The translations under genes were made by a program, and so were the position numbers. Below, in pieces: positions 1 through 64,000 of a stretch of DNA of 64,000 nucleotides (its first letter is position 1; every line of letters starts with the position of its first letter). Location: NCBI RefSeq assembly GCF_024128855.1, contig NZ_JAMYDV010000013.1, positions 1 to 64,000 of the forward strand, read 5' to 3'. Origin of the DNA: Rhodovulum tesquicola (lineage in GTDB: Bacteria > Pseudomonadota > Alphaproteobacteria > Rhodobacterales > Rhodobacteraceae). Below the pieces are notes generated by a model. It worked only from the letters and a program-made list of their open reading frames with translations. It ran no database searches and was not told the DNA's origin.

Positions 1-125
1 CATTCGGCGCTTGGCGGAAGGACACCGGTTGAGGCCCATCAGGGCCAAGACCTGAAGGCGGCGGCATGATCAACAGGCAAGCTTAGCAACGCCGCAAATC
101 TGTCCAGAAAACGGGGACCACCTCA
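1..125 (+). mobile_element. Right end of an IS3-family insertion sequence (partial, cut by window edge)
   Basis: The first 69 bases read through in frame as the C-terminus of an IS3-family OrfB (DDE integrase) transposase: HSALGGRTPVEA followed by a short tail and a TGA stop at 67-69. HSALGG is the typical end of the catalytic core in this family. Some 30 bases later, 101-125 (TGTCCAGAAAACGGGG and onward to CCTCA) looks like the terminal inverted repeat. A DUF1254/DUF1214 reading frame begins immediately after it, without its N-terminal part, so the element most likely inserted into that gene. The rest of the element lies left of the window. The family call is strong; the exact element end is inferred. 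Confidence 0.8.
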
Positions 126-126
126 G

Positions 127-543
127 ATCGGCCTTTACGGCAATTCCCGGGAAGAGGCGATCTATCCGGTCTATCGCGTCGACCACGAGGGGAAACCCCT
201 GGATGGCGCGAAGCACCGCTACACGCTGCGCCTTGCTCCGGGACAGCTTCCGCCGGCCAACGCTTTCTGGTCACTGACCATGTACGGCCTGCCGGACAGC
301 CTGCTGGTCGCGAACCCGATCAACCGCTACCTCATCAATTCTCCGATGCTGCCCGGCCTGCTGCGCGACGCCGATGGCGGGATCACGCTGTACATTCAGG
401 CGACGTCGCCCGGGTCGGACAAGGAGTCGAACTGGTTGCCGGCGAATGACGGTCCGTTCTGGACGGCCATGCGCATCTACTGGCCGAAGGAAGCCGCGCT
501 CGACGGAACCTGGACGCAGCCACCGTTGATCAGGGTGGAGTGA
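127..543 (+). pseudogene. Truncated DUF1254/DUF1214 protein, C-terminal part only
   Basis: The frame reads IGLYGNSREEAIYP at 127 and runs open to a TGA at 541-543. It contains the family's C-terminal blocks: LPPANAFWSLTMY, NPINRYLINSPML, a LTLYIQ-like block (ITLYIQ), NWLPA and the terminal MRIYWPKEAALDGTW. The N-terminal two thirds of the usual 350-480 residue protein is missing and the coding sequence abuts the IS3 end at 125. DUF1254/DUF1214 proteins are secreted or envelope proteins of unknown function. An internal ATG at 280 exists but would give only the last 87 residues. I read this as a gene remnant created by IS insertion. Confidence 0.8.
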
Positions 544-544
544 T

Positions 545-816
545 GGGGGGGGCGCCTTCGTCGGCGGCTACCGGTTCCAATCGCAACCGGGCGTGGACAT
601 CCTCGACGGCGCCACCTTCGTCTACTTCATGGCCACCGGCGTGACCCCGGCGATGGAGCAGAAGGTGGTCGTGCTCGGCCCGCAATACGCCTGGACGGCG
701 CATGACGCGGTCGGCCCGCCGCTCGACGGCGGGTCGACCTATCGCCTCCACCCGCCCAAGGGCATCCCGGTCAAGGACTTCTGGTCGGAAATCCTCTTCT
801 CCAACCCGGCCCGGTC
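545..816 (+). pseudogene. Second DUF1254/DUF1214 fragment, internal part
   Basis: Directly after the first fragment, a second open frame reads YRFQSQPGVDILDG, then FVYFMATGVTPAME, then LDGGSTYRLHPPKGIPVKDFWS. The last block is the conserved YRL-P-IPVKDFWS segment of DUF1254/DUF1214 proteins, and NPARS matches the family's N-TRS block. It has no start codon of its own that would give a full protein. The family match stops at about 816, where the sequence switches to an IS3 OrfA frame. This is a paralogue of the first fragment, not its missing half, because both contain the FWS block. Confidence 0.7.
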
Positions 817-985
817 GATAAGAATGGCATGTCGGAAGGCGCCGTCTGCAATTGGAAGGCCAGGTTCGGCGGCACCACGGTGCCCCGGGCTCGCACTTGC
901 CGCGTAATCGGTCCGAGCGACGATGGCGACGCTGCTGAAGGCACTCCGGGATGAAAACGCCAAGCAGGAAAAACTCCTGCCCGAG
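817..985 (+). pseudogene. Broken IS3-family OrfA (HTH transposase subunit) fragment
   Basis: From 817 the sequence reads DKNGMSEGAVCNWKARFGG, matching the helix-turn-helix segment of IS3/IS911-type OrfA proteins (usual form GIS-AT-YNWK-KYGG). After a frame change it resumes near 928 as LLKALRDENAKQEKLL, matching the OrfA leucine-zipper segment RLKALEDEN-KLKKLL. There is no intact start, no OrfB and no visible inverted repeat, and a 13-C run follows at 997-1009. It is an eroded IS relic that ended the second DUF1254 fragment. Confidence 0.7.
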
Positions 986-1047
986 GGTTCTCGGCGCCCC
1001 CCCCCCCCCGGCGACGGTTTCACGGGACGGCGGGATCTGCCAAAGCG

Positions 1048-1968
1048 TCAGGCCATCTCGGCCACGCGCGGGACCCAGTCATGCCCGGCCCGGCCGCGGT
1101 AGAAGCCGTTGACGAAGGGCGCCTCGATTCCGAGTTCGCGCAACTTCGCCTCGCCCTCGGCCACGTCGATCCGGCCTGCAAGCACGTCGTCGAAGGCCCG
1201 CGTGACCGCGATCATGTCGCAGGTATGCGGCATCACCCGGAAATGCGTGACCCCGATCGCGCGCATGTCGTCGATATCGGCCATCAGGTCGAGATAGCCG
1301 TAACTCAGCGTCTGGATGCCGTTGATAGTCAGGAACGGCTTTTCGTCCATGGTCATCAGCGTCATGCCGTCAGGGTCGTCGCCGCAGACGAACTGGCAAT
1401 TGTCCTTGGTCCGCTCATGCGCCCGGGCGTGATAGCAGCGCGCCGACAGCGCCAGCGAGGCCCGGCCAAAGACCTGCACCTCGACGCCGACGCCCAGTTC
1501 CCGCGCCTTTTCGCCCAGCCGCGCGATGGCCGCGCGCGGCAATTCGGGCAACAGGCTGAAATGGGTCGTGCCCTGGCCCGCCAGATAGGCCATGGTGTCC
1601 TCGTTATAGACGTTCAGCAGCCCGCCGATCCGGTGCGGCCGGTCCTTGAGGTGCAGAAGTGCGGCGGTGTTGTTCACCTCGAGGTCGCGCCCCTCCTGCT
1701 TGGACCACTCCATCAGGATGTTGCGCTCGCGCTTGATCACCACCTCGGAGAAGGAGGAATAGACCACCGTCTTGCCCGCGCGTTCCAGCCGCTCGGCCAC
1801 CGCCGGAAGGTGGACATCGTCGAAGAACGGCGTGCGCTTGGAACAGATCACCTCGCCCAGATAGACGGTCGAGACCGGGCTTTCGTCGGCGATCCGGCTG
1901 TAGAAGTCGATCCGCTGCTCGGCCGGCCAGTGAAACAGGTTCGGCCCCAGGGTCAGAGACGGGTTCAT
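1048..1968 (-). CDS. ubiV: UbiV, O2-independent ubiquinone hydroxylation protein (U32 family)
   Basis: A 306-residue U32-peptidase-family protein. UbiV and UbiU form a 4Fe-4S heterodimer that hydroxylates the ubiquinone ring without molecular oxygen, so cells can make quinone under anoxia. C42, C178, C191 and C195 match the four-cysteine cluster-ligand pattern of UbiV (an early CSK motif, then RCYHAR and a C-QFVC pair). It lacks the extra C-terminal region of the true U32 proteases. It lies 4 bases downstream of ubiU and completes the ubiT-ubiU-ubiV operon. The enzymatic role is family knowledge; the call rests on sequence and the three-gene context. Confidence 0.93.
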   Translation of the reverse strand: MNPSLTLGPNLFHWPAEQRIDFYSRIADESPVSTVYLGEVICSKRTPFFDDVHLPAVAERLERAGKTVVYSSFSEVVIKRERNILMEWSKQEGRDLEVNNTAALLHLKDRPHRIGGLLNVYNEDTMAYLAGQGTTHFSLLPELPRAAIARLGEKARELGVGVEVQVFGRASLALSARCYHARAHERTKDNCQFVCGDDPDGMTLMTMDEKPFLTINGIQTLSYGYLDLMADIDDMRAIGVTHFRVMPHTCDMIAVTRAFDDVLAGRIDVAEGEAKLRELGIEAPFVNGFYRGRAGHDWVPRVAEMA

Positions 1969-1972
1969 TCCG

Positions 1973-2980
1973 TCACCTCCATTTCTTGGTCTTGAGCGCG
2001 CCCTCGGTCTGCTTCTGACCCTCGGTCAGCGCGACGAGATCGGCAAGCTTGGGCTCCTGGCCCGCCATGATCGAATCGACGGCCTCGCGGAAGGCGGCGA
2101 CCACCTTCTTGACATAGGCGCGCGAGCGTTGGCGGCCCTCAATCTTGAAGGCATGCACCCCCGCATTGATCAGGTCGGGCAGCATGGTCGAGGCGTTCAG
2201 GCTGATCGGTTCCTCGAAGGCGTAATAGCCGCCATCGCGGGCATCGCATTTGTAGCGGCCCTTGCAGATCGTCGGGTAGCCCGCGGTTTCCTCGGGACCG
2301 AAGCGGTCGATCATGTAATCGCCCAGGATCGTCGACATGCTGCCATCATCGGCGCGTTCGTATTTCACGCAGGCCGCGGGCGAGCATGCCCCGTCCATGT
2401 TGGTGGACTGGCCGGTGACATAATTGGTCAGCGAACAGCGCCCCTCGACCATCAGGCCATGGTTGCCGAAGATGAAGGTCTCGACCTCGCAGGGGATTTC
2501 CTTCAGCAGTCCCCGGATCTCGCTGACGGTCATGATGCGCGGCAGCACCACGCGTTTCACGCCGAATTCGCGGACGTAATACTCGATCGCCTCGGGCGAC
2601 GAGGCGGCGGCCTGCACCGACAGATGGATGCGCAGGTCCGGGTAGGTGTCGCGAATATAGGCGGCCACCGCGATATCGGCGACGATGCAGGCATCCGCGC
2701 CCAGCCGCGCCGACAGATCGACCATCTCCTTCCACAGTTCGACCTTGCCCGCGGGCGGGAAGGTGTTCAGCGTGATCAGGACCTTGGTGCCGCCGTCATG
2801 GGCGTAGCGGATGGATTTCTCCATCTCCTCGGGGGTGAAGTTCAGCCCGACGAAATTGCGCGCATTGGTGGCGTTCTGATAGCCGCAATAGACGGCATCC
2901 GCGCCCGCATCCACCGCCGAGCGCAGCGCGGCAGGCGTGCCCGCGGGGCAAATCAGCTCGGGCTTGACCATGGCGTTCAT
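1973..2980 (-). CDS. ubiU: UbiU, O2-independent ubiquinone hydroxylation protein (U32 family)
   Basis: A 335-residue U32-family protein, partner of UbiV. The N-terminus (PELICPAGTPAALRSAVDAG) is the classic U32 opening. Candidate cluster cysteines are C182 in GRCSLTNYVTG, C199 and C204 in GACSPAAC, and C239 in TICKGRYKC. I chose the ATG at 2980, which overlaps the ubiT stop in a TGATG arrangement and implies translational coupling; a GTG one codon upstream is the alternative. Expression is probably induced with ubiT under low oxygen (see the FnrL box). Function is inferred from the family. Confidence 0.93.
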   Translation of the reverse strand: MNAMVKPELICPAGTPAALRSAVDAGADAVYCGYQNATNARNFVGLNFTPEEMEKSIRYAHDGGTKVLITLNTFPPAGKVELWKEMVDLSARLGADACIVADIAVAAYIRDTYPDLRIHLSVQAAASSPEAIEYYVREFGVKRVVLPRIMTVSEIRGLLKEIPCEVETFIFGNHGLMVEGRCSLTNYVTGQSTNMDGACSPAACVKYERADDGSMSTILGDYMIDRFGPEETAGYPTICKGRYKCDARDGGYYAFEEPISLNASTMLPDLINAGVHAFKIEGRQRSRAYVKKVVAAFREAVDSIMAGQEPKLADLVALTEGQKQTEGALKTKKWR

Positions 2981-3513
2981 CACTTGGCCCCTTTCCGTTT
3001 CTGGGCATTCTCGGCGGCGCGGCGCAGGGCGTTCAGCGCGGCGCGCCCGGGCGGGCCGAACATGTCGGCCACGCTTTCGGCAATCGGGTCGTCCACATCG
3101 TCCAGCGCGTTGCGCAGGCAGACCACCGCCTCGGTATCGCCCGTGACGATCAGATCGCGCGAGAAGAACAGCGCGTCGCCATCCTGCTCGGTATCCATCA
3201 GCGTCAGCAGGTCGAGGAACTTGCCCGAGATCCGCGCGGCATGCGGCGGCGGGTTCCTGCGGCCGACGGCGCGGAAATCCAGCGCCTCGGGATCGGGGCG
3301 CAGATACAGCATGAACGGGATGTCCACCGGGTCGATCAGGAAATAGGCATGCCGATGCGGACCCAGACGGTCGAACATGTCGGGGTTCTGCACCGCGATC
3401 CGATGCACGATCCGCTTGAGGATCGGGTTCAACAGGAACAGCGGCAGCGGCGGCGCGAAAGGGAAGCCGCCGGGGCCGGCGCCAAGGCGCGAGGACTGGG
3501 GTTCGGATGTCAT
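2980..3513 (-). CDS. ubiT: UbiT, SCP2-domain accessory protein for O2-independent ubiquinone synthesis
   Basis: A 177-residue SCP2 sterol-carrier-like protein, expected to bind ubiquinone precursors as the anaerobic counterpart of UbiJ. The PLPLFLLNPILKRI segment at residues 22-35 precedes the SCP2 fold, with the core spanning about residues 40-150 and including the block DALFFSRDLIVTGDTEAV. It is the first gene of ubiT-ubiU-ubiV. The ATG at 3513 has no Shine-Dalgarno sequence in front of it, and no other start codon occurs before the conserved region. Together with the position of the FnrL box this suggests a nearly leaderless mRNA. Confidence 0.9.
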   Translation of the reverse strand: MTSEPQSSRLGAGPGGFPFAPPLPLFLLNPILKRIVHRIAVQNPDMFDRLGPHRHAYFLIDPVDIPFMLYLRPDPEALDFRAVGRRNPPPHAARISGKFLDLLTLMDTEQDGDALFFSRDLIVTGDTEAVVCLRNALDDVDDPIAESVADMFGPPGRAALNALRRAAENAQKRKGAK

Positions 3514-3522
3514 GGCGTGGTC

Positions 3523-3562
3523 GTTACAGGAGTGTTCGGGCGAAGGACTTGACCTACGTCAA
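3523..3562 (-). promoter_or_regulatory. FnrL-type box and promoter of ubiTUV
   Basis: TTGACCTACGTCAA at 3549-3562 fits the FNR/FnrL consensus TTGAY-N4-RTCAA exactly, in both half-sites. A -10-like TGTAAC lies at 3528-3523 on the minus strand, 20 bases from the box, which is the class II geometry (box near -41.5). The predicted start site is about 3514-3516, within three bases of the ubiT ATG. The rest of 3514-3862 holds no gene that I can support. Confidence 0.75.
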
Positions 3563-3805
3563 ACCCCCGGGCCTGTCCGCGCCACGAATTGTCACAGGCG
3601 CGGCACAGGGGCCGAAAACAGGCTGTTTCCGGCCCTCGCTTCCCCGATCACATCGCCGCGAGATCCCGGGCACGGCGATCGAAGGGCAGACCGCAGAGCG
3701 GGGGAGGCAGACCATCCGGCCAGTCCTCGGCACCGTCTTGCGCCAGATCGGCAGACGCTGGCGCGACCCCATATCTAGCTGGCGAAAAGTCCACTACCCA
3801 AATCC

Positions 3806-3834
3806 TTGAGGCTCACCTATAGTCGCTGTGGATA
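3806..3834 (+). promoter_or_regulatory. Possible promoter of nrdR
   Basis: TTGAGG at 3806-3811 and TGGATA at 3829-3834 are separated by 17 bases and lie 29 bases before the nrdR ATG, after an A/T-richer stretch. No NrdR-box-like palindrome is evident here. This is a weak match and the only supportable signal in front of nrdR. Confidence 0.3.
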
Positions 3835-3862
3835 ACATTTCAGCACCACCGAGGGAGAGGCC

Positions 3863-4330
3863 ATGCGCTGCCCGTTCTGCGGAAATATCGACACCCAGGT
3901 GAAGGATTCGCGCCCCGCCGAAGACCATGTGGCGATCCGGCGGCGGCGCTTCTGCCCGGCCTGCGGCGGGCGCTTCACCACCTATGAGCGGGTGCAACTG
4001 CGCGACCTGGTGGTCATCAAGTCCAACGGGCGGCGCGAGGATTTCGACCGCGACAAGCTGGAACGCTCGGTCCGGATCGCATTGCAGAAACGCCCCGTCG
4101 ATCCCGAGCGGATCGACCAGATGGTGTCGGGCATCGTGCGGCGGCTGGAGAGCATGGGCGAGACCGACATCCCCTCGAAAACCATCGGCGAGATCGTGAT
4201 GGAGGCGCTGGCCCGGATCGACACCGTGGCCTATGTGCGCTTCGCCAGCGTCTACAAGAACTTCCAGGCGGCGGACGATTTCGACAAGTTCGTGAGCGAG
4301 CTTCGCCCCGGCGCCGCGGCCGAGGAGTGA
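3863..4330 (+). CDS. nrdR: NrdR, ATP/dATP-sensing repressor of ribonucleotide reductase genes
   Basis: A 155-residue protein of normal NrdR length. The N-terminal zinc ribbon has C3/C6 and C31/C34 (MRCPFCG and [12 protein letters not shown]). An ATP-cone follows at about residues 49-139, with the typical [12 protein letters not shown] opening. NrdR oligomerises with ATP/dATP and represses nrd operons. The start is preceded by GAGGGAGAGG. The stop overlaps the ribD start, so the riboflavin gene ribD is cotranscribed and translationally coupled, a common arrangement in alphaproteobacteria. Confidence 0.97.
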
Positions 4331-5427
4331 GCGCAGAGGACGATGCCCGCCACATGGCGCTTGCGCTGGCGCTGGGCGCGCGCGGGCAGGGGCGGGTCTG
4401 GCCGAACCCCGCCGTGGGCTGCGTGATCGTCAAGGACGGACGGATCGTCGGGCGCGGCTGGACCGCGCCGGGCGGGCGGCCGCATGCGGAACCTCTGGCG
4501 CTGGCCCAGGCGGGCGCGGCGGCGCGCGGGGCCACGGCCTATGTCAGCCTTGAGCCTTGCGCCCATCACGGGCAGACCCCGCCCTGTGCCGAGGCGCTGG
4601 TTGCGGCGGGCGTGGTGCGGGTGGTCACCGCGCTGGAAGACCCCGACCCCAGGGTGGCCGGGCGCGGCCATGCGAACCTGCGTGCGGCTGGCATCGCGGT
4701 CGAGACCGGCGTATTGGCCGAGGCCGCGCGGCGGGCGCATCGCGGGTTCCTGCTGAACCGGATCGAGGGGCGGCCCGCGGTCACGCTTAAGCTGGCCACG
4801 TCCTTCGACGGGCGGATCGCCACCGCGGCGGGCGAAAGCCGCTGGATCACCGGCGAGGGCGCCCGACGGCTGGTCCATGCCCAGCGCGCCCGCCATGACG
4901 CGGTGATGGTGGGCGGCGGCACCGCGCGGGCCGACGATCCGGAACTGACCGTGCGGGGGCTGGGCGCGGTGCAAAAGCCTGTGCGCGTGGTGCTGTCCCG
5001 GAGGCTCGACTTGCCGCCGGAAGGGCGGCTTGCCGCGACGGCTGCCGCAGTGCCCCTGTGGCTGTGCCATGGCCCCGATCCCGCGCCGGACCGCCGCAGC
5101 TACTGGCAAGGGCTGGGCGCGCGGCTGATCGAGGGGACCATCGGCCCGGGCGGCCAGCTCGACCCGGCGACGGTGCTGCGCGCGCTTGGCGCGGCGGGGC
5201 TGACGCGGGTGTTCTGCGAGGGCGGCGGCAGCCTGGCCGCGGCGCTGCTGTCGGCGGGGCTGGTGGACGAGCTTGTCGGCTTTACCGCGGGGCTGGCGCT
5301 GGGCGCCGAGGGGTGGCCCGCGATTGGCGCGCTGGGGCTGGAGCGGCTGACAGAGGCGCCGCGATTCCGGCTGATCGAGACCCGCGCCATCGGCGGCGAC
5401 GCGATGCATCGGTGGGAGCGGGCCTGA
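4327..5427 (+). CDS. ribD: RibD, bifunctional deaminase/reductase of riboflavin synthesis
   Basis: A 366-residue bifunctional enzyme that converts the GTP cyclohydrolase product to the ribitylamino-pyrimidine phosphate in two steps. The cytidine-deaminase-like domain (about 1-145) has the zinc site H53-A-E55 and C78/C87 in [11 protein letters not shown]. The reductase domain (about 150-366) begins near [20 protein letters not shown]. The GTG start overlaps the nrdR stop (GTGA). The following riboflavin genes ribE, ribBA and ribH lie 5.6 kb downstream on the same strand, beyond aqpZ and a minus-strand capsule block. Confidence 0.96.
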
Positions 5428-5485
5428 TCGGCGCGGTCCTCCGTCAAGGCGCTTGCGTCCTGCGACAAACTGCCACAATCCTTTT

Positions 5486-5515
5486 GCATCCTCCGGGCCA
5501 GGCCGCGGAGGATGC
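5486..5515 (+). repeat. Strong hairpin between ribD and aqpZ
   Basis: GCATCCTCCG at 5486-5495 and CGGAGGATGC at 5506-5515 form a perfect 10-bp inverted repeat around a 10-base loop GGCCAGGCCG, which itself contains a GGCC repeat. No T-run follows on the plus strand, so it is not a canonical terminator. It could be a Rho-assisted terminator of nrdR-ribD, a leader structure of aqpZ or an operator. Confidence 0.5.
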
Positions 5516-5604
5516 GTGTATTCGGACCAGTGCGGGGCCGTCTTCGGGCGGAGTTTTCCCGAGTTTCAGGACGCCCAGTATTTCAACGCTCCAAAAGGTG
5601 CGAC

Positions 5605-6294
5605 ATGATCAAGAAACTTTCGGCCGAATTCTTCGGCACATTCTGGCTGGTCTTCGGCGGCTGCGGCAGCGCGGTGCTGGCGGCGGGCTTTCCCGAACTC
5701 GGCATCGGCTTTGTCGGCGTTTCGCTCGCCTTCGGCCTGACCGTGATGACCATGGCCTATGCGGTCGGTCATATCTCGGGGGGGCATTTCAACCCGGCGG
5801 TGTCGCTGGGCCTTGCGCTGGGTGGCCGCTTCGGCTGGGGCGAGTTGCTGCCCTATTGGGCGGCGCAGGTGGTGGGCGGCTTTGCGGCGGCGGTGGTGCT
5901 GTTCCTCATCGCCTCGGGCGCGCCCGGCTGGACGGCGGGTGGCTTTGCCTCGAACGGCTATGGCACGCTCTCGCCGGGGGGCTATGGCATGGTCGCCGCG
6001 CTGCTGGCCGAGATCGTGCTGACGGCGGCCTTCCTCATCATCATCCTGGGGTCGACCTCGGCGCGTGCGCCGGCGGGCTTTGCGCCCATCGCGATCGGGC
6101 TTGGGCTGACGCTGATCCACCTGGTCTCGATCCCGGTGACCAACACTTCGGTCAACCCGGCGCGGTCGACTGCCGTGGCGGTCTTTGCCGAGACCGGGGC
6201 GCTGGGTCAGCTCTGGCTGTTCTGGGTGGCGCCGCTGATCGGGGCGGCCATCGGCGCGCTGATCTGGAAGGCGCTGCTGTCCGACGAGGGCTAA
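5605..6294 (+). CDS. aqpZ: AqpZ, aquaporin
   Basis: A 229-residue MIP-family channel with six predicted membrane helices. Both pore motifs are intact: NPA at N63 (GGHFNPAVS) and NPA at N184 (SVNPARS). The selectivity-filter surroundings look like water-specific AqpZ, without the insertions of glycerol facilitators. I chose the ATG at 5605, giving [12 protein letters not shown], because it has AAAGG seven bases upstream and matches the family N-terminus; the frame is open further upstream without family similarity. It lies between ribD and the convergent capsule genes and may have its own promoter. Confidence 0.94.
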
Positions 6295-6308
6295 GCGCAT
6301 GATCCTGC

Positions 6309-6333
6309 CCCCGGCCCGTTGCCCGGGCCGGGG
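6309..6333. repeat. GC-rich hairpin between convergent aqpZ and kpsC
   Basis: CCCCGGCCCG (6309-6318) and CGGGCCGGGG (6324-6333) form a perfect 10-bp stem with loop TTGCC. It lies between the convergent stops of aqpZ and kpsC, where a bidirectional terminator would be expected, but there is no T-run on either side. Confidence 0.55.
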
Positions 6334-6335
6334 CG

Positions 6336-8369
6336 CTAGCGCCAGAGCCAGGCATGGGCGGCCAGCGCCCCCTGCGCCCTGGACAGCATCCTCAGCCCCG
6401 GACCGGGGCGCGGCAGGCGACCTTCGGCCAAGCGTTCGGCCACGATCTCGGCGGGGCAGGGGCGGCCCGTGACGGGGTCGCGGTAACGCGGGTAGTCGAT
6501 CAGCACCGCATGGGCCAGCGCCACGATATCGGGCCGCGCGGCACGGCGGGCGGGCACCGGGCCCAGATCGCGTGTCAGCCTCCAGCCCGCATAGAAGGGC
6601 ACGCCCAGGCAGGTGACGGGCAGGCCGCGCAACAGCGCCTCGAAACCAAGGCCGGAACTCAGCGTCCAGACCTCATCGACCTGCGCCAACAGATCGGGCA
6701 GGCCCGCAGCGGCGGGGACCAGATCGGCATGGGCGCGCACCTGTTCCACGGACAGGGCGCCGGGGCGCAGGCCCGCCTCGACATCCGGATGCGGACGGTA
6801 CAGGAGCACGGAATCCGGGTTCTCGGCCCGGGTGCGGCGCAGCAGCGCAAGGTTGGTCCGCTCGGCCGGGCAGCCCAGCCGCACCGAGGCGTCGTCCTCG
6901 ACCTGGCCCGTCACCAGGATGCGGCGGCCCGGCGGCAGGTCGGGCAGGGAGGCGCCACCAAGGTTGTATTTCGTTACCCCCCGGCGCGTCAGAAGGCCGA
7001 TCAGCCGCTCGGCCCGGGCGCGCGCGACGGGGTCGAGCGTGCAGGCCGCCGCCACCAGCTCTTCCAGCCTGCTTTCCCGGGCCGGATCGTAATGGATGCC
7101 CAGATCGTCCAGCACCAGCGACATGGGCGGCACCAGCGCCGCGCCCAGACCGCGCGAGCGCAGGAACCCGTCCTCTACTCGAACCGTGCCGGGGCGCGCG
7201 CCCTGCTCGGTCGCGGCCCAGACCATCGCCCGCCGCCCCGTTGCCGCCGCCCGCGCCTCGGCCGACGCGGCATCGGGTGCGAAGCGGACCGGCCGGACCC
7301 CACCGAAGAAGCGCTGCACCGTGCCACGTTTCCACATCCGCATGCCGCCCGCGACCCAGCCCTGCCGGTCCTCGCGCCAGGCGCGCGTCTCGGCCTCCAG
7401 CACGGCCAGCGCGTCTTCCAGCTCGCAGAGCCGGTCGCGGAACGGGTCGTACCAAGTCGGCGCCAGGATCAGCGCGGCGGCGGCCAGTTGCGCGCGGGTC
7501 AGCCTGCGGGTGCGGCGGGCGAGGGGGCGTTCGTCCGTCGTGAGCCCCCAGCCCGCGTAGAACGGCTGGCCGAAGACGCGGGGCCGGTGGCCCGCCAGGA
7601 TCGCCTCGAACCCCATCTGGGAAGAGACGGTATAGACCGCCACCGCCCCCTCCAGCAGCGCCCAGGGCGAAACCGGTGCGGACAGCATTCCCGGCTGATC
7701 AGGCGCGTAATGCCCCGGCCGCAGGCCCAGCGCGGTTTCGGGATGCGCCTTGACGATCACCCGCGCGCCGGGGTTCTCGATCTGCGCCATGGCCAGCATC
7801 TCGCGGAAGGTGTCGGCATCCGCCCCGCTGGCCGTGACCGAGGCATCGCCCCGGCTCTGGTCGATCACCAGCACGTATCCGGGCGCGGGAACCGGCGTGG
7901 CGGGGTCGAAGCCGGTGTATTTGCCCAGATGCCCGGCTCTGATCCGCCCGATGGCCGCCCGCGCGCGGTCCAGCAGCGCGGTGTCGTCCAGCGGGTGGGT
8001 GGCTAGCAGATGTTCCAGATCGGACGGGCAGGACGGGTCGAAATGCACCCCACGCCGGTCGAGCATCAGCCCGAGCGGCCCGCCCGCGCCCCGCGCCCGC
8101 CCCGGCAGGACCGAGCGCAGGAACGCATCCTCCACCCGCAGGACGCCCGCGCCGCGGGCGTTGGCAACCGCAAGCCCCCGCCCCGCGCTCGGCCGCGCCC
8201 CCCAGACCGCCACAAGGTCGTCGCGGCCGGGCAGGCCCAGCCGGATTTCGTGGCCCGCCAGCGTCAGGATGCGCCGCACCCGCCGCCCGGTCAGGAAGCC
8301 GCCATTGAAAACGAAAAGCCGCCGGGAGGCCTGCCCCCCGGCGGCGCCGCTATCCCGGTCGGGGCGCAT
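6336..8369 (-). CDS. kpsC: KpsC-like capsule polysaccharide glycosyltransferase (beta-Kdo transferase)
   Basis: A 677-residue protein with two tandem capsule-synthesis modules, the KpsC/LipA architecture. Each module repeats the same blocks: an opening (VFNGGFLTGRRVRRI), DxFLRS-type blocks (VEDAFLRSVLPG; VEDGFLRSRGLG), LDRRGVHFDP and LDDLGIHYDP, then VIVKAHPET and LLYRPHPDV, then FYAGWGLT and FYAGWRLT. KpsC builds the poly-Kdo linker that joins capsule chains to a lipid. The ATG at 8369 opens 8 bases after the stop of the wza-like gene; the frame is open upstream but that part is antisense-frame noise. The ABC exporter genes are not in the window. Confidence 0.9.
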   Translation of the reverse strand: MRPDRDSGAAGGQASRRLFVFNGGFLTGRRVRRILTLAGHEIRLGLPGRDDLVAVWGARPSAGRGLAVANARGAGVLRVEDAFLRSVLPGRARGAGGPLGLMLDRRGVHFDPSCPSDLEHLLATHPLDDTALLDRARAAIGRIRAGHLGKYTGFDPATPVPAPGYVLVIDQSRGDASVTASGADADTFREMLAMAQIENPGARVIVKAHPETALGLRPGHYAPDQPGMLSAPVSPWALLEGAVAVYTVSSQMGFEAILAGHRPRVFGQPFYAGWGLTTDERPLARRTRRLTRAQLAAAALILAPTWYDPFRDRLCELEDALAVLEAETRAWREDRQGWVAGGMRMWKRGTVQRFFGGVRPVRFAPDAASAEARAAATGRRAMVWAATEQGARPGTVRVEDGFLRSRGLGAALVPPMSLVLDDLGIHYDPARESRLEELVAAACTLDPVARARAERLIGLLTRRGVTKYNLGGASLPDLPPGRRILVTGQVEDDASVRLGCPAERTNLALLRRTRAENPDSVLLYRPHPDVEAGLRPGALSVEQVRAHADLVPAAAGLPDLLAQVDEVWTLSSGLGFEALLRGLPVTCLGVPFYAGWRLTRDLGPVPARRAARPDIVALAHAVLIDYPRYRDPVTGRPCPAEIVAERLAEGRLPRPGPGLRMLSRAQGALAAHAWLWR

Positions 8370-8377
8370 GGCCCCGG

Positions 8378-9514
8378 TCAGTTGCTGTCCGCAAGGTTGG
8401 CCAGGCTGTTGGCCGTGCCCGCCGTGCCCGTGATCGCGCCCAGCGTCTTCTGCCACTGCACGAAGGGCGCCTCGGTCACATAGACCGTGTCGCCATCGCG
8501 GATCGCGAAATCGCGGGCCAGGAACATGCCGTTGGGCTCGGTCAGGTCGAGCACATAGACCATGCGCTGTTCGCCGATCAGGTCGTCGCGGCCCAGTACC
8601 ATCTGGGCGACCTCTTGCGACTCGTTGCGCATCACGAAGACGCCGGTGGGATCGGCCAGCCCGGTATTCAGCCCGCCCACCTGCGCGATCGCCTCGATCG
8701 CCGACAGGTTCTGCGTCTCGAACGGAACCCGGCGCTGGGCGCCCATCGCGCCGAGCGCGGTAAAGGCGCGGGTGTCGCGCTCCACGAGGATGCGGTCGCC
8801 GTTGCGCAGGGCGATGTCGATCTGGGGGTGGCTGTAGAGATCCTGGAACCACACATCGCCGCGCCGGCTGCCGCGCAGCACCGAGATGCGCGCCACCTCG
8901 GGCGGGATCGAGAGGCCGCCTGCGGTGGCCAGCATGCCGGACAGCGTTCGATTGGGGCGCTGGATCGGGTAGACGCCCTGGCCCGCAACGCCGCCCACGA
9001 CCGATACGGTCGCCCCGTCCCCCGCCAGCCGACGCACCACGACTTGCGGATCGGGGGTCTGGGCGTCGAGCTTCTCGGTCACGATCTGGCGCAGCCGCTC
9101 GGGCGTGTTGCCTGCCGCGCGGATCCGCCCGGCATAGGGGATGAAGATGAACCCCGAATCGTCCACCTGCACCTCGTTCAGCATCGCGGCATTGCTGCCC
9201 TGGCGCGCGAGTATGCCATCGTCCACATTCTCGTAGATCGTCAGGCCCAGCACGTCGCCCGGCTGGATGATGTCGGCAGTGGCAATGCCTGCGCCGCTGA
9301 ATTCGGGTGGAAAGCCGATCGCCGGGACTACCGACGTGGCCCGGGTGACCCTGTCATTGACCGCGACCACGAAGGAATCGCCCTGTTTCTGGACCGCACC
9401 GGCAAAGATCTCGCGCTTGTTGGGACCGGAGCGCGGCAGGCCGCAGGCGCTCACGGTCGCCACGAGGGCAAGAAGGGCCACGGCCCTCGCCCCTCGGGAA
9501 TACATGATTCTCAC
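8378..9514 (-). CDS. Wza/KpsD-type polysaccharide export outer-membrane lipoprotein
   Basis: A 378-residue Poly_export/SLBB protein. It has a lipoprotein signal with the lipobox VSACG (acylated C24), then a Poly_export domain (about 75-165, including the block IQPGDVLGLTIYENVDDGI), then SLBB beta-grasp segments (SVVGGVAGQGVYPI and VFVMRNE). It should form the outer-membrane pore for the capsule made by the flanking kpsC and kpsS. I start at the GTG at 9514, which has AAGGA nine bases upstream; an ATG three codons later is possible. Its stop lies 8 bases before kpsC. Confidence 0.9.
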   Translation of the reverse strand: MRIMYSRGARAVALLALVATVSACGLPRSGPNKREIFAGAVQKQGDSFVVAVNDRVTRATSVVPAIGFPPEFSGAGIATADIIQPGDVLGLTIYENVDDGILARQGSNAAMLNEVQVDDSGFIFIPYAGRIRAAGNTPERLRQIVTEKLDAQTPDPQVVVRRLAGDGATVSVVGGVAGQGVYPIQRPNRTLSGMLATAGGLSIPPEVARISVLRGSRRGDVWFQDLYSHPQIDIALRNGDRILVERDTRAFTALGAMGAQRRVPFETQNLSAIEAIAQVGGLNTGLADPTGVFVMRNESQEVAQMVLGRDDLIGEQRMVYVLDLTEPNGMFLARDFAIRDGDTVYVTEAPFVQWQKTLGAITGTAGTANSLANLADSN

Positions 9515-9640
9515 TGCTCGGCGTCCTTGTTCTTGCTTGAAACTGCCTCAGGATCGTCTCGGACAGCATGGAACTGCCACGATTATTTTGGCTCAGCCTA
9601 CAATGCCCGAGCCGTTCGGGCCAGTCCCGCGCGACCCTTG

Positions 9641-10933
9641 CTATCCGGCAAGGCGAAGGTGTTGCCCCTGCGCCGCGCCCCGGGCGGCGTGCGAGTCGTA
9701 GGGGTCGATGCTGGCCAGCATCATGTCGACCATAAGGCGCATCAGTTGGTCGCGACCCCTGCGCGAATAAAATCCCCCCGGCACCTGACTGGTTTCCAGC
9801 AGGAAGCGGCGGAACAGCCGATAGGCGGCGGGGTCCGGTGGGCGGGGATCGGCGAAGAACTCGGCCAACGGCTGGTCCGAGACCAGCTCCGGCTTGTCAT
9901 AGACCGCCCGGCCAAAGGCGCGCAGCGGCAGGCCTCGCCACAGCGCCTGTTGCGCGGCTGTGGAATTGACGGTGACAGCACTGGTCGCCCCGTCGAGCAA
10001 CAGCGCCAGCTTGCCGCCCGGCACGAAATGCACCCGCCCGGCCAGCCCCTGCGCGCGGGCCAGAGCCCGGATCGTGCGGGGCAGGGGGCTGCGCCCGTCC
10101 TCCAGCGGGTGGGCCTTGAACACCAGATGATGATGGGAGGGCGCGCCACGGGCAAAACCGTCTATGCAGAGCGCCAGGAAATCCTCGATCCGGGCGAATG
10201 GCCCGTGATGGCGGAAATTCGCGTCATGGGCCAGTTGCAGCAGCACCAGATGATAGGGAAACCCGCCGCCCCGGATCGTGCGTGTGGCGGCAAACCGGGC
10301 CGCGGCATGGACGGGCAGAAGCGCCAGCCGGCGCAGGTAAAGCGCGAACTCGGCGCGCACGGGCAGGCCGCGATGGGGGCTGAAGTGGCGATAGCGGCGC
10401 GAGGGCAGCATGACCAGCCCGTGATAAAGCGCGCCGTGGAAAATATGTGCGCGCAGGTCGCCCCAATGGGCGGGGGCCTCGGCGGCGGGGGGCGCGTCGC
10501 CCGGCAAACGTGCCGCGATGTCGGGGATCGACAGATCCATCAGCCGCGAATGGCCGTTCGCGCCTTCGCGCTCATAGGTGACCCAATAGGGCCGCAGATA
10601 GCCTTCTTCGAAGATATGGATGCGCAGCCCCCTGGCGCGGGCTGCGGCGATGGCGGCGGCGTGGATGGGCCTTGTATCTCCGTAAAGCGCGATATCGGTG
10701 ATCGCCAGCCGATCAAGCAACCCGGCGCAGGCCATGGGCCAGTCGGCAGGCGTGCAGGTGACAGGCACATACCGCGCCCGGTCCGACCAGAAGGCGGAAT
10801 CGCCCCGGTTGAAGCCTGCGCGCCAGACCGCGTGCCCGGCGGCGCGCAGGGCGCGGCCCAGCCGGTCGAAGAACGGCCCGTGCGGCCCCTGAAGAAGCAG
10901 AAAGCGCCGGTTGCTGCCCGAATGCGTCGTCAT
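9641..10933 (-). CDS. kpsS: KpsS-like capsule polysaccharide synthesis glycosyltransferase
   Basis: A 430-residue capsule-synthesis protein with one module of the same family as KpsC. Recognisable blocks are FLLLQGPHGPFFDRLGRALR at the N-terminus, IFEEGYLRPYW, LVFKAHPLEDG and VTVNSTAAQQALWRGLPLRA. KpsS proteins add the first Kdo to the lipid acceptor before KpsC extends it. It is the first gene of the minus-strand capsule block; the wza-like gene follows after 126 bases. It is transcribed divergently from ribE, the two starts being 124 bases apart. Confidence 0.88.
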   Translation of the reverse strand: MTTHSGSNRRFLLLQGPHGPFFDRLGRALRAAGHAVWRAGFNRGDSAFWSDRARYVPVTCTPADWPMACAGLLDRLAITDIALYGDTRPIHAAAIAAARARGLRIHIFEEGYLRPYWVTYEREGANGHSRLMDLSIPDIAARLPGDAPPAAEAPAHWGDLRAHIFHGALYHGLVMLPSRRYRHFSPHRGLPVRAEFALYLRRLALLPVHAAARFAATRTIRGGGFPYHLVLLQLAHDANFRHHGPFARIEDFLALCIDGFARGAPSHHHLVFKAHPLEDGRSPLPRTIRALARAQGLAGRVHFVPGGKLALLLDGATSAVTVNSTAAQQALWRGLPLRAFGRAVYDKPELVSDQPLAEFFADPRPPDPAAYRLFRRFLLETSQVPGGFYSRRGRDQLMRLMVDMMLASIDPYDSHAARGAAQGQHLRLAG

Positions 10934-11057
10934 GCCCGCAATAGGGCCATTTTTCGGGCGGTTGCGAAAGCGTCAATCGGCTGCGCGGGCGCGGCGCTTG
11001 CCCTGTCCGTGGCCAGCGGCTAGGTCGGGCGCAGAACCGCAGAAGGAGCCAAGCGCC

Positions 11058-11660
11058 ATGTTCACCGGCATCATCACCGATATCGGCACCGTCCGCGCGC
11101 TGGAAAAGCGCGGCGACCTGACCGCGCGGATCGGCTGCGGTTACGCGCCCGAGACCATCGAGATCGGCGCCTCGATCGCCTGCGACGGGGTCTGCCTGAC
11201 GGTGACCGACCGGGGCCGGGACGAGAGGGGCGGCTGGTTCGCCGTCTCGATCTCGGCCGAGACGCTGTCAAAGACCAATCTGGGCGGCTGGGCCGAGGGC
11301 AGTCGGATGAACCTGGAGCGCGCGCTGCGGGTGGGCGACGAGCTGGGCGGGCATATCGTGTCGGGCCATGTCGATGGGCTGGCCGAGATCGTCGCGATGG
11401 TGGACGAGGGCGACAGCACGCGCATCACCTTTCGCGCGCCCGACGCGCTGGCGAAATTCATCGCGCCCAAGGGATCGGTCGCGCTGAACGGCACCTCGCT
11501 GACCGTGAACGAGGTCGAGGGCGCCAGCTTCGGCGTCAATTTCATCCCCCATACCAAGCAGGCCACGACCTGGGGGCTGGCGCGGGTGGGCGACCGGGTG
11601 AATCTAGAGATCGACACGCTGGCGCGCTATGTCGCCCGGCTGGCCGAGGCCGCGGGATAA
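11058..11660 (+). CDS. ribE: RibE, riboflavin synthase (lumazine-disproportionating)
   Basis: A 200-residue riboflavin synthase alpha-chain made of two homologous lumazine-binding barrels. The first starts MFTGIITDIGTV and the second near GGHIVSGHVDGLAEI. NGTSLTVNEV and the N-terminal MFTGI are family signatures. It combines two 6,7-dimethyl-8-ribityllumazine molecules into riboflavin, the step after RibH. The ATG at 11058 has AGAAGGAG upstream. No FMN riboswitch is visible in the 124 bases before it. Confidence 0.96.
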   Translation: MFTGIITDIGTVRALEKRGDLTARIGCGYAPETIEIGASIACDGVCLTVTDRGRDERGGWFAVSISAETLSKTNLGGWAEGSRMNLERALRVGDELGGHIVSGHVDGLAEIVAMVDEGDSTRITFRAPDALAKFIAPKGSVALNGTSLTVNEVEGASFGVNFIPHTKQATTWGLARVGDRVNLEIDTLARYVARLAEAAG

Positions 11661-11733
11661 GCGGGTCCGCGCCCTCTGGCGCTCTGTCGTGTGATGGTCT
11701 ATCTGCCTCGCGACAGCCAAAGACGGGCAGACC

Positions 11734-12852
11734 ATGACCACCGACCCCTCCGCATCCGATCAGGAAAGCTTCCGCGACGCGATCTCGTCGATCGAGGAGA
11801 TCATCGAGGATGCGCGCAACGGGCGGATGTTCATCCTGGTGGACCACGAGGACCGCGAGAACGAGGGCGATCTGGTCATCCCCGCCCAGATGGCGACGCC
11901 CGAGGCGATAAATTTCATGGCCACCCACGGCCGCGGGCTGATCTGCCTGACCCTGACCGGCGAGCGGGTGGACGCGCTGGGCCTGCCGCTGATGGCCTCG
12001 CAGAATTCCAGCCGCCACGAAACCGCCTTCACCGTCTCGATCGAGGCGCGCGAGGGTGTGACCACCGGCATTTCCGCCCATGACCGCGCCCGCACCGTGG
12101 CCGTGGCCATCGACGCGGGCAAAACGGCGGCCGATATCGCGACGCCCGGCCATATCTTCCCGCTGCGCGCGCGCGATGGCGGCGTTCTGGTGCGCGCGGG
12201 CCATACCGAGGCGGCGGTCGATGTCGCCCGGCTGGCAGGGCTGAACCCCTCGGGCGTGATCTGCGAGATCATGAACGAGGATGGCTCCATGGCGCGGCTG
12301 CCCGACCTTGTGGCCTTTGCCCAGCGGCACGGGCTCAAGATCGGCACGATTTCCGACCTGATCGCCTATCGCCGCCGCCACGACAACCTGGTGAACGAAA
12401 CGGCGGCGCGGCCTGTCACCTCGGCATTTGGCGGCGACTGGCTGATGCGCATCTTCGCCGATGTCACGCAGGGCGCCGAACATGTGGTGCTGACCAAAGG
12501 GGACATCGCTGCGCCCGGCCCGGTGCTGGTGCGGATGCACGCGCTCGACCCTTTGCAGGACGTGCTTGGCCTTGGCCCGCACCCGGCCGGGGAACTGTCC
12601 CGCGCGATGGAGATCATTGCCGCCGAGGGGCGCGGCGTGGTTGTCCTGCTGCGCGACACCACGATGAAGCTGGGCGGCGGAAGCGCGTCCCCCCAGACGC
12701 TGCGCCAATACGGGCTGGGTGCGCAGATCCTGGCCGCGCTGGGCCTGCACGAGTTGACTCTGCTGACGAATTCGCCCCTGCCGCGGGTCGTCGGGCTTGA
12801 GGGCTACGGGCTGTCCATCGCGGGCACCCGCAAGATCGACATGGAGGGCTGA
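11734..12852 (+). CDS. ribB: RibB with degenerate RibA-like domain (DHBP synthase)
   Basis: A 372-residue protein. The N-terminal part (about 15-220) is 3,4-dihydroxy-2-butanone-4-phosphate synthase, with DHEDRENEGDL, THGRGLICL and RAGHTEAAVDV intact. The C-terminal part (about 225-372) has the fold of GTP cyclohydrolase II, but the three-cysteine zinc motif (C-x-TGD-x-FGS-x-RCDC) is absent; the corresponding stretch reads HALDPLQDVLGLGP. The protein should therefore supply only the four-carbon unit, and a separate GTP cyclohydrolase should exist elsewhere. It lies between ribE and ribH. Confidence 0.92.
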   Translation: MTTDPSASDQESFRDAISSIEEIIEDARNGRMFILVDHEDRENEGDLVIPAQMATPEAINFMATHGRGLICLTLTGERVDALGLPLMASQNSSRHETAFTVSIEAREGVTTGISAHDRARTVAVAIDAGKTAADIATPGHIFPLRARDGGVLVRAGHTEAAVDVARLAGLNPSGVICEIMNEDGSMARLPDLVAFAQRHGLKIGTISDLIAYRRRHDNLVNETAARPVTSAFGGDWLMRIFADVTQGAEHVVLTKGDIAAPGPVLVRMHALDPLQDVLGLGPHPAGELSRAMEIIAAEGRGVVVLLRDTTMKLGGGSASPQTLRQYGLGAQILAALGLHELTLLTNSPLPRVVGLEGYGLSIAGTRKIDMEG

Positions 12853-12855
12853 GAC

Positions 12856-13395
12856 ATGGCCGACCAGGACCCACACCATATCCTGCCGCTGCCCGCCTTT
12901 GACCGGCCGGTGAAGCTGCTGATCGCGGTCGCGCCCTTCTATCGTGACATTGCCGAGATGCTGATCGCGGGCGCGCGGGCGAAACTGGACGCCGCGGGCG
13001 CCACCCATGACCTGATAGAGGTTCCCGGCGCGCTGGAGCTGCCGCCCGCAATCGCGCTGGCGCATCGGCTGTCGAATTTCGACGGCTATGTGGCGCTGGG
13101 CTGCGTGATCCGCGGCGCGACCAGCCATTATGAAACCGTCTGCAACGACAGCTCGCGCGGGCTGATGCTGCTGGGGCTTCAGGGCGCGCTGATCGGCAAC
13201 GGCATCCTGACCGTGGAAAACCACGAACAGGCGTTTGAACGGGCGAACCCCGCGGACATGGACAAGGGCGGCGGCGCGGCGGCGGCGGCGTTGCACCTGA
13301 TCGCGCTGGCCCGGCGCTGGGGCGGCGAAACCCGTGGCGTCGGCTTCCGGCCCTCGGGCGGCTTCCAGATCGCCGAGGGGGCGGACCGCGCATGA
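12856..13395 (+). CDS. ribH: RibH, 6,7-dimethyl-8-ribityllumazine synthase
   Basis: A 179-residue lumazine synthase. Family blocks are VAPFYRDIAEMLIAGARAKL, VPGALELPPAIALA, YVALGCVIRGATSHYETVCN and NGILTVENHEQA. It condenses the RibD-derived pyrimidine with the RibB product. It starts 3 bases after the ribB stop, and its own stop overlaps the nusB start (ATGA). The tail GGETRGVGFRPSG extends slightly beyond the usual length. Confidence 0.96.
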   Translation: MADQDPHHILPLPAFDRPVKLLIAVAPFYRDIAEMLIAGARAKLDAAGATHDLIEVPGALELPPAIALAHRLSNFDGYVALGCVIRGATSHYETVCNDSSRGLMLLGLQGALIGNGILTVENHEQAFERANPADMDKGGGAAAAALHLIALARRWGGETRGVGFRPSGGFQIAEGADRA

Positions 13396-13859
13396 CCTCA
13401 GCCGCCGAACGCCGCCAGATGAAATCCGCCGCCCGGCTTTACGCCGTGCAGGCGCTGTTCCAGATGGAGCAATCGGGCCAGAGCGTGGACGCCGTCCGCC
13501 GCGAGTTCGAGACATGGCGCTTCGGTGCCTCCTACGAGGAAGGCGAGGAACTGGCCGAGGGTGATGTCGAGCTGTTCCGCGCCACGCTGGAAGGGGCGGT
13601 GACCTGGCAGGCGAAGATCGACCAGATGACCGACCGGGCGCTGGTGGCGAAATGGCCGATCGCGCGCATCGACCCGACGCTGCGGGCGCTGTTCCGTGCC
13701 GCGGGCGCCGAACTGGTAGACGGCAAGGCACCGCCCAAGGTGGTCATCACCGAGTATGTCGATGTCGCCAAGGCGTTCTTTCCCGAGGGCCGCGAGCCCA
13801 AATTCGTCAATGCGGTGCTGGACCACATGGCGCGGGAAGCCCGACCCGAGGCGTTCTGA
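13392..13859 (+). CDS. nusB: NusB, transcription antitermination factor
   Basis: A 155-residue all-helical NusB. It opens with RRQMKSAARLYAVQALFQMEQ, contains RIDPTLRALFRAAGAELV and ends with AKAFFPEGREPKFVNAVLDH, the typical terminal block. NusB binds boxA RNA with NusE (S10) in rRNA antitermination. It overlaps ribH by 4 bases; the ribH-nusB linkage is widespread in bacteria. Confidence 0.96.
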   Translation: MTSAAERRQMKSAARLYAVQALFQMEQSGQSVDAVRREFETWRFGASYEEGEELAEGDVELFRATLEGAVTWQAKIDQMTDRALVAKWPIARIDPTLRALFRAAGAELVDGKAPPKVVITEYVDVAKAFFPEGREPKFVNAVLDHMAREARPEAF

Positions 13860-13958
13860 AACGCCCAGGCCGCATGATCCGAGTAGGGGGATGCGAGATT
13901 CTTCTTGGAATCGATCCATGAATGGCTACCTAATGGTGGGAAGCAACGGAGTCGGTCC

Positions 13959-14291
13959 ATGCCCACACTGATCAGCCTTTATATTCGTCAGACGATCATA
14001 GGGTTCATCCTGTCATTCGTCTTCGTGGCGCTGCTGCTCCATTTCAACGTGGCCAATCTCTGGCACCTCGTCACCCATGTCTCGGGTGGGTGGCTGGCGG
14101 CGGTGCTGCTGTTCCTCTTCAACGGTATCGTCTTCTCGGGCGTGCAGTTCGGCATCGCGGTGATGTCCATGGCTCGCGACGAGAATGACGGTTCGCGCGG
14201 CCGGCGCCAGCCGGAGCGTGTGCGTGGGCTGGCCGAGGCGCTGGCGCCGATTCCGGTGCTGGTGCGTGACCGACGCCATCCCCCGCGATGA
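13959..14291 (+). CDS. Small membrane protein of unknown function
   Basis: A 110-residue protein that I do not recognise. Two hydrophobic helices are visible: about residues 10-29 (TIIGFILSFVFVALLLHF) and 40-65 (SGGWLAAVLLFLFNGIVFSG). The C-terminal 35 residues are arginine-rich and should face the cytoplasm. The ATG at 13959 has CGGAG upstream. It lies 99 bases after nusB and directly before a strong terminator, so it is probably the last gene of the rib-nusB unit. Confidence 0.7.
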   Translation: MPTLISLYIRQTIIGFILSFVFVALLLHFNVANLWHLVTHVSGGWLAAVLLFLFNGIVFSGVQFGIAVMSMARDENDGSRGRRQPERVRGLAEALAPIPVLVRDRRHPPR

Positions 14292-14326
14292 CGATCACGA
14301 CCCTTCGTTCGGGATGATGCACAAAC

Positions 14327-14352
14327 TGGCGGCTTTCGGGCCGCCATTTTTT
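14327..14352 (+). terminator. Rho-independent terminator after nusB and the membrane-protein gene
   Basis: TGGCGGC (14327-14333), loop TTTCGG, GCCGCCA (14340-14346), then TTTTTT (14347-14352). The stem is a perfect 7 bp with a U-tract on the plus strand. It closes the plus-strand rib-nusB unit just before the convergent hflX stop. Confidence 0.85.
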
Positions 14353-14365
14353 ATCCGCGCAGCGG

Positions 14366-15664
14366 CTATTCCCCGGTCAGTGCCCGGAACCTCTGTTCCT
14401 GCCGCGCGGTCCAGTTGACCGTCAGAACGACGCCGTCCTCGCCTTGGCATTCGGCCTCGACCACGCCCTCGGCATAGAGCCAGGCCCGCCGCCGTCCGTC
14501 GGAAAAGCCCAGATTCACTTCGCGCCGCACCCGCGTCTCGTCCAGCGCCGCAGTGATCGCCTGCAGCAGACCCTCGATCCCCTCGCCTGTCCAGGCCGAG
14601 ATCGTGCGCACCCCCTCATGCCGGGCCGCCACGGCTGCCAGCGCCTCGCGCCGCTCGGGCTCGATCAGGTCGGCCTTGTTCCACAGCTCGATCTGCGGCG
14701 TCTCTTCGGCCACGCCCAGATCGGTCAGGATCGCGCGCACATCGGCGGCCTGGGACTCGGTATCGGGATGGGCGATGTCGCGCACATGCAGGATCAGGTC
14801 GGCCTCCAGCACCTCTTCCAGCGTCGCGCGGAAGGCCGCGACCAGTTGCGTCGGCAGGTCCGAGATGAACCCCACAGTGTCCGACAGGATCACCTTCAGC
14901 CCGCTGGGCAGCGTGATGCTGCGCATGGTCGGGTCGAGCGTGGCGAACAGCATGTCCTTGGCCAGCACCTCCGCCCCGGTCAGCCGGTTGAACAGCGTCG
15001 ACTTGCCCGCATTGGTATAGCCCACCAGTGCCACCACCGGGAACGGCACCTTGCGCCGCGCGGCACGGTGCAGGTCGCGGGTCTTGACCACCTTGGAAAG
15101 CTGCCGCTTCAGCCGAACGATCGCCTCGTCGATGGCGCGGCGGTCGGCCTCGATCTGGGTCTCGCCGGGGCCGCCCACGAAACCGAGACCGCCGCGCTGG
15201 CGTTCAAGGTGGGTCCAGGCCCGCACCAGCCGCGTGCGCTGATAGGACAGCGCGGCCAGTTCGACCTGCAACACGCCCTCGCGGGTGCGGGCGCGGTCGG
15301 CGAAGATTTCCAGGATCAACCCGGTCCGGTCGAGGATCTTGACCTTCCATTCCCGTTCCAGATTGCGCTGCTGCACCGGGGTCACGGGGCCGTCGATCAA
15401 CACGAGCCCCACCTCGGCCGTCTTGAGGCGACTGCCCAGATCCTCGATCTTGCCCGACCCGAACAGCCAGCCCGGCCGCACCTTTGGCAGCGGCACGATC
15501 TCGGAGCCGACCAGTTCAAGGCCGGGCAGGGCAGCGGCCAGCGCCACCGCTTCTCCAAGCGCCGGGGCTGCGTCGCGGCGTGCTCGGTCCGCGGCAATAT
15601 CGGGATGAAGCACCCAGGCGCGCGTCACCTGGGGGCCGTGCTCCTGAAGGTCAGAGGGGCTCAA
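14366..15664 (-). CDS. hflX: HflX, ribosome-associated GTPase
   Basis: A 432-residue HflX GTPase. The N-terminal nucleotide-binding and helical domain (about 1-195) contains [13 protein letters not shown] and [13 protein letters not shown]. The G domain follows with G1 [10 protein letters not shown]3 DTVGFI and G4 NKAD. HflX splits stalled or stress-inactivated 70S ribosomes. The TTG start at 15664 overlaps the hfq stop (TTGA), the familiar hfq-hflX coupling. A GTG at 15625 with AGGAG upstream is an alternative start that would drop 13 residues. Confidence 0.95.
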
Positions 15665-15894
15665 TCCTCACCGTCATAGAGATTGATTGGCTGCGAGGGC
15701 ATGATCGTCGAGATCGCATGCTTGTAGACAAGCTGCGATTGCCCGTCCCGGCGCAGCAGAACGCAGAAATTGTCGAACCAGGTGATCACGCCCTGCAACT
15801 TGACGCCGTTGATCAGGAAGATCGTGACCGGCACCTTGGTCTTGCGAACATGGTTAAGGAATGCGTCCTGCAAATTCTGCTTGTCGGCAGCCAT
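15661..15894 (-). CDS. hfq: Hfq, RNA chaperone
   Basis: A 77-residue Hfq with the short C-terminus usual in alphaproteobacteria. Sm1 covers [19 protein letters not shown] and the FDNFCVLL turn. Sm2 is the [10 protein letters not shown] motif. The ring mediates sRNA-mRNA pairing. The ATG at 15894 gives the family start [12 protein letters not shown]; upstream residues in the same frame have no similarity. It lies 135 bases after trkH and is translationally coupled to hflX. Confidence 0.97.
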
Positions 15895-16029
15895 TCGTTT
15901 CTTGCCCTTGTTGTCTGGACCTGCCCCGGTATGGACAGAAGCCGTTCCCTCGGCGCGAGTATGTCGCGAGGTTTCAGGACTTTCCACCCCCCTTGACGGG
16001 TCGGCAATCCGAAAATGCAGCGCCGCGCC

Positions 16030-17550
16030 TCAGTTGCGCCAGAATTCGGGGTTCAGCAGCGCGATGATCGCCAGGGTCTCCAGCCGGCCCACAACCATCG
16101 CGGCGGCCAGCACCATCCGCGCGCCATCGCCCAGCGTGGCATAGGACAGCGCGGGTTCGGTCGTCGCGGCGGCCAGCGGGCCGGTGGTGGTCAGCGCGGC
16201 CACGGTCAGCACCATCGCCGCGTCGAACCCGATCCCGGCCGCGCCCAGCGCTACCATGGTCACGGCCACCGACAGCGCGAAGAGCATGAAGAAGACAAAG
16301 GCGATCTGAGCGCCCTCGCGGCGGATGCGCCGCGCAAAGGCTCCGGCGCCGCCGACCGAGGAGGGATGGATCAGCTTTTCCATCTCGCGCACCCCGTGCT
16401 TGTAAAGCGCGTAGATGCGCAGCAGCTTGACCCCGCCCGCAGTCGTCGCCACCCCGCCGCCGAACACCGCCAGCCCGACCAGGATCAGCCCCGGAGTGGC
16501 CAGCCCCGACCAGGTCTGCGCCTCGGCCCAGTCGGCCGAGACGAACCCCGTGGTGGTCAGGAAGGACGTCACCGTGAAGACCGCCCCCCAGAGCGCGCGC
16601 AGCGCCGCGAGGCCGCTGTCATCGGCGCCGCCCTCATAGGCGCCCAGCCAGTGGCGCGAGAACAGGAACAGCGTCACCGCCCAGGCGATCACCACCCCCA
16701 TCCGCAACTCCATGTCCGTGCTCAGCGCGCGCCAGCTTTCGGGCCGCAGATCGAGCATGAAGCTTTGCCGGGTGAAGGCAAAGATGAAGAAGCCCCACAG
16801 GAACAGTTCGCCGGCAAAGCCGCTCTGGCCGCCGGGCACGCCGCCCACCGGCGAGATTCCCGAAGTCGCCAGCACCGACATCGCGTGGCAGGCTGCCACC
16901 AACGGGCCTTCGCCCGCGAGCAGCATCAGCACCCACAGGCTGGCCGTGAGGCCCAGATAGATCGGCGCGAAGCGGCGGGCAAAGCGCAGAAGCCGCCCGC
17001 GCGGATCGGCGGCCCGGCCCGTGCCCGGCCCTGCGGCGCCCAACTGGCGCGCGCCGCCGGGGCCCGCCGTGACCTCGAACCCGCCCAGGTTCATCGGCGC
17101 CAGGATCGAGATCGCCGTCACCCAGATGAAGAACCCGCCCAGCCAGCCGACCAGCGCCCGCCACAGATGCAGCCCCGACGACAGGGTCGCGGGGTCGTCG
17201 TAAAGCGTGGCTCCCGTGGTGGTCAGGCTCGAGATCATCTCGAAATAGCCGTCGAGATAGCGCGCGTCGGGCACTGCCTCGACAAAGGGAACGGCCAGCA
17301 TCAGCGGCATCAGCCCATAGAAGCCCAGCATCGCCAGCAGATGGCTGCGGGCCTGGTTCGTCACCCGGTTGCCGATCGTCGCCAGCCCCAGCACCGCCGC
17401 CAGAACGCTGAACAGAAGCCCCGAATAGAAAAAGCTGCGCGCGGTCAGCCAGTCGCGTTCCGCCAGCGCCACGCCCACCGGCAGGAACATCGCCAGCGCC
17501 CCGATCCCCATCAGGATCACCAGGAACGGAAGATCGTAAAGCCGACGCAT
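16030..17550 (-). CDS. trkH: TrkH-type potassium uptake channel subunit
   Basis: A 506-residue Trk/Ktr integral-membrane subunit with the four M1-P-M2 repeats of the family. Pore-loop-like segments are LTTTGATLYDD, SVLATSGISPVGG, TSFLTTTGFVS and ALTTTGPLAAATTEP, each with a conserved TTG/TSG-type filter. It imports K+ with TrkA as the gating subunit. The ATG at 17550 gives MRRLYDLPFLV and lies 4 bases after the trkA stop. Confidence 0.93.
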   Translation of the reverse strand: MRRLYDLPFLVILMGIGALAMFLPVGVALAERDWLTARSFFYSGLLFSVLAAVLGLATIGNRVTNQARSHLLAMLGFYGLMPLMLAVPFVEAVPDARYLDGYFEMISSLTTTGATLYDDPATLSSGLHLWRALVGWLGGFFIWVTAISILAPMNLGGFEVTAGPGGARQLGAAGPGTGRAADPRGRLLRFARRFAPIYLGLTASLWVLMLLAGEGPLVAACHAMSVLATSGISPVGGVPGGQSGFAGELFLWGFFIFAFTRQSFMLDLRPESWRALSTDMELRMGVVIAWAVTLFLFSRHWLGAYEGGADDSGLAALRALWGAVFTVTSFLTTTGFVSADWAEAQTWSGLATPGLILVGLAVFGGGVATTAGGVKLLRIYALYKHGVREMEKLIHPSSVGGAGAFARRIRREGAQIAFVFFMLFALSVAVTMVALGAAGIGFDAAMVLTVAALTTTGPLAAATTEPALSYATLGDGARMVLAAAMVVGRLETLAIIALLNPEFWRN

Positions 17551-17554
17551 GGCC

Positions 17555-18931
17555 TCAGAAGAAGTCGATGGAGACCTGCAACAGGCGCTCCACTTCGGGC
17601 ACATCGGCGGCCAAGGCAAAGATCGCCACCACGTCGCCTTCCTCGATGCGGGTGTCCCCCTTGGGCCGGATCACCCTGTCGCCTTTCATCACGCCGCCGA
17701 TCAGCGCGCCCTCGGGAAAGTCGATGTCCTGCACCCGCTTGCCCGCCATCGGCGAGGTTGACAGCACCTGCGCCTCGATCACCTCGGCCTCGGCATCGCC
17801 GATCGAATAGACATTGCGCACCCGGCCGTGACGGACATGGCGCAGGATCGAGCTGACCGTGGTGGCGCGCGGGTTGATATAGGCGTCGATGCCCAGCGGA
17901 CCCATCAGCGGCACAAGCGCGGGATCGTTGACCAGGCAGATCGCCATCGGGCAGCCCGACAGTTTGGCCCGGACTGCGGCCAGCAGGTTGGTCTTGTCGT
18001 CATCGGTCAGCGCCAGAACCGCGTCGGCGCGCTCGACATTGGCCTCTTCCAGCAGGCTGACATCCAGCCCGTCGCCATGCAGCACGATGGTGCGCTCCAG
18101 CGCATCGGCTGCCGTCTCGGCACGGGCGCGGTCCTTCTCGATCACCTTTGCGCGGACCCGGTCCTCGTTCCGTTCAAGCGCCTGGGCCACGGAAAGCCCG
18201 ACATTGCCGCCGCCGATGATGACCACGCGCTCCTGCTTCTTCGTGGATTTGCCGAAGATCTCGAGCGTCCGGTTCACATCCTCGACATGCGAGAAGACAT
18301 AGACCTGATCCTCGGGGAATAGCTGGTCGCCCGGTTCGGGCGCGAACAGCGTTTCCTCGCGGCGGATGCCGACGACCAGCGCGCGCAGCGTCGAGAACAG
18401 GTCGGTCAACTGGCGTAGCGGCGTCTTGAGAACCGGGCAGTCCGCATCGAGCGCGATCCCCAGAAGCTGCGCCTGGCCGCCCAGGAAATACTCGGTATCG
18501 AAGGCCGCGGGCGCCGCGATGCGTTGCAGCGCGGCCTCGGCGACCTCGCGTTCGGGGCTTATGACCACGTCGATGGGCAGGTGATCGCGGCGGTAAAGCT
18601 CGGAATAGATCGCGGTCAGATAGGACTCGGCGCGCAGTCGCGCGATCTTGCGCGGGATGGCAAAGATCGAATGGGCCACCTGGCAGGTGACCATGTTGAC
18701 CTCGTCGGACTGCGTGGCGGCGATGATCATGTCGGCATCGCGAGCGCCCGCCCGTTCCAGGATGTCGGGATAGGAGGCATGTCCTGCGATGCCCTGAACG
18801 TCCAGCGCATCGGTCGCCCGGCGGATCAGGTCGCCGTTCATGTCGACGATGGTCACGTCGTTCTTCTCGCCCGAGAGGTGGCGGGCGATCTGCCAGCCGA
18901 CCTGGCCCGCGCCGCAGATGATCACCTTCAT
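17555..18931 (-). CDS. trkA: TrkA, NAD-binding K+ channel regulator
   Basis: A 458-residue cytosolic regulator with two RCK_N/RCK_C tandems. The first nucleotide-binding fold is MKVIICGAGQVGWQIARHL with acidic residue D31 in the strand-2 position. The second starts near VVIIGGGNVGLSVAQAL. RCK_C domains follow each. It gates TrkH, encoded 4 bases downstream. Linkage of trkA to ntrX is a conserved alphaproteobacterial arrangement. Confidence 0.96.
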   Translation of the reverse strand: MKVIICGAGQVGWQIARHLSGEKNDVTIVDMNGDLIRRATDALDVQGIAGHASYPDILERAGARDADMIIAATQSDEVNMVTCQVAHSIFAIPRKIARLRAESYLTAIYSELYRRDHLPIDVVISPEREVAEAALQRIAAPAAFDTEYFLGGQAQLLGIALDADCPVLKTPLRQLTDLFSTLRALVVGIRREETLFAPEPGDQLFPEDQVYVFSHVEDVNRTLEIFGKSTKKQERVVIIGGGNVGLSVAQALERNEDRVRAKVIEKDRARAETAADALERTIVLHGDGLDVSLLEEANVERADAVLALTDDDKTNLLAAVRAKLSGCPMAICLVNDPALVPLMGPLGIDAYINPRATTVSSILRHVRHGRVRNVYSIGDAEAEVIEAQVLSTSPMAGKRVQDIDFPEGALIGGVMKGDRVIRPKGDTRIEEGDVVAIFALAADVPEVERLLQVSIDFF

Positions 18932-18989
18932 TCAGGACACCTGACTGGGGAAACACGCCCCCGATGCATCGCAGAAGCCCGCTTGCCGG

Positions 18990-20408
18990 TCAATCGGCGC
19001 GGGCTTCCTCTTCCTCGTCCTCGAAATGCGCGAGCCGCGCGCCCGATTTGGGCGAGGTGACCACGCCCAGAGATTTCAGCTTGCGATGCAGCGCCGAGCG
19101 TTCCATGCCGACGAAATTCGCGGTGCGCGAGATGTTGCCGCCGAAACGATTGATCTGGGTCAGCAAGTATTCGCGTTCGAACAACTCGCGCGCCTCGCGC
19201 AGCGGCAGCGTGGCCAGCCCCGCCGACAGCACCAGGCGCCCCTCCTCGGCGGCGCCCTCGACCGGCATCGGCAGTTCCGCCGCCGTGATCGGATCGTTGC
19301 CTTCGCCCAGGATCAGCACCCGCTCGATCACGTTCTTCAACTGCCGCACATTGCCAGGCCATGCCATGGTCTGCAGCAGCGCCTCGGCCTCGTCGCTGAG
19401 CGCGCGCAGCGGCAGGCCCTGACTCTGGTTGAAGCCCTGAATGAAATGGCGGGCGAGGGTGGGGATGTCCTCGCGCCGTTCGTCCAGTGCGGGCACCTCG
19501 ATCGGCACCACGTTCAGCCGGTGATAGAGTTCCTGGCGGAATGTGCCCGCGGCGATCTCGGCGGGCAGGTCGCGCGTGGTGGATGAAATTACCCGAATAT
19601 CGACGCGCACCCGGTCGGTGCCGCCCGCGCGCTGGAACTGCTGATCGACCAGCACGCGCAGGATCTTGGATTGCGTGCCCAGCGGCATGTCGGCCACCTC
19701 GTCGAAATAGAGGATGCCGCCATGCGCCTGCTCCAGAAGGCCCGGCTCCACGCCGCGCGCGGCACTTTCCCGGCCGAACAGCACCTCCTCCATGCGCTCG
19801 GGCTCGATCGAGGCGGAATTGACGACCACGAAGGGGCCGTTCGCGCGGTTGGAATTTGCGTGAATATAGCGGGCGGCGACTTCCTTGCCCGATCCGGCGG
19901 GGCCGGTCAGCATCACCCGGCCATTCGATTTCGTCACCTTGTCGAGGTGGGATTTCAGCCCCTTGAAAGCCGGGCTTGCGCCGATCATCTCGGCCTGCGT
20001 CACGTCCTTGCGGCGCAGTTCGTGGTTCTCGCGGCGCAGGCGCGAGGCCTCCATCGCGCGGCGGATCACCACCAGCAACTGGTCGATGTTGAACGGCTTC
20101 TCGATGAAGTCATAGGCGCCCTGCTTGATCGCGGCGACCGCGATCTCGATATTGCCGTGGCCCGAGATGATGACCACCGGAATGTCGGGGTTGTCGCGCT
20201 TGACCCGGGACAGGATGTCGATCCCGTCCATGGTGCTGTCCTTGAGCCAGATGTCGAGGATCATCAGGGCGGGCGGTTCGGTGTTGATCTCGGCCATGCA
20301 GGCATCCGAATTCGCGGCCAGCCGTGTCGTGTAGCCCTCGTCCTGCAGGATATCCGCGATCAGTTCGCGGATGTCGCGTTCGTCGTCGACGATCAGAATG
20401 TCGCCCAT
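18990..20408 (-). CDS. ntrX: NtrX response regulator, GAFTGA-less
   Basis: A 472-residue NtrC-family regulator. Receiver domain 1-120 has phospho-acceptor D52 in MILDIWLKDS. The AAA+ domain has Walker A GPAGSGKE and Walker B GGILYFDEVAD. The C-terminal Fis-type HTH is GGNISRTANFVGMERSALHRK. The sigma-54-contacting GAFTGA loop is missing; the region reads LFGRESAARGVEPG. It probably acts with sigma-70 holoenzyme or as a repressor. It is encoded 3 bases after the kinase gene ntrY and controls nitrogen, redox and envelope functions in relatives. Confidence 0.95.
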   Translation of the reverse strand: MGDILIVDDERDIRELIADILQDEGYTTRLAANSDACMAEINTEPPALMILDIWLKDSTMDGIDILSRVKRDNPDIPVVIISGHGNIEIAVAAIKQGAYDFIEKPFNIDQLLVVIRRAMEASRLRRENHELRRKDVTQAEMIGASPAFKGLKSHLDKVTKSNGRVMLTGPAGSGKEVAARYIHANSNRANGPFVVVNSASIEPERMEEVLFGRESAARGVEPGLLEQAHGGILYFDEVADMPLGTQSKILRVLVDQQFQRAGGTDRVRVDIRVISSTTRDLPAEIAAGTFRQELYHRLNVVPIEVPALDERREDIPTLARHFIQGFNQSQGLPLRALSDEAEALLQTMAWPGNVRQLKNVIERVLILGEGNDPITAAELPMPVEGAAEEGRLVLSAGLATLPLREARELFEREYLLTQINRFGGNISRTANFVGMERSALHRKLKSLGVVTSPKSGARLAHFEDEEEEARAD

Positions 20409-20411
20409 GTC

Positions 20412-22691
20412 CTACTCCCCGGATACCGCTATTCTGGTTTCGTTGATTGCCGACGCGGACGACTGTCCGGCCTCGGCCACCGGCAGGCGGATCACCGCCA
20501 TCGCGCCGCGGTGCGTGTCGGGCGCGAACGGTTCGGCGTCGACCAGTTCCAGCGTGCCGCCATGTTCCTCGATGATCTTCCTGACGATCGGCAAGCCCAG
20601 CCCGGTGCCACTGTCGCGCGTCGTGACATAGGGTTCGAAAAGCCGGGCGCGGTCCTCGGGCAGACCGATGCCATTGTCGGCGATCTCGATCAGGCCGCTG
20701 TCCTCCTCGCGCACGAGACGCAGCCGGATCTCGGGTACGAAGCCTTCGGGCACGCCCTTCTCGGTCCGCGTCTCGATGGCCTCGCCGGCATTCTTGATAA
20801 GGTTCGTCAGCGCCTGGCTGATCATCGTCGGGTCCAGTTCGGCGGGCATCGCGCCCTCGGGCAGGTCCGCGACAAAGCGCACGCCGGGCTGGCCGCTTTC
20901 CTGCAGGACCAGCGCATCGCGGACCAGCGCGGCAAGGTCGACGGGCTTGCGTTCGGGCTCGGGCATTCGGGCGAATTTCGAGAATTCGTCGACGATCCGG
21001 CGCAGATCGCCGGTCTGGCGCACGATCACGTCCGTATACTGGTCCAGCGTGTCGGCCTGGTCGCCCACCAGCGGGCGGAACTTGCGCTTGATGCGCTCGG
21101 CCGACAACTGGATCGGGGTCAGCGGGTTCTTGATCTCATGCGCGATGCGGCGGGCGACATCGCCCCAGGCGGCCATCCGCTGCGCGGTCACAAGGTCGGT
21201 GACATCGTCGAACGCCACCACATAGCCCTCGCGCCGCCCGTCCGCGCCACGCCGCGTCGACATGCGGACCAGCAGGTTCTCCATCTTGCCGCTGCGGATC
21301 AGACGGATTTCCTCTTGCGCGGTGGCGCGGCGATCGGTCCGCAACCGGTCTAACAGCGCGGCGAATTCGGGAACGGCGACGCGCAGGTCGTGGCCGTTGT
21401 CGCGCGCTTCGTCCAGTTGCAGAAGCGTCAGAGCCGAGCGGTTCATGAACTCGACCCGCCCCTCGGCATCCAGACCGATCACGCCTGCGGTGACCGAGGA
21501 CAGCACCGAATCGAACAGCCGTCGCCGCATTTCGGTCTGGCGGTTGTTCTCCAGCAGCGCGTCGCGTTGCAACTTGAGCTGCCGGGTCATCTGGTTGAAC
21601 ATCCGCCCCAGCATGGCGATCTCGTCATCGCCCGCCTCCTCGCGCACGCGCACGTCCAGATCGCCCGCGCCGACCCGTTGCGCCGCCCCCGCCAGCCGCC
21701 CAACCGGACGCGACAGCCGCTCGGCGAACCACAGCCCCAGCCAGACCGCGGCAAGGATCAGGATCATTGCAAAGCCCAGATAGAGCAGCCCGAATTCGAA
21801 CAGCACCCGCCCGCGCTCGCTTTCGAGTTGCTGGTAGAGCCGCGAGGTGGCCTGGGTGTCGTCCAGCAGGCTCAGCAACTCGCCATCCACGCTGCGCGAG
21901 ATGTAGAGGAAACGATCGACATAGGCGCCCAGCGCCAGCAGTGCCCGGAACTCGTTATTGTCCCAATCATCGATGATGACCGTCTCGCCCGCGGCGGCCC
22001 GCGCGATCTCGGGCGCGGTCGGCTGCTCGTAATCGAACAGATAGGAACGTTCGCCGCGGGCCTTGATCTCGCCCGTGCCGTCGATGACATAGGCCTCCTT
22101 CAGACCACGCTGGACGCGTGCCTGGGCCTGGGTCAGAAGCTGCCTCAGTTCGCCGTCCGACAGCATGAAGCTGGCGTGGCGCGCGACATTCAGATAGCCT
22201 GCCAGCGTCTGCGCGTCGGCGGCAAGGTCGCGGCGGTGTTCCTCCTCATAGGCTTCGGCGGCCGAGAGCGAGGCGCCCACCACGTTGCGCACCCGCTCGG
22301 AGAACCAGCCTTCGAGCCCGATATTGATGGTCAGCCCCGCGAAGACCGCGACCAGAACGGTCGGCACCAGAGCGATGGTTGCAAAGACGCCCGTCAGCCG
22401 CATGTGCAGGCGCGAGCCCGCCGAATGGCTGCGTCTTGCGGCGACCATGCGCGCGATCTGGCGCACCACCATCGTGGCGATCGCCAGCGAATAGACCAGA
22501 TCGGCCAGAAGGATCGCGCGCAGTCCGTGCGAGGTCGCGCCCTGGTCGAGCGGGCCGAGCAACAGGAAGGTGCCTATTGCCAGAACCGGCCCCAGCAGGA
22601 CAAGACCAAGGGTCGCGACGTTCCGAATCCGCCGCGACGACCGTCTCTGGAAGAGCCGTTCAAGGGCCATCCGGCCCGTGGCGCTGGCCAC
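20412..22691 (-). CDS. ntrY: NtrY sensor histidine kinase
   Basis: A 759-residue membrane kinase. Hydrophobic segments near residues 28-55, 90-125 and 305-330 flank a periplasmic region. A HAMP domain (about 330-385), a PAS domain (about 400-500) and HisKA/HATPase_c follow. The phosphorylated His is in the H-box [20 protein letters not shown]; the N-box reads ALTNLIKNAGEAI and the G-box TGLGLPIV. NtrX is the partner encoded next. The gene lies 97 bases downstream of ntrC. Confidence 0.96.
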   Translation of the reverse strand: MASATGRMALERLFQRRSSRRIRNVATLGLVLLGPVLAIGTFLLLGPLDQGATSHGLRAILLADLVYSLAIATMVVRQIARMVAARRSHSAGSRLHMRLTGVFATIALVPTVLVAVFAGLTINIGLEGWFSERVRNVVGASLSAAEAYEEEHRRDLAADAQTLAGYLNVARHASFMLSDGELRQLLTQAQARVQRGLKEAYVIDGTGEIKARGERSYLFDYEQPTAPEIARAAAGETVIIDDWDNNEFRALLALGAYVDRFLYISRSVDGELLSLLDDTQATSRLYQQLESERGRVLFEFGLLYLGFAMILILAAVWLGLWFAERLSRPVGRLAGAAQRVGAGDLDVRVREEAGDDEIAMLGRMFNQMTRQLKLQRDALLENNRQTEMRRRLFDSVLSSVTAGVIGLDAEGRVEFMNRSALTLLQLDEARDNGHDLRVAVPEFAALLDRLRTDRRATAQEEIRLIRSGKMENLLVRMSTRRGADGRREGYVVAFDDVTDLVTAQRMAAWGDVARRIAHEIKNPLTPIQLSAERIKRKFRPLVGDQADTLDQYTDVIVRQTGDLRRIVDEFSKFARMPEPERKPVDLAALVRDALVLQESGQPGVRFVADLPEGAMPAELDPTMISQALTNLIKNAGEAIETRTEKGVPEGFVPEIRLRLVREEDSGLIEIADNGIGLPEDRARLFEPYVTTRDSGTGLGLPIVRKIIEEHGGTLELVDAEPFAPDTHRGAMAVIRLPVAEAGQSSASAINETRIAVSGE

Positions 22692-22788
22692 TGCTCGCCT
22701 CGTGTCGTTGTGCCGCGGGGCGCGCGGCTTCGCTATCTGACGCGCGCTCCGCGGAAATGCGGATTCGACGCAACGCCCTGTTGCGAAT

Positions 22789-24159
22789 TTACATCAACTT
22801 GCGGCGGCGTGTCACGCGGATATCGAGATCGGTGATCTTTTTCCTCAAGGTATTGCGGTTGATGCCCAGCAGATCGGCACATTTGGCCTGATTGCCGCCG
22901 GTCGCGTCGAGCGCGATCTCGATCAGCGGCATCTCAACCTCACGCAGTATTCGGGAATACAGGCCCGGAGGCGGCAGCACCCCGCCATGCAGGTCGAAAT
23001 AGCGCCGCAGATGCCTGCCGACCGAGGCCGACAGTTTCTCGCCCTCGCCCCCACCGACCAGCGGTTCGATCTCGGGCTGGTTGCCCAGCACCGCCTCGAC
23101 CTCGGCGCGGGTGATGACCTCTTCGGGGCTGGTGACGACAAGGCGGCGGATCGTGTGTTCAAGCTGGCGGACATTGCCCGGCCAGCTATAGGCGCGGATC
23201 AGGTCCATCGCATCGCCCGCGATCGTGCGCCGCGCCGCGCCGTCGCGTTCCGATCGGGCAAGGAAATGCTCGGCAAGCAACGGGATGTCGTCCACCCGTT
23301 CGCGCAGGGACGGCACGGCGACGGTGACCCCGCCCAGGCGGTAGAACAGGTCCTGGCGGAACTGGCCCGCCTCCATCCGGCCCATCAGGTCGGTCTGGCT
23401 GGTGGCCATGACGCGTGGCGCGGTATCGCCGAAGCTGTCCAGCATCCGCACGATGCGCGCCTGCGCGTCTTCGGTCAGGTCCGCCACCTCGTCGAACAGG
23501 ATCGACCCGCCGCGGGCGCGGGCGGCCAGCGCCGAGGGCCCGTCTGCGCCCTCGAGGTCGCCGCCCGCGGCGATCACGAAGGGCAGCGAGCGGCGGTCGG
23601 AGAAATCATGGATCGCGCGCGCGATCAGCGATTTGCCGGTGCCCGATTCGCCGGTGATCAGCACCGGCAGATCGGCATTCATCACACGGGCCACAAGACG
23701 GTACAGTGCCTGCATCTGCGGCGTGCGGCCGACCAGCGGCAGGTCGTCCTCGTCGCGTGGCGGCTCGACGCTTTCGGTGCGGCTGCGCACCCGGCGCTTG
23801 GTTTCCAGCGCGCGGGCTGCGCGCTTCATCAGGTCGGGCAGGTCGAAGGGCTTGGGCAGGTAGTCATAGGCTTCGGCCTCGGCGGCCTGGATCGCCGTCA
23901 TGATGGTATTCTGCGCCGAGATCACGATCACCGGCAGGCCGGGCCGCTCCTGCCCGATCTTGGGCAGCATTTCCAGCCCGTTGCCGTCGGGCATGATCAC
24001 GTCCGAGATCACCAGATCGCCCTTGCCCTCGGACACCCAGCGCATCAGCGTCGTCAGCGAACTGGTCGCATGCACCTTGCAACCCGCCCGCGTAAGCGCC
24101 TGGGTCAGCACGGTTCGGATCGTGCGGTCGTCATCGGCGACAAGAACGGTGCCGTCCAT
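22789..24159 (-). CDS. ntrC: NtrC response regulator of Rhodobacter type (no GAFTGA)
   Basis: A 456-residue NtrC. The receiver has D53 in [11 protein letters not shown]. The AAA+ domain has Walker A GESGTGKS and Walker [13 protein letters not shown]. The C-terminal Fis HTH is [21 protein letters not shown]. Between strand 2 and Walker B the usual ELFGHEKGAFTGA is deleted, leaving [19 protein letters not shown]. Rhodobacter capsulatus NtrC, which lacks the same loop, is known to activate sigma-70 promoters without sigma-54; the same is inferred here. The start codon overlaps the ntrB stop. Confidence 0.96.
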
Positions 24160-25253
24160 CAGCTGTCATCCTCTTGGGGGGTGGGCTCTTGGGGTTTGCG
24201 CGCCACGGGGAGCGATACGCGGAACACGGTGCGCCCGGGCACCGAGTCGACCGCGATCCAGCCGCCATGGTCATTGATGATCTTGGACACGAGCGCGAGG
24301 CCCAGGCCGGTGCCGTTCTCGCGCCCCGAGATGAAGGGCTCGAACACGTCGCCCGCAATATCGGGCGGCAGGCCGGGTCCGTCATCCACGACCTCGACCT
24401 GCAGCGGCACGGGCACGCCCGGGCCTTCGGGGTGGCGCAGCCGCAGCGCGAGGTCGAAGAAGGTGCGCAGCCGGATCGTGCCGCCCGCGGACGGGGCAGC
24501 CTGTGCGGCGTTGCGGATCAGGTTGGAAAAGACCTGCATCAACTGGTCGGCATCGGCCCAGGTGGCGGGCAAGGAGGGGTCGTAATCCTCCTCGATCTTC
24601 ATATGAGCGGCATAGCTGACCAGCGCCGATTTGCGCGCCCGGTCGAGGATGTCGTGGATGTTCACGGCCTTGCAGTTCGGCGGGCTGAGATTGCCGAACT
24701 GCTCGACCTGGTCCAGAAGCTTCACGATCCGTCGGCTTTCGGCCACGATCAGGTCGGTCAGTTCCAGATCGCCATTGCGCAGGTTCATCGAGAGCAGTTG
24801 CGCCGCCCCGGTGATCCCCGCCAGGGGGTTCTTGATCTCGTGGGCCAGCATCTCGGCCATGCCGATCGCCGATTTCGCCGCCGTCTTGACCGAATGTGCC
24901 CGGCCCAGCCGCCCGGCGATCTCGCGCGGGCTGACCAGCAGCAGGACATGCTCGGCCTGGTCGTTCATCGGCGCGATCTGAAGATTGCACTCGACCGGCG
25001 GGCGGGTGCCCGCAGTCACGTCGACATCGTTTATGAACAGCGGCGCCCGGTTCGTCCTTACCCGGGCGAAGGCCTCGTCCAGCGACGCGTCAACCGCCAG
25101 CCGGTCGAAGACCGGCGCATCGCGCAGCGCCTTGATCGTGGCGTTCATGAAGATCTCGGCCGCCGGGTTGATCGCGGCGATCCGGTCCTCGGCATCCAGC
25201 AGGAAGGCCGGGATCGGCAGCGCGGTCCAGATTGCGTCCACCTCCAGCGTCAT
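24159..25253 (-). CDS. ntrB: NtrB (GlnL), nitrogen-sensing histidine kinase
   Basis: A 364-residue soluble kinase. The N-terminal PAS domain (about 1-125) has no membrane segment. The H-box is [21 protein letters not shown], the N-box [12 protein letters not shown] and the G-box GTGLGLALV. NtrB phosphorylates or dephosphorylates NtrC according to PII status. Starts and stops overlap both dusB (ATGA) and ntrC, so the three genes form a coupled nifR3-ntrB-ntrC operon. Confidence 0.96.
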
Positions 25254-26236
25254 GCCGCCTCGCTTTCGCCGTGGCCCGCCATTGCCTCGGACAGAAGCGC
25301 CAGCACCCTGCCCGGATCGCGTTCGGTCAGCACCGCCTGGCGCAGGGCAGGCGGCGTGCCCGCCTCGTCCATGTACCAGCCCAGATGCTTGCGGATCACC
25401 CGCGCGCCCAGGGTGCGGCCATAGAAGGACAGCGACGCCTCGTAATGGCCCGCCACCATGTCGGCGAAGGCTGCGCCGGTCGGTGCGGCGGGGGCGGGCC
25501 GTCCGGCCAGCGCCGCGGCGATCCGCGCCAGAACCCAGGGCCGGCCCTGCGCACCGCGCCCCACCATCACCCCATCCGCGCCCGAGGCTGCCAGCGCCGC
25601 GCGCGCCGTCGCTGCATCGACGATATCGCCATTGGCCACCACCGGCACCGACACGGCCCGTTTCACCGCGCGGATCGCTGCCCAGTCGGCCCGGCCGGAA
25701 TAGAACTGGCAGCGGGTGCGGCCGTGAATGGTAATCATCCGCACCCCAGCTGCCTCGGCCCGGCGGGCAAGCTCGGGGGCGTTCAGCAGGTCACTGTCCC
25801 AGCCCAGCCGCGTCTTCAGCGTCACCGGCACCTTGACCGCGCCCACCACCGCCTCGATCAGCCGCAGCGCGCGGTCGGGGTCGCGCATCAGCGCCGAGCC
25901 CGAGAAGCCGCCCGTCACCTTGCGCGCGGGGCAGCCCATGTTGATGTCGATGATCTGCGCGCCCTGATCCTCGAGGATGCGGGCGGCGCGCGCCATCCAG
26001 TCGGCGTCGCGTCCCACGATCTGCACCGCGCTGGACTGTTCGCCCAATCCCAGCGCCGCGCGCTCGCGCGTGCCGGGCCGGGCCTGGACCATGTCCTGGC
26101 TGGCCACCATTTCCGAGACCACCAGCCCCGCGCCGAAAGACGCGACAAGCCGACGAAAGGGCAGGTCGGTGATCCCGGCCATCGGGGCCAGCAGGACGGG
26201 CGGATCGAGCGTGATATCTGCCACCTGAATGGCCAA
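25250..26236 (-). CDS. dusB: DusB/NifR3-type tRNA dihydrouridine synthase
   Basis: A 328-residue FMN-dependent Dus enzyme. Blocks are APMAGITDLPFRRL, DINMGCPARKVTGGFSGSAL with the catalytic Cys in MGCPA, VTLKTRLGW, TIHGRTRCQFY and DGVMVGRGAQGRPW. It reduces uridines in the tRNA D-loop. I chose the TTG at 26236 because AAGGA lies nine bases upstream and the protein then starts close to the conserved DITLDPPVLLAPMAG block; a farther TTG at 26293 is possible. It is the first gene of nifR3-ntrB-ntrC and is divergent from ispDF. Confidence 0.93.
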   Translation of the reverse strand: MAIQVADITLDPPVLLAPMAGITDLPFRRLVASFGAGLVVSEMVASQDMVQARPGTRERAALGLGEQSSAVQIVGRDADWMARAARILEDQGAQIIDINMGCPARKVTGGFSGSALMRDPDRALRLIEAVVGAVKVPVTLKTRLGWDSDLLNAPELARRAEAAGVRMITIHGRTRCQFYSGRADWAAIRAVKRAVSVPVVANGDIVDAATARAALAASGADGVMVGRGAQGRPWVLARIAAALAGRPAPAAPTGAAFADMVAGHYEASLSFYGRTLGARVIRKHLGWYMDEAGTPPALRQAVLTERDPGRVLALLSEAMAGHGESEAA

Positions 26237-26424
26237 CTGATTAATCCTTGTGCATTTGATACGGGATGTAGCTTGCCCGAACGGGAAATACAATCTGGGG
26301 GATAGGCCCGCGAGGCATTAAACATCTGTTGCATAAAATTTAATCGTATGGCCCCGCCCTTTTGCCCCATTGCCCCGCAGCGCGCCCCCGCCTAAAGAGT
26401 CGCCGACCGGTTCGGGGGCAAGGC

Positions 26425-27570
26425 ATGACAGTCACGGCGATCATCGTGGCCGCGGGACGCGGAACCAGAGCCGGCGGCGACCGACCCAAGCAATATCAGC
26501 GGCTTGGCGGTCGCGCGGTGCTGGGCCGGACGGTCGCGGCCTTTGCCGCGCATCCCCGGGTGTCGGGGCTGGTGGTGGTCCAGCATCCCGACGATGCCGA
26601 TCTTTTCGCCGAAGCGATGGCGGGGCTCGACCTGGCGGTGACGAGGGTTCCCGGGGGCGCGACGCGGGATGCCTCGGTCGCGGCGGGGCTGGGGGCCGTG
26701 CCGCCGGGCACCACGCGCGTTCTGATCCATGACGGCGCCCGGCCGCTGGTCTCGGCGGCGCTGATCGACCGGGTGATCGACGCGCTGGATACCCATCCGG
26801 GGGCAGCACCCGCGCTGGCCGTGACCGATGCGCTCTGGCGCGGCGCGGCGGGGCGCGTGCTGGCGCCGCATCCGCGCGACGGGCTGTTCCGGGCCCAGAC
26901 CCCCCAGGGCTTCCGGATCGAGGCGATCCGCGCGGCCCATGCGGCGCATCCGGGCGGCGCGGCCGACGATGTCGAGGTGGCGCTGGCCGCGGGGCTTGAC
27001 GTGGCCATCGTCGAGGGCGACGAGGACAATCTGAAGATCACCCATGCACAGGATTTCGCCCGCGCCGAGCGGGTCTTGCGGGAGAGGGACATGGATATTC
27101 GCACCGGCAACGGCTTTGACGTGCACGCCTTCTGCGAGGGCGACGGCGTGATCCTGTGCGGCATCAAGGTGCCGCATGACAAGGCGCTGAAGGGCCATTC
27201 GGATGCCGATGTCGGCATGCACGCGGTCACCGACGCGATCTATGGTGCGCTGGCGGATGGCGATATCGGCCAGCATTTCCCGCCCTCGGATCCGCAATGG
27301 AAGGGCGCGGCCTCGGACATCTTCCTGAAACATGCGGTGGGGCGGGTGGCCGAACGCGGCTACCGGATCGCGCATGCCGATCTGACGCTGATCTGCGAGC
27401 GGCCCAAGATCGGCCCGGTCGCGGGTGCGATGCGGGCCGAGATGGCGCGGCTGATGGGGATCGAGCTGGACCGGATCAGCGTCAAGGCCACCACCTCCGA
27501 GCAACTGGGGTTCACCGGCCGGGAGGAGGGAATCGCGGCTCTGGCCACGGTCACGCTGGTGCGGCCATGA
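26425..27570 (+). CDS. ispDF: IspDF, bifunctional MEP-pathway enzyme
   Basis: A 381-residue fusion. IspD (about 1-220) has the CTP-binding [16 protein letters not shown] and the block HDGARPLVS. IspF starts near residue 223 at [14 protein letters not shown], with metal ligands D-x-H and [14 protein letters not shown], and ends near [15 protein letters not shown]. The two domains catalyse the cytidylyltransferase and cyclisation steps of isoprenoid synthesis. The fusion is common in alphaproteobacteria. The ATG at 26425 has GGGGCAAGG upstream, and the stop overlaps pgpA. Confidence 0.96.
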
Positions 27571-28061
27571 GCCCGGCGCGCTTTGTCGCGACCTGGTTCG
27601 GCGTCGGTCTCCTGCGCCCCGCCCCGGGCACCTGGGGCTCGCTGGCCGCGCTGCCGATCTTCTGGGCGCTGCATGTGCTGGGCGGGCCGTGGCTGGCGGT
27701 GGCGTCGACGGTGGTGGTCTGCGTGCTGGGCTGGTGGGCGGTGGGCGCCGCCGCGCGCGGGGCGGCCGATCCCGACCGGTCGGAATATGTCATCGACGAG
27801 GTTGCGGGGATGTGGATCGCGCTTTTGCCGCTGTCCTTCGGCGCGCGGGCGTCGGGGGCCGACATCCTGGCGCTGTATCCCGGCTGGATTGTCGCGTTCT
27901 TCGGCTTCCGGCTGTTCGACATCTGGAAACCGGGACCGATCGGCTGGGCCGACCGGCAGAAGACGGCGCTGGGCGTGATGCTGGACGATGTGCTGGCGGG
28001 TATCGCGGCGGGGGCGCTGGTGCTTGCGCTGGCGGCGGCGTGGCATATCCTTCTGGCATGA
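27567..28061 (+). CDS. pgpA: PgpA, phosphatidylglycerophosphatase A
   Basis: A 164-residue membrane phosphatase. The N-terminus [20 protein letters not shown] and the EVAGMW plus [14 protein letters not shown] blocks are PgpA signatures, together with DDVLAGI near the end. It dephosphorylates phosphatidylglycerol phosphate. About four hydrophobic helices are visible. It overlaps ispDF and cinA by 4 bases each (ATGA), so the three genes are one translationally coupled unit. Confidence 0.95.
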
Positions 28062-28534
28062 CCAGTCGGGCCGATACACTCGTGGCGCTGGCCCGCGCCC
28101 GGGGCGCGCGCGTTGCCACCGCCGAAAGCTGCACCGGCGGCATGGTTTCGGCCGCGATCACCGATATTCCCGGGTCGTCGAAGATGTTCGACCGGGGGTT
28201 CGTGACCTATTCCAACGCCGCGAAACAGGCCCTGCTGGGTGTGCAGGACCGGACGCTGGAGGCCCATGGCGCGGTGTCCGAGCCGATCGCGGCCGAGATG
28301 GCCGAGGGCGCGCTGGCCCGGTCCGAGGCCGATCTGGCCGTCGCGATCACCGGCATCGCGGGGCCCGGCGGGTCCGAGCACAAGCCCGAGGGGCGCGTCT
28401 GCTTCGCGCTGGCGCGCAGCGGTGCGGGCGTTGTCACCGAAACCGTGGAATTCGGCCCGCTGGGCCGCGACCGGGTGCGCGCCGCCAGCCGCGACCACGC
28501 GCTCGACCTGCTGATAGCTGCGCTGGGGGGCTAG
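28058..28534 (+). CDS. CinA C-terminal-domain protein (nicotinamide-nucleotide amidase, PncC-type)
   Basis: A 158-residue stand-alone CinA-C domain. It contains ATAESCTGGMVSAAITDIPGSS with the catalytic Ser region, VTYSNAAKQALLGV, and ITGIAGPGGSEHKPEG. PncC-type enzymes deamidate nicotinamide mononucleotide in NAD recycling. The N-terminal MoCF domain of full CinA is absent, which is normal for this class. It is the last gene of ispDF-pgpA-cinA. Confidence 0.94.
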   Translation: MTSRADTLVALARARGARVATAESCTGGMVSAAITDIPGSSKMFDRGFVTYSNAAKQALLGVQDRTLEAHGAVSEPIAAEMAEGALARSEADLAVAITGIAGPGGSEHKPEGRVCFALARSGAGVVTETVEFGPLGRDRVRAASRDHALDLLIAALGG

Positions 28535-28690
28535 CCCGCCCCGGACGGAAGCGCCGCGGGGGCGGGGGCGTCGGGCAGCCCATGCGCGGCCGCGCGTCAC
28601 CTACGCTGCCATGACACGGGCGACGAAATCTGCCGGGGCGCCGGCGAGTCCCGTCGCTTCGCCCTTGGGGCGCCCGACGGGCGGCAAGGC

Positions 28691-29149
28691 TCAGGTGGCG
28701 GGCTTGCCGTACAGGTCTTCGGCCCGGGCCTCGAAGGCGCGCACGATCCGCAGCATCGCCTCGTTGAACACCACGCCGATCACGCCCTGCAACACGCGAT
28801 TCTTGAACTCGAAATCCACGAAGAATTCCACCTTGCAGCGACCTTCGGCGATTTCCTCGAAATGCCAGTAGGATTTGAGGTATTTGAACGGCCCGTCCAG
28901 GTATACGGTGTCGATCCGGTGGAGGCTGGGCCACAGCGTCACCCGGCTGCCGAAGCGTTCGCGGAACACCTTGAACGAAATCACCAGATCGGCCTCCATC
29001 AACTCGTGATCGCCGAAATCCGTGCGCCGACGGATGCGCGCGGCGGCCGTCCAGGGCAGGAATTCGGGATAGGCGGCGACATCGGCCACCAGATCGTACA
29101 TCTGCTGCGCCGAATAGGGCATCTCGCGGTTTTCGGAATGTCTGGGCAT
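28691..29149 (-). CDS. Coq10/RatA-type START-domain protein (ubiquinone-binding)
   Basis: A 152-residue polyketide-cyclase/START-like protein. It begins MPRHSENREMPYSAQQMYDLVADVAAYPEFLPW-like, the hallmark of the Coq10/RatA family, and carries FKYLKSYWHFEE and VEFFVDFEFKNRVLQGVIG. Mitochondrial Coq10 and its bacterial relatives bind ubiquinone and help respiratory electron transfer; the toxin name RatA comes from one E. coli report. The ATG at 29149 is the only good start. It is convergent with cinA and divergent from hpt. Confidence 0.9.
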   Translation of the reverse strand: MPRHSENREMPYSAQQMYDLVADVAAYPEFLPWTAAARIRRRTDFGDHELMEADLVISFKVFRERFGSRVTLWPSLHRIDTVYLDGPFKYLKSYWHFEEIAEGRCKVEFFVDFEFKNRVLQGVIGVVFNEAMLRIVRAFEARAEDLYGKPAT

Positions 29150-29218
29150 GATCCCGTTTGTCTGCTGACAGTGGGCAGTCGTTTCTGCTAGTGAGCGGCC
29201 GAAATCAAGGGGGAAGGC

Positions 29219-29758
29219 ATGGGCGAGCGACCCTATGTCATAGACGAGATGCTGTCGGCCAAGACGATTGCCGCCCGCGTCGAGGCGCTGGCGGCCGAGA
29301 TCACGCGCCATTTTGCCGATACCGACAAGCTGGTGGTGGTGGGGCTGTTGCGCGGCTCGTTCGTGTTCATCGCCGATCTGGTGCGCGAGTTGCGGCTGCC
29401 GGTCGAGGTCGATTTCATCGAGACCTCGTCCTATGGCAGCGGCATGGAAAGTTCGCGCGAGGTGCGCATCCTCAAGGATCTGCGCGGCAAGATCGAGGGG
29501 CGCGACGTTTTGGTCGTCGAGGATATCGTCGATACCGGGCACACGCTGGCCCATGTGCTGCACCTGCTGGCCGCGAAAAAGCCCCGGCGGCTGGAATCCT
29601 GCGCGCTGCTGGACAAGCCGTCGCGGCGCGAGGTCGAGGTACGGGCAAGCTGGGTAGGCTTCGAGATCCCCGACCGTTTCGTGGTGGGCTATGGCATCGA
29701 CTTCGCCCAGCGCAACCGCAACCTGCCCTATATCGGATCGGTCCGGTTCGAGGAGTGA
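29219..29758 (+). CDS. hpt: Hypoxanthine phosphoribosyltransferase
   Basis: A 179-residue type I PRTase. The PRPP-binding loop is [17 protein letters not shown]. The PPi loop is [16 protein letters not shown], and the flexible loop lies around [12 protein letters not shown]. The purine-binding segment is [19 protein letters not shown]. It salvages hypoxanthine and guanine. GGGGGAAGG precedes the ATG. The stop overlaps the GTG of a small membrane protein. Confidence 0.95.
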
Positions 29759-29937
29759 ACCTGCTGTGGCTTCTGCGTGCGAAACGCTGGGCGCAACACC
29801 CGCCGAGCGCGTCGCGCGTGCGGCTGGTGCTGGGGGTGGTCGCGCTATGCCTGCTGCTGGTGCTGGTCGAATGGCTGGTCGGCTGGCCCGAGGCGCTGAC
29901 GGTCAATTCCGGTGCGCGCGGCGGCATGGCCCCCTGA
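29755..29937 (+). CDS. Small single-pass membrane protein downstream of hpt
   Basis: A 60-residue protein, unrecognised. The GTG at 29755 overlaps the hpt stop in a GTGA pattern, with AGGAG directly upstream. Residues 3-21 are basic (LRAKRW and SASRVR). One hydrophobic helix, [21 protein letters not shown], spans about residues 24-44. The overlap and the membrane segment make it likely to be a real gene. Its function is unknown. Confidence 0.6.
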
Positions 29938-29965
29938 CCGGGGCGCTCTAATCGGTATACGGGGC

Positions 29966-30140
29966 GGCAAAGGGGCGGGACCACCACGACCGTAAGGGCA
30001 GCTCATTCCCGAGGACCTGTTCATACAGGTGGGCGCCAGGTAACCGGGCCAGGACCCGGACAGAGCCAGCTCCCTCGGATTTGCTTAAGGCCACCGGAAT
30101 TTGACCCCAGCACGGGAAGGGCAGAACCCGCCTTGGATCA
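29966..30140 (+). ncRNA. Candidate structured RNA upstream of mmcB (identity unassigned)
   Basis: No protein is supported in 29938-30207. The stretch folds well by eye: GGGGCGGG (29973-29980) with CCCGCCTT (30127-30134) as an outer stem, GGGCAGCT with AGCTCCC and the alternative CCGAGG with CCTCGG as inner stems, and two hairpins, ACCTGT-TCAT-ACAGGT and CCGGG-CCAGGA-CCCGG. A promoter-like CTGACC-N16-TATACG ends at about 29960. The size of about 175 nt and the closed-stem plan resemble 6S RNA, but I do not see a diagnostic 6S, SRP, RNase P or tmRNA sequence. Strand and ends are tentative. Confidence 0.35.
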
Positions 30141-30181
30141 CAGATAGGGCAGGGCGGGGGTGGCTGCAAGGCTTGCCATTT

Positions 30182-30196
30182 GTTCATGGATTGTTC
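30182..30196 (+). promoter_or_regulatory. LexA (SOS) box of mmcB
   Basis: GTTC-ATGGATT-GTTC is a perfect match to the alphaproteobacterial LexA operator GTTC-N7-GTTC. It lies 11 bases before the mmcB ATG, where LexA would block transcription or initiation. mmcB is a known LexA target in Caulobacter. Confidence 0.85.
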
Positions 30197-30207
30197 AACC
30201 TTCACCC

Positions 30208-30666
30208 ATGCCAAGCGTCCCTCCCCAACCGCCTGCCGCGCTGGCCCCCGGCCAGCTGATCGCCCGCGGCGTCTGTCGACACCTGCGCGACCTGGGCTTT
30301 GCCTGTGTCGAGGAACTGGTTCCCACGGCAGGGCTGCGCGTCGATGTGATGGCGCTGGGGCCGAAGGGCGAGGTCTGGATCGTCGAATGCAAGTCGTGCC
30401 GGGCCGATTTCGCCGCGGATCGCAAGTGGCAGGGCTATCTCGACTGGTGCGACCGCTTCTTCTGGGCGGTGGACGAGGCGTTCCCGGTGGACCTGTTGCC
30501 GCCCGGCACCGGGTTGATCCTGGCCGATGCCTATGGCGCCGAGATCCTGCGCGAGAGCCCCGAGACAAGGCTGGCGGGGGCAAGGCGCAAGGTGGTTACG
30601 CAGAGATTCGCCCGCCACGCGGCGCTGCGGTTGCAGGCGCTGCGCGATCCGGGCCTCAGCCCCTAG
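30208..30666 (+). CDS. mmcB: MmcB family DNA repair protein
   Basis: A 152-residue MmcB-like protein with a restriction-endonuclease-type core. The D-x-n-E-x-K catalytic pattern is visible as RVDVMALG followed by WIVECKSC. The KWQGYLDWCDRFFWAV block is characteristic of the family. MmcB contributes to mitomycin C resistance and DNA-damage repair. The ATG at 30208 gives MPSVPPQPPAALAPG, with a LexA box immediately upstream. The 3' end overlaps the convergent DUF6324-like gene by 11 bases. Confidence 0.9.
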   Translation: MPSVPPQPPAALAPGQLIARGVCRHLRDLGFACVEELVPTAGLRVDVMALGPKGEVWIVECKSCRADFAADRKWQGYLDWCDRFFWAVDEAFPVDLLPPGTGLILADAYGAEILRESPETRLAGARRKVVTQRFARHAALRLQALRDPGLSP

Positions 30667-30883
30667 GGCGGTCCTTCTTGCCCGGTTTGGCGGCCTTCTC
30701 GCCGATGGCGCGGGCCTGTGCGGCGGCGGCGCGGATTTCCTCGGCGATCTCCTCGGCCTCGTCGGGGTCGAAATCCATCGGCAGGTCGAAACCCTCGCCC
30801 TCGACATAGATCCGCACCATGCCAAGGCTCGTCGGCCCGATCTGCAAATTCGCGGCGAGTTCGCTTTCCTTGTCGATGCCCAT
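30656..30883 (-). CDS. Small acidic conserved hypothetical (DUF6324-like)
   Basis: A 75-residue protein beginning MGIDKESELAANLQIGPTS and containing VRIYVEGEGFDLPMDFDP, then a glutamate/alanine-rich helix (EAEEIAEEIRAAAAQAR) and a basic tail. I associate this pattern with the DUF6324 family of Rhodobacteraceae, whose function is unknown. GGGGCTGCC precedes the ATG. It is convergent with mmcB and overlaps its 3' end. Confidence 0.75.
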   Translation of the reverse strand: MGIDKESELAANLQIGPTSLGMVRIYVEGEGFDLPMDFDPDEAEEIAEEIRAAAAQARAIGEKAAKPGKKDRPRG

Positions 30884-31025
30884 GGCAGCCCCTCGGAATG
30901 GTCAGGGCCCTGCGTTAGCCTGTCGCCCCCACGCTGGCAAGAGGCGTGCGGCACAGGCAAAAGCCGTCCCGATCCGGCAACGGGGCTTGCATTGCGCCCC
31001 GACGGGCGTTAAATCGCGCCCCAGT

Positions 31026-31102
31026 GCCGCCTTAGCTCAGTTGGTTAGAGCGCTGGATTGTGGATCCAGAGGTCCCCCGTTCAAGCCGGGGAGGCGGTAC
31101 CA
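31026..31102 (+). tRNA. tRNA-His (GTG)
   Basis: Full cloverleaf: acceptor GCCGCCT/AGGCGGT, D-arm starting GCTC, anticodon loop TTGTGGA with anticodon GTG (His) on stem CTGGA/TCCAG, and T-arm CCCCG-TTCAAGC-CGGGG. Discriminator A73 is followed by an encoded CCA. The first paired base is G1 opposite U72. The base before G1 is T and the discriminator is A, so the usual G-1:C73 pair of tRNA-His is absent, as reported for a clade of alphaproteobacteria. Confidence 0.96.
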
Positions 31103-31589
31103 TGCATCTCCCTGATATGTTGTCCTTTGACGACGGTGATTTGAACCGCCGGCGCGGCGGGCTGCGGCCGGTTGGCATTTGCCGGACCCGACAAAGTCTC
31201 GAACACCCGCAAAGCCCTTTCGCCGACCTTGCTCCGTTTGCTGGAAAGGTCGGGAACCGGCATCGCGATCTCGATGATATGCGCGGCGATCGCGCCGATC
31301 CTGTCCGGCGTGGCCCGGTCTTGAGCAGGGGGAGGGGCGATGTGCCGCCCGGAGTGATGCGCTCCGCGGGGCGACCCCCAATCCCCATCTTCCGCACATG
31401 GCCGTCGCTTTTCAGCAAACGGGTTTGTCGTCAGCCTCGCCGAAAGCGCGCTCGCCGATGGTCCGTGTTCACCGACCGGGACCCAGCGTCTTGACGGATG
31501 CCGTCCCTTTCCAGTCCGACCGAGATGGCCAGCCGCGCGGCTTCGCGCGACCGTTGTCGGTCCGGTTGGACATCTGTCTTGTGAAATTC
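31103..31589 (-). other. Gene-less stretch between tRNA-His and tRNA-Gly with a possible coding relic
   Basis: No intact gene is supported. On the minus strand, about 31340 to 31081, one frame has G/C-rich third positions and protein-like composition (RIGAIAAHIIEIAMPVPD, then SKVGERALRVFETLSG). It ends at a TGA formed inside the tRNA-His T-arm. I find no start codon with a ribosome site and no family match. It may be the 3' remnant of a gene brought in by an element inserted at the tRNA, or chance. Confidence 0.3.
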
Positions 31590-31664
31590 TGGAGCGGGCG
31601 ATGAGATTCGAACTCACGACCCTTACCTTGGCAAGGTAATGCTCTACCCCTGAGCTACGCCCGC
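31590..31664 (-). tRNA. tRNA-Gly (GCC)
   Basis: On the minus strand: acceptor GCGGGCG/CGCCCGC, D-arm GCTCAGGGGTAGAGC, anticodon loop TTGCCAA with anticodon GCC (Gly) on stem TTACC/GGTAA, T-arm with GTTCGAATC, discriminator T, and encoded CCA at 31592-31590. It is transcribed towards tRNA-His. Confidence 0.97.
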
Positions 31665-32385
31665 ATCCATTGGGTGAGGCGTGACTTATAAACTCCGCCG
31701 GGGGGCTGCAAGCGGAAAATTCCGCTTGTACGGTTTTTTTCGAACGGCGCTGGACACAGATGCTCGCCGCCGCGCTACAGGGACGCATGCAGCACGCGCG
31801 TCGCTCCATTTGGAGCAGAGTGAGCGCAAGGCCGAGCAGAGGCGCGAAATGGGAGATCCCGTTTCAACTGGGGCTGATCCCGAACCCGCGATCCGGGGCG
31901 ATGCTGAACGAGGCGGAATCGGCCGGACCGGTGACAGGCTCAGGCGCGCGTACATCGCCCAGCATGCTGCAATCCCGCCTGTTGCTCGAACGGGCGGGCA
32001 TCGCCCGGTCGGTGGGATAGCAGGCGTCGCCGCGGCGGCATTTGGGCGGTCCGCGGTCACGACTTCATTGGCACCCTGCCAGAGCGGTTCGGCGTCGATG
32101 CCTTGGGCGATTGGCGCGGCGCTGGTGACGGAGGGAAACGAGGGGCTGAGACGGGCCATGGGAAATCACATGGGGTCTCGCTTTCGTTTCGAAGCGGGCG
32201 CGGCATTGCCTGGGTGGACGGGTGCGCACCCCCTCCACTATCGCCACGGCGGGAAGCCTCGGAGCGGCTCTTTCCGGCCTTCAAGGCCAACGACGTCATC
32301 CGGCCCAGCCAGTGCGGGCGGCTTGGCCGGACACCGCCAGATCTATCCTGGCTGCTCTGCGTCGGTGCATGCAGCCCGCCGCGGC
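31665..32385. other. 721-bp stretch without recognisable gene between tRNA-Gly and pyc
   Basis: Several frames are open because of the high GC content, but none shows a family motif, a ribosome site or consistent coding periodicity that I can support. It contains one hairpin with a T-run near 31709-31740. It may be the eroded remainder of an element inserted near the tRNA pair. Confidence 0.4.
31709..31740 (+). terminator. Possible Rho-independent terminator
   Basis: CAAGCGG (31709-31715), loop AAAATT, CCGCTTG (31722-31728), then five bases and TTTTTTT (31734-31740) on the plus strand. The gap before the T-run weakens the call. There is no plus-strand gene directly upstream other than tRNA-His, 600 bases away. 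Confidence 0.4.
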
Positions 32386-35300
32386 CTATTCGAACTCGAC
32401 CAGCAGGTCCTTGGCGTCGATCTGGGCGCCGGGCGTCACATGCACCGCCTTCACCGTGCCGTCGCGCTCGGCATGCAGGCCCGTCTCCATCTTCATCGCC
32501 TCGATGGTCAGGAGCAGGTCGCCGGTCTTGACCTTCTGCCCGGCGCTGACCGCAACGGTTGCGATCGCACCCGGCATCGGCGCGCCGACATGGGCGGGGT
32601 TGCCAAGTTCCACCTTGGGCCGCTTGGCCACCTTGGCCTTGGCCTTGCGGTCGGGCACGCGGATCACGCGGGGCTGGCCGTTCAGCTCGAAGAAGACACG
32701 CACGTCGCCCTCCTCGGTGGTCTCGCCGATGGCCGACAGCCGGATCTCCAGCGTCTTGCCCGGGTCGATCTCGGCCGTGATCTCCTCGCCCGGCTCCATC
32801 CCGTAGAAGAAGGTGCGCGTGGGCAGGGTGCGGACCGGGCCATACATCTGGTGCCGCGCCGTGTAGTCGGTGAAGACCTTGGGATACATCAGGTATCCGT
32901 TCAGGTCCTCGTCGTCGAAGTCGAGATCCTCGAACTGCGCCTTCAGGTCGGCGCGCAGCTTGTCCAGATCGGCGGGCGGCACCTTGGCGCCGGGCCGCTC
33001 GGTCAGGGGTTTCTCGTCCTTCAGCACCTTGCGGAGGATGGCCTCGGGGAAACCGCCCGGCGGCTGGCCGAGATTGCCGCGCAGCATGTCGATGACGGAA
33101 TCGGGGAAGGCCACGTCGCGGGCGGGGTTCTCGACATCGGCGCGCGTCAGCCCCTGGCTGACCATCATCAGCGCCATGTCGCCCACCACCTTGGAACTGG
33201 GCGTCACCTTGACGATGTCGCCGAACATCTGGTTCACGTCGGCATAGGTCTTGGCGACCTCGGACCAGCGGTCCTCAAGCCCTAGGCTGCGGGCTTGCGC
33301 CTTGAGGTTGGTGAACTGGCCGCCCGGCATCTCGTGCAGGTAGACCTCGGAGGCGGGGGCCATCAGCCCCGATTCGAAGGCGGCATATTGCGCGCGCACC
33401 TGTCCCCAGTAATCCGAGATCTCGCGCACCGCCTCGATGTCGATGCCGGTGTCGCGCGGGGTGTTGCGCAGGGCCTCGACGATGGACCCCAGGCAGGGCT
33501 GCGAGGTGCCGCCCGAGAACGCGTCCATCGCCGCGTCCACCGCGTCCACCCCCGCCTCGGCCGCGGCCAGGATCGTGGCGCCCGCGATGCCGCTGGTGTC
33601 ATGGGTGTGGAAGTGGATCGGCAGGCCCACCTCGTCCTTCAGCGCCTTGAACAGCACACTTGCGGCGGCGGGTTTCAACAGCCCCGCCATGTCCTTCAGC
33701 CCCAGGATATGACAGCCCGCCGCCTTCAGTGCCTTGGCCATCTCGACGTAATATGTCAGGTCGTATTTCGCCCGGTCCGGGTCGAGGATGTCGCCGGTAT
33801 AGCAGATCGCGCCTTCCAGCACCTTGCCGCTGTCCAGCACCGCATCCATCGCGACGCGCATGTTCTCGACCCAGTTCAGGCTGTCGAACACGCGGAACAC
33901 GTCGACGCCCGTCTCGGCCGCCTGTTTCACGAAGCTCTGCACCACGTTGTCGGGATAGGTGGTGTAGCCCACCCCGTTCGCGCCCCGCAGCAGCATCTGG
34001 GTCATCAGGTTCGGCATCCGCGCGCGGATGTCCCGCAGCCGCTGCCAGGGACATTCCTGAAGAAAGCGATAGGCCACGTCGAAGGTGGCCCCGCCCCAAC
34101 ATTCCACGCTGAAAAGCTGTGGCAGGTTGTGGGCATAGGCGGGTGCGACGCGCACCATGTCGATCGACCGCATCCGGGTGGCCAGAAGCGACTGGTGCCC
34201 GTCCCGCATGGTGGTGTCGGTCAGCAGAAGCTGTGTCTGTTCGGCCATCCAGTCGGCCACCGCCTGCGGGCCGAACTCGTCGAGGATCTGCCGCGTGCCG
34301 GGGGCAAAGCTCTCGCGCCGGTTCTCGGGCGGGCGGGGGGTGCGGACCTCGGCGGGCGGGCGCGGGCGGCCCTCGGTCTCGGGGTTCCCGTTGACCGTGA
34401 CATCGGCGATGAAGGTCAGGATCCGCGTCGCCCGGTCGCGCCGCTTCTCGAACTGGAACAACTCGGGCGTCTGGTCGATGAACTTGGTGTGGTATTCGTT
34501 GTTCAGGAAGGTCGGGTGCTTCAGCAGGTTCTCGACGAAGGCGATATTCGTCGAAACCCCGCGGATGCGGAACTCGCGCAGCGCCCGGTCCATCCGGGCA
34601 ATCGCCGCCTCGGGGGTGGGTGCCCAGGCGGTGACCTTTTCCAAGAGCGAATCGTAATAGCGCGTGATGACCGCGCCGGAATAGGCGGTGCCGCCGTCAA
34701 GCCGGATGCCCATCCCCGTCGCGCCGCGATAGGCGGTGATGCGGCCGTAATCGGGGATGAAGTTGTTCAGCGGATCCTCGGTCGTGATCCGGCATTGCAG
34801 CGCGTGGCCGGTCAGTTCCACGTCGTACTGGCTGGCGATGCCGGTGGCCTCGACCAGGCTCTTGCCCTCGGCGATCAGGATCTGCGCGCGCACGATGTCG
34901 ATGCCGGTCACTTCCTCGGTGACGGTGTGTTCGACCTGGATGCGGGGGTTGACCTCAATGAAGTAGAACTCGCCCGATTCCATGTCCATCAGGAACTCGA
35001 CGGTGCCCGCGCATTCGTAGTTCACGGCTTCCGCGATCTTCTTGCCCAGATTGCACAGGTGTTCGCGCTGGGTGGGGGACAGGTAGGGGGCGGGGGCGCG
35101 TTCGACGACCTTCTGGTTGCGCCGCTGCACCGAACAGTCGCGCTCCCACAGGTGATAGATGTTGCCATGCTGGTCGCCGAGGATCTGCACCTCGACATGG
35201 CGGGCGCGCAGGATCATCTTTTCCAGATAGCCCTCGCCGTTGCCGAAGGCGGCCTCGGCCTCGCGCCGGCCCTCGCGCACCTTCTCCTCCAGTTCGTCCG

Positions 35301-35829
35301 GGCCGTTGATCGGGCGCATGCCCCGCCCGCCGCCGCCCCAGCTGGCCTTGAGCATCAGCGGATAGCCGATCTCGGCGGCCTCGGTGCGGATCGCGTCCAT
35401 GTCCTCGCCCAGCACCTCGGTCGCGGGGATCACCGGCACGCCCGCGGCGATTGCCACCTTGCGCGCGGACGCCTTGTCGCCCAGCGCGCGCATGGTTTCG
35501 GCCTTGGGCCCGATGAAGGCGATGCCCGCCGCGTCGCAGGCCTCGACAAAGGCCGGGTTCTCGGACAGCAGGCCATAGCCCGGGTGGATCGCGTCGGCGC
35601 CGCACATCTTCGCCACGCGGATGATCTCATCGATGGCCAGATAGGCCTGCACGGGGCCCAGCCCCTCGCCGATCTTGTAGGCCTCGTCCGCCTTGAAGCG
35701 GTGCAGCCCCAGCTTGTCCTCCTCGGCATAGACCGCGACCGTGCGCTTGCCCATTTCATTGGCGGCACGCATGACGCGGATGGCGATTTCACCGCGGTTC
35801 GCGACGAGGATTTTCTTGAATTCGGTCAA
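32386..35829 (-). CDS. pyc: Pyruvate carboxylase
   Basis: A 1147-residue single-chain pyruvate carboxylase. The biotin carboxylase domain (about 1-455) begins TEFKKILVANRGEIAIRVMR and has a glycine-rich ATP loop (SWGGGGRGM). The carboxyltransferase domain (about 530-830) has RDGHQSLLATRMRS and FHTHDTSG. The biotinyl domain at the C-terminus has IEAMKMETG with the biotinylated Lys. It replenishes oxaloacetate. I chose TTG at 35829 because AAGGAGG lies 8 bases upstream; an ATG 12 codons earlier lacks family similarity. It is divergent from pcrA. Confidence 0.96.
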   Translation of the reverse strand: MTEFKKILVANRGEIAIRVMRAANEMGKRTVAVYAEEDKLGLHRFKADEAYKIGEGLGPVQAYLAIDEIIRVAKMCGADAIHPGYGLLSENPAFVEACDAAGIAFIGPKAETMRALGDKASARKVAIAAGVPVIPATEVLGEDMDAIRTEAAEIGYPLMLKASWGGGGRGMRPINGPDELEEKVREGRREAEAAFGNGEGYLEKMILRARHVEVQILGDQHGNIYHLWERDCSVQRRNQKVVERAPAPYLSPTQREHLCNLGKKIAEAVNYECAGTVEFLMDMESGEFYFIEVNPRIQVEHTVTEEVTGIDIVRAQILIAEGKSLVEATGIASQYDVELTGHALQCRITTEDPLNNFIPDYGRITAYRGATGMGIRLDGGTAYSGAVITRYYDSLLEKVTAWAPTPEAAIARMDRALREFRIRGVSTNIAFVENLLKHPTFLNNEYHTKFIDQTPELFQFEKRRDRATRILTFIADVTVNGNPETEGRPRPPAEVRTPRPPENRRESFAPGTRQILDEFGPQAVADWMAEQTQLLLTDTTMRDGHQSLLATRMRSIDMVRVAPAYAHNLPQLFSVECWGGATFDVAYRFLQECPWQRLRDIRARMPNLMTQMLLRGANGVGYTTYPDNVVQSFVKQAAETGVDVFRVFDSLNWVENMRVAMDAVLDSGKVLEGAICYTGDILDPDRAKYDLTYYVEMAKALKAAGCHILGLKDMAGLLKPAAASVLFKALKDEVGLPIHFHTHDTSGIAGATILAAAEAGVDAVDAAMDAFSGGTSQPCLGSIVEALRNTPRDTGIDIEAVREISDYWGQVRAQYAAFESGLMAPASEVYLHEMPGGQFTNLKAQARSLGLEDRWSEVAKTYADVNQMFGDIVKVTPSSKVVGDMALMMVSQGLTRADVENPARDVAFPDSVIDMLRGNLGQPPGGFPEAILRKVLKDEKPLTERPGAKVPPADLDKLRADLKAQFEDLDFDDEDLNGYLMYPKVFTDYTARHQMYGPVRTLPTRTFFYGMEPGEEITAEIDPGKTLEIRLSAIGETTEEGDVRVFFELNGQPRVIRVPDRKAKAKVAKRPKVELGNPAHVGAPMPGAIATVAVSAGQKVKTGDLLLTIEAMKMETGLHAERDGTVKAVHVTPGAQIDAKDLLVEFE

Positions 35830-35888
35830 GGGCAGGGCCTCCTTCGGGACGTCCTTGCTGCGCATGCGAGACGCGCGCCTGTGCTATC

Positions 35889-35916
35889 GGTATACGGTCG
35901 TGCGCCGGGCTGGCAA
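35889..35916 (-). promoter_or_regulatory. Putative pyc promoter
   Basis: On the minus strand, TTGCCA (35916-35911) and TATACC (35894-35889) are 16 bases apart, predicting a start about 55 bases before the TTG codon. The -10 lies inside the 12-mer ATCGGTATACGG, which recurs at 29951. Confidence 0.45.
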
Positions 35917-36079
35917 GTAGGAGCTTGGTCCAGGGCCGCCGTGTTTCGCGGCGAGGCTTGGGATTGCGCGCGCCACGAAACTCGGGGGCTGGTCCGCTTG
36001 GGACAATCTCGCAGGGCCGTTCGGGAACATTATGCGAACTCGTCTTTCCCTTCCTTCGTCCGCGCGCTAGGATCGCAAT

Positions 36080-38584
36080 ATGGATCCCATCGACGACTCC
36101 GACGACTCCGACGCCTTCGAGGCCGCCGCCCGAACGACGCTCAGCCAGCGCGCGCTGGCGGCGCGGCCTGCGCCCTATCTGGATGGCCTGAACCCGGCGC
36201 AACGGCAGGCGGTGGAAACGCTGGACGGCCCGGTGCTGATGCTGGCGGGCGCGGGCACCGGAAAGACCCGCGCGCTGACCGCCCGGATCGCGCATCTGCT
36301 GAACACGGGCGCCGCCCGGCCGAACGAGATCCTCGCCGTCACCTTCACCAACAAGGCCGCCCGAGAGATGAAGGACCGCATCGGCCGTCTGATGGGCCAT
36401 GCGGTCGAGGGCATGCCGTGGCTCGGCACCTTCCACGCAATCTGCGTGAAACTGCTGCGCCGCCATGCCGAACTGGTCACCCTAGATAGCTTTCCGCGTT
36501 CCGGTTTCAGGCCACATTCGAATGCGCGACTGGCCGAAATCGGTTTCACCCAAGCGTCGTTCCAAAACGATGATCTTCATCTGAAAAGCAATTTCACGAT
36601 CCTCGACACCGACGACCAGATCCGGCTGATGAAACAGTTGATCGCCGCCGCCAATATCGACGAGAAACGCTGGCCCGCCCGGCAACTGGCCGGGATCATC
36701 GACCACTGGAAGAACCGCGCATGGACCCCGGACAACGTGCCTGCGGGCGAGGCGGCGGCCTTCAACAACCGGGGCGTTGAACTCTATGCCGCGTATCAGC
36801 AGCGCCTGCTTACCCTGAACGCCGTCGATTTCGGCGATCTCTTGCTGCACATGGTCACGATCTTCCAGACCCATGACGACGTGCTGGACCAATATCGCCG
36901 CTGGTTCCGCTATATCCTGGTGGACGAATACCAGGACACCAACGTCGCCCAGTACCTCTGGCTGCGCCTGCTGGCCGGGGGGCACAAGAACATCTGCTGC
37001 GTGGGCGACGACGACCAGTCGATCTATGGCTGGCGCGGCGCCGAAGTGGGCAACATCCTGCGCTTCGAAAAGGATTTCCCCGGCGCGCAGGTGATCCGGC
37101 TGGAACAGAACTACCGCTCCACGCCCCACATCCTCGCCGCCGCCTCCGGCCTGATTGCGGCCAACAAGGGCCGTCTGGGCAAGACGCTCTGGACCGAGGC
37201 CGACGAGGGCGAAAAGGTGCGCCTGATCGGCCACTGGGACGGCGAGGAAGAGGCCCGCTGGATCGGCGAGGAGGCCGAGGCGATGACGCGGGGCACCCGC
37301 GGGTTGCGCCCCTATTCCCTTGACGACATGGCGATCCTCGTCCGCGCCTCCCACCAGATGCGCGCCTTCGAAGACCGGTTCCTGACCATCGGCCTGCCCT
37401 ATCGCGTGATCGGCGGCCCGCGCTTCTACGAGCGGATGGAGATCCGCGACGCGATGGCCTATTTCCGCCTCGCCGTCAGCCCCGCGGACGACCTCGCGTT
37501 CGAGCGGATCGTCAACACCCCGAAACGCGGCCTTGGCGACAAGGCGCAGCAGAGCATCCAGCAGATGGCGCGGGCCAATGGCGTGTCGCTGGTCGAGGGC
37601 GCGCGGCTCTTGCTGGAAACGGGCGGCTTGGGCGGCAAGGGCGCGGCCGAGCTGAAGAAGCTCTTGCAGGGGATCGGCCGCTGGCACGGGGCCGCGCTGG
37701 ACGCCCGCGTGAACCATGTCGAACTGGCCGAGCGCATCCTTGATGAAAGCGGCTACACATTTTCGTTTTTCAAGCCACAGACCGCCGAAGAGAGAGAACG
37801 CGGCGATCCCATGCTGCCGAAGGATGCCGAGGCGCCGGCGCGGCTGGAGAACCTCAAGGAACTGGTCAAGGCGCTGGAGGAGTTCGAGAACCTGCAGGGC
37901 TTCCTCGAACATGTCGCCCTCATCATGGACAACGAGACCGAAGCTGAGGGCGCCAAGATCACCGTCATGACGCTGCATGCCGCCAAAGGGCTGGAGTTCC
38001 CCGCGGTGTTCCTGCCGGGATGGGAAGACGGGCTGTTCCCCTCGCAACGCTCGATGGACGAAAGCGGGTTGAAGGGGCTGGAGGAGGAGCGCCGCCTCGC
38101 CTATGTCGGCCTCACCCGCGCCGAGGAGTTGTGCACGATCTCCTTTGCCGCCAACCGCCGCGTCTACGGGCAATGGCAGTCGCAACTGCCCTCGCGCTTC
38201 ATCGACGAACTGCCCGAGGTCCATGTCGAGGTGCTGACGCCCCCCGGCCTTTACGGCGGCGGCGCGGCGCCCCTGCGCTCCACCATCGAAGAGGCCGCCA
38301 GCCGCGCCGATGTCTACGCCTCGCCGGGCTGGAAGCGGTTGCAGGCGCGCAGCAGCCAGCGCCCCGTCGGCCAGCCCCGCGAAAGCCGCGGCCTCGTGAT
38401 CGACGCCGAGGCCGTGGCCGCCCACGCCAGCGGCGACCGCGTCTTTCACCAGAAGTTCGGCTATGGCACGGTGACGGGGATCGAGGGCGACAAGCTGGAC
38501 ATCGCCTTCGACAAGGCCGGCGAGAAGAAGGTCGTCGCGCGCTTCGTCGTCGCCGCCGGGGCCGCGGACGACGTGCCGTTCTAG
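36080..38584 (+). CDS. pcrA: UvrD/PcrA/Rep-type DNA helicase II with an unusual internal insertion
   Basis: An 834-residue SF1A helicase. Motif I is GAGTGKTRAL, Ia VTFTNKAAREMKDRI, II VDEYQDTN, III DQSIYGWRGAE, IV EQNYRS, V MTLHAAKGLEFP, and VI RLAYVGLTRAEE. A basic, tudor-like C-terminus (HQKFGYGTVTGI) is present. It unwinds DNA in mismatch and excision repair and removes RecA or RNAP. Residues 134-167 (36479-36580) interrupt the usual RRHAELVGLKSNFTILDTDD junction, in frame. A second region, about residues 560-585 (TFSFFKPQTAEERERGD), also looks longer than usual. Confidence 0.95.
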   Translation: MDPIDDSDDSDAFEAAARTTLSQRALAARPAPYLDGLNPAQRQAVETLDGPVLMLAGAGTGKTRALTARIAHLLNTGAARPNEILAVTFTNKAAREMKDRIGRLMGHAVEGMPWLGTFHAICVKLLRRHAELVTLDSFPRSGFRPHSNARLAEIGFTQASFQNDDLHLKSNFTILDTDDQIRLMKQLIAAANIDEKRWPARQLAGIIDHWKNRAWTPDNVPAGEAAAFNNRGVELYAAYQQRLLTLNAVDFGDLLLHMVTIFQTHDDVLDQYRRWFRYILVDEYQDTNVAQYLWLRLLAGGHKNICCVGDDDQSIYGWRGAEVGNILRFEKDFPGAQVIRLEQNYRSTPHILAAASGLIAANKGRLGKTLWTEADEGEKVRLIGHWDGEEEARWIGEEAEAMTRGTRGLRPYSLDDMAILVRASHQMRAFEDRFLTIGLPYRVIGGPRFYERMEIRDAMAYFRLAVSPADDLAFERIVNTPKRGLGDKAQQSIQQMARANGVSLVEGARLLLETGGLGGKGAAELKKLLQGIGRWHGAALDARVNHVELAERILDESGYTFSFFKPQTAEERERGDPMLPKDAEAPARLENLKELVKALEEFENLQGFLEHVALIMDNETEAEGAKITVMTLHAAKGLEFPAVFLPGWEDGLFPSQRSMDESGLKGLEEERRLAYVGLTRAEELCTISFAANRRVYGQWQSQLPSRFIDELPEVHVEVLTPPGLYGGGAAPLRSTIEEAASRADVYASPGWKRLQARSSQRPVGQPRESRGLVIDAEAVAAHASGDRVFHQKFGYGTVTGIEGDKLDIAFDKAGEKKVVARFVVAAGAADDVPF
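36479..36580. repeat. 102-bp in-frame palindromic insertion within pcrA
   Basis: The insert encodes 34 residues (including SGFRPHSNARLAEIGFTQ) between HAELV and LKSNFTILDTDD, which are adjacent in homologues. GC is about 52% by hand count, against roughly 65-70% around it. Its middle is an imperfect palindrome: CCGGTTTCAGGCCA (36501-36514), central CATTCGAATG (36515-36524), TGGCCGAAATCGG (36531-36543). On the minus strand 36580-36482 reads as an ATG-to-TAG mini-frame of 32 codons. It resembles, in behaviour, palindromic elements that insert in frame into genes of Rickettsia. Confidence 0.6.
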
Positions 38585-38704
38585 GCCACGCGAACGCCCC
38601 GGATTTGCCGAAAATCCAAGCGAAAAAGCGTTTCCCGGCAAGAATCGGGTTAACGCTTTGTTCTCCGTCGCGGGCGAGATTCTGGAGGGAAGGACTCCGA
38701 AGGC

Positions 38705-39796
38705 ATGGTCACGTTCAACGCCATAGACAATGAATTCGCTGCCGCGACTGGCAGCAATGTCGACAGCAATGCCGGCGGCCCGGGCACGTCGACCTTCGAC
38801 TACCCGCCCAATGCGACCAAGGACCTTGTCATCACCTCCAAGCCGGACGACCCGGATCCCTACAGATTCCAGGTCGACGATGTCTACGAACTCAGCTTTG
38901 GCGGCATGGGCGGCAATACCACCATCGCGGACGCCAGGGTCATCCGCTCCGACGAGATTTCGTTCGCCTCGGGCCATGCTGTCGTCTTCGAAGGCACCGA
39001 CCAGAAAGGCGATCTCGTCCAGGTCGTCTGGTCGCCGGGATTCGACCTGGAGCAATGGTATTGGGATCATTTCGAGGGTGGGCAGAGTCCGGGATTCTAC
39101 GTCTATGATCTCGATCCGGGTACGGAATTCTCCGCGCCGGTAATGTGTTTCGAGGCCGAGACGCTGATCGCCACCCCGCGCGGCCCGGTTCGCGCGGCCA
39201 GCCTCGCGCCTGGAATGATGGTTGAAACGGTGGATCACGGGCCGCAGATGTTGCTCTGGGTCGGGCAAAGCGTGACACGGGGCACCGGGGTGATGGCACC
39301 GGTGGTGTTTCCGCCCGGGGCGCTTGGCAACGACCGGCCTCTGGTGCTGTCGCAGCAGCATCGCGTGATGCATGGCTCGGCGATGGCGGCGCTTCTGTTC
39401 GCCACCCCCGAAGTGCTCATCCCGGCGCGCGCCTTTGCCATCGCCGGGATCGGTGGCGCCGCCATCGCCGAGCGGCCCGTGGTGCGCTATGTCCATCTGC
39501 TGTTCGAACGGCACGAACTGGTGCAGGCCGAGGGAGTGGTCTGCGAGAGTCTCTATCTGGGCGATGTCGCCCGCCGCGCCCTAGATGCCGAGGCGCGCGA
39601 CGAGATCGCCACCCATTTTCCCGAACTCGATTTCACCCTCGGTGACGACGAACCGTTCGAGGCCGCCCGGCCGATCCTGCGCGCCTATGAGGCACGCGCC
39701 CTTTTCGGTGCCGGGTCCGCGGCTGGCGGTCAGGGCGCATGTCGTGAGACGGCCGAGTCGGACGCCCGCCCCAGACGGCTGGCAGCCTCCTGCTAG
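38705..39796 (+). CDS. Hint (hedgehog/intein) domain protein
   Basis: A 363-residue protein. The first 145 residues are acidic and glycine/asparagine-rich (NAGGPGTSTFDYPPN and similar), of unknown fold. The Hint_2 domain starts at MCFEAETLIATPRGPVRAASLAPG, whose Cys is the self-splicing or cleavage nucleophile of the superfamily. LVLSQQHRVMH holds the block-B-like His, and RYVHLLFERHELVQAEGV is typical of the rhodobacterial Hint_2 group. No signal peptide is visible. Such proteins are numerous in Rhodobacteraceae and usually uncharacterised; some are linked to secreted adhesins. Confidence 0.85.
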   Translation: MVTFNAIDNEFAAATGSNVDSNAGGPGTSTFDYPPNATKDLVITSKPDDPDPYRFQVDDVYELSFGGMGGNTTIADARVIRSDEISFASGHAVVFEGTDQKGDLVQVVWSPGFDLEQWYWDHFEGGQSPGFYVYDLDPGTEFSAPVMCFEAETLIATPRGPVRAASLAPGMMVETVDHGPQMLLWVGQSVTRGTGVMAPVVFPPGALGNDRPLVLSQQHRVMHGSAMAALLFATPEVLIPARAFAIAGIGGAAIAERPVVRYVHLLFERHELVQAEGVVCESLYLGDVARRALDAEARDEIATHFPELDFTLGDDEPFEAARPILRAYEARALFGAGSAAGGQGACRETAESDARPRRLAASC

Positions 39797-39837
39797 AGGC
39801 GCCTGTTCGGCCCGGCGGGCCTTGATCCTGCTGATCC

Positions 39838-39876
39838 AAAAAAACGGCGACGCCAGGGAGGAGAGGCGTCGCCGTT
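39838..39876 (-). terminator. Terminator of the sRNA array (fourth hairpin plus T-run)
   Basis: On the minus strand AACGGCGACGCC (39876-39865), loop TCTCCTCCCT and GGCGTCGCCGTT (39854-39843) form a perfect 12-bp stem followed by seven Ts in a row (39844-39838, partly shared with the stem end). It is a canonical Rho-independent terminator, and its loop carries the CTCCTCCC motif of the array. Confidence 0.9.
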
Positions 39877-40018
39877 CTTGTCGGCGGCGGTGTCAGGGAG
39901 GAGGAGACCACCCGCCGCATAGATTGGGACCCGAAAGCCCCGAAAGGGTGCGGCGGCACCAGGGAGGAGGAGGGTGCCGCCGCGAGACAAGGAAACCCAG
40001 GGAGGAGGAGGGGCTTCC
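39843..40018 (-). ncRNA. Four tandem CcsR/cuckoo-like small RNAs with anti-Shine-Dalgarno loops
   Basis: Four hairpins on the minus strand each present TCCTCCTCCCT or a close form in the loop: 40018-39991 (weakest stem, GGAAgCCCC/GGAAaCCC), 39983-39950 (11-bp perfect stem GCGGCGGCACC), 39918-39884 (long stem with two bulged bases) and 39876-39843 (12-bp perfect stem, terminator). The CCUCCUCCC loop is complementary to Shine-Dalgarno sequences. This is the signature of the CcsR1-4 sRNAs of Rhodobacter sphaeroides and of the wider cuckoo RNA family. In R. sphaeroides they follow a DUF1127 gene; no DUF1127 gene is seen upstream here. Confidence 0.8.
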
Positions 40019-40088
40019 AAGTCGTGTTCGGCATGCCGGGCGTCTTGGTCTGCCCGACCGCGACTTTCGCCGCGCGCCGTTGAGATCA

Positions 40089-40116
40089 AAGATACGGCAA
40101 TGCTGCGCATGCACAA
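40089..40116 (-). promoter_or_regulatory. Possible promoter of the sRNA array
   Basis: On the minus strand TTGTGC (40116-40111) and TATCTT (40094-40089) are 16 bases apart, about 65 bases before the first hairpin, within a locally A/T-richer stretch. In R. sphaeroides the homologous array depends on RpoH-type sigma factors; I cannot tell the sigma class from this match. Confidence 0.35.
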
Positions 40117-40297
40117 TAGTTTCCGGGTGAAATGCCGCCATGCAGAAAATGCATGAGTCTTGCTGACGTAATTTCGAGCATCGTGCGCGCCGTTGCAAAC
40201 GAAACGGGCATGCCGAAAATGACCTTGCCCTCCGGGCGCGTCCGGACAAGTTAAGGGGTGGGGCCGCGGCCCCCGAATGCCCGAAAGGAAGACAGCC

Positions 40298-41371
40298 ATG
40301 CCCGTCACGCGCGATGCCGTCCTCGAATCCCTGTCCCGAGTCGCGCTGCCCGATGGCGGCGATCTGGTCTCGCGCGACATGGTGCGCGCGCTGTCGATCG
40401 AGGACGACACCGTGCGCTTCGTGATCGAGGCGCCCGATCCCGACCGGGCCGCGGAACTGGAGCCGGTGCGCGCCGCCGCCCAGGCCGCCGTCGAGGCGCT
40501 GGCGGGGGTGACGCGCGCCTCGGTTGTGCTGACCGCCCATGGCCCCGCCCCCAAGGCCCCGCCCGGCGAGGCGCTGAAGATCGGCCGCCATCCCACGCCC
40601 AAGGCCGGCCCCGAAAACCCCGCGGGCATCGACCGCATCCTCGCCGTCGCCTCGGGCAAGGGCGGAGTCGGCAAGTCCACCGTGGCCAGCAACCTTGCCG
40701 TTGCGCTGGCCCGGCAGGGCCGCCGTGTGGGCCTGCTCGATGCCGACATCTACGGCCCCTCGCAGCCCCGTATGATGGGCGTGACCCGCCGCGCCGCCTC
40801 GCCGGATGGCAAGACCATCGAGCCGATCGTGGCCCACGGCGTTACCATGATGTCGATCGGCCTGATGATGGAGGAGGGCCAAGCGGTGGTCTGGCGCGGG
40901 CCGATGCTGATGGGGGCGCTGCAACAGCTGTTGACCCAGGTGAACTGGGGGCCGCTTGACGTGCTGGTGGTCGATCTGCCGCCCGGCACCGGCGACATCC
41001 AGCTGACGCTTTGCCAGCGCACCAAGCTGAACGGCGCGATTGTCGTCTCGACGCCGCAGGATGTGGCGCTGATCGACGCACGCAAGGCCATCGACATGTT
41101 CGGCAAGCTCGGCACCCCCGTCCTTGGCCTGATCGAGAACATGTCCGCCTATGTCTGCCCGAATTGCGGACATGAGGCACATATCTTCGGCCATGGCGGC
41201 GTCGCGGCCGAAGCCGAGAAACTGGGCGTGCCGCTTCTGGGGGCGCTGCCGCTGGCGCTGGACATGCGCTTGGCGGGCGACGCTGGCCGCCCGGTGGCGC
41301 TGGGCGAGGGGCCGCTGGCCGACGCCTATGCCCATATCGCCGCCCGCCTGATCGGTGGCGGGATGGCCTGA
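40298..41371 (+). CDS. mrp: Mrp/ApbC family iron-sulfur cluster carrier ATPase
   Basis: A 357-residue protein. An N-terminal MIP18/DUF59 domain (about 1-85) is followed by an NBP35-type P-loop ATPase. The deviant Walker A is GKGGVGKSTVASNLA, with LLDADIYGPSQPRM and VDLPPGTGDIQLTL. The cluster-binding CxxC is CPNCGHE. It transfers 4Fe-4S clusters to apoproteins. The ATG at 40298 has GAAAGGAAG upstream; an ATG seven codons earlier is less likely. It is transcribed divergently from the sRNA array. Confidence 0.94.
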   Translation: MPVTRDAVLESLSRVALPDGGDLVSRDMVRALSIEDDTVRFVIEAPDPDRAAELEPVRAAAQAAVEALAGVTRASVVLTAHGPAPKAPPGEALKIGRHPTPKAGPENPAGIDRILAVASGKGGVGKSTVASNLAVALARQGRRVGLLDADIYGPSQPRMMGVTRRAASPDGKTIEPIVAHGVTMMSIGLMMEEGQAVVWRGPMLMGALQQLLTQVNWGPLDVLVVDLPPGTGDIQLTLCQRTKLNGAIVVSTPQDVALIDARKAIDMFGKLGTPVLGLIENMSAYVCPNCGHEAHIFGHGGVAAEAEKLGVPLLGALPLALDMRLAGDAGRPVALGEGPLADAYAHIAARLIGGGMA

Positions 41372-41529
41372 ACTGCCTGCGGGTATTCCAGCCACGGGAT
41401 TTCATGGCCTGAGCGGCCCTGCGGATCGAACCGGTGCGAATCATCGGCCGGTTTCGCCCGACCCACAGGGCAGAATCCGCTTCAGAACCCCGTAGCTACG
41501 GCGCCGTCCAACCAGCCCGTCGGTTTTCT

Positions 41530-41544
41530 TGGGAAAACACGGGA
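41530..41544 (+). promoter_or_regulatory. Putative MraZ boxes upstream of the dcw cluster (pair 1)
   Basis: TGGGA (41530-41534) and CGGGA (41540-41544) repeat with a 10-base period, separated by AAACA. This matches the TGGGN-N5 direct-repeat operators recognised by E. coli MraZ. The site is 426 bases before the mraZ start. The remaining 41372-41969 region has no gene that I can support. Confidence 0.45.
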
Positions 41545-41699
41545 AAAATCCGGCCCCTCAAGAATGCACAACATTTAGAGAGATCCCGTGTCGTTCCCGC
41601 AATAGGCGGTGTTCGCTCGCGTCGCGCTGTGGATTTGCGCTGCTCGTCGCGATGCTGACAGCCTGAGCTTGGCTCTTCTGCCCGCAGATTTCAGTTGAT

Positions 41700-41724
41700 T
41701 TCCATGAATTCCCGTGACATCCCT
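41700..41724 (-). promoter_or_regulatory. Putative MraZ boxes upstream of the dcw cluster (set 2)
   Basis: Read on the minus strand: AGGGA-TGTCA-CGGGA-ATTCA-TGGAA, three NGG(G/A)A units with an exact 10-base period. The last unit is imperfect. It lies 246-270 bases before mraZ, oriented opposite to the pair at 41530. Confidence 0.4.
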
Positions 41725-41969
41725 TGGTCATCGGATGACGGCGGACGTTTTCAGGGGCACCAAGACCCCACAGGCAAACGGGTTTCATACAGGCAGCCCG
41801 CCGTCATCGAAGAACAGAGATCCGGCGCGCGGGCGAGCAGAACATCCCCCCAGGTGGCGCGCGCAGCCGGACATCCCGAAGCGGGACGAGGGCGGCGGAT
41901 CGGGCAGTGGCAGCAGCTCGGTCCGCCGTTTCCGTTCCTGGCCGGAGAGCGAGAAGGAGCGGACGTCCG

Positions 41970-42473
41970 GTGGCGCGCAGGTTCAGAGGTTCGAGCCGCC
42001 ACAAGGTGGATGCCAAGGGCAGGGTGTCTATTCCGGCCCAGTTCCGGCGCGTCCTCGAGTCCTGCGATCCCGAATGGACTGACGGGTTGCGTCCGCAACT
42101 GGTGATCGTCTACGGCGATCACCGTCGCAAGTTCCTGGAATGCTATTCGATAAAGGCGATCGACGAGGTTGACGAGAAGATCGAGGCGCTGCCCCGCGGC
42201 TCGGTCGCGCGGCGCAGGCTGGAACACCTGTTCAATGGCCAGTCGTTGCCCACCGAGGTCGATCCCGACGGGCGGCTCGTGCTGCCGCAGAAGTTGCGCG
42301 AGAAGATCGGCCTGGGCGAGGAGGCGTTCTTCATCGGCTCGGGCGACACGTTCAAGATCTGGAATCCCGACATCTATGAGGCCGAGGAACTGGCCGATAC
42401 CGAAGCCTGGCTCGAGGACAAGCCGGACGATTTCGACCTGCTGTCGCTTCTCGACAATCCCGAGGCGGTCTGA
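41970..42473 (+). CDS. mraZ: MraZ, transcriptional regulator of the dcw cluster
   Basis: A 167-residue protein with two SpoVT/AbrB-like DNA-binding repeats: KVDAKGRVSIPAQFRRVL (about 12-29) and VDPDGRLVLPQKLREKIGL (about 97-115). It starts at GTG 41970, giving MARRFRGSSRHK, with GAAGGAG upstream; the frame is open further upstream but without similarity. MraZ represses or tunes its own cluster by binding repeats upstream. It is 3 bases from rsmH. Confidence 0.94.
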   Translation: MARRFRGSSRHKVDAKGRVSIPAQFRRVLESCDPEWTDGLRPQLVIVYGDHRRKFLECYSIKAIDEVDEKIEALPRGSVARRRLEHLFNGQSLPTEVDPDGRLVLPQKLREKIGLGEEAFFIGSGDTFKIWNPDIYEAEELADTEAWLEDKPDDFDLLSLLDNPEAV

Positions 42474-42476
42474 ACG

Positions 42477-43475
42477 ATGGCCGCCGCGGAACGCCCCGCC
42501 CCCTCAGAGCCGCCTCATATCCCCGTCCTTCTGCGGCCCCTGCTCGAGGCCGTCGCGCCGGTCTGCGGCGTCTGGCTTGACGGGACCTTCGGGGCAGGAG
42601 GCTATGCCCGCGGCCTGCTGGATGCCGGGGCGGATCGCGTGATCGGTGTGGACCGCGACCCCAGCGTGTTCGAGATGGCGCAGGGATGGGCGGCCGAGTA
42701 TGGCGAGAGGCTGCGGCTGGTGCAGGGCACGTTCTCGCGGCTCGATGAACATGCGGGGGAACCGCTTGACGGCGTGGTGCTGGATCTCGGCGTGTCCTCG
42801 ATGCAGATTGACCGGGCAGAGCGGGGCTTTTCCTTCCAGAAGGACGGCCCGCTGGACATGCGGATGGGCGATAGCGGGCCTTCGGCGGCAGATCTGGTGA
42901 ATTCCGCGCCCGAGGCGACGCTGGCCGACATCCTGTTTCATTACGGCGAGGAACGCGCTGCCCGCCGGATCGCGCGGGCCATCGTCGCGGCCCGCGCCAT
43001 CGCGCCTCTTGTCACCACCGCGCAACTGGCCGAGGTGATCGCCCGCTGCCTGCCACGACCGCAGCCGGGCCAGATCCACCCCGCGACGCGCAGTTTTCAG
43101 GCGATTCGCATCGCGGTGAACGACGAGTTGGGCGAACTGGTGGCCGGGCTAGAGGCGGCCGAACGCGCGCTGAAACCCGGCGGCAGGCTGGCGGTCGTGA
43201 CCTTCCATTCGCTCGAGGATCGGATCGTCAAACGTTTCCTGCAATTGCGTGCGGGTCAGACGGGCGGGGGCAGCCGTCACGCGCCCGAGATCCCGATCGA
43301 AGCGCCGCGGTTTCATATCCTGACCCGCAAGGCCGTCGGACCCGATGATGCGGAACTTGCCGCCAACCCGCGCGCGCGTTCGGCAAAGCTGCGCGTTGCC
43401 GAGCGCACCGACGCGCCTGCGGGGCCTGTGGATCGCGCCCAACTGGGTTTGCCGGCGATCATGGAGGGGGCATAG
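42477..43475 (+). CDS. rsmH: RsmH (MraW), 16S rRNA C1402 N4-methyltransferase
   Basis: A 332-residue SAM methyltransferase. Motif I is [17 protein letters not shown]; further blocks are [40 protein letters not shown] and the C-terminal [14 protein letters not shown]. It methylates C1402 in the ribosomal P site. It directly precedes ftsL, with no intergenic base. The mraZ-rsmH-ftsL order is universal. Confidence 0.97.
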
Positions 43476-43841
43476 ATGCGCGGTCTTTTCTACGTTCTGA
43501 CGGCGCTGGCGGTGATGGGGCTGGCGGTCTGGGCCTATCGCGAGAACTACGCCACCCAGCAGGTGATCGCCGAGGTCGAGAGGCTGAACCGCGATATCGG
43601 TCTGTGGCGTGAACGCCGCGCGATCCTGAACGCCGAATGGGCCTATCTGAACCGGCCCGACCGGCTGCGCGCGCTGGCCAATCTGAATTTCGAGAGGCTG
43701 GAACTGCTGCCGCTTGCGCCCGAGCAATTCGCCGCCATCGACCAGGTGGCCTATCCGACCTTCGAACTGCCCGAGATCGTGATCCCGATCGAGCTTCTGG
43801 GCAGCCTCCTTGCCGATGAGGACCTGGAGTCTCAGCCATGA
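43476..43841 (+). CDS. ftsL: FtsL, cell-division protein
   Basis: A 121-residue bitopic protein. The membrane helix YVLTALAVMGLAVWAY occupies about residues 6-21. A leucine-zipper coiled coil follows (EVERLNRDIGLWRERRAILNAEWAYLNRP region, about 33-62), and RLRALANLNFERLELLPL is typical of alphaproteobacterial FtsL. It links FtsB/FtsQ to the FtsWI synthase. Position between rsmH and ftsI supports the call. The stop overlaps ftsI by 4 bases. Confidence 0.9.
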   Translation: MRGLFYVLTALAVMGLAVWAYRENYATQQVIAEVERLNRDIGLWRERRAILNAEWAYLNRPDRLRALANLNFERLELLPLAPEQFAAIDQVAYPTFELPEIVIPIELLGSLLADEDLESQP

Positions 43842-45616
43842 TCCGCACGCCGCTGCGCCCGCTCGCCCGCATCCTCGAGGCCCGCGCCCGGGGCGAGAAT
43901 CCCGCCGCCATCGAGCGCGAGAACCTGCGGTTGCGCCACGAACGGATGCGCGACACCGCCCGCAGCCGCGCCGAGGGGCGGTTGTTGATGCTGGGTGTGA
44001 TGTTCTGCGCGGCCTTCCTGGTGGTGGGCGTGCGCATGGGCACGCTGGCCGCCGCGGTCCCCTCCGAGCCGCGCGCCGCGGCCTCGGGCGCGGCCATCGT
44101 CGCGCAGCGCGCCGATATCGTGGACCGCAACGGCAATATCCTGGCCACCAACCTTGCCACACACGCGCTTTACGCCCAGCCACCCCACATGATCGAACCC
44201 GCCCGCGTCGCCCGGGAACTGGCGCAGATCTTCCCCGATCTCGACGAGCAGCGCCTGCTTGCCGACTTCACCGGCGAGCGCAAGTTCCTGTGGATCAAGC
44301 GTCGTCTCAGCCCCGAACAGATGCAGAAGGTGCATGACATCGGCGATCCGGGCCTGCTGTTCGGCCCGCGCGAGATGCGGCTTTACCCCAACGGCCGACT
44401 GGCCGCCCATGTGCTGGGCGGGTCCGGCTTCGGGCGCGAGGGCGTGTCCTCGGCCGAGGTTGTGGGGCGCGCGGGCGTCGAACAGGCCTTCGACGGCTGG
44501 CTGCGCGACCCGGCGAATGGCGGCGCGCCGCTGCGGCTGTCGCTCGACCTGACCGTGCAGGCCGCGGTCGAGCGTGTGCTGGCAGGCGGCATGCGGCTGC
44601 TGAATGCCAAGGGTGCCACGGCAATCCTCATGGACGTGAATACGGGCGAGGTGATCTCGATGGTCTCGCTGCCCGATTTCGATCCCAACGAACGTCCGCG
44701 CCTTCCGACTCAGGGCGATCCGTCCGACAGCCCGCTGTTCAATCGCGCGGTGCAGGGGGTCTACGAGCTTGGCTCGACCTTCAAGACCTTCACCATCGCG
44801 CAGGCGCTGGAAGAGGGGATCGTCTCTCCGAGGACCGTTATCGACACAAAGGGGCCGATGGTCTGGGGCCGCTACCGCATCCGCGATTTCCGTAATTACG
44901 GCCCCGAACTGTCGGTGACCGACGTTCTGGTGAAAAGCTCGAATATCGGCACCGCGCGTCTTGCCCAGCGGATCGGCGCGGAACGACAGCGCGCCTTTCT
45001 TGACCGGCTCGGTTTTCTGGAGACGGTGCCGCTGGAACTGGTCGAGGCGCCGACCGGCAAGCCGCTCTTGCCGCCACGCTGGACCGATATCTCGATGCTG
45101 ACGATATCCTATGGCCACGGGCTCTCGGCCAGCCCGATGCACCTGGCCGCGGGCTATGCGACGCTTGCCAATGGCGGCTTCCGGGTGACGCCGACGCTGC
45201 TTGCCGGTGGGGGGAAGCCGGGCGAGCGGGTGGTGTCCGCAGAGACATCCGCGGCGATCCGTTCGATGCTGCGCGAGGTCGTCTCTCACGGAACGGCGAC
45301 CCTGGCCGATGTCGAGGGCTATTCGGTCGGCGGCAAGACCGGCACCGCGGACAAGCCCAAGCGCACCGGAGGCTATCACAAGGACAAGGTGCTTGCGACC
45401 TTCGCCGCCATCTTTCCGTCCGACGCGCCGCGCTATGTGCTGGTCGTCACGCTCGACGAGCCCGAAGACACCTCCGGCTCGGAGCCGCGCCGAACGGCAG
45501 GCTGGACCGCCGCGCCGGTTGCAGGCGAGATCATCCGTCGCGCGGCGCCTTTGCTGGGGCTGCGGCCGGAGATTGAAACGGCCCAGGGCTTCGGGGTAAC
45601 ACTGGCCGCGAATTGA
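43838..45616 (+). CDS. ftsI: FtsI (PBP3), septal peptidoglycan transpeptidase
   Basis: A 592-residue class B PBP. A membrane anchor lies near residues 48-70. The pedestal domain contains RADIVDRNGNILATNL. The transpeptidase motifs are SxxK in GSTFKTFT, SxN in KSSNIG and KTG in GGKTGTADK. It crosslinks septal peptidoglycan with FtsW. The ATG overlaps the ftsL stop, and its own TGA overlaps the murE ATG. Confidence 0.96.
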   Translation: MIRTPLRPLARILEARARGENPAAIERENLRLRHERMRDTARSRAEGRLLMLGVMFCAAFLVVGVRMGTLAAAVPSEPRAAASGAAIVAQRADIVDRNGNILATNLATHALYAQPPHMIEPARVARELAQIFPDLDEQRLLADFTGERKFLWIKRRLSPEQMQKVHDIGDPGLLFGPREMRLYPNGRLAAHVLGGSGFGREGVSSAEVVGRAGVEQAFDGWLRDPANGGAPLRLSLDLTVQAAVERVLAGGMRLLNAKGATAILMDVNTGEVISMVSLPDFDPNERPRLPTQGDPSDSPLFNRAVQGVYELGSTFKTFTIAQALEEGIVSPRTVIDTKGPMVWGRYRIRDFRNYGPELSVTDVLVKSSNIGTARLAQRIGAERQRAFLDRLGFLETVPLELVEAPTGKPLLPPRWTDISMLTISYGHGLSASPMHLAAGYATLANGGFRVTPTLLAGGGKPGERVVSAETSAAIRSMLREVVSHGTATLADVEGYSVGGKTGTADKPKRTGGYHKDKVLATFAAIFPSDAPRYVLVVTLDEPEDTSGSEPRRTAGWTAAPVAGEIIRRAAPLLGLRPEIETAQGFGVTLAAN

Positions 45617-47118
45617 TGGGCGCGGGGATCATGGCGGACCGCTCGGAGAAATCGCTCGCCGCGCTCGGCCTCAGGGCAAGGGGCGGGCGCGAGGCGCGCA
45701 TCGCGGGGCTTGCCATCGACAGCCGCGCGGTCCGCCCCGGCTTCCTGTTCGCGGCCTTCCCCGGCAGCCGCGCCCATGGCGGCGCCTTCATCCCGCAGGC
45801 GCTGGCCGGGGGAGCGGTGGCCATCCTGACCGATGCCGAGGGCGCCGGGATCGCGGCCGAGGCGCTGTCCGCCAGTCAGGCCGCGTTGATCGTGGTCGAA
45901 GACCCGCGCGCCGCCTTTGCCGGGGCAGCCGCGCTCTGGTTCGCGGCCCAGCCCGCCACCATGGCCGCGGTGACCGGGACCAATGGCAAGACCTCGGTCG
46001 CCCAGTTCACCCGCCAGATCTGGACGCTGCTGGGCCATCAGGCCGCAAGCCTCGGCACCACCGGGGTCGAGGGCGCGTTCCAGGCGCCACTTGCACATAC
46101 CACGCCCGACGCGCTGACGCTGCATCGCCTGCTGGCCGAGATGGCCGGGGCGGGGGTCAGCCATGCCGTGATGGAGGCGTCAAGCCATGGCCTTGCCCAG
46201 TCCCGGCTTGATGGCGTGGTGCTGCGCGCGGCGGGATTCACGAATTTCACCCAGGACCACCTCGATTACCACGAGACCTTCGACTCCTATTTCGCCGCCA
46301 AGGCCGGGCTCTTTGGCCGCGTGCTGCCCGAGGATGGCACGGCGGTTGTCAATATCGACGATCCGAAGGGCGCGTCCGTGACGGCCATCGCCGAGGCGCG
46401 CGGGCAGCAAGTGCTGACCGTCGGCTCCAACCCGGCCGCCGATTTGCGGATCGCCGCGCAACGCTTCGATGCGACGGGGCAGGAGGTGCGGCTTGACTGG
46501 CAGGGCCGGGCGCGGCAGGTGCGGCTTGGCCTGATCGGCGGGTTTCAGGCGCATAACGTCGCGCTCGCCGCGGGGCTGGCGATCGCCTGTGGCGACGAGC
46601 CGGGCCAGGTCTTCGACACGTTGCCCGATCTTGTCGGCGTGCGCGGGCGGATGCAACTGGCGGCGCGGCGGGCGAACGGCGCGGCGGTCTTTGTCGATTA
46701 CGCCCACACCCCCGACGCCATCGCCACCGCGCTCAAGGCGCTGCGCCCGCATGTGATGGGTCGTATCGTCATCGTCTTTGGTGCGGGTGGCGACCGCGAC
46801 CGGGGCAAGCGCCCGCTGATGGGCGCGGCGGCGGCCGAACATTCCGATGTTGCATATGTGACAGACGACAACCCCAGATCCGAGGATCCCGCATTGATCC
46901 GTGCAGAAATACTGAAAGCTTGCCCCGATGCCATCGAGGTCGGCGACCGGGCCGAGGCGATCCTGCGCGGCGTCGATGCGCTGGAACCGGGCGACGCGCT
47001 GCTGATCGCGGGCAAGGGGCATGAGACCGGCCAGATCGTCGGCGACGATGTGTTCCCCTTCGACGATGCCGAACAGGCCAGCGTGGCGGTCGCCGCACTT
47101 GACGGGCGGCTGGCATGA
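45616..47118 (+). CDS. murE: MurE, UDP-MurNAc-tripeptide (meso-DAP) ligase
   Basis: A 500-residue Mur ligase. The P-loop is VTGTNGKTSVAQFTRQI, the substrate block ASSHGLAQSRLDG, and VDYAHTPDAI is present. The DNPR motif (VTDDNPRSEDP) indicates meso-diaminopimelate as substrate, in keeping with dapD in the window. The ATG at 45616 overlaps the ftsI stop (TGATG); a second ATG at 45631 gives MADRSEKSLAALGL, which is closer to homologues. Confidence 0.95.
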   Translation: MGAGIMADRSEKSLAALGLRARGGREARIAGLAIDSRAVRPGFLFAAFPGSRAHGGAFIPQALAGGAVAILTDAEGAGIAAEALSASQAALIVVEDPRAAFAGAAALWFAAQPATMAAVTGTNGKTSVAQFTRQIWTLLGHQAASLGTTGVEGAFQAPLAHTTPDALTLHRLLAEMAGAGVSHAVMEASSHGLAQSRLDGVVLRAAGFTNFTQDHLDYHETFDSYFAAKAGLFGRVLPEDGTAVVNIDDPKGASVTAIAEARGQQVLTVGSNPAADLRIAAQRFDATGQEVRLDWQGRARQVRLGLIGGFQAHNVALAAGLAIACGDEPGQVFDTLPDLVGVRGRMQLAARRANGAAVFVDYAHTPDAIATALKALRPHVMGRIVIVFGAGGDRDRGKRPLMGAAAAEHSDVAYVTDDNPRSEDPALIRAEILKACPDAIEVGDRAEAILRGVDALEPGDALLIAGKGHETGQIVGDDVFPFDDAEQASVAVAALDGRLA

Positions 47119-48557
47119 GCGCGCTCTGGACGGCTGCCGACGCCGCCGCCGCGACCGGCGGGCAGGCCACCTGCGACTGGCGTGCAACGGGCGTGTCGAT
47201 CGACACCCGCAGCCTTGCCCCCGGCGATCTGTTCGTCGCGCTGACCGACCAGCGCGACGGGCATGATTTCGTTGCCGACGCGCTGGCACGGGGGGCGGCA
47301 GCGGCGATGGTGTCGCGCATCCCCCAGGGCCTTGCCCCCGACGCGCCGCTCCTGATCGTGCCCGATGTGCTGGAGGCGCTGATCGCGCTGGGGCAGGCGG
47401 GGCGGGCGCGGGCGCGGGCGCGGGTCGTGGCGGTGACGGGCTCGGTCGGCAAGACCTCGACCAAGGAGATGCTGCGCGCCGTCCTTGCCGGGCAGGGCCG
47501 GGTTCACGCCGCCGAGGCGAGCTTCAACAACCATTGGGGCGTGCCGCTGACGCTGGCGCGCTTGCCCGAAGAGGCCGATTTCGCGGTGATCGAGATCGGC
47601 ATGAACCATCCCGGCGAGATCGCGCCGCTGGCCCGCATGGCGCGGCCGCATGTTGCGCTGATCACCACGGTCGCCCCCGCCCATCTGGCCGCCTTCGACG
47701 ATCTGGCAGGCATCGCGCGCGAGAAGGCGGCGATCTTCGAGGGGCTGGAGCCGGGCGGCATCGCGGTCTTTCCCGACGATCTGGACGTAAGCCCGATCCT
47801 GGAAAGCGCCGCCCGCTCCGTCGGAAAGCTCACCTTCGGCGCAACGAAATCTTCCGAATTCAGGCTGCTGAAGGCGCAGCTTCATCCGGACTCGACGGTG
47901 GTCGAGGCAAAGGCGCAGGGCGAGAAGCTCTTGTTCAAGATCCGCGCGCCGGGTCGGCATTTCGCGATGAACGCGTTGGGCGTGCTAGCCGTGGCCGAGG
48001 CGCTGGGCATCGACCGCGCGGTGGCGGCCTGCGATCTGGGCAGATGGCTGCCGCCCGACGGGCGCGGCGCACGGCTCAGGATCGCGCTTGACCCGATCGA
48101 CCGCGATATCGCGATCGAGGTGATCGACGACGCGTTCAATGCCAATCCTGCCTCGATGGCGGCCGCGCTCGAGGTGCTGGCCGCCGCCGCGCCGCGCGAC
48201 GGGGTGGGGCGCGTGGCCCGGGGCCGCCGCATCGCGATCCTCGGCGACATGCTGGAGCTTGGCGAGCAGGAACAGGCGCTGCATGCGGGCCTGGCCGATC
48301 TGCCCGCCATGGCCCGCGTCGATCTGGTGCATTGCGTCGGACCGCGAATGCGCGCGCTCTATTTCGCGTTGCCGTTGAAGCACCGCGGCCAATGGTTCGA
48401 CGAGGCCGAACCGCTGGCAGCCCGGATACACGCACTGGTCGATGCGGGCGATGTCGTGCTGGTCAAGGGCTCCAAGGGCAGCCGCGTCTCGATCGTCGTT
48501 GACGCGCTGGGCAAACTGGGCCAAGCGCTCCCCGAAACCGACGAGGACCTTGAGTAA
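47115..48557 (+). CDS. murF: MurF, UDP-MurNAc-pentapeptide synthetase
   Basis: A 480-residue Mur ligase that adds D-Ala-D-Ala. The P-loop is [14 protein letters not shown], with [17 protein letters not shown] and [13 protein letters not shown]. The C-terminal domain has [11 protein letters not shown] and ILGDMLELG. It overlaps murE by 4 bases, and its TAA shares the A of the mraY ATG. Confidence 0.96.
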
Positions 48558-49642
48558 TGCTCTTCTGGCTGGCCGATCTTTCCGACGGGGGCGGCGCGTT
48601 CAACCTCTTCCGCTACATCACCTTCCGTGCCGGCGCGGCCTTCTTCACCGCGCTGCTGTTCGGCTTCCTGTTCGGTCGGCCGCTGATCAACCTGTTGCGC
48701 AAGCGCCAGAGGAACGGCCAGCCGATCCGCGCGGACGGCCCGGCCAGCCATCTGGAAACCAAGGCGGGCACCCCGACCATGGGGGGCGTGCTTATCCTTG
48801 GCGGGCTGATCGTTTCGACGCTTCTGTGGGCGCGGCTCGACAACCCCCATATCTGGATGGTGCTGTTCGTGACCCTGTGCTTCGGGGCCATCGGCTTTGC
48901 CGACGACTATGCCAAGGTGTCGAAGAACAACGTCAAGGGCGTGCCCGGCCGGGTGCGCTTCGGGCTGGGGCTGCTGATCGCTGCGATCGCCGGATACTGG
49001 GCGGCGAGCGTGCATCCCGAGGCGCTGACCAACCAGCTTGCGGTGCCGGTCTTCAAGAATGCTCTGTTCAATCTGGGTATCCTTTTCGTTCCCTTCTCGA
49101 TGATCGTGATCGTGGGCGCGGCGAATGCGGTGAACCTGACCGACGGGCTGGACGGGCTGGCAATCATGCCGGTGATGATCGCCGCCGCGGCGCTGGGCGT
49201 GATTGCCTATGCCGTGGGCCGCGTCGATTTCACCACCTATCTCGATGTCCACTACGTCCCCGGCACCGGGGAGATCCTGATCTTCTGCGCCGGGTTGATC
49301 GGCGCGGGGCTGGGGTTCCTGTGGTATAATGCCCCACCGGCGGCGGTGTTCATGGGCGATACCGGCTCGCTTGCGCTGGGCGGCGCGCTGGGTGCGATCG
49401 CGGTTGCCACCAAGCACGAGATCGTTCTGGCCATTGTTGGCGGGCTTTTCGTGGTCGAGGCGCTGTCGGTCATCATCCAGGTCGGCTACTTCAAGGCGAC
49501 CGGCAAACGTGTGTTCCTGATGGCACCCATCCACCATCACTTCGAGAAGAAGGGCTGGGCGGAACCCCAGATCGTGATACGGTTCTGGATCATCAGCCTG
49601 ATCCTCGCGCTGATCGGGCTGGCGACCCTCAAGGTGCGCTGA
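48557..49642 (+). CDS. mraY: MraY, phospho-MurNAc-pentapeptide transferase
   Basis: A 361-residue membrane enzyme with about ten helices that makes lipid I on undecaprenyl phosphate. Conserved aspartate motifs are GFADDYAKV and [10 protein letters not shown]. The HHH-type block is [12 protein letters not shown], and GTPTMGG reads here as [10 protein letters not shown]. It is coupled to murF (TAATG). Confidence 0.97.
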
Positions 49643-49668
49643 GCCCGAGGGAACAGGAGGACGAGAGC

Positions 49669-50088
49669 ATGGAATACAAGATCGTGGACGAGGAATTCGT
49701 CCGGGAAGTCCGGCCCAGCCCCAAACGCGACAGGCGCGCGTTCTGGGCTTCGCCGCGGCTTCATGCGGTGACCCCCGATGTCACGCTCAAGCAATGGGAC
49801 GGCGTGCCGCCCTATGCGGTCGTGGCCTTCATCGGCTACCTGATCGCGCTGGTCGTGGTCTTCTCGAACCAGATCGTGCCCTATTGCATCGAGAATTTCG
49901 CCAATCCGCAGAATTGCGCGCCGATCTTCGATCGCGTCCTGCCGATCACGCTGGCCGCGATCGTGGTCGCCCCGGCGATCAGCGGCGCGGTGCGGCGGAT
50001 GGGCGGCAACCGCACGGCGGGCTTCCTGTTCGCGCTGACCGCCGTGGCGATGCCGCCGCTGATGATCGGCTGGCACTACCTGGTCTGA
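49669..50088 (+). CDS. Conserved membrane protein in the dcw cluster (unknown function)
   Basis: A 139-residue protein with an N-terminal soluble, charged part (about 1-45, VREVRPSPKRDRRAFW) and three hydrophobic segments: YAVVAFIGYLIALVVVF, ITLAAIVVAPAIS, and GFLFALTAVAMPPLMIGW. Two cysteines (CIENFANPQNC) lie in the loop between helices 1 and 2. ACAGGAGGACG precedes the ATG. Its place between mraY and murD suggests a link to envelope growth, but I recognise no family. Confidence 0.8.
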   Translation: MEYKIVDEEFVREVRPSPKRDRRAFWASPRLHAVTPDVTLKQWDGVPPYAVVAFIGYLIALVVVFSNQIVPYCIENFANPQNCAPIFDRVLPITLAAIVVAPAISGAVRRMGGNRTAGFLFALTAVAMPPLMIGWHYLV

Positions 50089-50188
50089 GCGTCGGGGCAG
50101 CCGGGAACACGCCTGGCGCGGGCCGGGCCGTCTTGCATCCGGCGCTTCTCGATGGGCATTCTCCGCCCACCTTTGAAAGGGGTGGGGC

Positions 50189-51610
50189 ATGATTCCGGTG
50201 CGCGGGTTTGACGGGGCGCGGGTCGCCGTTCTGGGGCTGGGGCGGTCAGGCCTGTCGGCGGCGCGGGCGCTGCGGGCGGGCGGGGCCGAGGTGCTGGTCT
50301 GGGACGACAACGAGGCCGCCCGCGCCGCCGCAATGGCCGAGGGGTTCCCCCCCGTCGACCTGACGCGTCCGGGCGCACTGGGGGGTGCCGCCGCGCTGAT
50401 CCTTAGCCCGGGTATCCCCCACCTCTACCCCCTGCCCAATCCCGTTGTCGCCGCCGCCTGGGCGGCCGGGGTGCCGGTCGACAACGATATCGGCCTCTTT
50501 TTCCGCTCGCTCGCCACCGAGGAGTGGGAGGGATTCGACAGCCCGCCGCGCGTGATCGCGGTGACCGGCTCGAACGGCAAGTCCACCACCTCGGCGCTGA
50601 TCCATCATGTGCTGAGCGCGGCGGGTCGCGACAGCCAGCTTGCGGGCAATATCGGACGCGGCGTGCTGGACATGGACCCGCCGGGCGAGGGCGGCGTCGT
50701 GGTGCTCGAGCTGTCCTCCTACCAGACGGAACTTGCCCGTGCGCTGACGCCCGACATCGCGGTGTTCACCAACCTTTCGCCCGACCATCTGGACCGCCAT
50801 GGCGGGCCGGGGGGGTATTTTGCCGCCAAGCGGCGCCTGTTCGCCGAGGGCGGGCCGGACCGGGCGATCATCGGCGTGGACGAGGACGAGGGGCGGTTTC
50901 TGGCCAACCAGATGGCCGAGGGGCCAGCCGACGACCGGGTGATCCGCATCTCGGCGGCGGACAAGCTGACCGGACCGGGCTGGGCGGTCTTTGCGCGCAA
51001 GGGGTTTCTGGCGGAATGGCGCAAGGGCCGACAGGTGGCCAGCATCGACCTGCGCGCTATCCCCGGCCTGCCCGGCGCGCATAACCACCAGAACGCCTGC
51101 GCCGCCTATGCCGCCGCCCGCTGCCTTGGCATCGCGCCAAGGGAGATCGAGCGCGCCTTCCACGATTTCGCCGGTCTGCCGCATCGCAGCCAGCTTGTGG
51201 CCGAGGCGGGGGGGGTGCGTTTCGTCAACGATTCCAAGGCCACCAACGCCGCCTCGGCCGCGCGTGCGCTGGCCGCCTTTGCGCGCATCCGCTGGATCTG
51301 TGGCGGACTCGAGAAAGAGGGCGGGCTGGCCGAGCTTGCGCCGCATCTGGGCAATGTCGCCAAGGCCTATGTGATCGGGCGCGAGGCGGCGGCCTTTGCG
51401 CTTCATCTGCGCGACATCCCGCACGAGATCTGCACGACGATGGCAACCGCCGTCGCCCGCGCCGCCGCCGAGGCCGAACCGGGCGATGTCGTCCTGCTTG
51501 CGCCCGCTGCGGCCAGTTTCGACCAGTATGACAATTTCGAACGCCGCGGCGAGGATTTCGTCGCCGAACTGGACCGCTGGCTCGAAGCGCGGGGCCGCGC
51601 GGGATCGTGA
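50189..51610 (+). CDS. murD: MurD, UDP-MurNAc-L-Ala:D-Glu ligase
   Basis: A 473-residue Mur ligase. It opens with [18 protein letters not shown], has P-loop [13 protein letters not shown], and contains [12 protein letters not shown] and [16 protein letters not shown]. It is the last dcw gene here; ftsW and murG, which normally follow, are not in the window. The ATG at 50189 has GAAAGGGGTGG upstream. Confidence 0.96.
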
Positions 51611-51660
51611 GATGCGCACGCGGCCTCCTGCGCCTATGATCCCGGAAAAGGAGACCCGCA

Positions 51661-52128
51661 ATGAACCGACGCAGCATCCTTCTGGGCGGCGCAGCATTTG
51701 CGCTGACATCCCGCGCCGCTCGCGCCAGCACGTTCGAGATCACCCGCAGCGAGGCCGAATGGCGCGCGATGCTCGATGATCTGGAATACCGCGTGATGCG
51801 GCAGGAGGGCACCGAACGCGCCTTCACCAGCCCGCTCAACGACGAGAAACGCCCCGGTCTCTATCACTGCCGGGGATGCGAATTGCCGCTTTATGATGCC
51901 GCGACCAAGTTCGACAGCGGCACCGGCTGGCCCAGCTTCTGGCAGGCGTTGCCCGACGCGGTCGGAACCAAGCCTGATCGCAAGTTCCTCATGCTGCGCA
52001 CCGAGGTTCATTGCCGCCGCTGCGGCAGCCATCTGGGCCATATCTTCGACGATGGCCCGCCCCCCACCGGCAAGCGCCATTGCATCAACGGCGTAAGCCT
52101 GCTGTTCCGCCCCGCAGAGGGCGCCTGA
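51661..52128 (+). CDS. msrB: MsrB-type peptide-methionine (R)-S-oxide reductase, exported
   Basis: A 155-residue protein. The N-terminus MNRRSILLGGAAFALTSRAARA resembles a twin-arginine signal, so the enzyme should act in the periplasm. The SelR domain has zinc cysteines in CRGCE and CRRCGSH, the FDSGTGWPSFW block, and catalytic Cys in RHCINGVSL. It repairs oxidised methionine in envelope proteins. GAAAAGGAG precedes the ATG. It occupies the place where ftsW would be expected. Confidence 0.93.
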   Translation: MNRRSILLGGAAFALTSRAARASTFEITRSEAEWRAMLDDLEYRVMRQEGTERAFTSPLNDEKRPGLYHCRGCELPLYDAATKFDSGTGWPSFWQALPDAVGTKPDRKFLMLRTEVHCRRCGSHLGHIFDDGPPPTGKRHCINGVSLLFRPAEGA

Positions 52129-52142
52129 GCCCGCGCGGTCGG

Positions 52143-53129
52143 CTATGCGACGCGGAACAGCGTCAACCCTTCGAGCACGGCATGGGCGGTGCGCACCGCG
52201 CGGTTGAGATAGGCGCGGATGCGCGGATCGCCGGGCGCAAGGCGCGGCATCGTCCAGCCGACCGAGGCCAGCGTGCGCAGCATCACGAAGACCGGCAGCA
52301 TCGCAAGATCGTCATCGGTCAGCGGACGATGCGTGGCATAGCCCTCGATCAGCCCGGTCGCGATCTGGTCCAGCGCCGGTTCCTCGAGGTTCTGCGCCAG
52401 TGCCGTGCCCAGATCGTAAAGCCGGAAGCCGAAACCGCTGTCGTCGAAGTCGATCAGCCTTGCATGATGGCCGTCATGCAGGATGTTCTCGCGCAACAGA
52501 TCGGCATGGATCAGCCCCTGGTCGGCGCCCTGTGCGGCATGGTCCGACAACCGCTCGCGGGCATAGCGGCGGGCCTCTTGCAGCAGAAGCGCCTCGGCCT
52601 CGCTGGCGGCGGGATGATCCCAGAACCGGCCCCAGAAGGGCGCGGCCCCCAGCAGGCCGTCGATGTCCCAATGCGGTCGGCTGAACCAGGGTGGCAGCGT
52701 GATCCGGTCGGTGGCGACATGCAGCTGCGCGATGGCCCGGCCGACGCTGGCATAGCGGCGCATCTGCTCGTCGGGCGTGCCGTCAAGCGGCTCGCCGCCC
52801 GTGCCGATGGGCCGTCCCTCGACCCAGCTCAGCACCGAGGCGATGCGCCCGTCGGCAAGCTGCGCCATCAGCGCGCCATCCACGGTGCGCTGGGGCCGCG
52901 GCACGCCCAGCCCCGCCTCGGCCAGCGCGTCCATCCACCAAAGTTCCGAGCGGATCGCCTCCTCGGTCTGATAGCCGCGACGGTGCAGCCGCAGTACCCC
53001 CCGACAGGCATCGGGCAGGTCCACCGCAAAGACCGCGTTCTCGCGATGCGAGATCGGGCGCAGATCGGCGCAGCCGGTCCAGTGGGCCGTGGCCTCCCGG
53101 GCCAGCATCAGGGCTTCGGCATCGGTCAT
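52143..53129 (-). CDS. Aminoglycoside-phosphotransferase-fold kinase, hydroxylysine/homoserine-kinase-like
   Basis: A 328-residue APH/ChoK-fold kinase. The catalytic loop is LIHADLLRENIL, and the metal-binding Asp is in LIDFDDSGFGFRLYDLG. An N-terminal lobe with SHRENAVFAV and VLRLHRRGYQ corresponds to the ATP-binding sheet. It overlaps the class III aminotransferase gene by 4 bases. In other bacteria and in animals such kinases are paired with phospho-lyases of the AGXT2L group, so hydroxylysine or a similar amino alcohol is a plausible substrate. Resistance to aminoglycosides is unlikely. Confidence 0.8.
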   Translation of the reverse strand: MTDAEALMLAREATAHWTGCADLRPISHRENAVFAVDLPDACRGVLRLHRRGYQTEEAIRSELWWMDALAEAGLGVPRPQRTVDGALMAQLADGRIASVLSWVEGRPIGTGGEPLDGTPDEQMRRYASVGRAIAQLHVATDRITLPPWFSRPHWDIDGLLGAAPFWGRFWDHPAASEAEALLLQEARRYARERLSDHAAQGADQGLIHADLLRENILHDGHHARLIDFDDSGFGFRLYDLGTALAQNLEEPALDQIATGLIEGYATHRPLTDDDLAMLPVFVMLRTLASVGWTMPRLAPGDPRIRAYLNRAVRTAHAVLEGLTLFRVA

Positions 53130-54400
53130 GCGGGTTCCTCCGTCCGGGCCAGCAGGTCGTCGAGCGTCTCGACCAGAAGATCGGCATTCTCGCGCGAGAA
53201 GGGCAAGGGGGGGCGGATCTTCAGCGTGTTCATGTGCCGCCCGATCCGGCCCGTCAGGATCCCGCGCTGGCGCAGCCCCTCGACCAGCCGTTCGGCGAAA
53301 CCGGTGGCGGGGGAGCCGTCCGGGTGGACGAATTCGGCCCCCAGGAACAGCCCCGCGCCGCGTATCTCTGCCAGAAGCGGATGGCGCAGCGCGCGCAGCC
53401 GGGACAGCATGTGCGCCCCGACATCCCGCGCATTCGCGACCAGCCCCTCCTCCTCCAGCACATCAAGCGTGGCCAGCGCCGCCGCGGCCGAGACCGGGTT
53501 GCCGCCGAAGGTGTTGAAATAGCCGAACGCGGTGCGGAAATCGGCCATGATGTCGGGCCGCGTCACCACCGCGCCGACCGGATGGCCGTTCGCCATCGGC
53601 TTGCCCAGCGTCACAACATCGGGCGCAAACCCCAGCCGCTCATGGCCCCAGAACGCATCGCCCAGCCGCCCGAAACCCGGCTGCACCTCGTCGGCCAGGA
53701 TCAGCCCCCCCGCGCGCCGGATCACCGCGACCGTGGGATCCAGAAACCCGCGGGGCAGCGTCGGGAACCCCTCGTTCGCGAAGAACGGACACAGCATGAA
53801 CCCGGCAAAGCCCTGGCCCGTCTCCTCGAACTCGGCGATGGCACGGGCGACATTGGCGGCAAAGGCAGCGGCCTGCGCCTCGGGGCTGCCGCCCAGCGGG
53901 GTCAGGCTTTCGGGGGCGGGGACAAGGCGGACATGGGCGGGATAGCCACCGATGGGGGGGCGGCGCGTCGAAAGCTGGCTGACCGCGGCGGTGTTGCCAT
54001 GATAGGTGTTGTCGGTCGCGATCAGCCCGCGCGCGCCGGTGGCCGCCTGCGCCATGCGCAGCGCCACGTCATTCGCCTCGGACCCGGTGCAGACCATGAT
54101 CGCCTGGCTCAGCCCATGGCCCAGCGTCGCGATCAACCGCTCGATATAGTCCAGGATGGCCGTATGCAGATAGCGCGTATGGGTGTTCAGCGTCGCGGCC
54201 TGCCTGGCAATCGCCTCGACCACGCGGGGGTGGCAATGGCCGACATGGGGGACGTTGTTATAGGCGTCCAGATAGCGCCGCCCCTCGGCATCCCACAGCC
54301 AAACGCCCTCGCTACGCACCAGATGCACCGGCTCGGCGTGGAAGGTGGGCACGTTCGGCCCCATCAGCCGGGCGCGGCGCTCGATCAGGGTTTCGCTCAT
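53126..54400 (-). CDS. Class III PLP-dependent aminotransferase / phospho-lyase-like
   Basis: A 424-residue fold-type I PLP enzyme. The PLP-binding region is TGSEANDVALRMAQ, with DEVQPGFGRLG and the Schiff-base Lys in VTLGKPMANGHP. NVPHVGHCHPRVVEAI and NTLKIRPPLPFS are typical of the AGXT2L (ethanolamine-phosphate and phosphohydroxylysine phospho-lyase) group. The ATG at 54400 has GAGGAGG just upstream. The paired kinase overlaps its stop, which favours a kinase plus phospho-lyase pathway over a simple transaminase. Confidence 0.82.
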   Translation of the reverse strand: MSETLIERRARLMGPNVPTFHAEPVHLVRSEGVWLWDAEGRRYLDAYNNVPHVGHCHPRVVEAIARQAATLNTHTRYLHTAILDYIERLIATLGHGLSQAIMVCTGSEANDVALRMAQAATGARGLIATDNTYHGNTAAVSQLSTRRPPIGGYPAHVRLVPAPESLTPLGGSPEAQAAAFAANVARAIAEFEETGQGFAGFMLCPFFANEGFPTLPRGFLDPTVAVIRRAGGLILADEVQPGFGRLGDAFWGHERLGFAPDVVTLGKPMANGHPVGAVVTRPDIMADFRTAFGYFNTFGGNPVSAAAALATLDVLEEEGLVANARDVGAHMLSRLRALRHPLLAEIRGAGLFLGAEFVHPDGSPATGFAERLVEGLRQRGILTGRIGRHMNTLKIRPPLPFSRENADLLVETLDDLLARTEEPA

Positions 54401-54463
54401 GGCCTCCTCGCCCGGCTCGCGCCCCAATCTGGAACCGACCCCGGCCCGAAGGCAAGAGAGACT

Positions 54464-55462
54464 TCAGCCGAAACCCGGGGCAAGCCGGATTTCCCCTGTC
54501 ACGATCCCGCGCCAGTTCCGGATCGGCCCGCCCAGCCGCCCGCGCGTGGCCGGGTGTTCGGGGTCGAGCACGCCCAGCCGGATCAACAGCCCCGCGATCG
54601 CCGCCTCGGCCGCGCGGGTGGCGCCGTCCTCGATCTTGACCGCGATGCCAAGGCCCCGCTCGGGCAGGATCGCGACAAAGACCCCCTCGGCCCCGGTCTT
54701 GACCGCGACGCGGCCATCCACGGCGCGCATCAACTCGGTGCAGGCCCGGCCCTCGCCCGCCACCAGATCGGGATGGGCCAGCATCGCCCCTGTCAGCCGC
54801 GCGGCGGCGCGGACGCGGGGGGTGGCGGCATCGGGCCGGGCGGTCGCAAAGAATGCCATGGCGCGGCCAAGGCCATGCATGGTCGTCGCGAAATTCGGCG
54901 CGGAACAGCCGTCGATCCCGAAGCATGGGCTCGCCTGCCCCGTCACGTCCTCGAACGCGGCGCGGATGGCGCGTTGCACCGGATGGCCGGTATAGTTGTA
55001 ATCGCCCCCCGCCCCCAGATGACGCGCCAGCGTCAGGAACCCCGCATGCTTGCCCGAGCAGTTGTTGTGCAACTGGCTTGGCGCCTCGCCCGCGATCAGC
55101 ATCCGCTTGCGTTCCGCGCTGTCGCGGCTGGGCTGCGCGCCGCAACGCAGGTCGGCCTCGGACAGGCCCAGCCGGTCAAGCCAGGCCGCGATGCGGGCCA
55201 CATGGACCGGCGCCCCCTCATGCGAGGCGCAGGCCAGCGCCAGGTCCGCATCGTCCAGCCCTGCCGCCTCGGCCGCGCCGCTTTCGACCAGCGGCAGCGC
55301 CTGGATCATTTTCACCGATGAGCGCGGATAGATCACCGCGCCCGGGTCGCCCCAGGCCTCAAGAACCGCGCCCGCGCCGTCGCAGATCACCGCATGCCCG
55401 CGATGCCGCGACTCGACCATGCCGCCGCGCCACAGATCGACCATCTCCACCGCTTCGGCCAT
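54464..55462 (-). CDS. L-asparaginase II family protein (Rhizobium etli AnsA type)
   Basis: A 332-residue asparaginase of the family unrelated to the classical E. coli enzymes. It carries YPRSSVKMIQALPLVESGAA, the zinc/active-site region with CASHEG, and NNCSGKHAGFL, all family signatures. The ATG at 55462 has GGGGAGGCGG upstream; the frame extends farther without similarity. It lies 63 bases upstream of the aminotransferase-kinase pair, so it is likely to be the first gene of an amino-acid catabolic operon. Confidence 0.9.
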   Translation of the reverse strand: MAEAVEMVDLWRGGMVESRHRGHAVICDGAGAVLEAWGDPGAVIYPRSSVKMIQALPLVESGAAEAAGLDDADLALACASHEGAPVHVARIAAWLDRLGLSEADLRCGAQPSRDSAERKRMLIAGEAPSQLHNNCSGKHAGFLTLARHLGAGGDYNYTGHPVQRAIRAAFEDVTGQASPCFGIDGCSAPNFATTMHGLGRAMAFFATARPDAATPRVRAAARLTGAMLAHPDLVAGEGRACTELMRAVDGRVAVKTGAEGVFVAILPERGLGIAVKIEDGATRAAEAAIAGLLIRLGVLDPEHPATRGRLGGPIRNWRGIVTGEIRLAPGFG

Positions 55463-55640
55463 GATCCGCCTCCCCTTCAAGCCCACGCGATTTTGTGCGA
55501 TGAGGGATTTCACATCGCTGCGCGCCTACGGTAGGTTGCGCCTATCGAGTTGCAAACCGTCCCGCCAACGGAGAAACGGCTGACCGAGGGGCCGGTCCGG
55601 CGGACAGAGAGGCAAACACGGCTGGAGGCCTGTATCGACG

Positions 55641-56174
55641 ATGAACTCCCTCATGCGAACGGCCCTTGCGGGCGGATTGACGGCGCTATGGGCATTGGCT
55701 GCCCAGGCACAGCAGGAATCGACCAACAATGTCGCGGTCAAGACCGACTGGAACGTCTTCGTCGAGACGAACCCGCGCGAATGCTGGGGCGTCTCGCCGC
55801 CCAAGGAGACGGTGAACACCCGTGACGGGCGGGTGGTCGCGGTGAATCGTGGCGATATCCGTCTGTTCGTGACTTTCCGGCCCGGCGCCGGTGCCGCGGG
55901 AGAGGTGTCGTTCACCGGCGGCTATCCTTTCGCAGATGGCTCGACCGTCTCGGTCCGGATTGGCGACGAGACCTATGAACTGTTCACCGAGAACCAGTGG
56001 GCGTGGCCTGCTTCCAAGGAGGAAGATGCCCGGCTGCTCGCCGCGATGAAGCGCGGCGCCGAGGCGGTGGTGACGGCGCGGTCGTCCCGCGGTACGACGA
56101 CCAAGGATACTTTCTCGCTGATGGGCTTTACCGCCGCGATGGAGGAGGCCGAGCGCCGCTGCGCCGGCAACTGA
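55641..56174 (+). CDS. IalB-like (invasion associated locus B) exported protein
   Basis: A 177-residue protein with a Sec signal (MNSLMRTALAGGLTALWALAAQA, cleavage likely after AQA). The mature part has DWNVFVETNPRECWGVSPP and the C-terminal FSLMGFTAAMEEAERRC, matching the IalB family (PF06776). The two mature-chain cysteines, one in the REC block and one near the C-terminus, probably form a disulfide. IalB proteins are periplasmic or outer-membrane proteins named from Bartonella; their role in free-living bacteria is unclear. A strong terminator follows. Confidence 0.87.
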   Translation: MNSLMRTALAGGLTALWALAAQAQQESTNNVAVKTDWNVFVETNPRECWGVSPPKETVNTRDGRVVAVNRGDIRLFVTFRPGAGAAGEVSFTGGYPFADGSTVSVRIGDETYELFTENQWAWPASKEEDARLLAAMKRGAEAVVTARSSRGTTTKDTFSLMGFTAAMEEAERRCAGN

Positions 56175-56200
56175 CCCCGGCCCGGGGCCGGTAACGGATG

Positions 56201-56242
56201 TCCCGCACGCGGCCCTGCCGCCTGCGGGATGTTTTCTTTTTC
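56201..56242 (+). terminator. Rho-independent terminator after the ialB-like gene
   Basis: TCCCGCA (56201-56207) pairs with TGCGGGA (56223-56229), with an inner GCGGC-CCT-GCCGC stem, followed by TGTTTTCTTTTTC. This is a canonical terminator. rlmN starts 33 bases later, so it must use its own promoter or readthrough. Confidence 0.85.
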
Positions 56243-56274
56243 GGGCCGATCCCATATAAGGAGCACCCCGCCCG

Positions 56275-57519
56275 ATGGAGACGCGCAAGATGACCGCGAG
56301 CCCGCCGATCACGCCCGAGGTGCTGCCGATTCCGCGCAAGCCACCCGAGGCCGCGCGCCTTAACCTGGTGGGCCTGACCCGGCCCCAGCTGCGGGCCGCC
56401 CTTGTCGCGGCGGGCACGCCCGAGGCGCAGGCGAAGATGCGCGAGAACCAGCTTTGGCAATGGATCTACCACAAGGGCGTGCGCAGCTTCGACGCGATGA
56501 CCAACCTTGCCAAGGACTACCGCGCGCTGCTGGCCGGACATTTCGCGATCGAACTGCCCGAACTGGTCACACGCACCGTTTCGGCCGACGGCACGCGGAA
56601 ATACCTCGTCCGGATCGCGGGCGGCCACGAGGTCGAGGTGGTCTATATCCCGGAAGACTCGCGCGGCACGCTCTGCATTTCGTCCCAGGTGGGCTGCACG
56701 CTGACCTGCACCTTCTGCCATACCGGCACGCAACGGCTGGTGCGCAACCTGACCGCGGCCGAGATCGTCGGCCAGATCATGCTGGCCCGCGACGACCTGG
56801 GCGAATGGCCGGAGCCGGGCCGCGCGCCCAAGGACGAGACGCGGCTGATCTCGAACCTCGTGCTGATGGGGATGGGCGAGCCGCTTTACAATTTCGAGGC
56901 GGTTCGGGACGCGATGAAGATCGCGATGGATAACGAGGGCATTTCGCTGAGCCGCCGCCGCATCACGCTGTCGACCAGCGGCATCGTGCCCGAGATCGCG
57001 CGTGCAGGCACCGAGATCGGCTGCCTGCTGGCGGTGTCGCTGCACGCCACGACCGACGAATTGCGCAACCAGCTGGTGCCGATCAACCGAAAATACCCGC
57101 TGGCGCAACTGCTTGACGCGCTCCGGGCCTATCCGAAACTGTCGAATTCCGAACGGATCACCTTTGAATACGTGATGCTGAAGGGCGTGAACGACAGCGA
57201 TGCGGATGCGCGCCGGCTGGTCAGGCTGATCGCGGGGATTCCCGCAAAGATCAACCTGATCCCGTTCAACGAATGGCCCGGCGCACCCTATCAGCGGTCC
57301 GACTGGGACCGGATCGAGGCCTTTGCCGACATCGTGCACAAGGCTGGCTATGCAAGCCCCATCCGAACGCCGCGGGGCGAGGACATCATGGCGGCCTGCG
57401 GGCAGTTGAAGTCGGCGACCGAGCGCGCGCGGAAGAGCCGCTTCGAGATCGCCGCCGAGGCCGGCCTGCCCCAGCCCGAACGCGTCGTGCGCCGCCCGGA
57501 CGCGCCCGACCTGCACTGA
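56275..57519 (+). CDS. rlmN: RlmN, 23S rRNA A2503 / tRNA A37 C2-methyltransferase
   Basis: A 414-residue radical-SAM enzyme. The CxxxCxxC motif is [24 protein letters not shown] and the methyl-carrying Cys near the C-terminus (MAACGQL) are present, as is [20 protein letters not shown] lies about 11 bases upstream of the ATG at 56275; a second ATG five codons on is possible. It methylates the peptidyl-transferase centre. Confidence 0.96.
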
Positions 57520-57561
57520 CGCTGTTCCGACACACCGGGGCACTCCCGCCCCCGGGCCGCC

Positions 57562-57617
57562 CGGGGCTTGCGCCCCGCTTGCCCTGCGTTGGGCGTGGCG
57601 CGGCCTTGCGGCCGCGC
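57562..57617. repeat. Two GC-rich TTGC-loop hairpins between convergent rlmN and the LOG-family gene
   Basis: CGGGGC-TTGC-GCCCCG (57562-57577) and GCGCGGCC-TTGC-GGCCGCGC (57598-57617) are perfect stems with the same TTGC loop. The second is followed by GGGGGTATTTGGGCCAAGAA, a string I associate with intergenic repeats in Rhodobacteraceae. No T-run is present. They lie where both convergent genes need termination. Confidence 0.5.
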
Positions 57618-57648
57618 GGGGGTATTTGGGCCAAGAAGAAGGGTGCGG

Positions 57649-58464
57649 TCAGCCCTTCGGGGTCCAGCGCTCGATCACGGCGAGCGCCTCCTCGGCGGTT
57701 TCGACAAAGGTGAACAGGTCGAGATCGGCGCGCGAGATCGTGCCCGCCTCGGCCAGGGCCTCCCAGTTGATGACCTTTTCCCAGAACGCCCGGCCGAACA
57801 GCAGGAAGGGCACGGGATCCATGCGTTCCGTCTGGATCAGCGTCAGCGCCTCGAACATCTCGTCAAGCGTGCCGAAGCCGCCCGGGAAGATTGCGATGGC
57901 GGCGGCGCGCAGCAGGAAATGCATCTTGCGGATGCCGAAATAGTGGAAGTTGAAGCACAGATCGGGGGTGACATAGGGGTTGGGCGCCTGTTCATGGGGC
58001 AGCACGATGTTCAGCCCGATCGACACGCCGCCCGCCTCGGCCGCCCCGCGATTGCCCGCCTCCATGATGCCGGGGCCGCCGCCTGTGACGATGACGTGAT
58101 GCTTGCCGTTGCGCTGGCTCTTCTCGGTGATCAGCCGGGCGAATTTCCGCGCCTCGTCATAATAGCGCGTGTAGTCGGCCAGCGTTTCGGTCGCGGCCTC
58201 GCCCCGGCGCGCGGGCTCGGGGATGCGGGCCGAGCCGAACAGCACGATCGTGCTGTCGATGCCGAATTCCTTCATCACCAGTTCGGGCTTCATCAGTTCG
58301 AGTTGCAGCCGCACCGGGCGCAGTTCGTCGCGCCACAGGAATTCGGGATCGGCAAAGGCAAGCCGATAGGCCGGGGCGCGGGTCTGCGGGGTATCGGGAA
58401 CCTCGCGGATTGCTTCGACATCCTCCTGGGCGTCGCGGAACGGGCGTCGGCTGTCGTCTTGCAT
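57649..58464 (-). CDS. LOG family protein (TIGR00730-type, cytokinin-riboside-monophosphate phosphoribohydrolase-like)
   Basis: A 271-residue LOG-like Rossmann-fold protein. The signature PGGxGTxxE appears as FPGGFGTLDEMFE, with VTGGGPGIMEAGNRGA upstream. An N-terminal extension of about 70 residues precedes the core. LOG proteins hydrolyse nucleoside monophosphates to base and ribose phosphate. The gene is convergent with rlmN and divergent from dapD. Confidence 0.9.
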   Translation of the reverse strand: MQDDSRRPFRDAQEDVEAIREVPDTPQTRAPAYRLAFADPEFLWRDELRPVRLQLELMKPELVMKEFGIDSTIVLFGSARIPEPARRGEAATETLADYTRYYDEARKFARLITEKSQRNGKHHVIVTGGGPGIMEAGNRGAAEAGGVSIGLNIVLPHEQAPNPYVTPDLCFNFHYFGIRKMHFLLRAAAIAIFPGGFGTLDEMFEALTLIQTERMDPVPFLLFGRAFWEKVINWEALAEAGTISRADLDLFTFVETAEEALAVIERWTPKG

Positions 58465-58555
58465 GGGCTTCTCATCGGGCTTGGATTGCGCCGGGCAAGT
58501 CTAGCCTCTATAGCCTGATGTCCAGTTAAACCAGCCATCTTTCCGGGGGAATTCC

Positions 58556-59383
58556 ATGTCCGACGTCCAGCTCGAAGCCGCCATCGAAGCCGCATGGGAA
58601 GCGCGCGACACGATCACCCCCGCCACCAGGGGCGAGGTTCGCGACGCCGTCGAGACGACGCTGCATGCGCTGGACCAGGGCACGCTGCGGGTGGCCGTGC
58701 GCCAGGCGGACGGGCGCTGGCATGTCAACCAATGGGCCAAGAAGGCGGTGCTGCTGGGCTTCCGGTTGCAGGACATGGGCGTGCAGACCGGCGGGCCGCA
58801 GGGCGGCACCTGGTGGGACAAGGTCGACAGCAAGTTCGCCCATTGGGGCGAGGCGCAGTGGAAGGCCGCGGGCTTCCGTGCGGTGCCGAACTGCGTGGTG
58901 CGCCGCTCGGCCCATATCGGCAAGGGCGTGGTGCTGATGCCCTGTTTCGTCAATCTCGGGGCCTATGTGGACGAGGGCACGATGGTCGACACCTGGGCGA
59001 CGGTCGGATCCTGCGCGCAGATCGGCAAGAACGTGCACCTGTCGGGCGGTGTGGGCATCGGAGGCGTGCTGGAGCCGATGCAGGCCGGCCCCACCATCAT
59101 CGAGGACAACTGCTTCATCGGCGCCCGCTCCGAGGTGGTCGAGGGCTGCATCGTGCGCGAGGGCTCGGTGCTCGGCATGGGCGTGTTCATCGGCAAGTCG
59201 ACCAGGATCGTCGACCGCGAAACCGGCGAGGTGATGTATGGCGAGGTGCCGCCTTATTCGGTGGTCGTGGCAGGGTCCATGCCGTCCAAGGGCGGCGTCA
59301 ACCTTTACTGCGCGGTGATCGTGAAACGGGTGGACGCACAGACCCGGTCCAAGACCGGCATCAACGAGCTTCTGCGTGACTGA
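58556..59383 (+). CDS. dapD: DapD, tetrahydrodipicolinate N-succinyltransferase
   Basis: A 275-residue left-handed beta-helix acyltransferase. The N-terminal helical domain runs about 1-100. Hexapeptide repeats follow around [20 protein letters not shown] and [20 protein letters not shown], with [11 protein letters not shown]. It acts in the succinylase branch of lysine and meso-DAP synthesis, feeding MurE. The 3' end overlaps the next small gene by 8 bases. Confidence 0.97.
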
Positions 59384-59717
59384 CAAACCCAAACGCCCGC
59401 ACCAAATCTATACCCTGCTCGTCGAGGTCGGGCGCAAGCCTGACGACGGGCTGCCCGAGGGCGCCACGGGGGCGGGGCTGATGTGTTATGCCTCGGGCGT
59501 GGACGAGGCCGAGGCGGTGCGCGAAACCGTTACCGTGCTGAAGCAGGCCGGGCTCGCGCCGCTGGATGTCACGGGCTACGGCACCGCGGAGGAGCGGCGC
59601 GCGCAGGGCCATGAGATCGACGCCGAGGAAGCCGCTCTGATGGATCGGGCGCTGGCCGAGAACGCGGTGATCGTGGCGCAGATGGAGCCGTTCTTCGACG
59701 GTGACGAGGACGACTGA
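59376..59717 (+). CDS. Conserved hypothetical protein coupled to dapD
   Basis: A 113-residue acidic protein, unrecognised. It starts at GTG 59376 inside the dapD 3' end. The sequence reads [20 protein letters not shown], then [20 protein letters not shown], then [19 protein letters not shown], and ends in an acidic tail (FFDGDEDD). Predicted alpha/beta fold without membrane segments. The overlap with dapD points to translational coupling. Confidence 0.75.
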
Positions 59718-59720
59718 CCC

Positions 59721-60575
59721 TCAGCCGCCCGGGCGCAGCCGGAAGATCATGTAGCGGTTGTCGCGGCAGAACGCCTCGGCCGTGCGTTCGCGCCCCATCA
59801 GCCGGGCGGCCAGTCTTTCGCGACGGCGCGCGTTCAACACCAGGCCCAGCGCGCGGTGCATCAGCCAGCGCCCGCACGGGCGTTTCGCGGCCAGTTCGGC
59901 GTCGATCCGCGTGATCGCGTGGCCGAACACGTTGAACAACGCCTGTTCCAGATCGATCGAGGGGGCGACGGCCTCGGTGATGTCCTCCTCGACCAGCGGC
60001 ACGAGGCCGCGTGCTGCCATCTCCTCGCGCATGAGGGCCAGCCGGTGCCCGCCGCCTGCGGCGCGGATCCGGCCCCCGCGCTGAAAGCTGTCCGACCGGA
60101 AGCAGTCCGCGATCAGGATCTCGCCGCCGGGCACCAGAAGGCCGGCCGCCTTGTCGAGCGCCAGCGCGCAGGGGATGTACTGGAAGCTTTCCGAGAACAG
60201 GCACAGATCGAAGCGCGGGGCCGAGGCGAAATCCTGGAACGGCATCTCGTGCACCTTGGCCGCGGGCGCGTTGGCGCGGCAGCGGCTGGCGAGGAAGGCG
60301 CTGGGCACCACGATCTCGACCTCGTGGCCCCGCGCGATCAGCTTGGCCGCCGTTTCGCCCGCGCCGCCGCCGATATCGAGGACCCTCAGCCGCCCTTCGG
60401 GCAGGTGCGAAAACAGCAGGTCTGTATAGGCCGCCTGTGCCCGGCCCAGATTGGCCGCTGTCACGTCAAGGCCGGTCCACAGCCCGTAATGCAGGTTCTC
60501 GGCCCCGGTCAGCCAGCGGATGAAGGCAAGGCCCGCATCAAGCCCCACCGCGCGGGTGTCGATCTTCCCGGTCAT
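59721..60575 (-). CDS. SAM-dependent methyltransferase
   Basis: A 284-residue class I methyltransferase. Motif I is VLDIGGGAGETAAKLIARGH, motif II-like FDLCLFSESFQYI and post-III LVPGGEILIADCF. The N-terminal region (AGLAFIRWLTGAENLHYGLW) recalls lipid or polyketide methyltransferases of the cyclopropane-synthase-related group. The ATG at 60575 has GAGGGG upstream; upstream residues in the same frame show no similarity. The substrate is unknown. It lies between a dapD-linked gene and rppH. Confidence 0.8.
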   Translation of the reverse strand: MTGKIDTRAVGLDAGLAFIRWLTGAENLHYGLWTGLDVTAANLGRAQAAYTDLLFSHLPEGRLRVLDIGGGAGETAAKLIARGHEVEIVVPSAFLASRCRANAPAAKVHEMPFQDFASAPRFDLCLFSESFQYIPCALALDKAAGLLVPGGEILIADCFRSDSFQRGGRIRAAGGGHRLALMREEMAARGLVPLVEEDITEAVAPSIDLEQALFNVFGHAITRIDAELAAKRPCGRWLMHRALGLVLNARRRERLAARLMGRERTAEAFCRDNRYMIFRLRPGG

Positions 60576-60637
60576 GCGTCCCCTCGGTTTGGTCGCCGCT
60601 TCGATGCGCAATTTCCGTCCTGGGGGCAAGCTCGGGT

Positions 60638-61147
60638 TCAGCCTATCCGCCCGGCAAGCTCGGCAACGACGCGCTCGTAGACCGCGCGCTTGAAGGGCAC
60701 GATGCTGGCCGCCAGTTGGGCGGGGTCGAGCCAGGCCCATTCCGAGAACTCGGGATGCGCGGTCGCGATGTCGATCTGGTCGTCGGTGCCGAGAAAGCGC
60801 ATCAGGAACCAGAGCTGCCTCTGGCCGCGATAGCGCCCCTTCCAGATCTTGCCCATCAACTCGGGCGGCAGGTCGTACTGCACCCAGTCGGCGGTGTGGT
60901 CGATCACCTCGACCAGATCGGGCGTCACCCCGGTTTCCTCGAACAGTTCGCGCAGCGCCGCCGCCAGCGGGTCCTCGTCCCCGTCGATTCCGCCCTGTGG
61001 CATCTGCCAGGCAGGTTCGGGCCAGTCCTTGCGCTGGCCGACGAAAACGCGGCCCTCGGCATTCACCAGCATGACGCCAACACAGGGGCGATAGGGCAGC
61101 TTCTCGATTTCTTCGGGGCTCAGCATGGGCATGGCGGGCCGGCGCAT
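60638..61147 (-). CDS. rppH: RppH-type RNA pyrophosphohydrolase (Nudix)
   Basis: A 169-residue Nudix hydrolase. It opens [20 protein letters not shown] and has [14 protein letters not shown] leading into the Nudix box with RELFEETGV, then [16 protein letters not shown]. RppH converts 5'-triphosphate mRNA ends to monophosphate and starts decay. It is the last gene of gpmI-envC-ctpA-rppH, 18 bases after the ctpA stop. Confidence 0.94.
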
Positions 61148-61165
61148 GGTCCGGCCCTGTCCTTT

Positions 61166-62497
61166 CTAGTCGTTCGGGCCAAGCGCCGAGAGGCCCTTGA
61201 GGATGTCGATCGCATAGGCGAGCTGGTAATCCTCCTCGCGCAGCTTGGCGGCGGCCTCGGCCTTCTGCAATTCTTCCTCGGCCTGGCGGCGTTCATCCTC
61301 GGTCATGCTGTCATTGCCGAGCGCGCCGCGCAGATCGGCCTCGGACCGGCTGGGGCGGCCATTGGGCGTCTCTTCCTCGGTGACCGGGCTGCGCGGGGGC
61401 TGGGCCACGACGATGTCGGGCGACACGCCGAGCGCCTGGATCGACCGGCCCGAGGGGGTGTAGTAGCGCGAGGTCGTCAGCCGCATCGCGCTATCGCCCT
61501 TCAGCGGCATCACCGTCTGGACCGAGCCCTTGCCGAAGCTCTTGGTGCCGACCACGATGGCGCGGCGATGATCCTTGAGCGCACCGGCCACGATCTCGGA
61601 AGCCGAGGCCGAACCGCCATTGATCAGCACCACGATCGGCTTTCCGCCGGTGATGTCGCCCTTGGTGGCGTTGAAGCGGTCGCTGTCCTGCGGGTTGCGG
61701 CCACGGGTCGAGACGATCTCGCCCGCATCGAGGAAGGCGTCGGACACCTTGATCGCCTGCGGCAGCAGCCCGCCCGGGTTGTTGCGCAGATCCAGCACGA
61801 CACCTTTGACATTCTCGATGCCGCCCAGTTCCTCGACCGACTTCTGCCACTCGGCCTCGAGATTGGTATAGGTCTGGTCGTTGAACGTGGTCACGCGCAG
61901 CACCACGGTATCGCCCTGAACCCGCGAACGTACCGCCGTCAGCTTGATCGTGTCACGGATGATGGTGACGTCGAAAGGCTCGGTCGCCGGGCGGACCACG
62001 GTGATGACGATCTCGCTTCCCACGGGGCCGCGCATCATCTCGACCGCCTGGTCCAGGGTCAGGCCCAGCACGCTTTCGCCGTCGACATGGGTGATGAAAT
62101 CGCCCGCCTCGATCCCGGCCTCGTCGGCGGGCGTGCCGTCGATCGGCGAGACCACCTTGACGAAACCGTCCTCCTGCGTGACCTCGATGCCCAGCCCCCC
62201 GAACTCGCCCCGGGTCTGCACCTGCATGTCGTCGAAATCCTTGGGCGGCAGGTAACCCGAATGCGGATCGAGCGAGGTCAGCATCCCGTTGATCGCGGCC
62301 TCGATCAGCTTGGACTCGTCCACCTCCTCGACATATTGCGCGCGGATGCGTTCGAACACATCGCCGAAAAGGTCGAGCTGTTCGTAGACCGAGCTCTTGC
62401 GGGCGGCCTCCTGCGCGAGCAGCGGACCGGCCACCTGTGTGGCCAGGACCGCCCCGGCAATGGTGCCGCCCAGCGCGGCCAACGCGAATTTCTTCAT
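61166..62497 (-). CDS. ctpA: CtpA-type carboxyl-terminal protease (S41 peptidase)
   Basis: A 443-residue exported protease. The N-terminal signal MKKFALAALGGTIAGAVLATQV is followed by a PDZ domain (about 85-165, with GGLGIEVTQEDGFVKVV). The catalytic Ser is in GGSASASEIVAGAL and the Lys in GTKSFGKGSVQ. It trims or regulates envelope proteins, including cell-wall hydrolases. It is encoded 7 bases after envC, a conserved neighbour and functional partner. Confidence 0.95.
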   Translation of the reverse strand: MKKFALAALGGTIAGAVLATQVAGPLLAQEAARKSSVYEQLDLFGDVFERIRAQYVEEVDESKLIEAAINGMLTSLDPHSGYLPPKDFDDMQVQTRGEFGGLGIEVTQEDGFVKVVSPIDGTPADEAGIEAGDFITHVDGESVLGLTLDQAVEMMRGPVGSEIVITVVRPATEPFDVTIIRDTIKLTAVRSRVQGDTVVLRVTTFNDQTYTNLEAEWQKSVEELGGIENVKGVVLDLRNNPGGLLPQAIKVSDAFLDAGEIVSTRGRNPQDSDRFNATKGDITGGKPIVVLINGGSASASEIVAGALKDHRRAIVVGTKSFGKGSVQTVMPLKGDSAMRLTTSRYYTPSGRSIQALGVSPDIVVAQPPRSPVTEEETPNGRPSRSEADLRGALGNDSMTEDERRQAEEELQKAEAAAKLREEDYQLAYAIDILKGLSALGPND

Positions 62498-62504
62498 GGC
62501 GTCC

Positions 62505-63644
62505 TCAATCCTTGTCGTGCGTGAACCACGGTTCGGGGTCCACCGGGCGTCCGCCCCGTCTCAGTTCCATATAAAGCGTTTCCGTGCGCAAATCGCCATC
62601 ACGATTTGAGGCGCCATCCAGAAACGCCGCCGTCCGCGGATCGGCGCCGCCCATCAGTCCCACCGGGCGCCCCGCCGACAGCACCTCGCCTTCGGCTCCG
62701 TAGACCTCGGCCAACCCCGCCAGAACCAGCAGATAGCCCTCGGCGGGCTCCAGCACGATCACGTTTCCGTAGTCGAGCAGCGGCCCGCGATAGCGGATCG
62801 TCGCCGGGACCGGCGTCGTGACAAGCGCCAGCGGGCGGGTTGCCAGCACCAGACCGGGGCGCGAGATCCCGGCCGCGTCCGGTTCGTCGAAGCGGCGCAG
62901 GATGGTCGCCTCGACCGGCAGCGCCAGCCGCCCCCGGCGCAGGGCGAAATCCTCGGCCTGGCTGTCCTCGGGCGCGGTCGGTCCCTCGGCCTGGATCAGC
63001 CCGGCGGCGAAACCGTCCAGCGTGTCACTGCTTTCGACCAGCGCGCGCAGATGGTCCGCATCGGCGGCGAAGCGGCGCGGCAGGTCGCGGCGCTCGGACA
63101 TCGCCTGGCTGAGTTCCGTGCGCGCCCGCTGTGCACCGGCCAGCCCCTCGGCCAGCGTCTGGGCGGCGCTTTCCTGAAGCGCGCGCATCAGCGCGATTTC
63201 TTCCACGCGGGCGCGCAGGGTATTGGCTTCGGCCTTCAGAACGGGCGTGACCTCGCCCAGCATCATGCCCGCGCGCGCGGTGCCGAGCGGCCCGGCAGGG
63301 TGCAGCAAGAGCGCCTCGGGGCTTTGCGGCATCACCGACAGCGCGCCCAGAAGCTGCGCGATCTCGGCCCGGCGGGCGTCGAGCACCAGCGCGATGGCCT
63401 GCTCGCGGATCGCCGCACGCCGCATCCCCTCGCGCAGCGCGGCAAGCCCGTCCTCATAGGCGCGGATCGTCTCGCTGAGTGCCGCGACCCGGTCGCGCGC
63501 GCCCTCGGCGTCCTGAAGCGACCGCGCCGCCGCGCGCAGCGCCTCGGCAGCGGCGCGCGCGGTTTCGGCGGGGTCGCTCTGGGCGGCGGCAGGCGCGGCG
63601 CCCGCCAGCGCTAGGATCACAAGGAGGGAGCGCGCGCGTCTCAC
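62505..63644 (-). CDS. envC: EnvC-like murein hydrolase activator (degenerate LytM)
   Basis: A 379-residue exported protein. It starts at GTG 63644, overlapping the gpmI stop (GTGA), and has a signal [18 protein letters not shown]. An alanine-rich coiled coil fills about residues 20-230. The C-terminal M23/LytM-like domain (about 255-375, with [22 protein letters not shown]-type strands) lacks the catalytic histidines (HxH replaced by LVL), as in EnvC activators of amidases. It should control septal peptidoglycan cleavage. Confidence 0.88.
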
Positions 63645-64000
63645 GTCTCGATCAGGCTGGAGCCGGTCATCTCGGGCGGTTTCGGCAGGCCCATCAGGTC
63701 CAGCACCGTGGGCGCCAGATCGGCCAGCCGCCCCTCGCGCAGACGCGCGCCTTCTGGGCCGCCCACAAGGATCACGGGCACCGGGTTCAGCGTATGCGCG
63801 GTATGCGGCCCGCCGGTCTCGGGATCGCGCATCATCTCGCAATTGCCGTGATCGGCGGTGACGATCATCGCGCCGCCCGCCTGCTCCAGCGCCGCGATGG
63901 CCCGGCCAAGGCCGCGATCGACCGCCTCGCAGGCCCGGATCGCGGCGTCCAGAATGCCGGTATGTCCGACCATGTCGGGATTCGCGTAGTTCACCACGAT
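63641..64000 (-). CDS. gpmI: GpmI, cofactor-independent phosphoglycerate mutase (C-terminal part, cut by window edge)
   Basis: The last 119 codons of an alkaline-phosphatase-superfamily mutase. [32 protein letters not shown] (metal-binding DHGN) and [15 protein letters not shown] are family signatures. The frame is open to the right edge, so the rest lies beyond 64000. It interconverts 3- and 2-phosphoglycerate. It overlaps envC by 4 bases and heads the gpmI-envC-ctpA-rppH unit. Confidence 0.96.

Follow-up and report, generated by a model that had tools for sequence, protein, structure and literature searches.

A CcsR/cuckoo-type anti-Shine-Dalgarno RNA array beside mrp in Rhodovulum, apparently orphaned from its DUF1127 partner and preceded by a predicted VtlR/LsrB-type operator

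The window analysed here, i.e. a whole stretch of 64,000 nt of Rhodovulum tesquicola DNA, contains on its minus strand, between a gene for a Hint-domain protein and mrp, four consecutive hairpins with anti-Shine-Dalgarno (aSD) sequences in their loops. We consider them, with a probability of roughly 70%, to be a redox- or stress-induced array of small RNAs (sRNAs) of the CcsR/cuckoo kind, which has a VtlR/LsrB-type promoter and has been orphaned from its DUF1127 partner. The array itself is of a known kind. As far as searches of the open-access full text go, two aspects appear to be new: the DUF1127-less state of the ancestral locus across the genus, which the cuckoo, CcaF1 and CcsR papers may already note, and the predicted operator of the VtlR/LsrB type in CIN1 promoters.

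Structure and conservation of the hairpin array

The studied interval (39838..40116) ends at the promoter block, and the four hairpins occupy its minus strand from 39838 to 40023, all of them with CTCCTCCC in the loop and the last one leading into seven T. Hairpin 1 has a core stem of 8 bp (39991..40018, with an outer stem extending to 39986-40023) and CCTCCTCCTCCC in its loop, and hairpin 2 (39950..39983) comprises a perfect 11-bp stem and a CTCCTCCTCCCT loop; both were found by the stem scan, by folding and in the alignment. The remaining two are based on the fold and the alignment: hairpin 3 (39884..39918) has an interrupted stem that looks weak when considered alone in the window, but possesses the best covariation support, and hairpin 4 together with its T tract (39838..39879) forms a probable intrinsic terminator. 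The first-pass annotation described these four consecutive hairpins as sharing one loop type and ending in a perfect 12-bp terminator. The hairpins are present, and the fold of the whole 301-nt minus strand has a z-score of -4.3, not equalled by any of 100 shuffles. The common loop type holds exactly for three loops (CCTCCTCCC), while the fourth retains only CTCCTCCC preceded by a T, and the terminator is retained as probable, but with 15 predicted pairs instead of 12 and with five of the seven T's paired in the fold.

Folded alone, hairpins 1, 2 and 4 reach -15.7, -24.8 and -26.8 kcal/mol (z -3.4, -6.6 and -6.1, respectively), and hairpin 3 reaches -16.8 kcal/mol with a z of only -1.6, equally good folds being obtained in 8 of 200 shuffles. 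A scan of the 64 kb for stems enclosing CTCCTCC returned the four array stems within 190 nt and three others scattered elsewhere. Since one of the latter, at 40854-40885, has a score a little better than that of hairpin 3, hairpin 3 is unremarkable on its own. There are nine copies of CTCCTCCCTG in the genome, four of them in the array; none of the other five belongs to an array, and two of these lie in a short stem (L155, L157).

Covariation of the stems among relatives, on which the first-pass annotation had staked its reading beforehand, is evident in an alignment of the arrays of 16 Rhodovulum genomes, the window included. The four-helix structure pairs 96.9% of the cells, 15 of the 43 pairs show changes on both sides, and for any one of five measures none of 500 shuffles scored as high. 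When the partners were slid by one to three columns the pairing fell to 34-62%; this control is biased towards the structure, which was drawn from two of the aligned sequences, and more weight falls on the compensatory changes. They occur in three of the four helices, with loops nearly identical across the genus, and are most telling for hairpin 3, where 9 of 11 pairs have changed on both sides somewhere and 87.8% of the cells are paired. No pair of helix 1 has changed on both sides, hence this helix provides evidence neither for nor against. A separate consensus fold recovered the four stems, the third incompletely.

Two matches to the CcsR1 family (RF02791) lie in tandem on the minus strand, at 39945..40025 (46.3 bits, E 5e-10) and 39839..39922 (44.4 bits, E 2e-9), each covering the full length of the model (positions 1-83). 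Because each match spans two hairpins, the array consists of two CcsR-like units, which agrees with the CcsR/cuckoo type proposed for it earlier, but not with the suggested one-for-one correspondence of the four hairpins to CcsR1-4. Both units miss the curated gathering cut-off of 65.3 bits, which is reached in only 3 of 101 relatives, and the window matches to ar14 (RF02344; 42.5 and 36.8 bits) also fall below its cut-off of 58.8; nonetheless, the CcsR1 and ar14 matches are far above chance. At its curated thresholds Rfam reports nothing at the array, its sole matches in the window being two tRNAs at other places. At an E-value of 0.001, RF02791 has matches in all 16 Rhodovulum genomes (including that of the window) and in 54 of the 101 genomes searched. 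One gene-less Rhodovulum has a second CcsR1-like locus with two hairpins (L105, G013:C1:2302300-2314300), which is devoid of mrp, the promoter block or a DUF1127 match.

The conserved landmark of the locus is the divergent neighbour mrp (40298..41371, plus strand), which encodes an ApbC/NUBPL-type protein whose closest named relatives are those of Rhodovulum steppense (93%), R. strictum (89%) and R. euryhalinum (88%), which places the window in Rhodovulum. It is followed by mraZ and rsmH (41907-43475, plus strand), with which the division and cell wall cluster begins; in R. sphaeroides, the sRNA UpsM is reported to derive from its 5' UTR. We collected 123 mrp-linked loci, of which 110 remained after removal of 11 duplicates and two loci at contig ends (L018, L048). 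An array, taken as two or more aSD hairpins running divergently from mrp, is present in 107 of the 110; the other three are L085, with DUF1127 and one hairpin, L019, which has the promoter block and one detected hairpin but no DUF1127, and L045, with neither array, DUF1127 nor block beside mrp. As this is the usual arrangement of the family, the array, which had been regarded as either orthologous or independently placed, occupies the orthologous CIN1 locus. Its linkage to mrp is conserved; the Hint-domain gene on the other side (38705..39796, plus strand), also mentioned in defining its place, is an incidental convergent neighbour, and of the 16 Rhodovulum loci examined 8 gave no match to it. 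A typical mrp-array-DUF1127 locus of Rhodobacteraceae is found in CP059262.1 (L030), titled Exiguobacterium profundum, a Bacillota name; its Mrp is 73% identical and groups with G049 in a tree (calculated without rows L020, L051, L110 and L115, dropped for in-frame stops, L001 and L002 being copies of the window locus), and the organism label is probably wrong.

The Hint-domain gene bears on the most sceptical reading of the hairpins, namely that there is no sRNA gene and that they are untranscribed remnants or terminators of this convergent gene. Its end lies 43 nt from hairpin 4, no transcript of the array is known, and generic scans reported neither a sigma-70-type promoter nor a terminator here, the terminator scan admitting only loops of 3-8. 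Such remnants or terminators would hardly account for the compensatory changes in three helices, the nearly invariant loops, a T tract on the strand of the array, the absence of the Hint gene beside half of the genus arrays and the retention of the promoter block after the loss of DUF1127 (see below), and we regard this reading as highly improbable.

The missing DUF1127 gene

The absence of a DUF1127 frame between the promoter and the array, stated at the outset, is confirmed: with a profile built from 86 of the mrp-linked DUF1127 proteins nothing in the window, and hence nothing between the array and mrp, reaches an E-value of 1, and the Pfam DUF1127 model finds no gene on the contig. A DUF1127 gene is located between mrp and the first hairpin in 89 of the 107 array loci, while the other 18 have none within 1.7 kb. 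Fourteen of these 18 are from Rhodovulum (the window, L010, L011, L012, L014, L017, L021, L090, L092, L099 and L101-L104), the others being L062, L109, L124 and L138. Since the profile had been made from mrp-linked proteins, the absences in the 16 genus genomes were cross-checked with Pfam, which found an mrp-linked DUF1127 gene in G002 and G009 only. Because the gene is usual between promoter and array and two Rhodovulum relatives keep it, it has most likely been lost from the ancestral mrp-linked locus, as judged from sequence comparison. The leaders of 19 loci without the gene were searched for what might be left of it, with nothing convincing (best E 0.17).

To place the loss, three proteins from 32 chosen rows were used for a tree (UvrD is missing in 4 rows), in which the genus forms one clade (100/98). 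The gene-less G010 is sister to the gene-bearing G009 (96/90), and G002, which has the gene, groups with the remaining 13 gene-less members in a branching order that the tree leaves unresolved. The AU test, applied to groups picked after the first tree had been seen, rejected the grouping of all 14 gene-less members (p 0.032) but did not reject that of the 13 (p 0.42), which suggests at least two losses within the genus, unless the gene was regained. Gene-less arrays have a median of 4 hairpins against 6 in those with the gene, yet the gene-bearing G002 and G009 also have 4. At one further locus (L114, G022:C6:15500-28500) four frames match the mrp-linked DUF1127 profile beside two clusters of hairpins, indicating a local expansion of the DUF1127-array unit.

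The array may have lost the gene without losing its dependence on the protein, which would then be supplied in trans by another DUF1127 gene of the genome. DUF1127 genes at other places, scoring above the Pfam cut-off, are retained in each of the 16 Rhodovulum genomes, those at C2:89568-89675 and C10:132081-132152 (47.8 and 30 bits with Pfam) being the candidates in the window's own genome, and CcaF1 is reported to affect the levels of CcsR in trans. The better of these two copies is not of the mrp-linked type, as it scores 34 bits compared to about 60-100 for the mrp-linked matches listed, and G002 and G009 have such other copies in addition to the mrp-linked one, which leaves supply in trans a possible but doubtful explanation. 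The same scores led us to reject the C2 copy as a relocated mrp-linked gene.

The promoter block and its candidate regulator

The first-pass annotation credited the array with a possible promoter of its own, and a conserved block is indeed found between mrp and the array. Read along the minus strand, it comprises a TGCA-N6-GCAT element (40140..40153), similar to the LsrB site of the NfeR1 promoter, which overlaps a predicted VtlR/LsrB-type box, TGCATGGCGGCATTT (40130..40144), identical in 13 of 15 positions to the published motif when the latter is reverse-complemented. They are followed by TTGTGCA-N3-GCAGCA (40101..40116), of which TTGTGC (40116-40111) is the likely -35 element, and, 16 nt after the latter, by the likely -10 element TATCTT (40089..40094), which corresponds to TATNT or CCATNT in many relatives. 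Transcription would start near a conserved CAAC (40082-40079), and the putative start and leader (40024..40088) occupy the place of the relatives' DUF1127 gene.

Both elements recur throughout the family. TGC[A/G]-N6-GCAT was found in 108 of the 110 loci (0.9% in base-shuffled sequences) and TGC-N3-5-GCAGCA in 105 (0.7%), and the two together with TTG[T/C]GC at a fixed spacing of 22-23 nt in 99, compared to 0% in shuffled sequences. Among 15 fetched stretches that contain an array or a weak match and in which mrp was not found (it may lie beyond them), 8 have the block in front of the array or match; hence the block goes with the array, and mrp as its sole owner was rejected. The seven block-less stretches include weak RF02791 matches, which may not be arrays. 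L114, the sixteenth stretch checked, has mrp but no match to the block. The distance from the block varies with a standard deviation of 14.7 nt to the start of mrp and of 10.6 nt to that of DUF1127 (n=79), which decides little.

The Brucella VtlR motif, CAATGCAGCCATGCA, has been described upstream of three DUF1127 genes and of the sRNA AbcR2 (PMC12595884). Its reverse complement agrees with the family consensus TGCATGGCAGCATTG in 14 of 15 positions, and at least 13 of 15 bases match in 79 of the 110 loci; 200 shuffled motifs gave 0.015 loci on average and never more than 1, and the level was reached in 0 of 550 shuffled sequences. In seven other fetched stretches, which total about 55 kb, two further sites match at 13/15 as well, so the case is built on conservation across the family and not on the site in the window; exact matches to the box GCATRGCRGCAWT number three in the genome. 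With the predicted start near 40082 the two promoter elements would span about -71 to -48 and cover the positions published for the LsrB sites of NfeR1 (TGCA-N6-GCAT at -72 to -57; PMC10746234) and AbcR1 (-61 to -49). Thus, by its sequence, the promoter looks like one with a LysR operator of the VtlR/LsrB type. PhaR, NtrC and RegA/PrrA had been considered as candidate readers of the block and were set aside once the VtlR motif emerged. On the rhizobial side, the class-wide ar14 search had matches in 2 of 190 genomes, which therefore gave no promoters for comparison, and SmelA075, a relative on pSymA of S. meliloti, has three aSD hairpins with no clear box upstream.

The block of an orphaned array might also be read by another LysR protein, or by an RpoH-type sigma factor together with some other factor, if its likeness to the VtlR motif were that of TGCA-rich LysR sites in general. 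In favour of this, 102 of the 108 loci counted have A or G at position 9, where the published box has T; TTGTGCA-N3-GCAGCA equals the VtlR-like box in conservation and is not explained by VtlR; and the R. sphaeroides CcsR operon is described as driven by RpoHI/RpoHII (PMC10253847). The 14/15 agreement of the consensus, its specificity with respect to shuffled motifs, the agreement of its predicted position with published LsrB sites and the nearly unchanged DNA-binding part of the candidate regulator described below argue against another reader, which we hold to be rather unlikely. The element TTGTGCA-N3-GCAGCA overlaps the -35 region, and its second exact match in the genome lies inside a gene (L150).

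If VtlR/LsrB is the reader, an ortholog should be encoded in these genomes. A LysR gene adjoins trxB in 13 of 31 trxB stretches, and for one of the encoded LysR proteins the best solved match is 9hh1 (331 bits, the next being 126), deposited with a study of A. tumefaciens LsrB (PMC11975290); NCBIfam assigns no specific name to these trxB-linked proteins. A profile built from 12 of the 13 detected one clear VtlR/LsrB ortholog in each of 37 Rhodobacteraceae genomes (37/37, among 61 genomes searched), at 356-388 bits and with the next LysR protein at about 180 bits at most. The ortholog in the window's genome (G000:C5:79911-80786) scores 368.7 bits with the profile (next LysR, 174.4) and 239.5 bits with 9hh1 (next solved match, 102.1). 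Its identity to the trxB-linked members is 46-52% overall, and the start of the DNA-binding domain is preserved almost letter for letter. It is not located beside trxB, whose neighbour in this genome looks, by eye, like an AsnC/Lrp-type gene. A VtlR-type box of 13/15 begins 28 nt before its likely start codon (L225:2884-2898, on C5), which would suit self-regulation; translation from an earlier ATG would place the box within the frame.

These orthologs, identified by sequence, contradict the statement in PMC11975290 that LsrB is unique to Rhizobiales and agree with PMC7486931, according to which it is conserved in Alphaproteobacteria. Published accounts of its targets differ as well: for S. 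meliloti, PMC7486931 states that the AbcR RNAs are not under LsrB control and PMC8844928 that AbcR1 is, so the circuit as reported either varies or is disputed, and VtlR targets are said to vary from species to species.

Proposed mechanism and implications

Judging from the anatomy of the locus and from its relatives, the ancestral locus, divergent from mrp, would have produced a single transcript comprising the promoter-proximal gene for a CcaF1-like DUF1127 protein, the CCUCCUCCC hairpins and the terminator. In Rhodovulum the gene would have gone and the promoter and array stayed, so that the promoter would now drive the array after a leader of ~60 nt. In redox stress the array would be activated by the VtlR/LsrB ortholog, whose gene lies at another place in the genome, through binding to the putative operator about 50-70 nt upstream of the predicted start, as for LsrB activation of NfeR1 and AbcR1 in S. 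meliloti, perhaps joined at the core promoter by an RpoH-type stress sigma factor as in R. sphaeroides. CcsR of the latter is reported to be cut by RNase E and CcaF1 (PMC8625941); here processing would yield two units of two hairpins each, with no CcaF1 encoded in cis, and the exposed loops would reduce the translation of many mRNAs by pairing with their Shine-Dalgarno regions. The loops might instead chiefly titrate an RNA-binding protein, a second RNA or free parts of ribosomes, like a sponge. This could be suggested by the many identical loops that the family carries per transcript (arrays with DUF1127 have 2-15 hairpins) and by a reported interaction of CcsR with Hfq. For the related NfeR1, however, silencing of target mRNAs by its three aSD motifs has been reported with genetic proof (PMC7143759), and we find a sponge acting in place of defined silencing quite unlikely.

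The locus combines features of several known systems. With CcsR1-4 of the R. sphaeroides ccaF1-CcsR operon (RF02791) it shares tandem two-hairpin units, CCUCCUCCC loops and a 3' terminator, but it has two units instead of four, scores below the cut-off and lacks the DUF1127 (ccaF1) gene, and its promoter is read from sequence as VtlR/LsrB-controlled, unlike the RpoHI/RpoHII-dependent promoter of the published description. Cuckoo RNA/CIN1 loci have the same constant aSD loops, variable stems and orthologous place beside mrp in Rhodobacteraceae, but the association of DUF1127 with sRNA, which as described gives CIN1 its name, is absent here. Sinorhizobium ar14/NfeR1 (RF02344) is reported with identical CCUCCUCCC loops and a TGCA-N6-GCAT LsrB site in its promoter, and like the window array it has no DUF1127 partner in its published description; it differs in having three hairpins and a sigma-70 promoter, and the window match to it is below the cut-off, as noted above. 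Finally, the Rhizobiales VtlR/LsrB circuit, described as comprising AbcR1/2, VrsA and three DUF1127 genes, shares the sequence type of the operator, its distance as judged from the predicted start, and the classes of targets, i.e. aSD sRNAs and DUF1127 genes, but belongs to another order; the window box is a predicted one, with A or G where the published motif has T, and the regulator gene of the window's genome is not beside trxB.

We found no link in the open-access full text between CcsR/CcaF1 of Rhodobacter and the rhizobial VtlR/LsrB control of AbcR, NfeR1 and DUF1127. The promoter finding would join the two, the latter being known from rhizobia and their kin, and with the VtlR/LsrB ortholog a named candidate for the control of CcsR-type RNAs is added to the RpoH sigma factors. 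We are somewhat inclined to think that VtlR/LsrB is an ancient, order-spanning switch for aSD sRNAs and DUF1127, whose operator is hard-wired in the CcsR/CIN1 promoters across Rhodobacteraceae, and that in Rhodovulum the circuit operates on the RNA array alone. If this is true, the function of the array would be separable from CcaF1. In this genus a well-studied operon occurs naturally without DUF1127, next to the gene-keeping relatives G002 and G009, and evolution has thereby set up a test of whether CcsR requires CcaF1 for its function.
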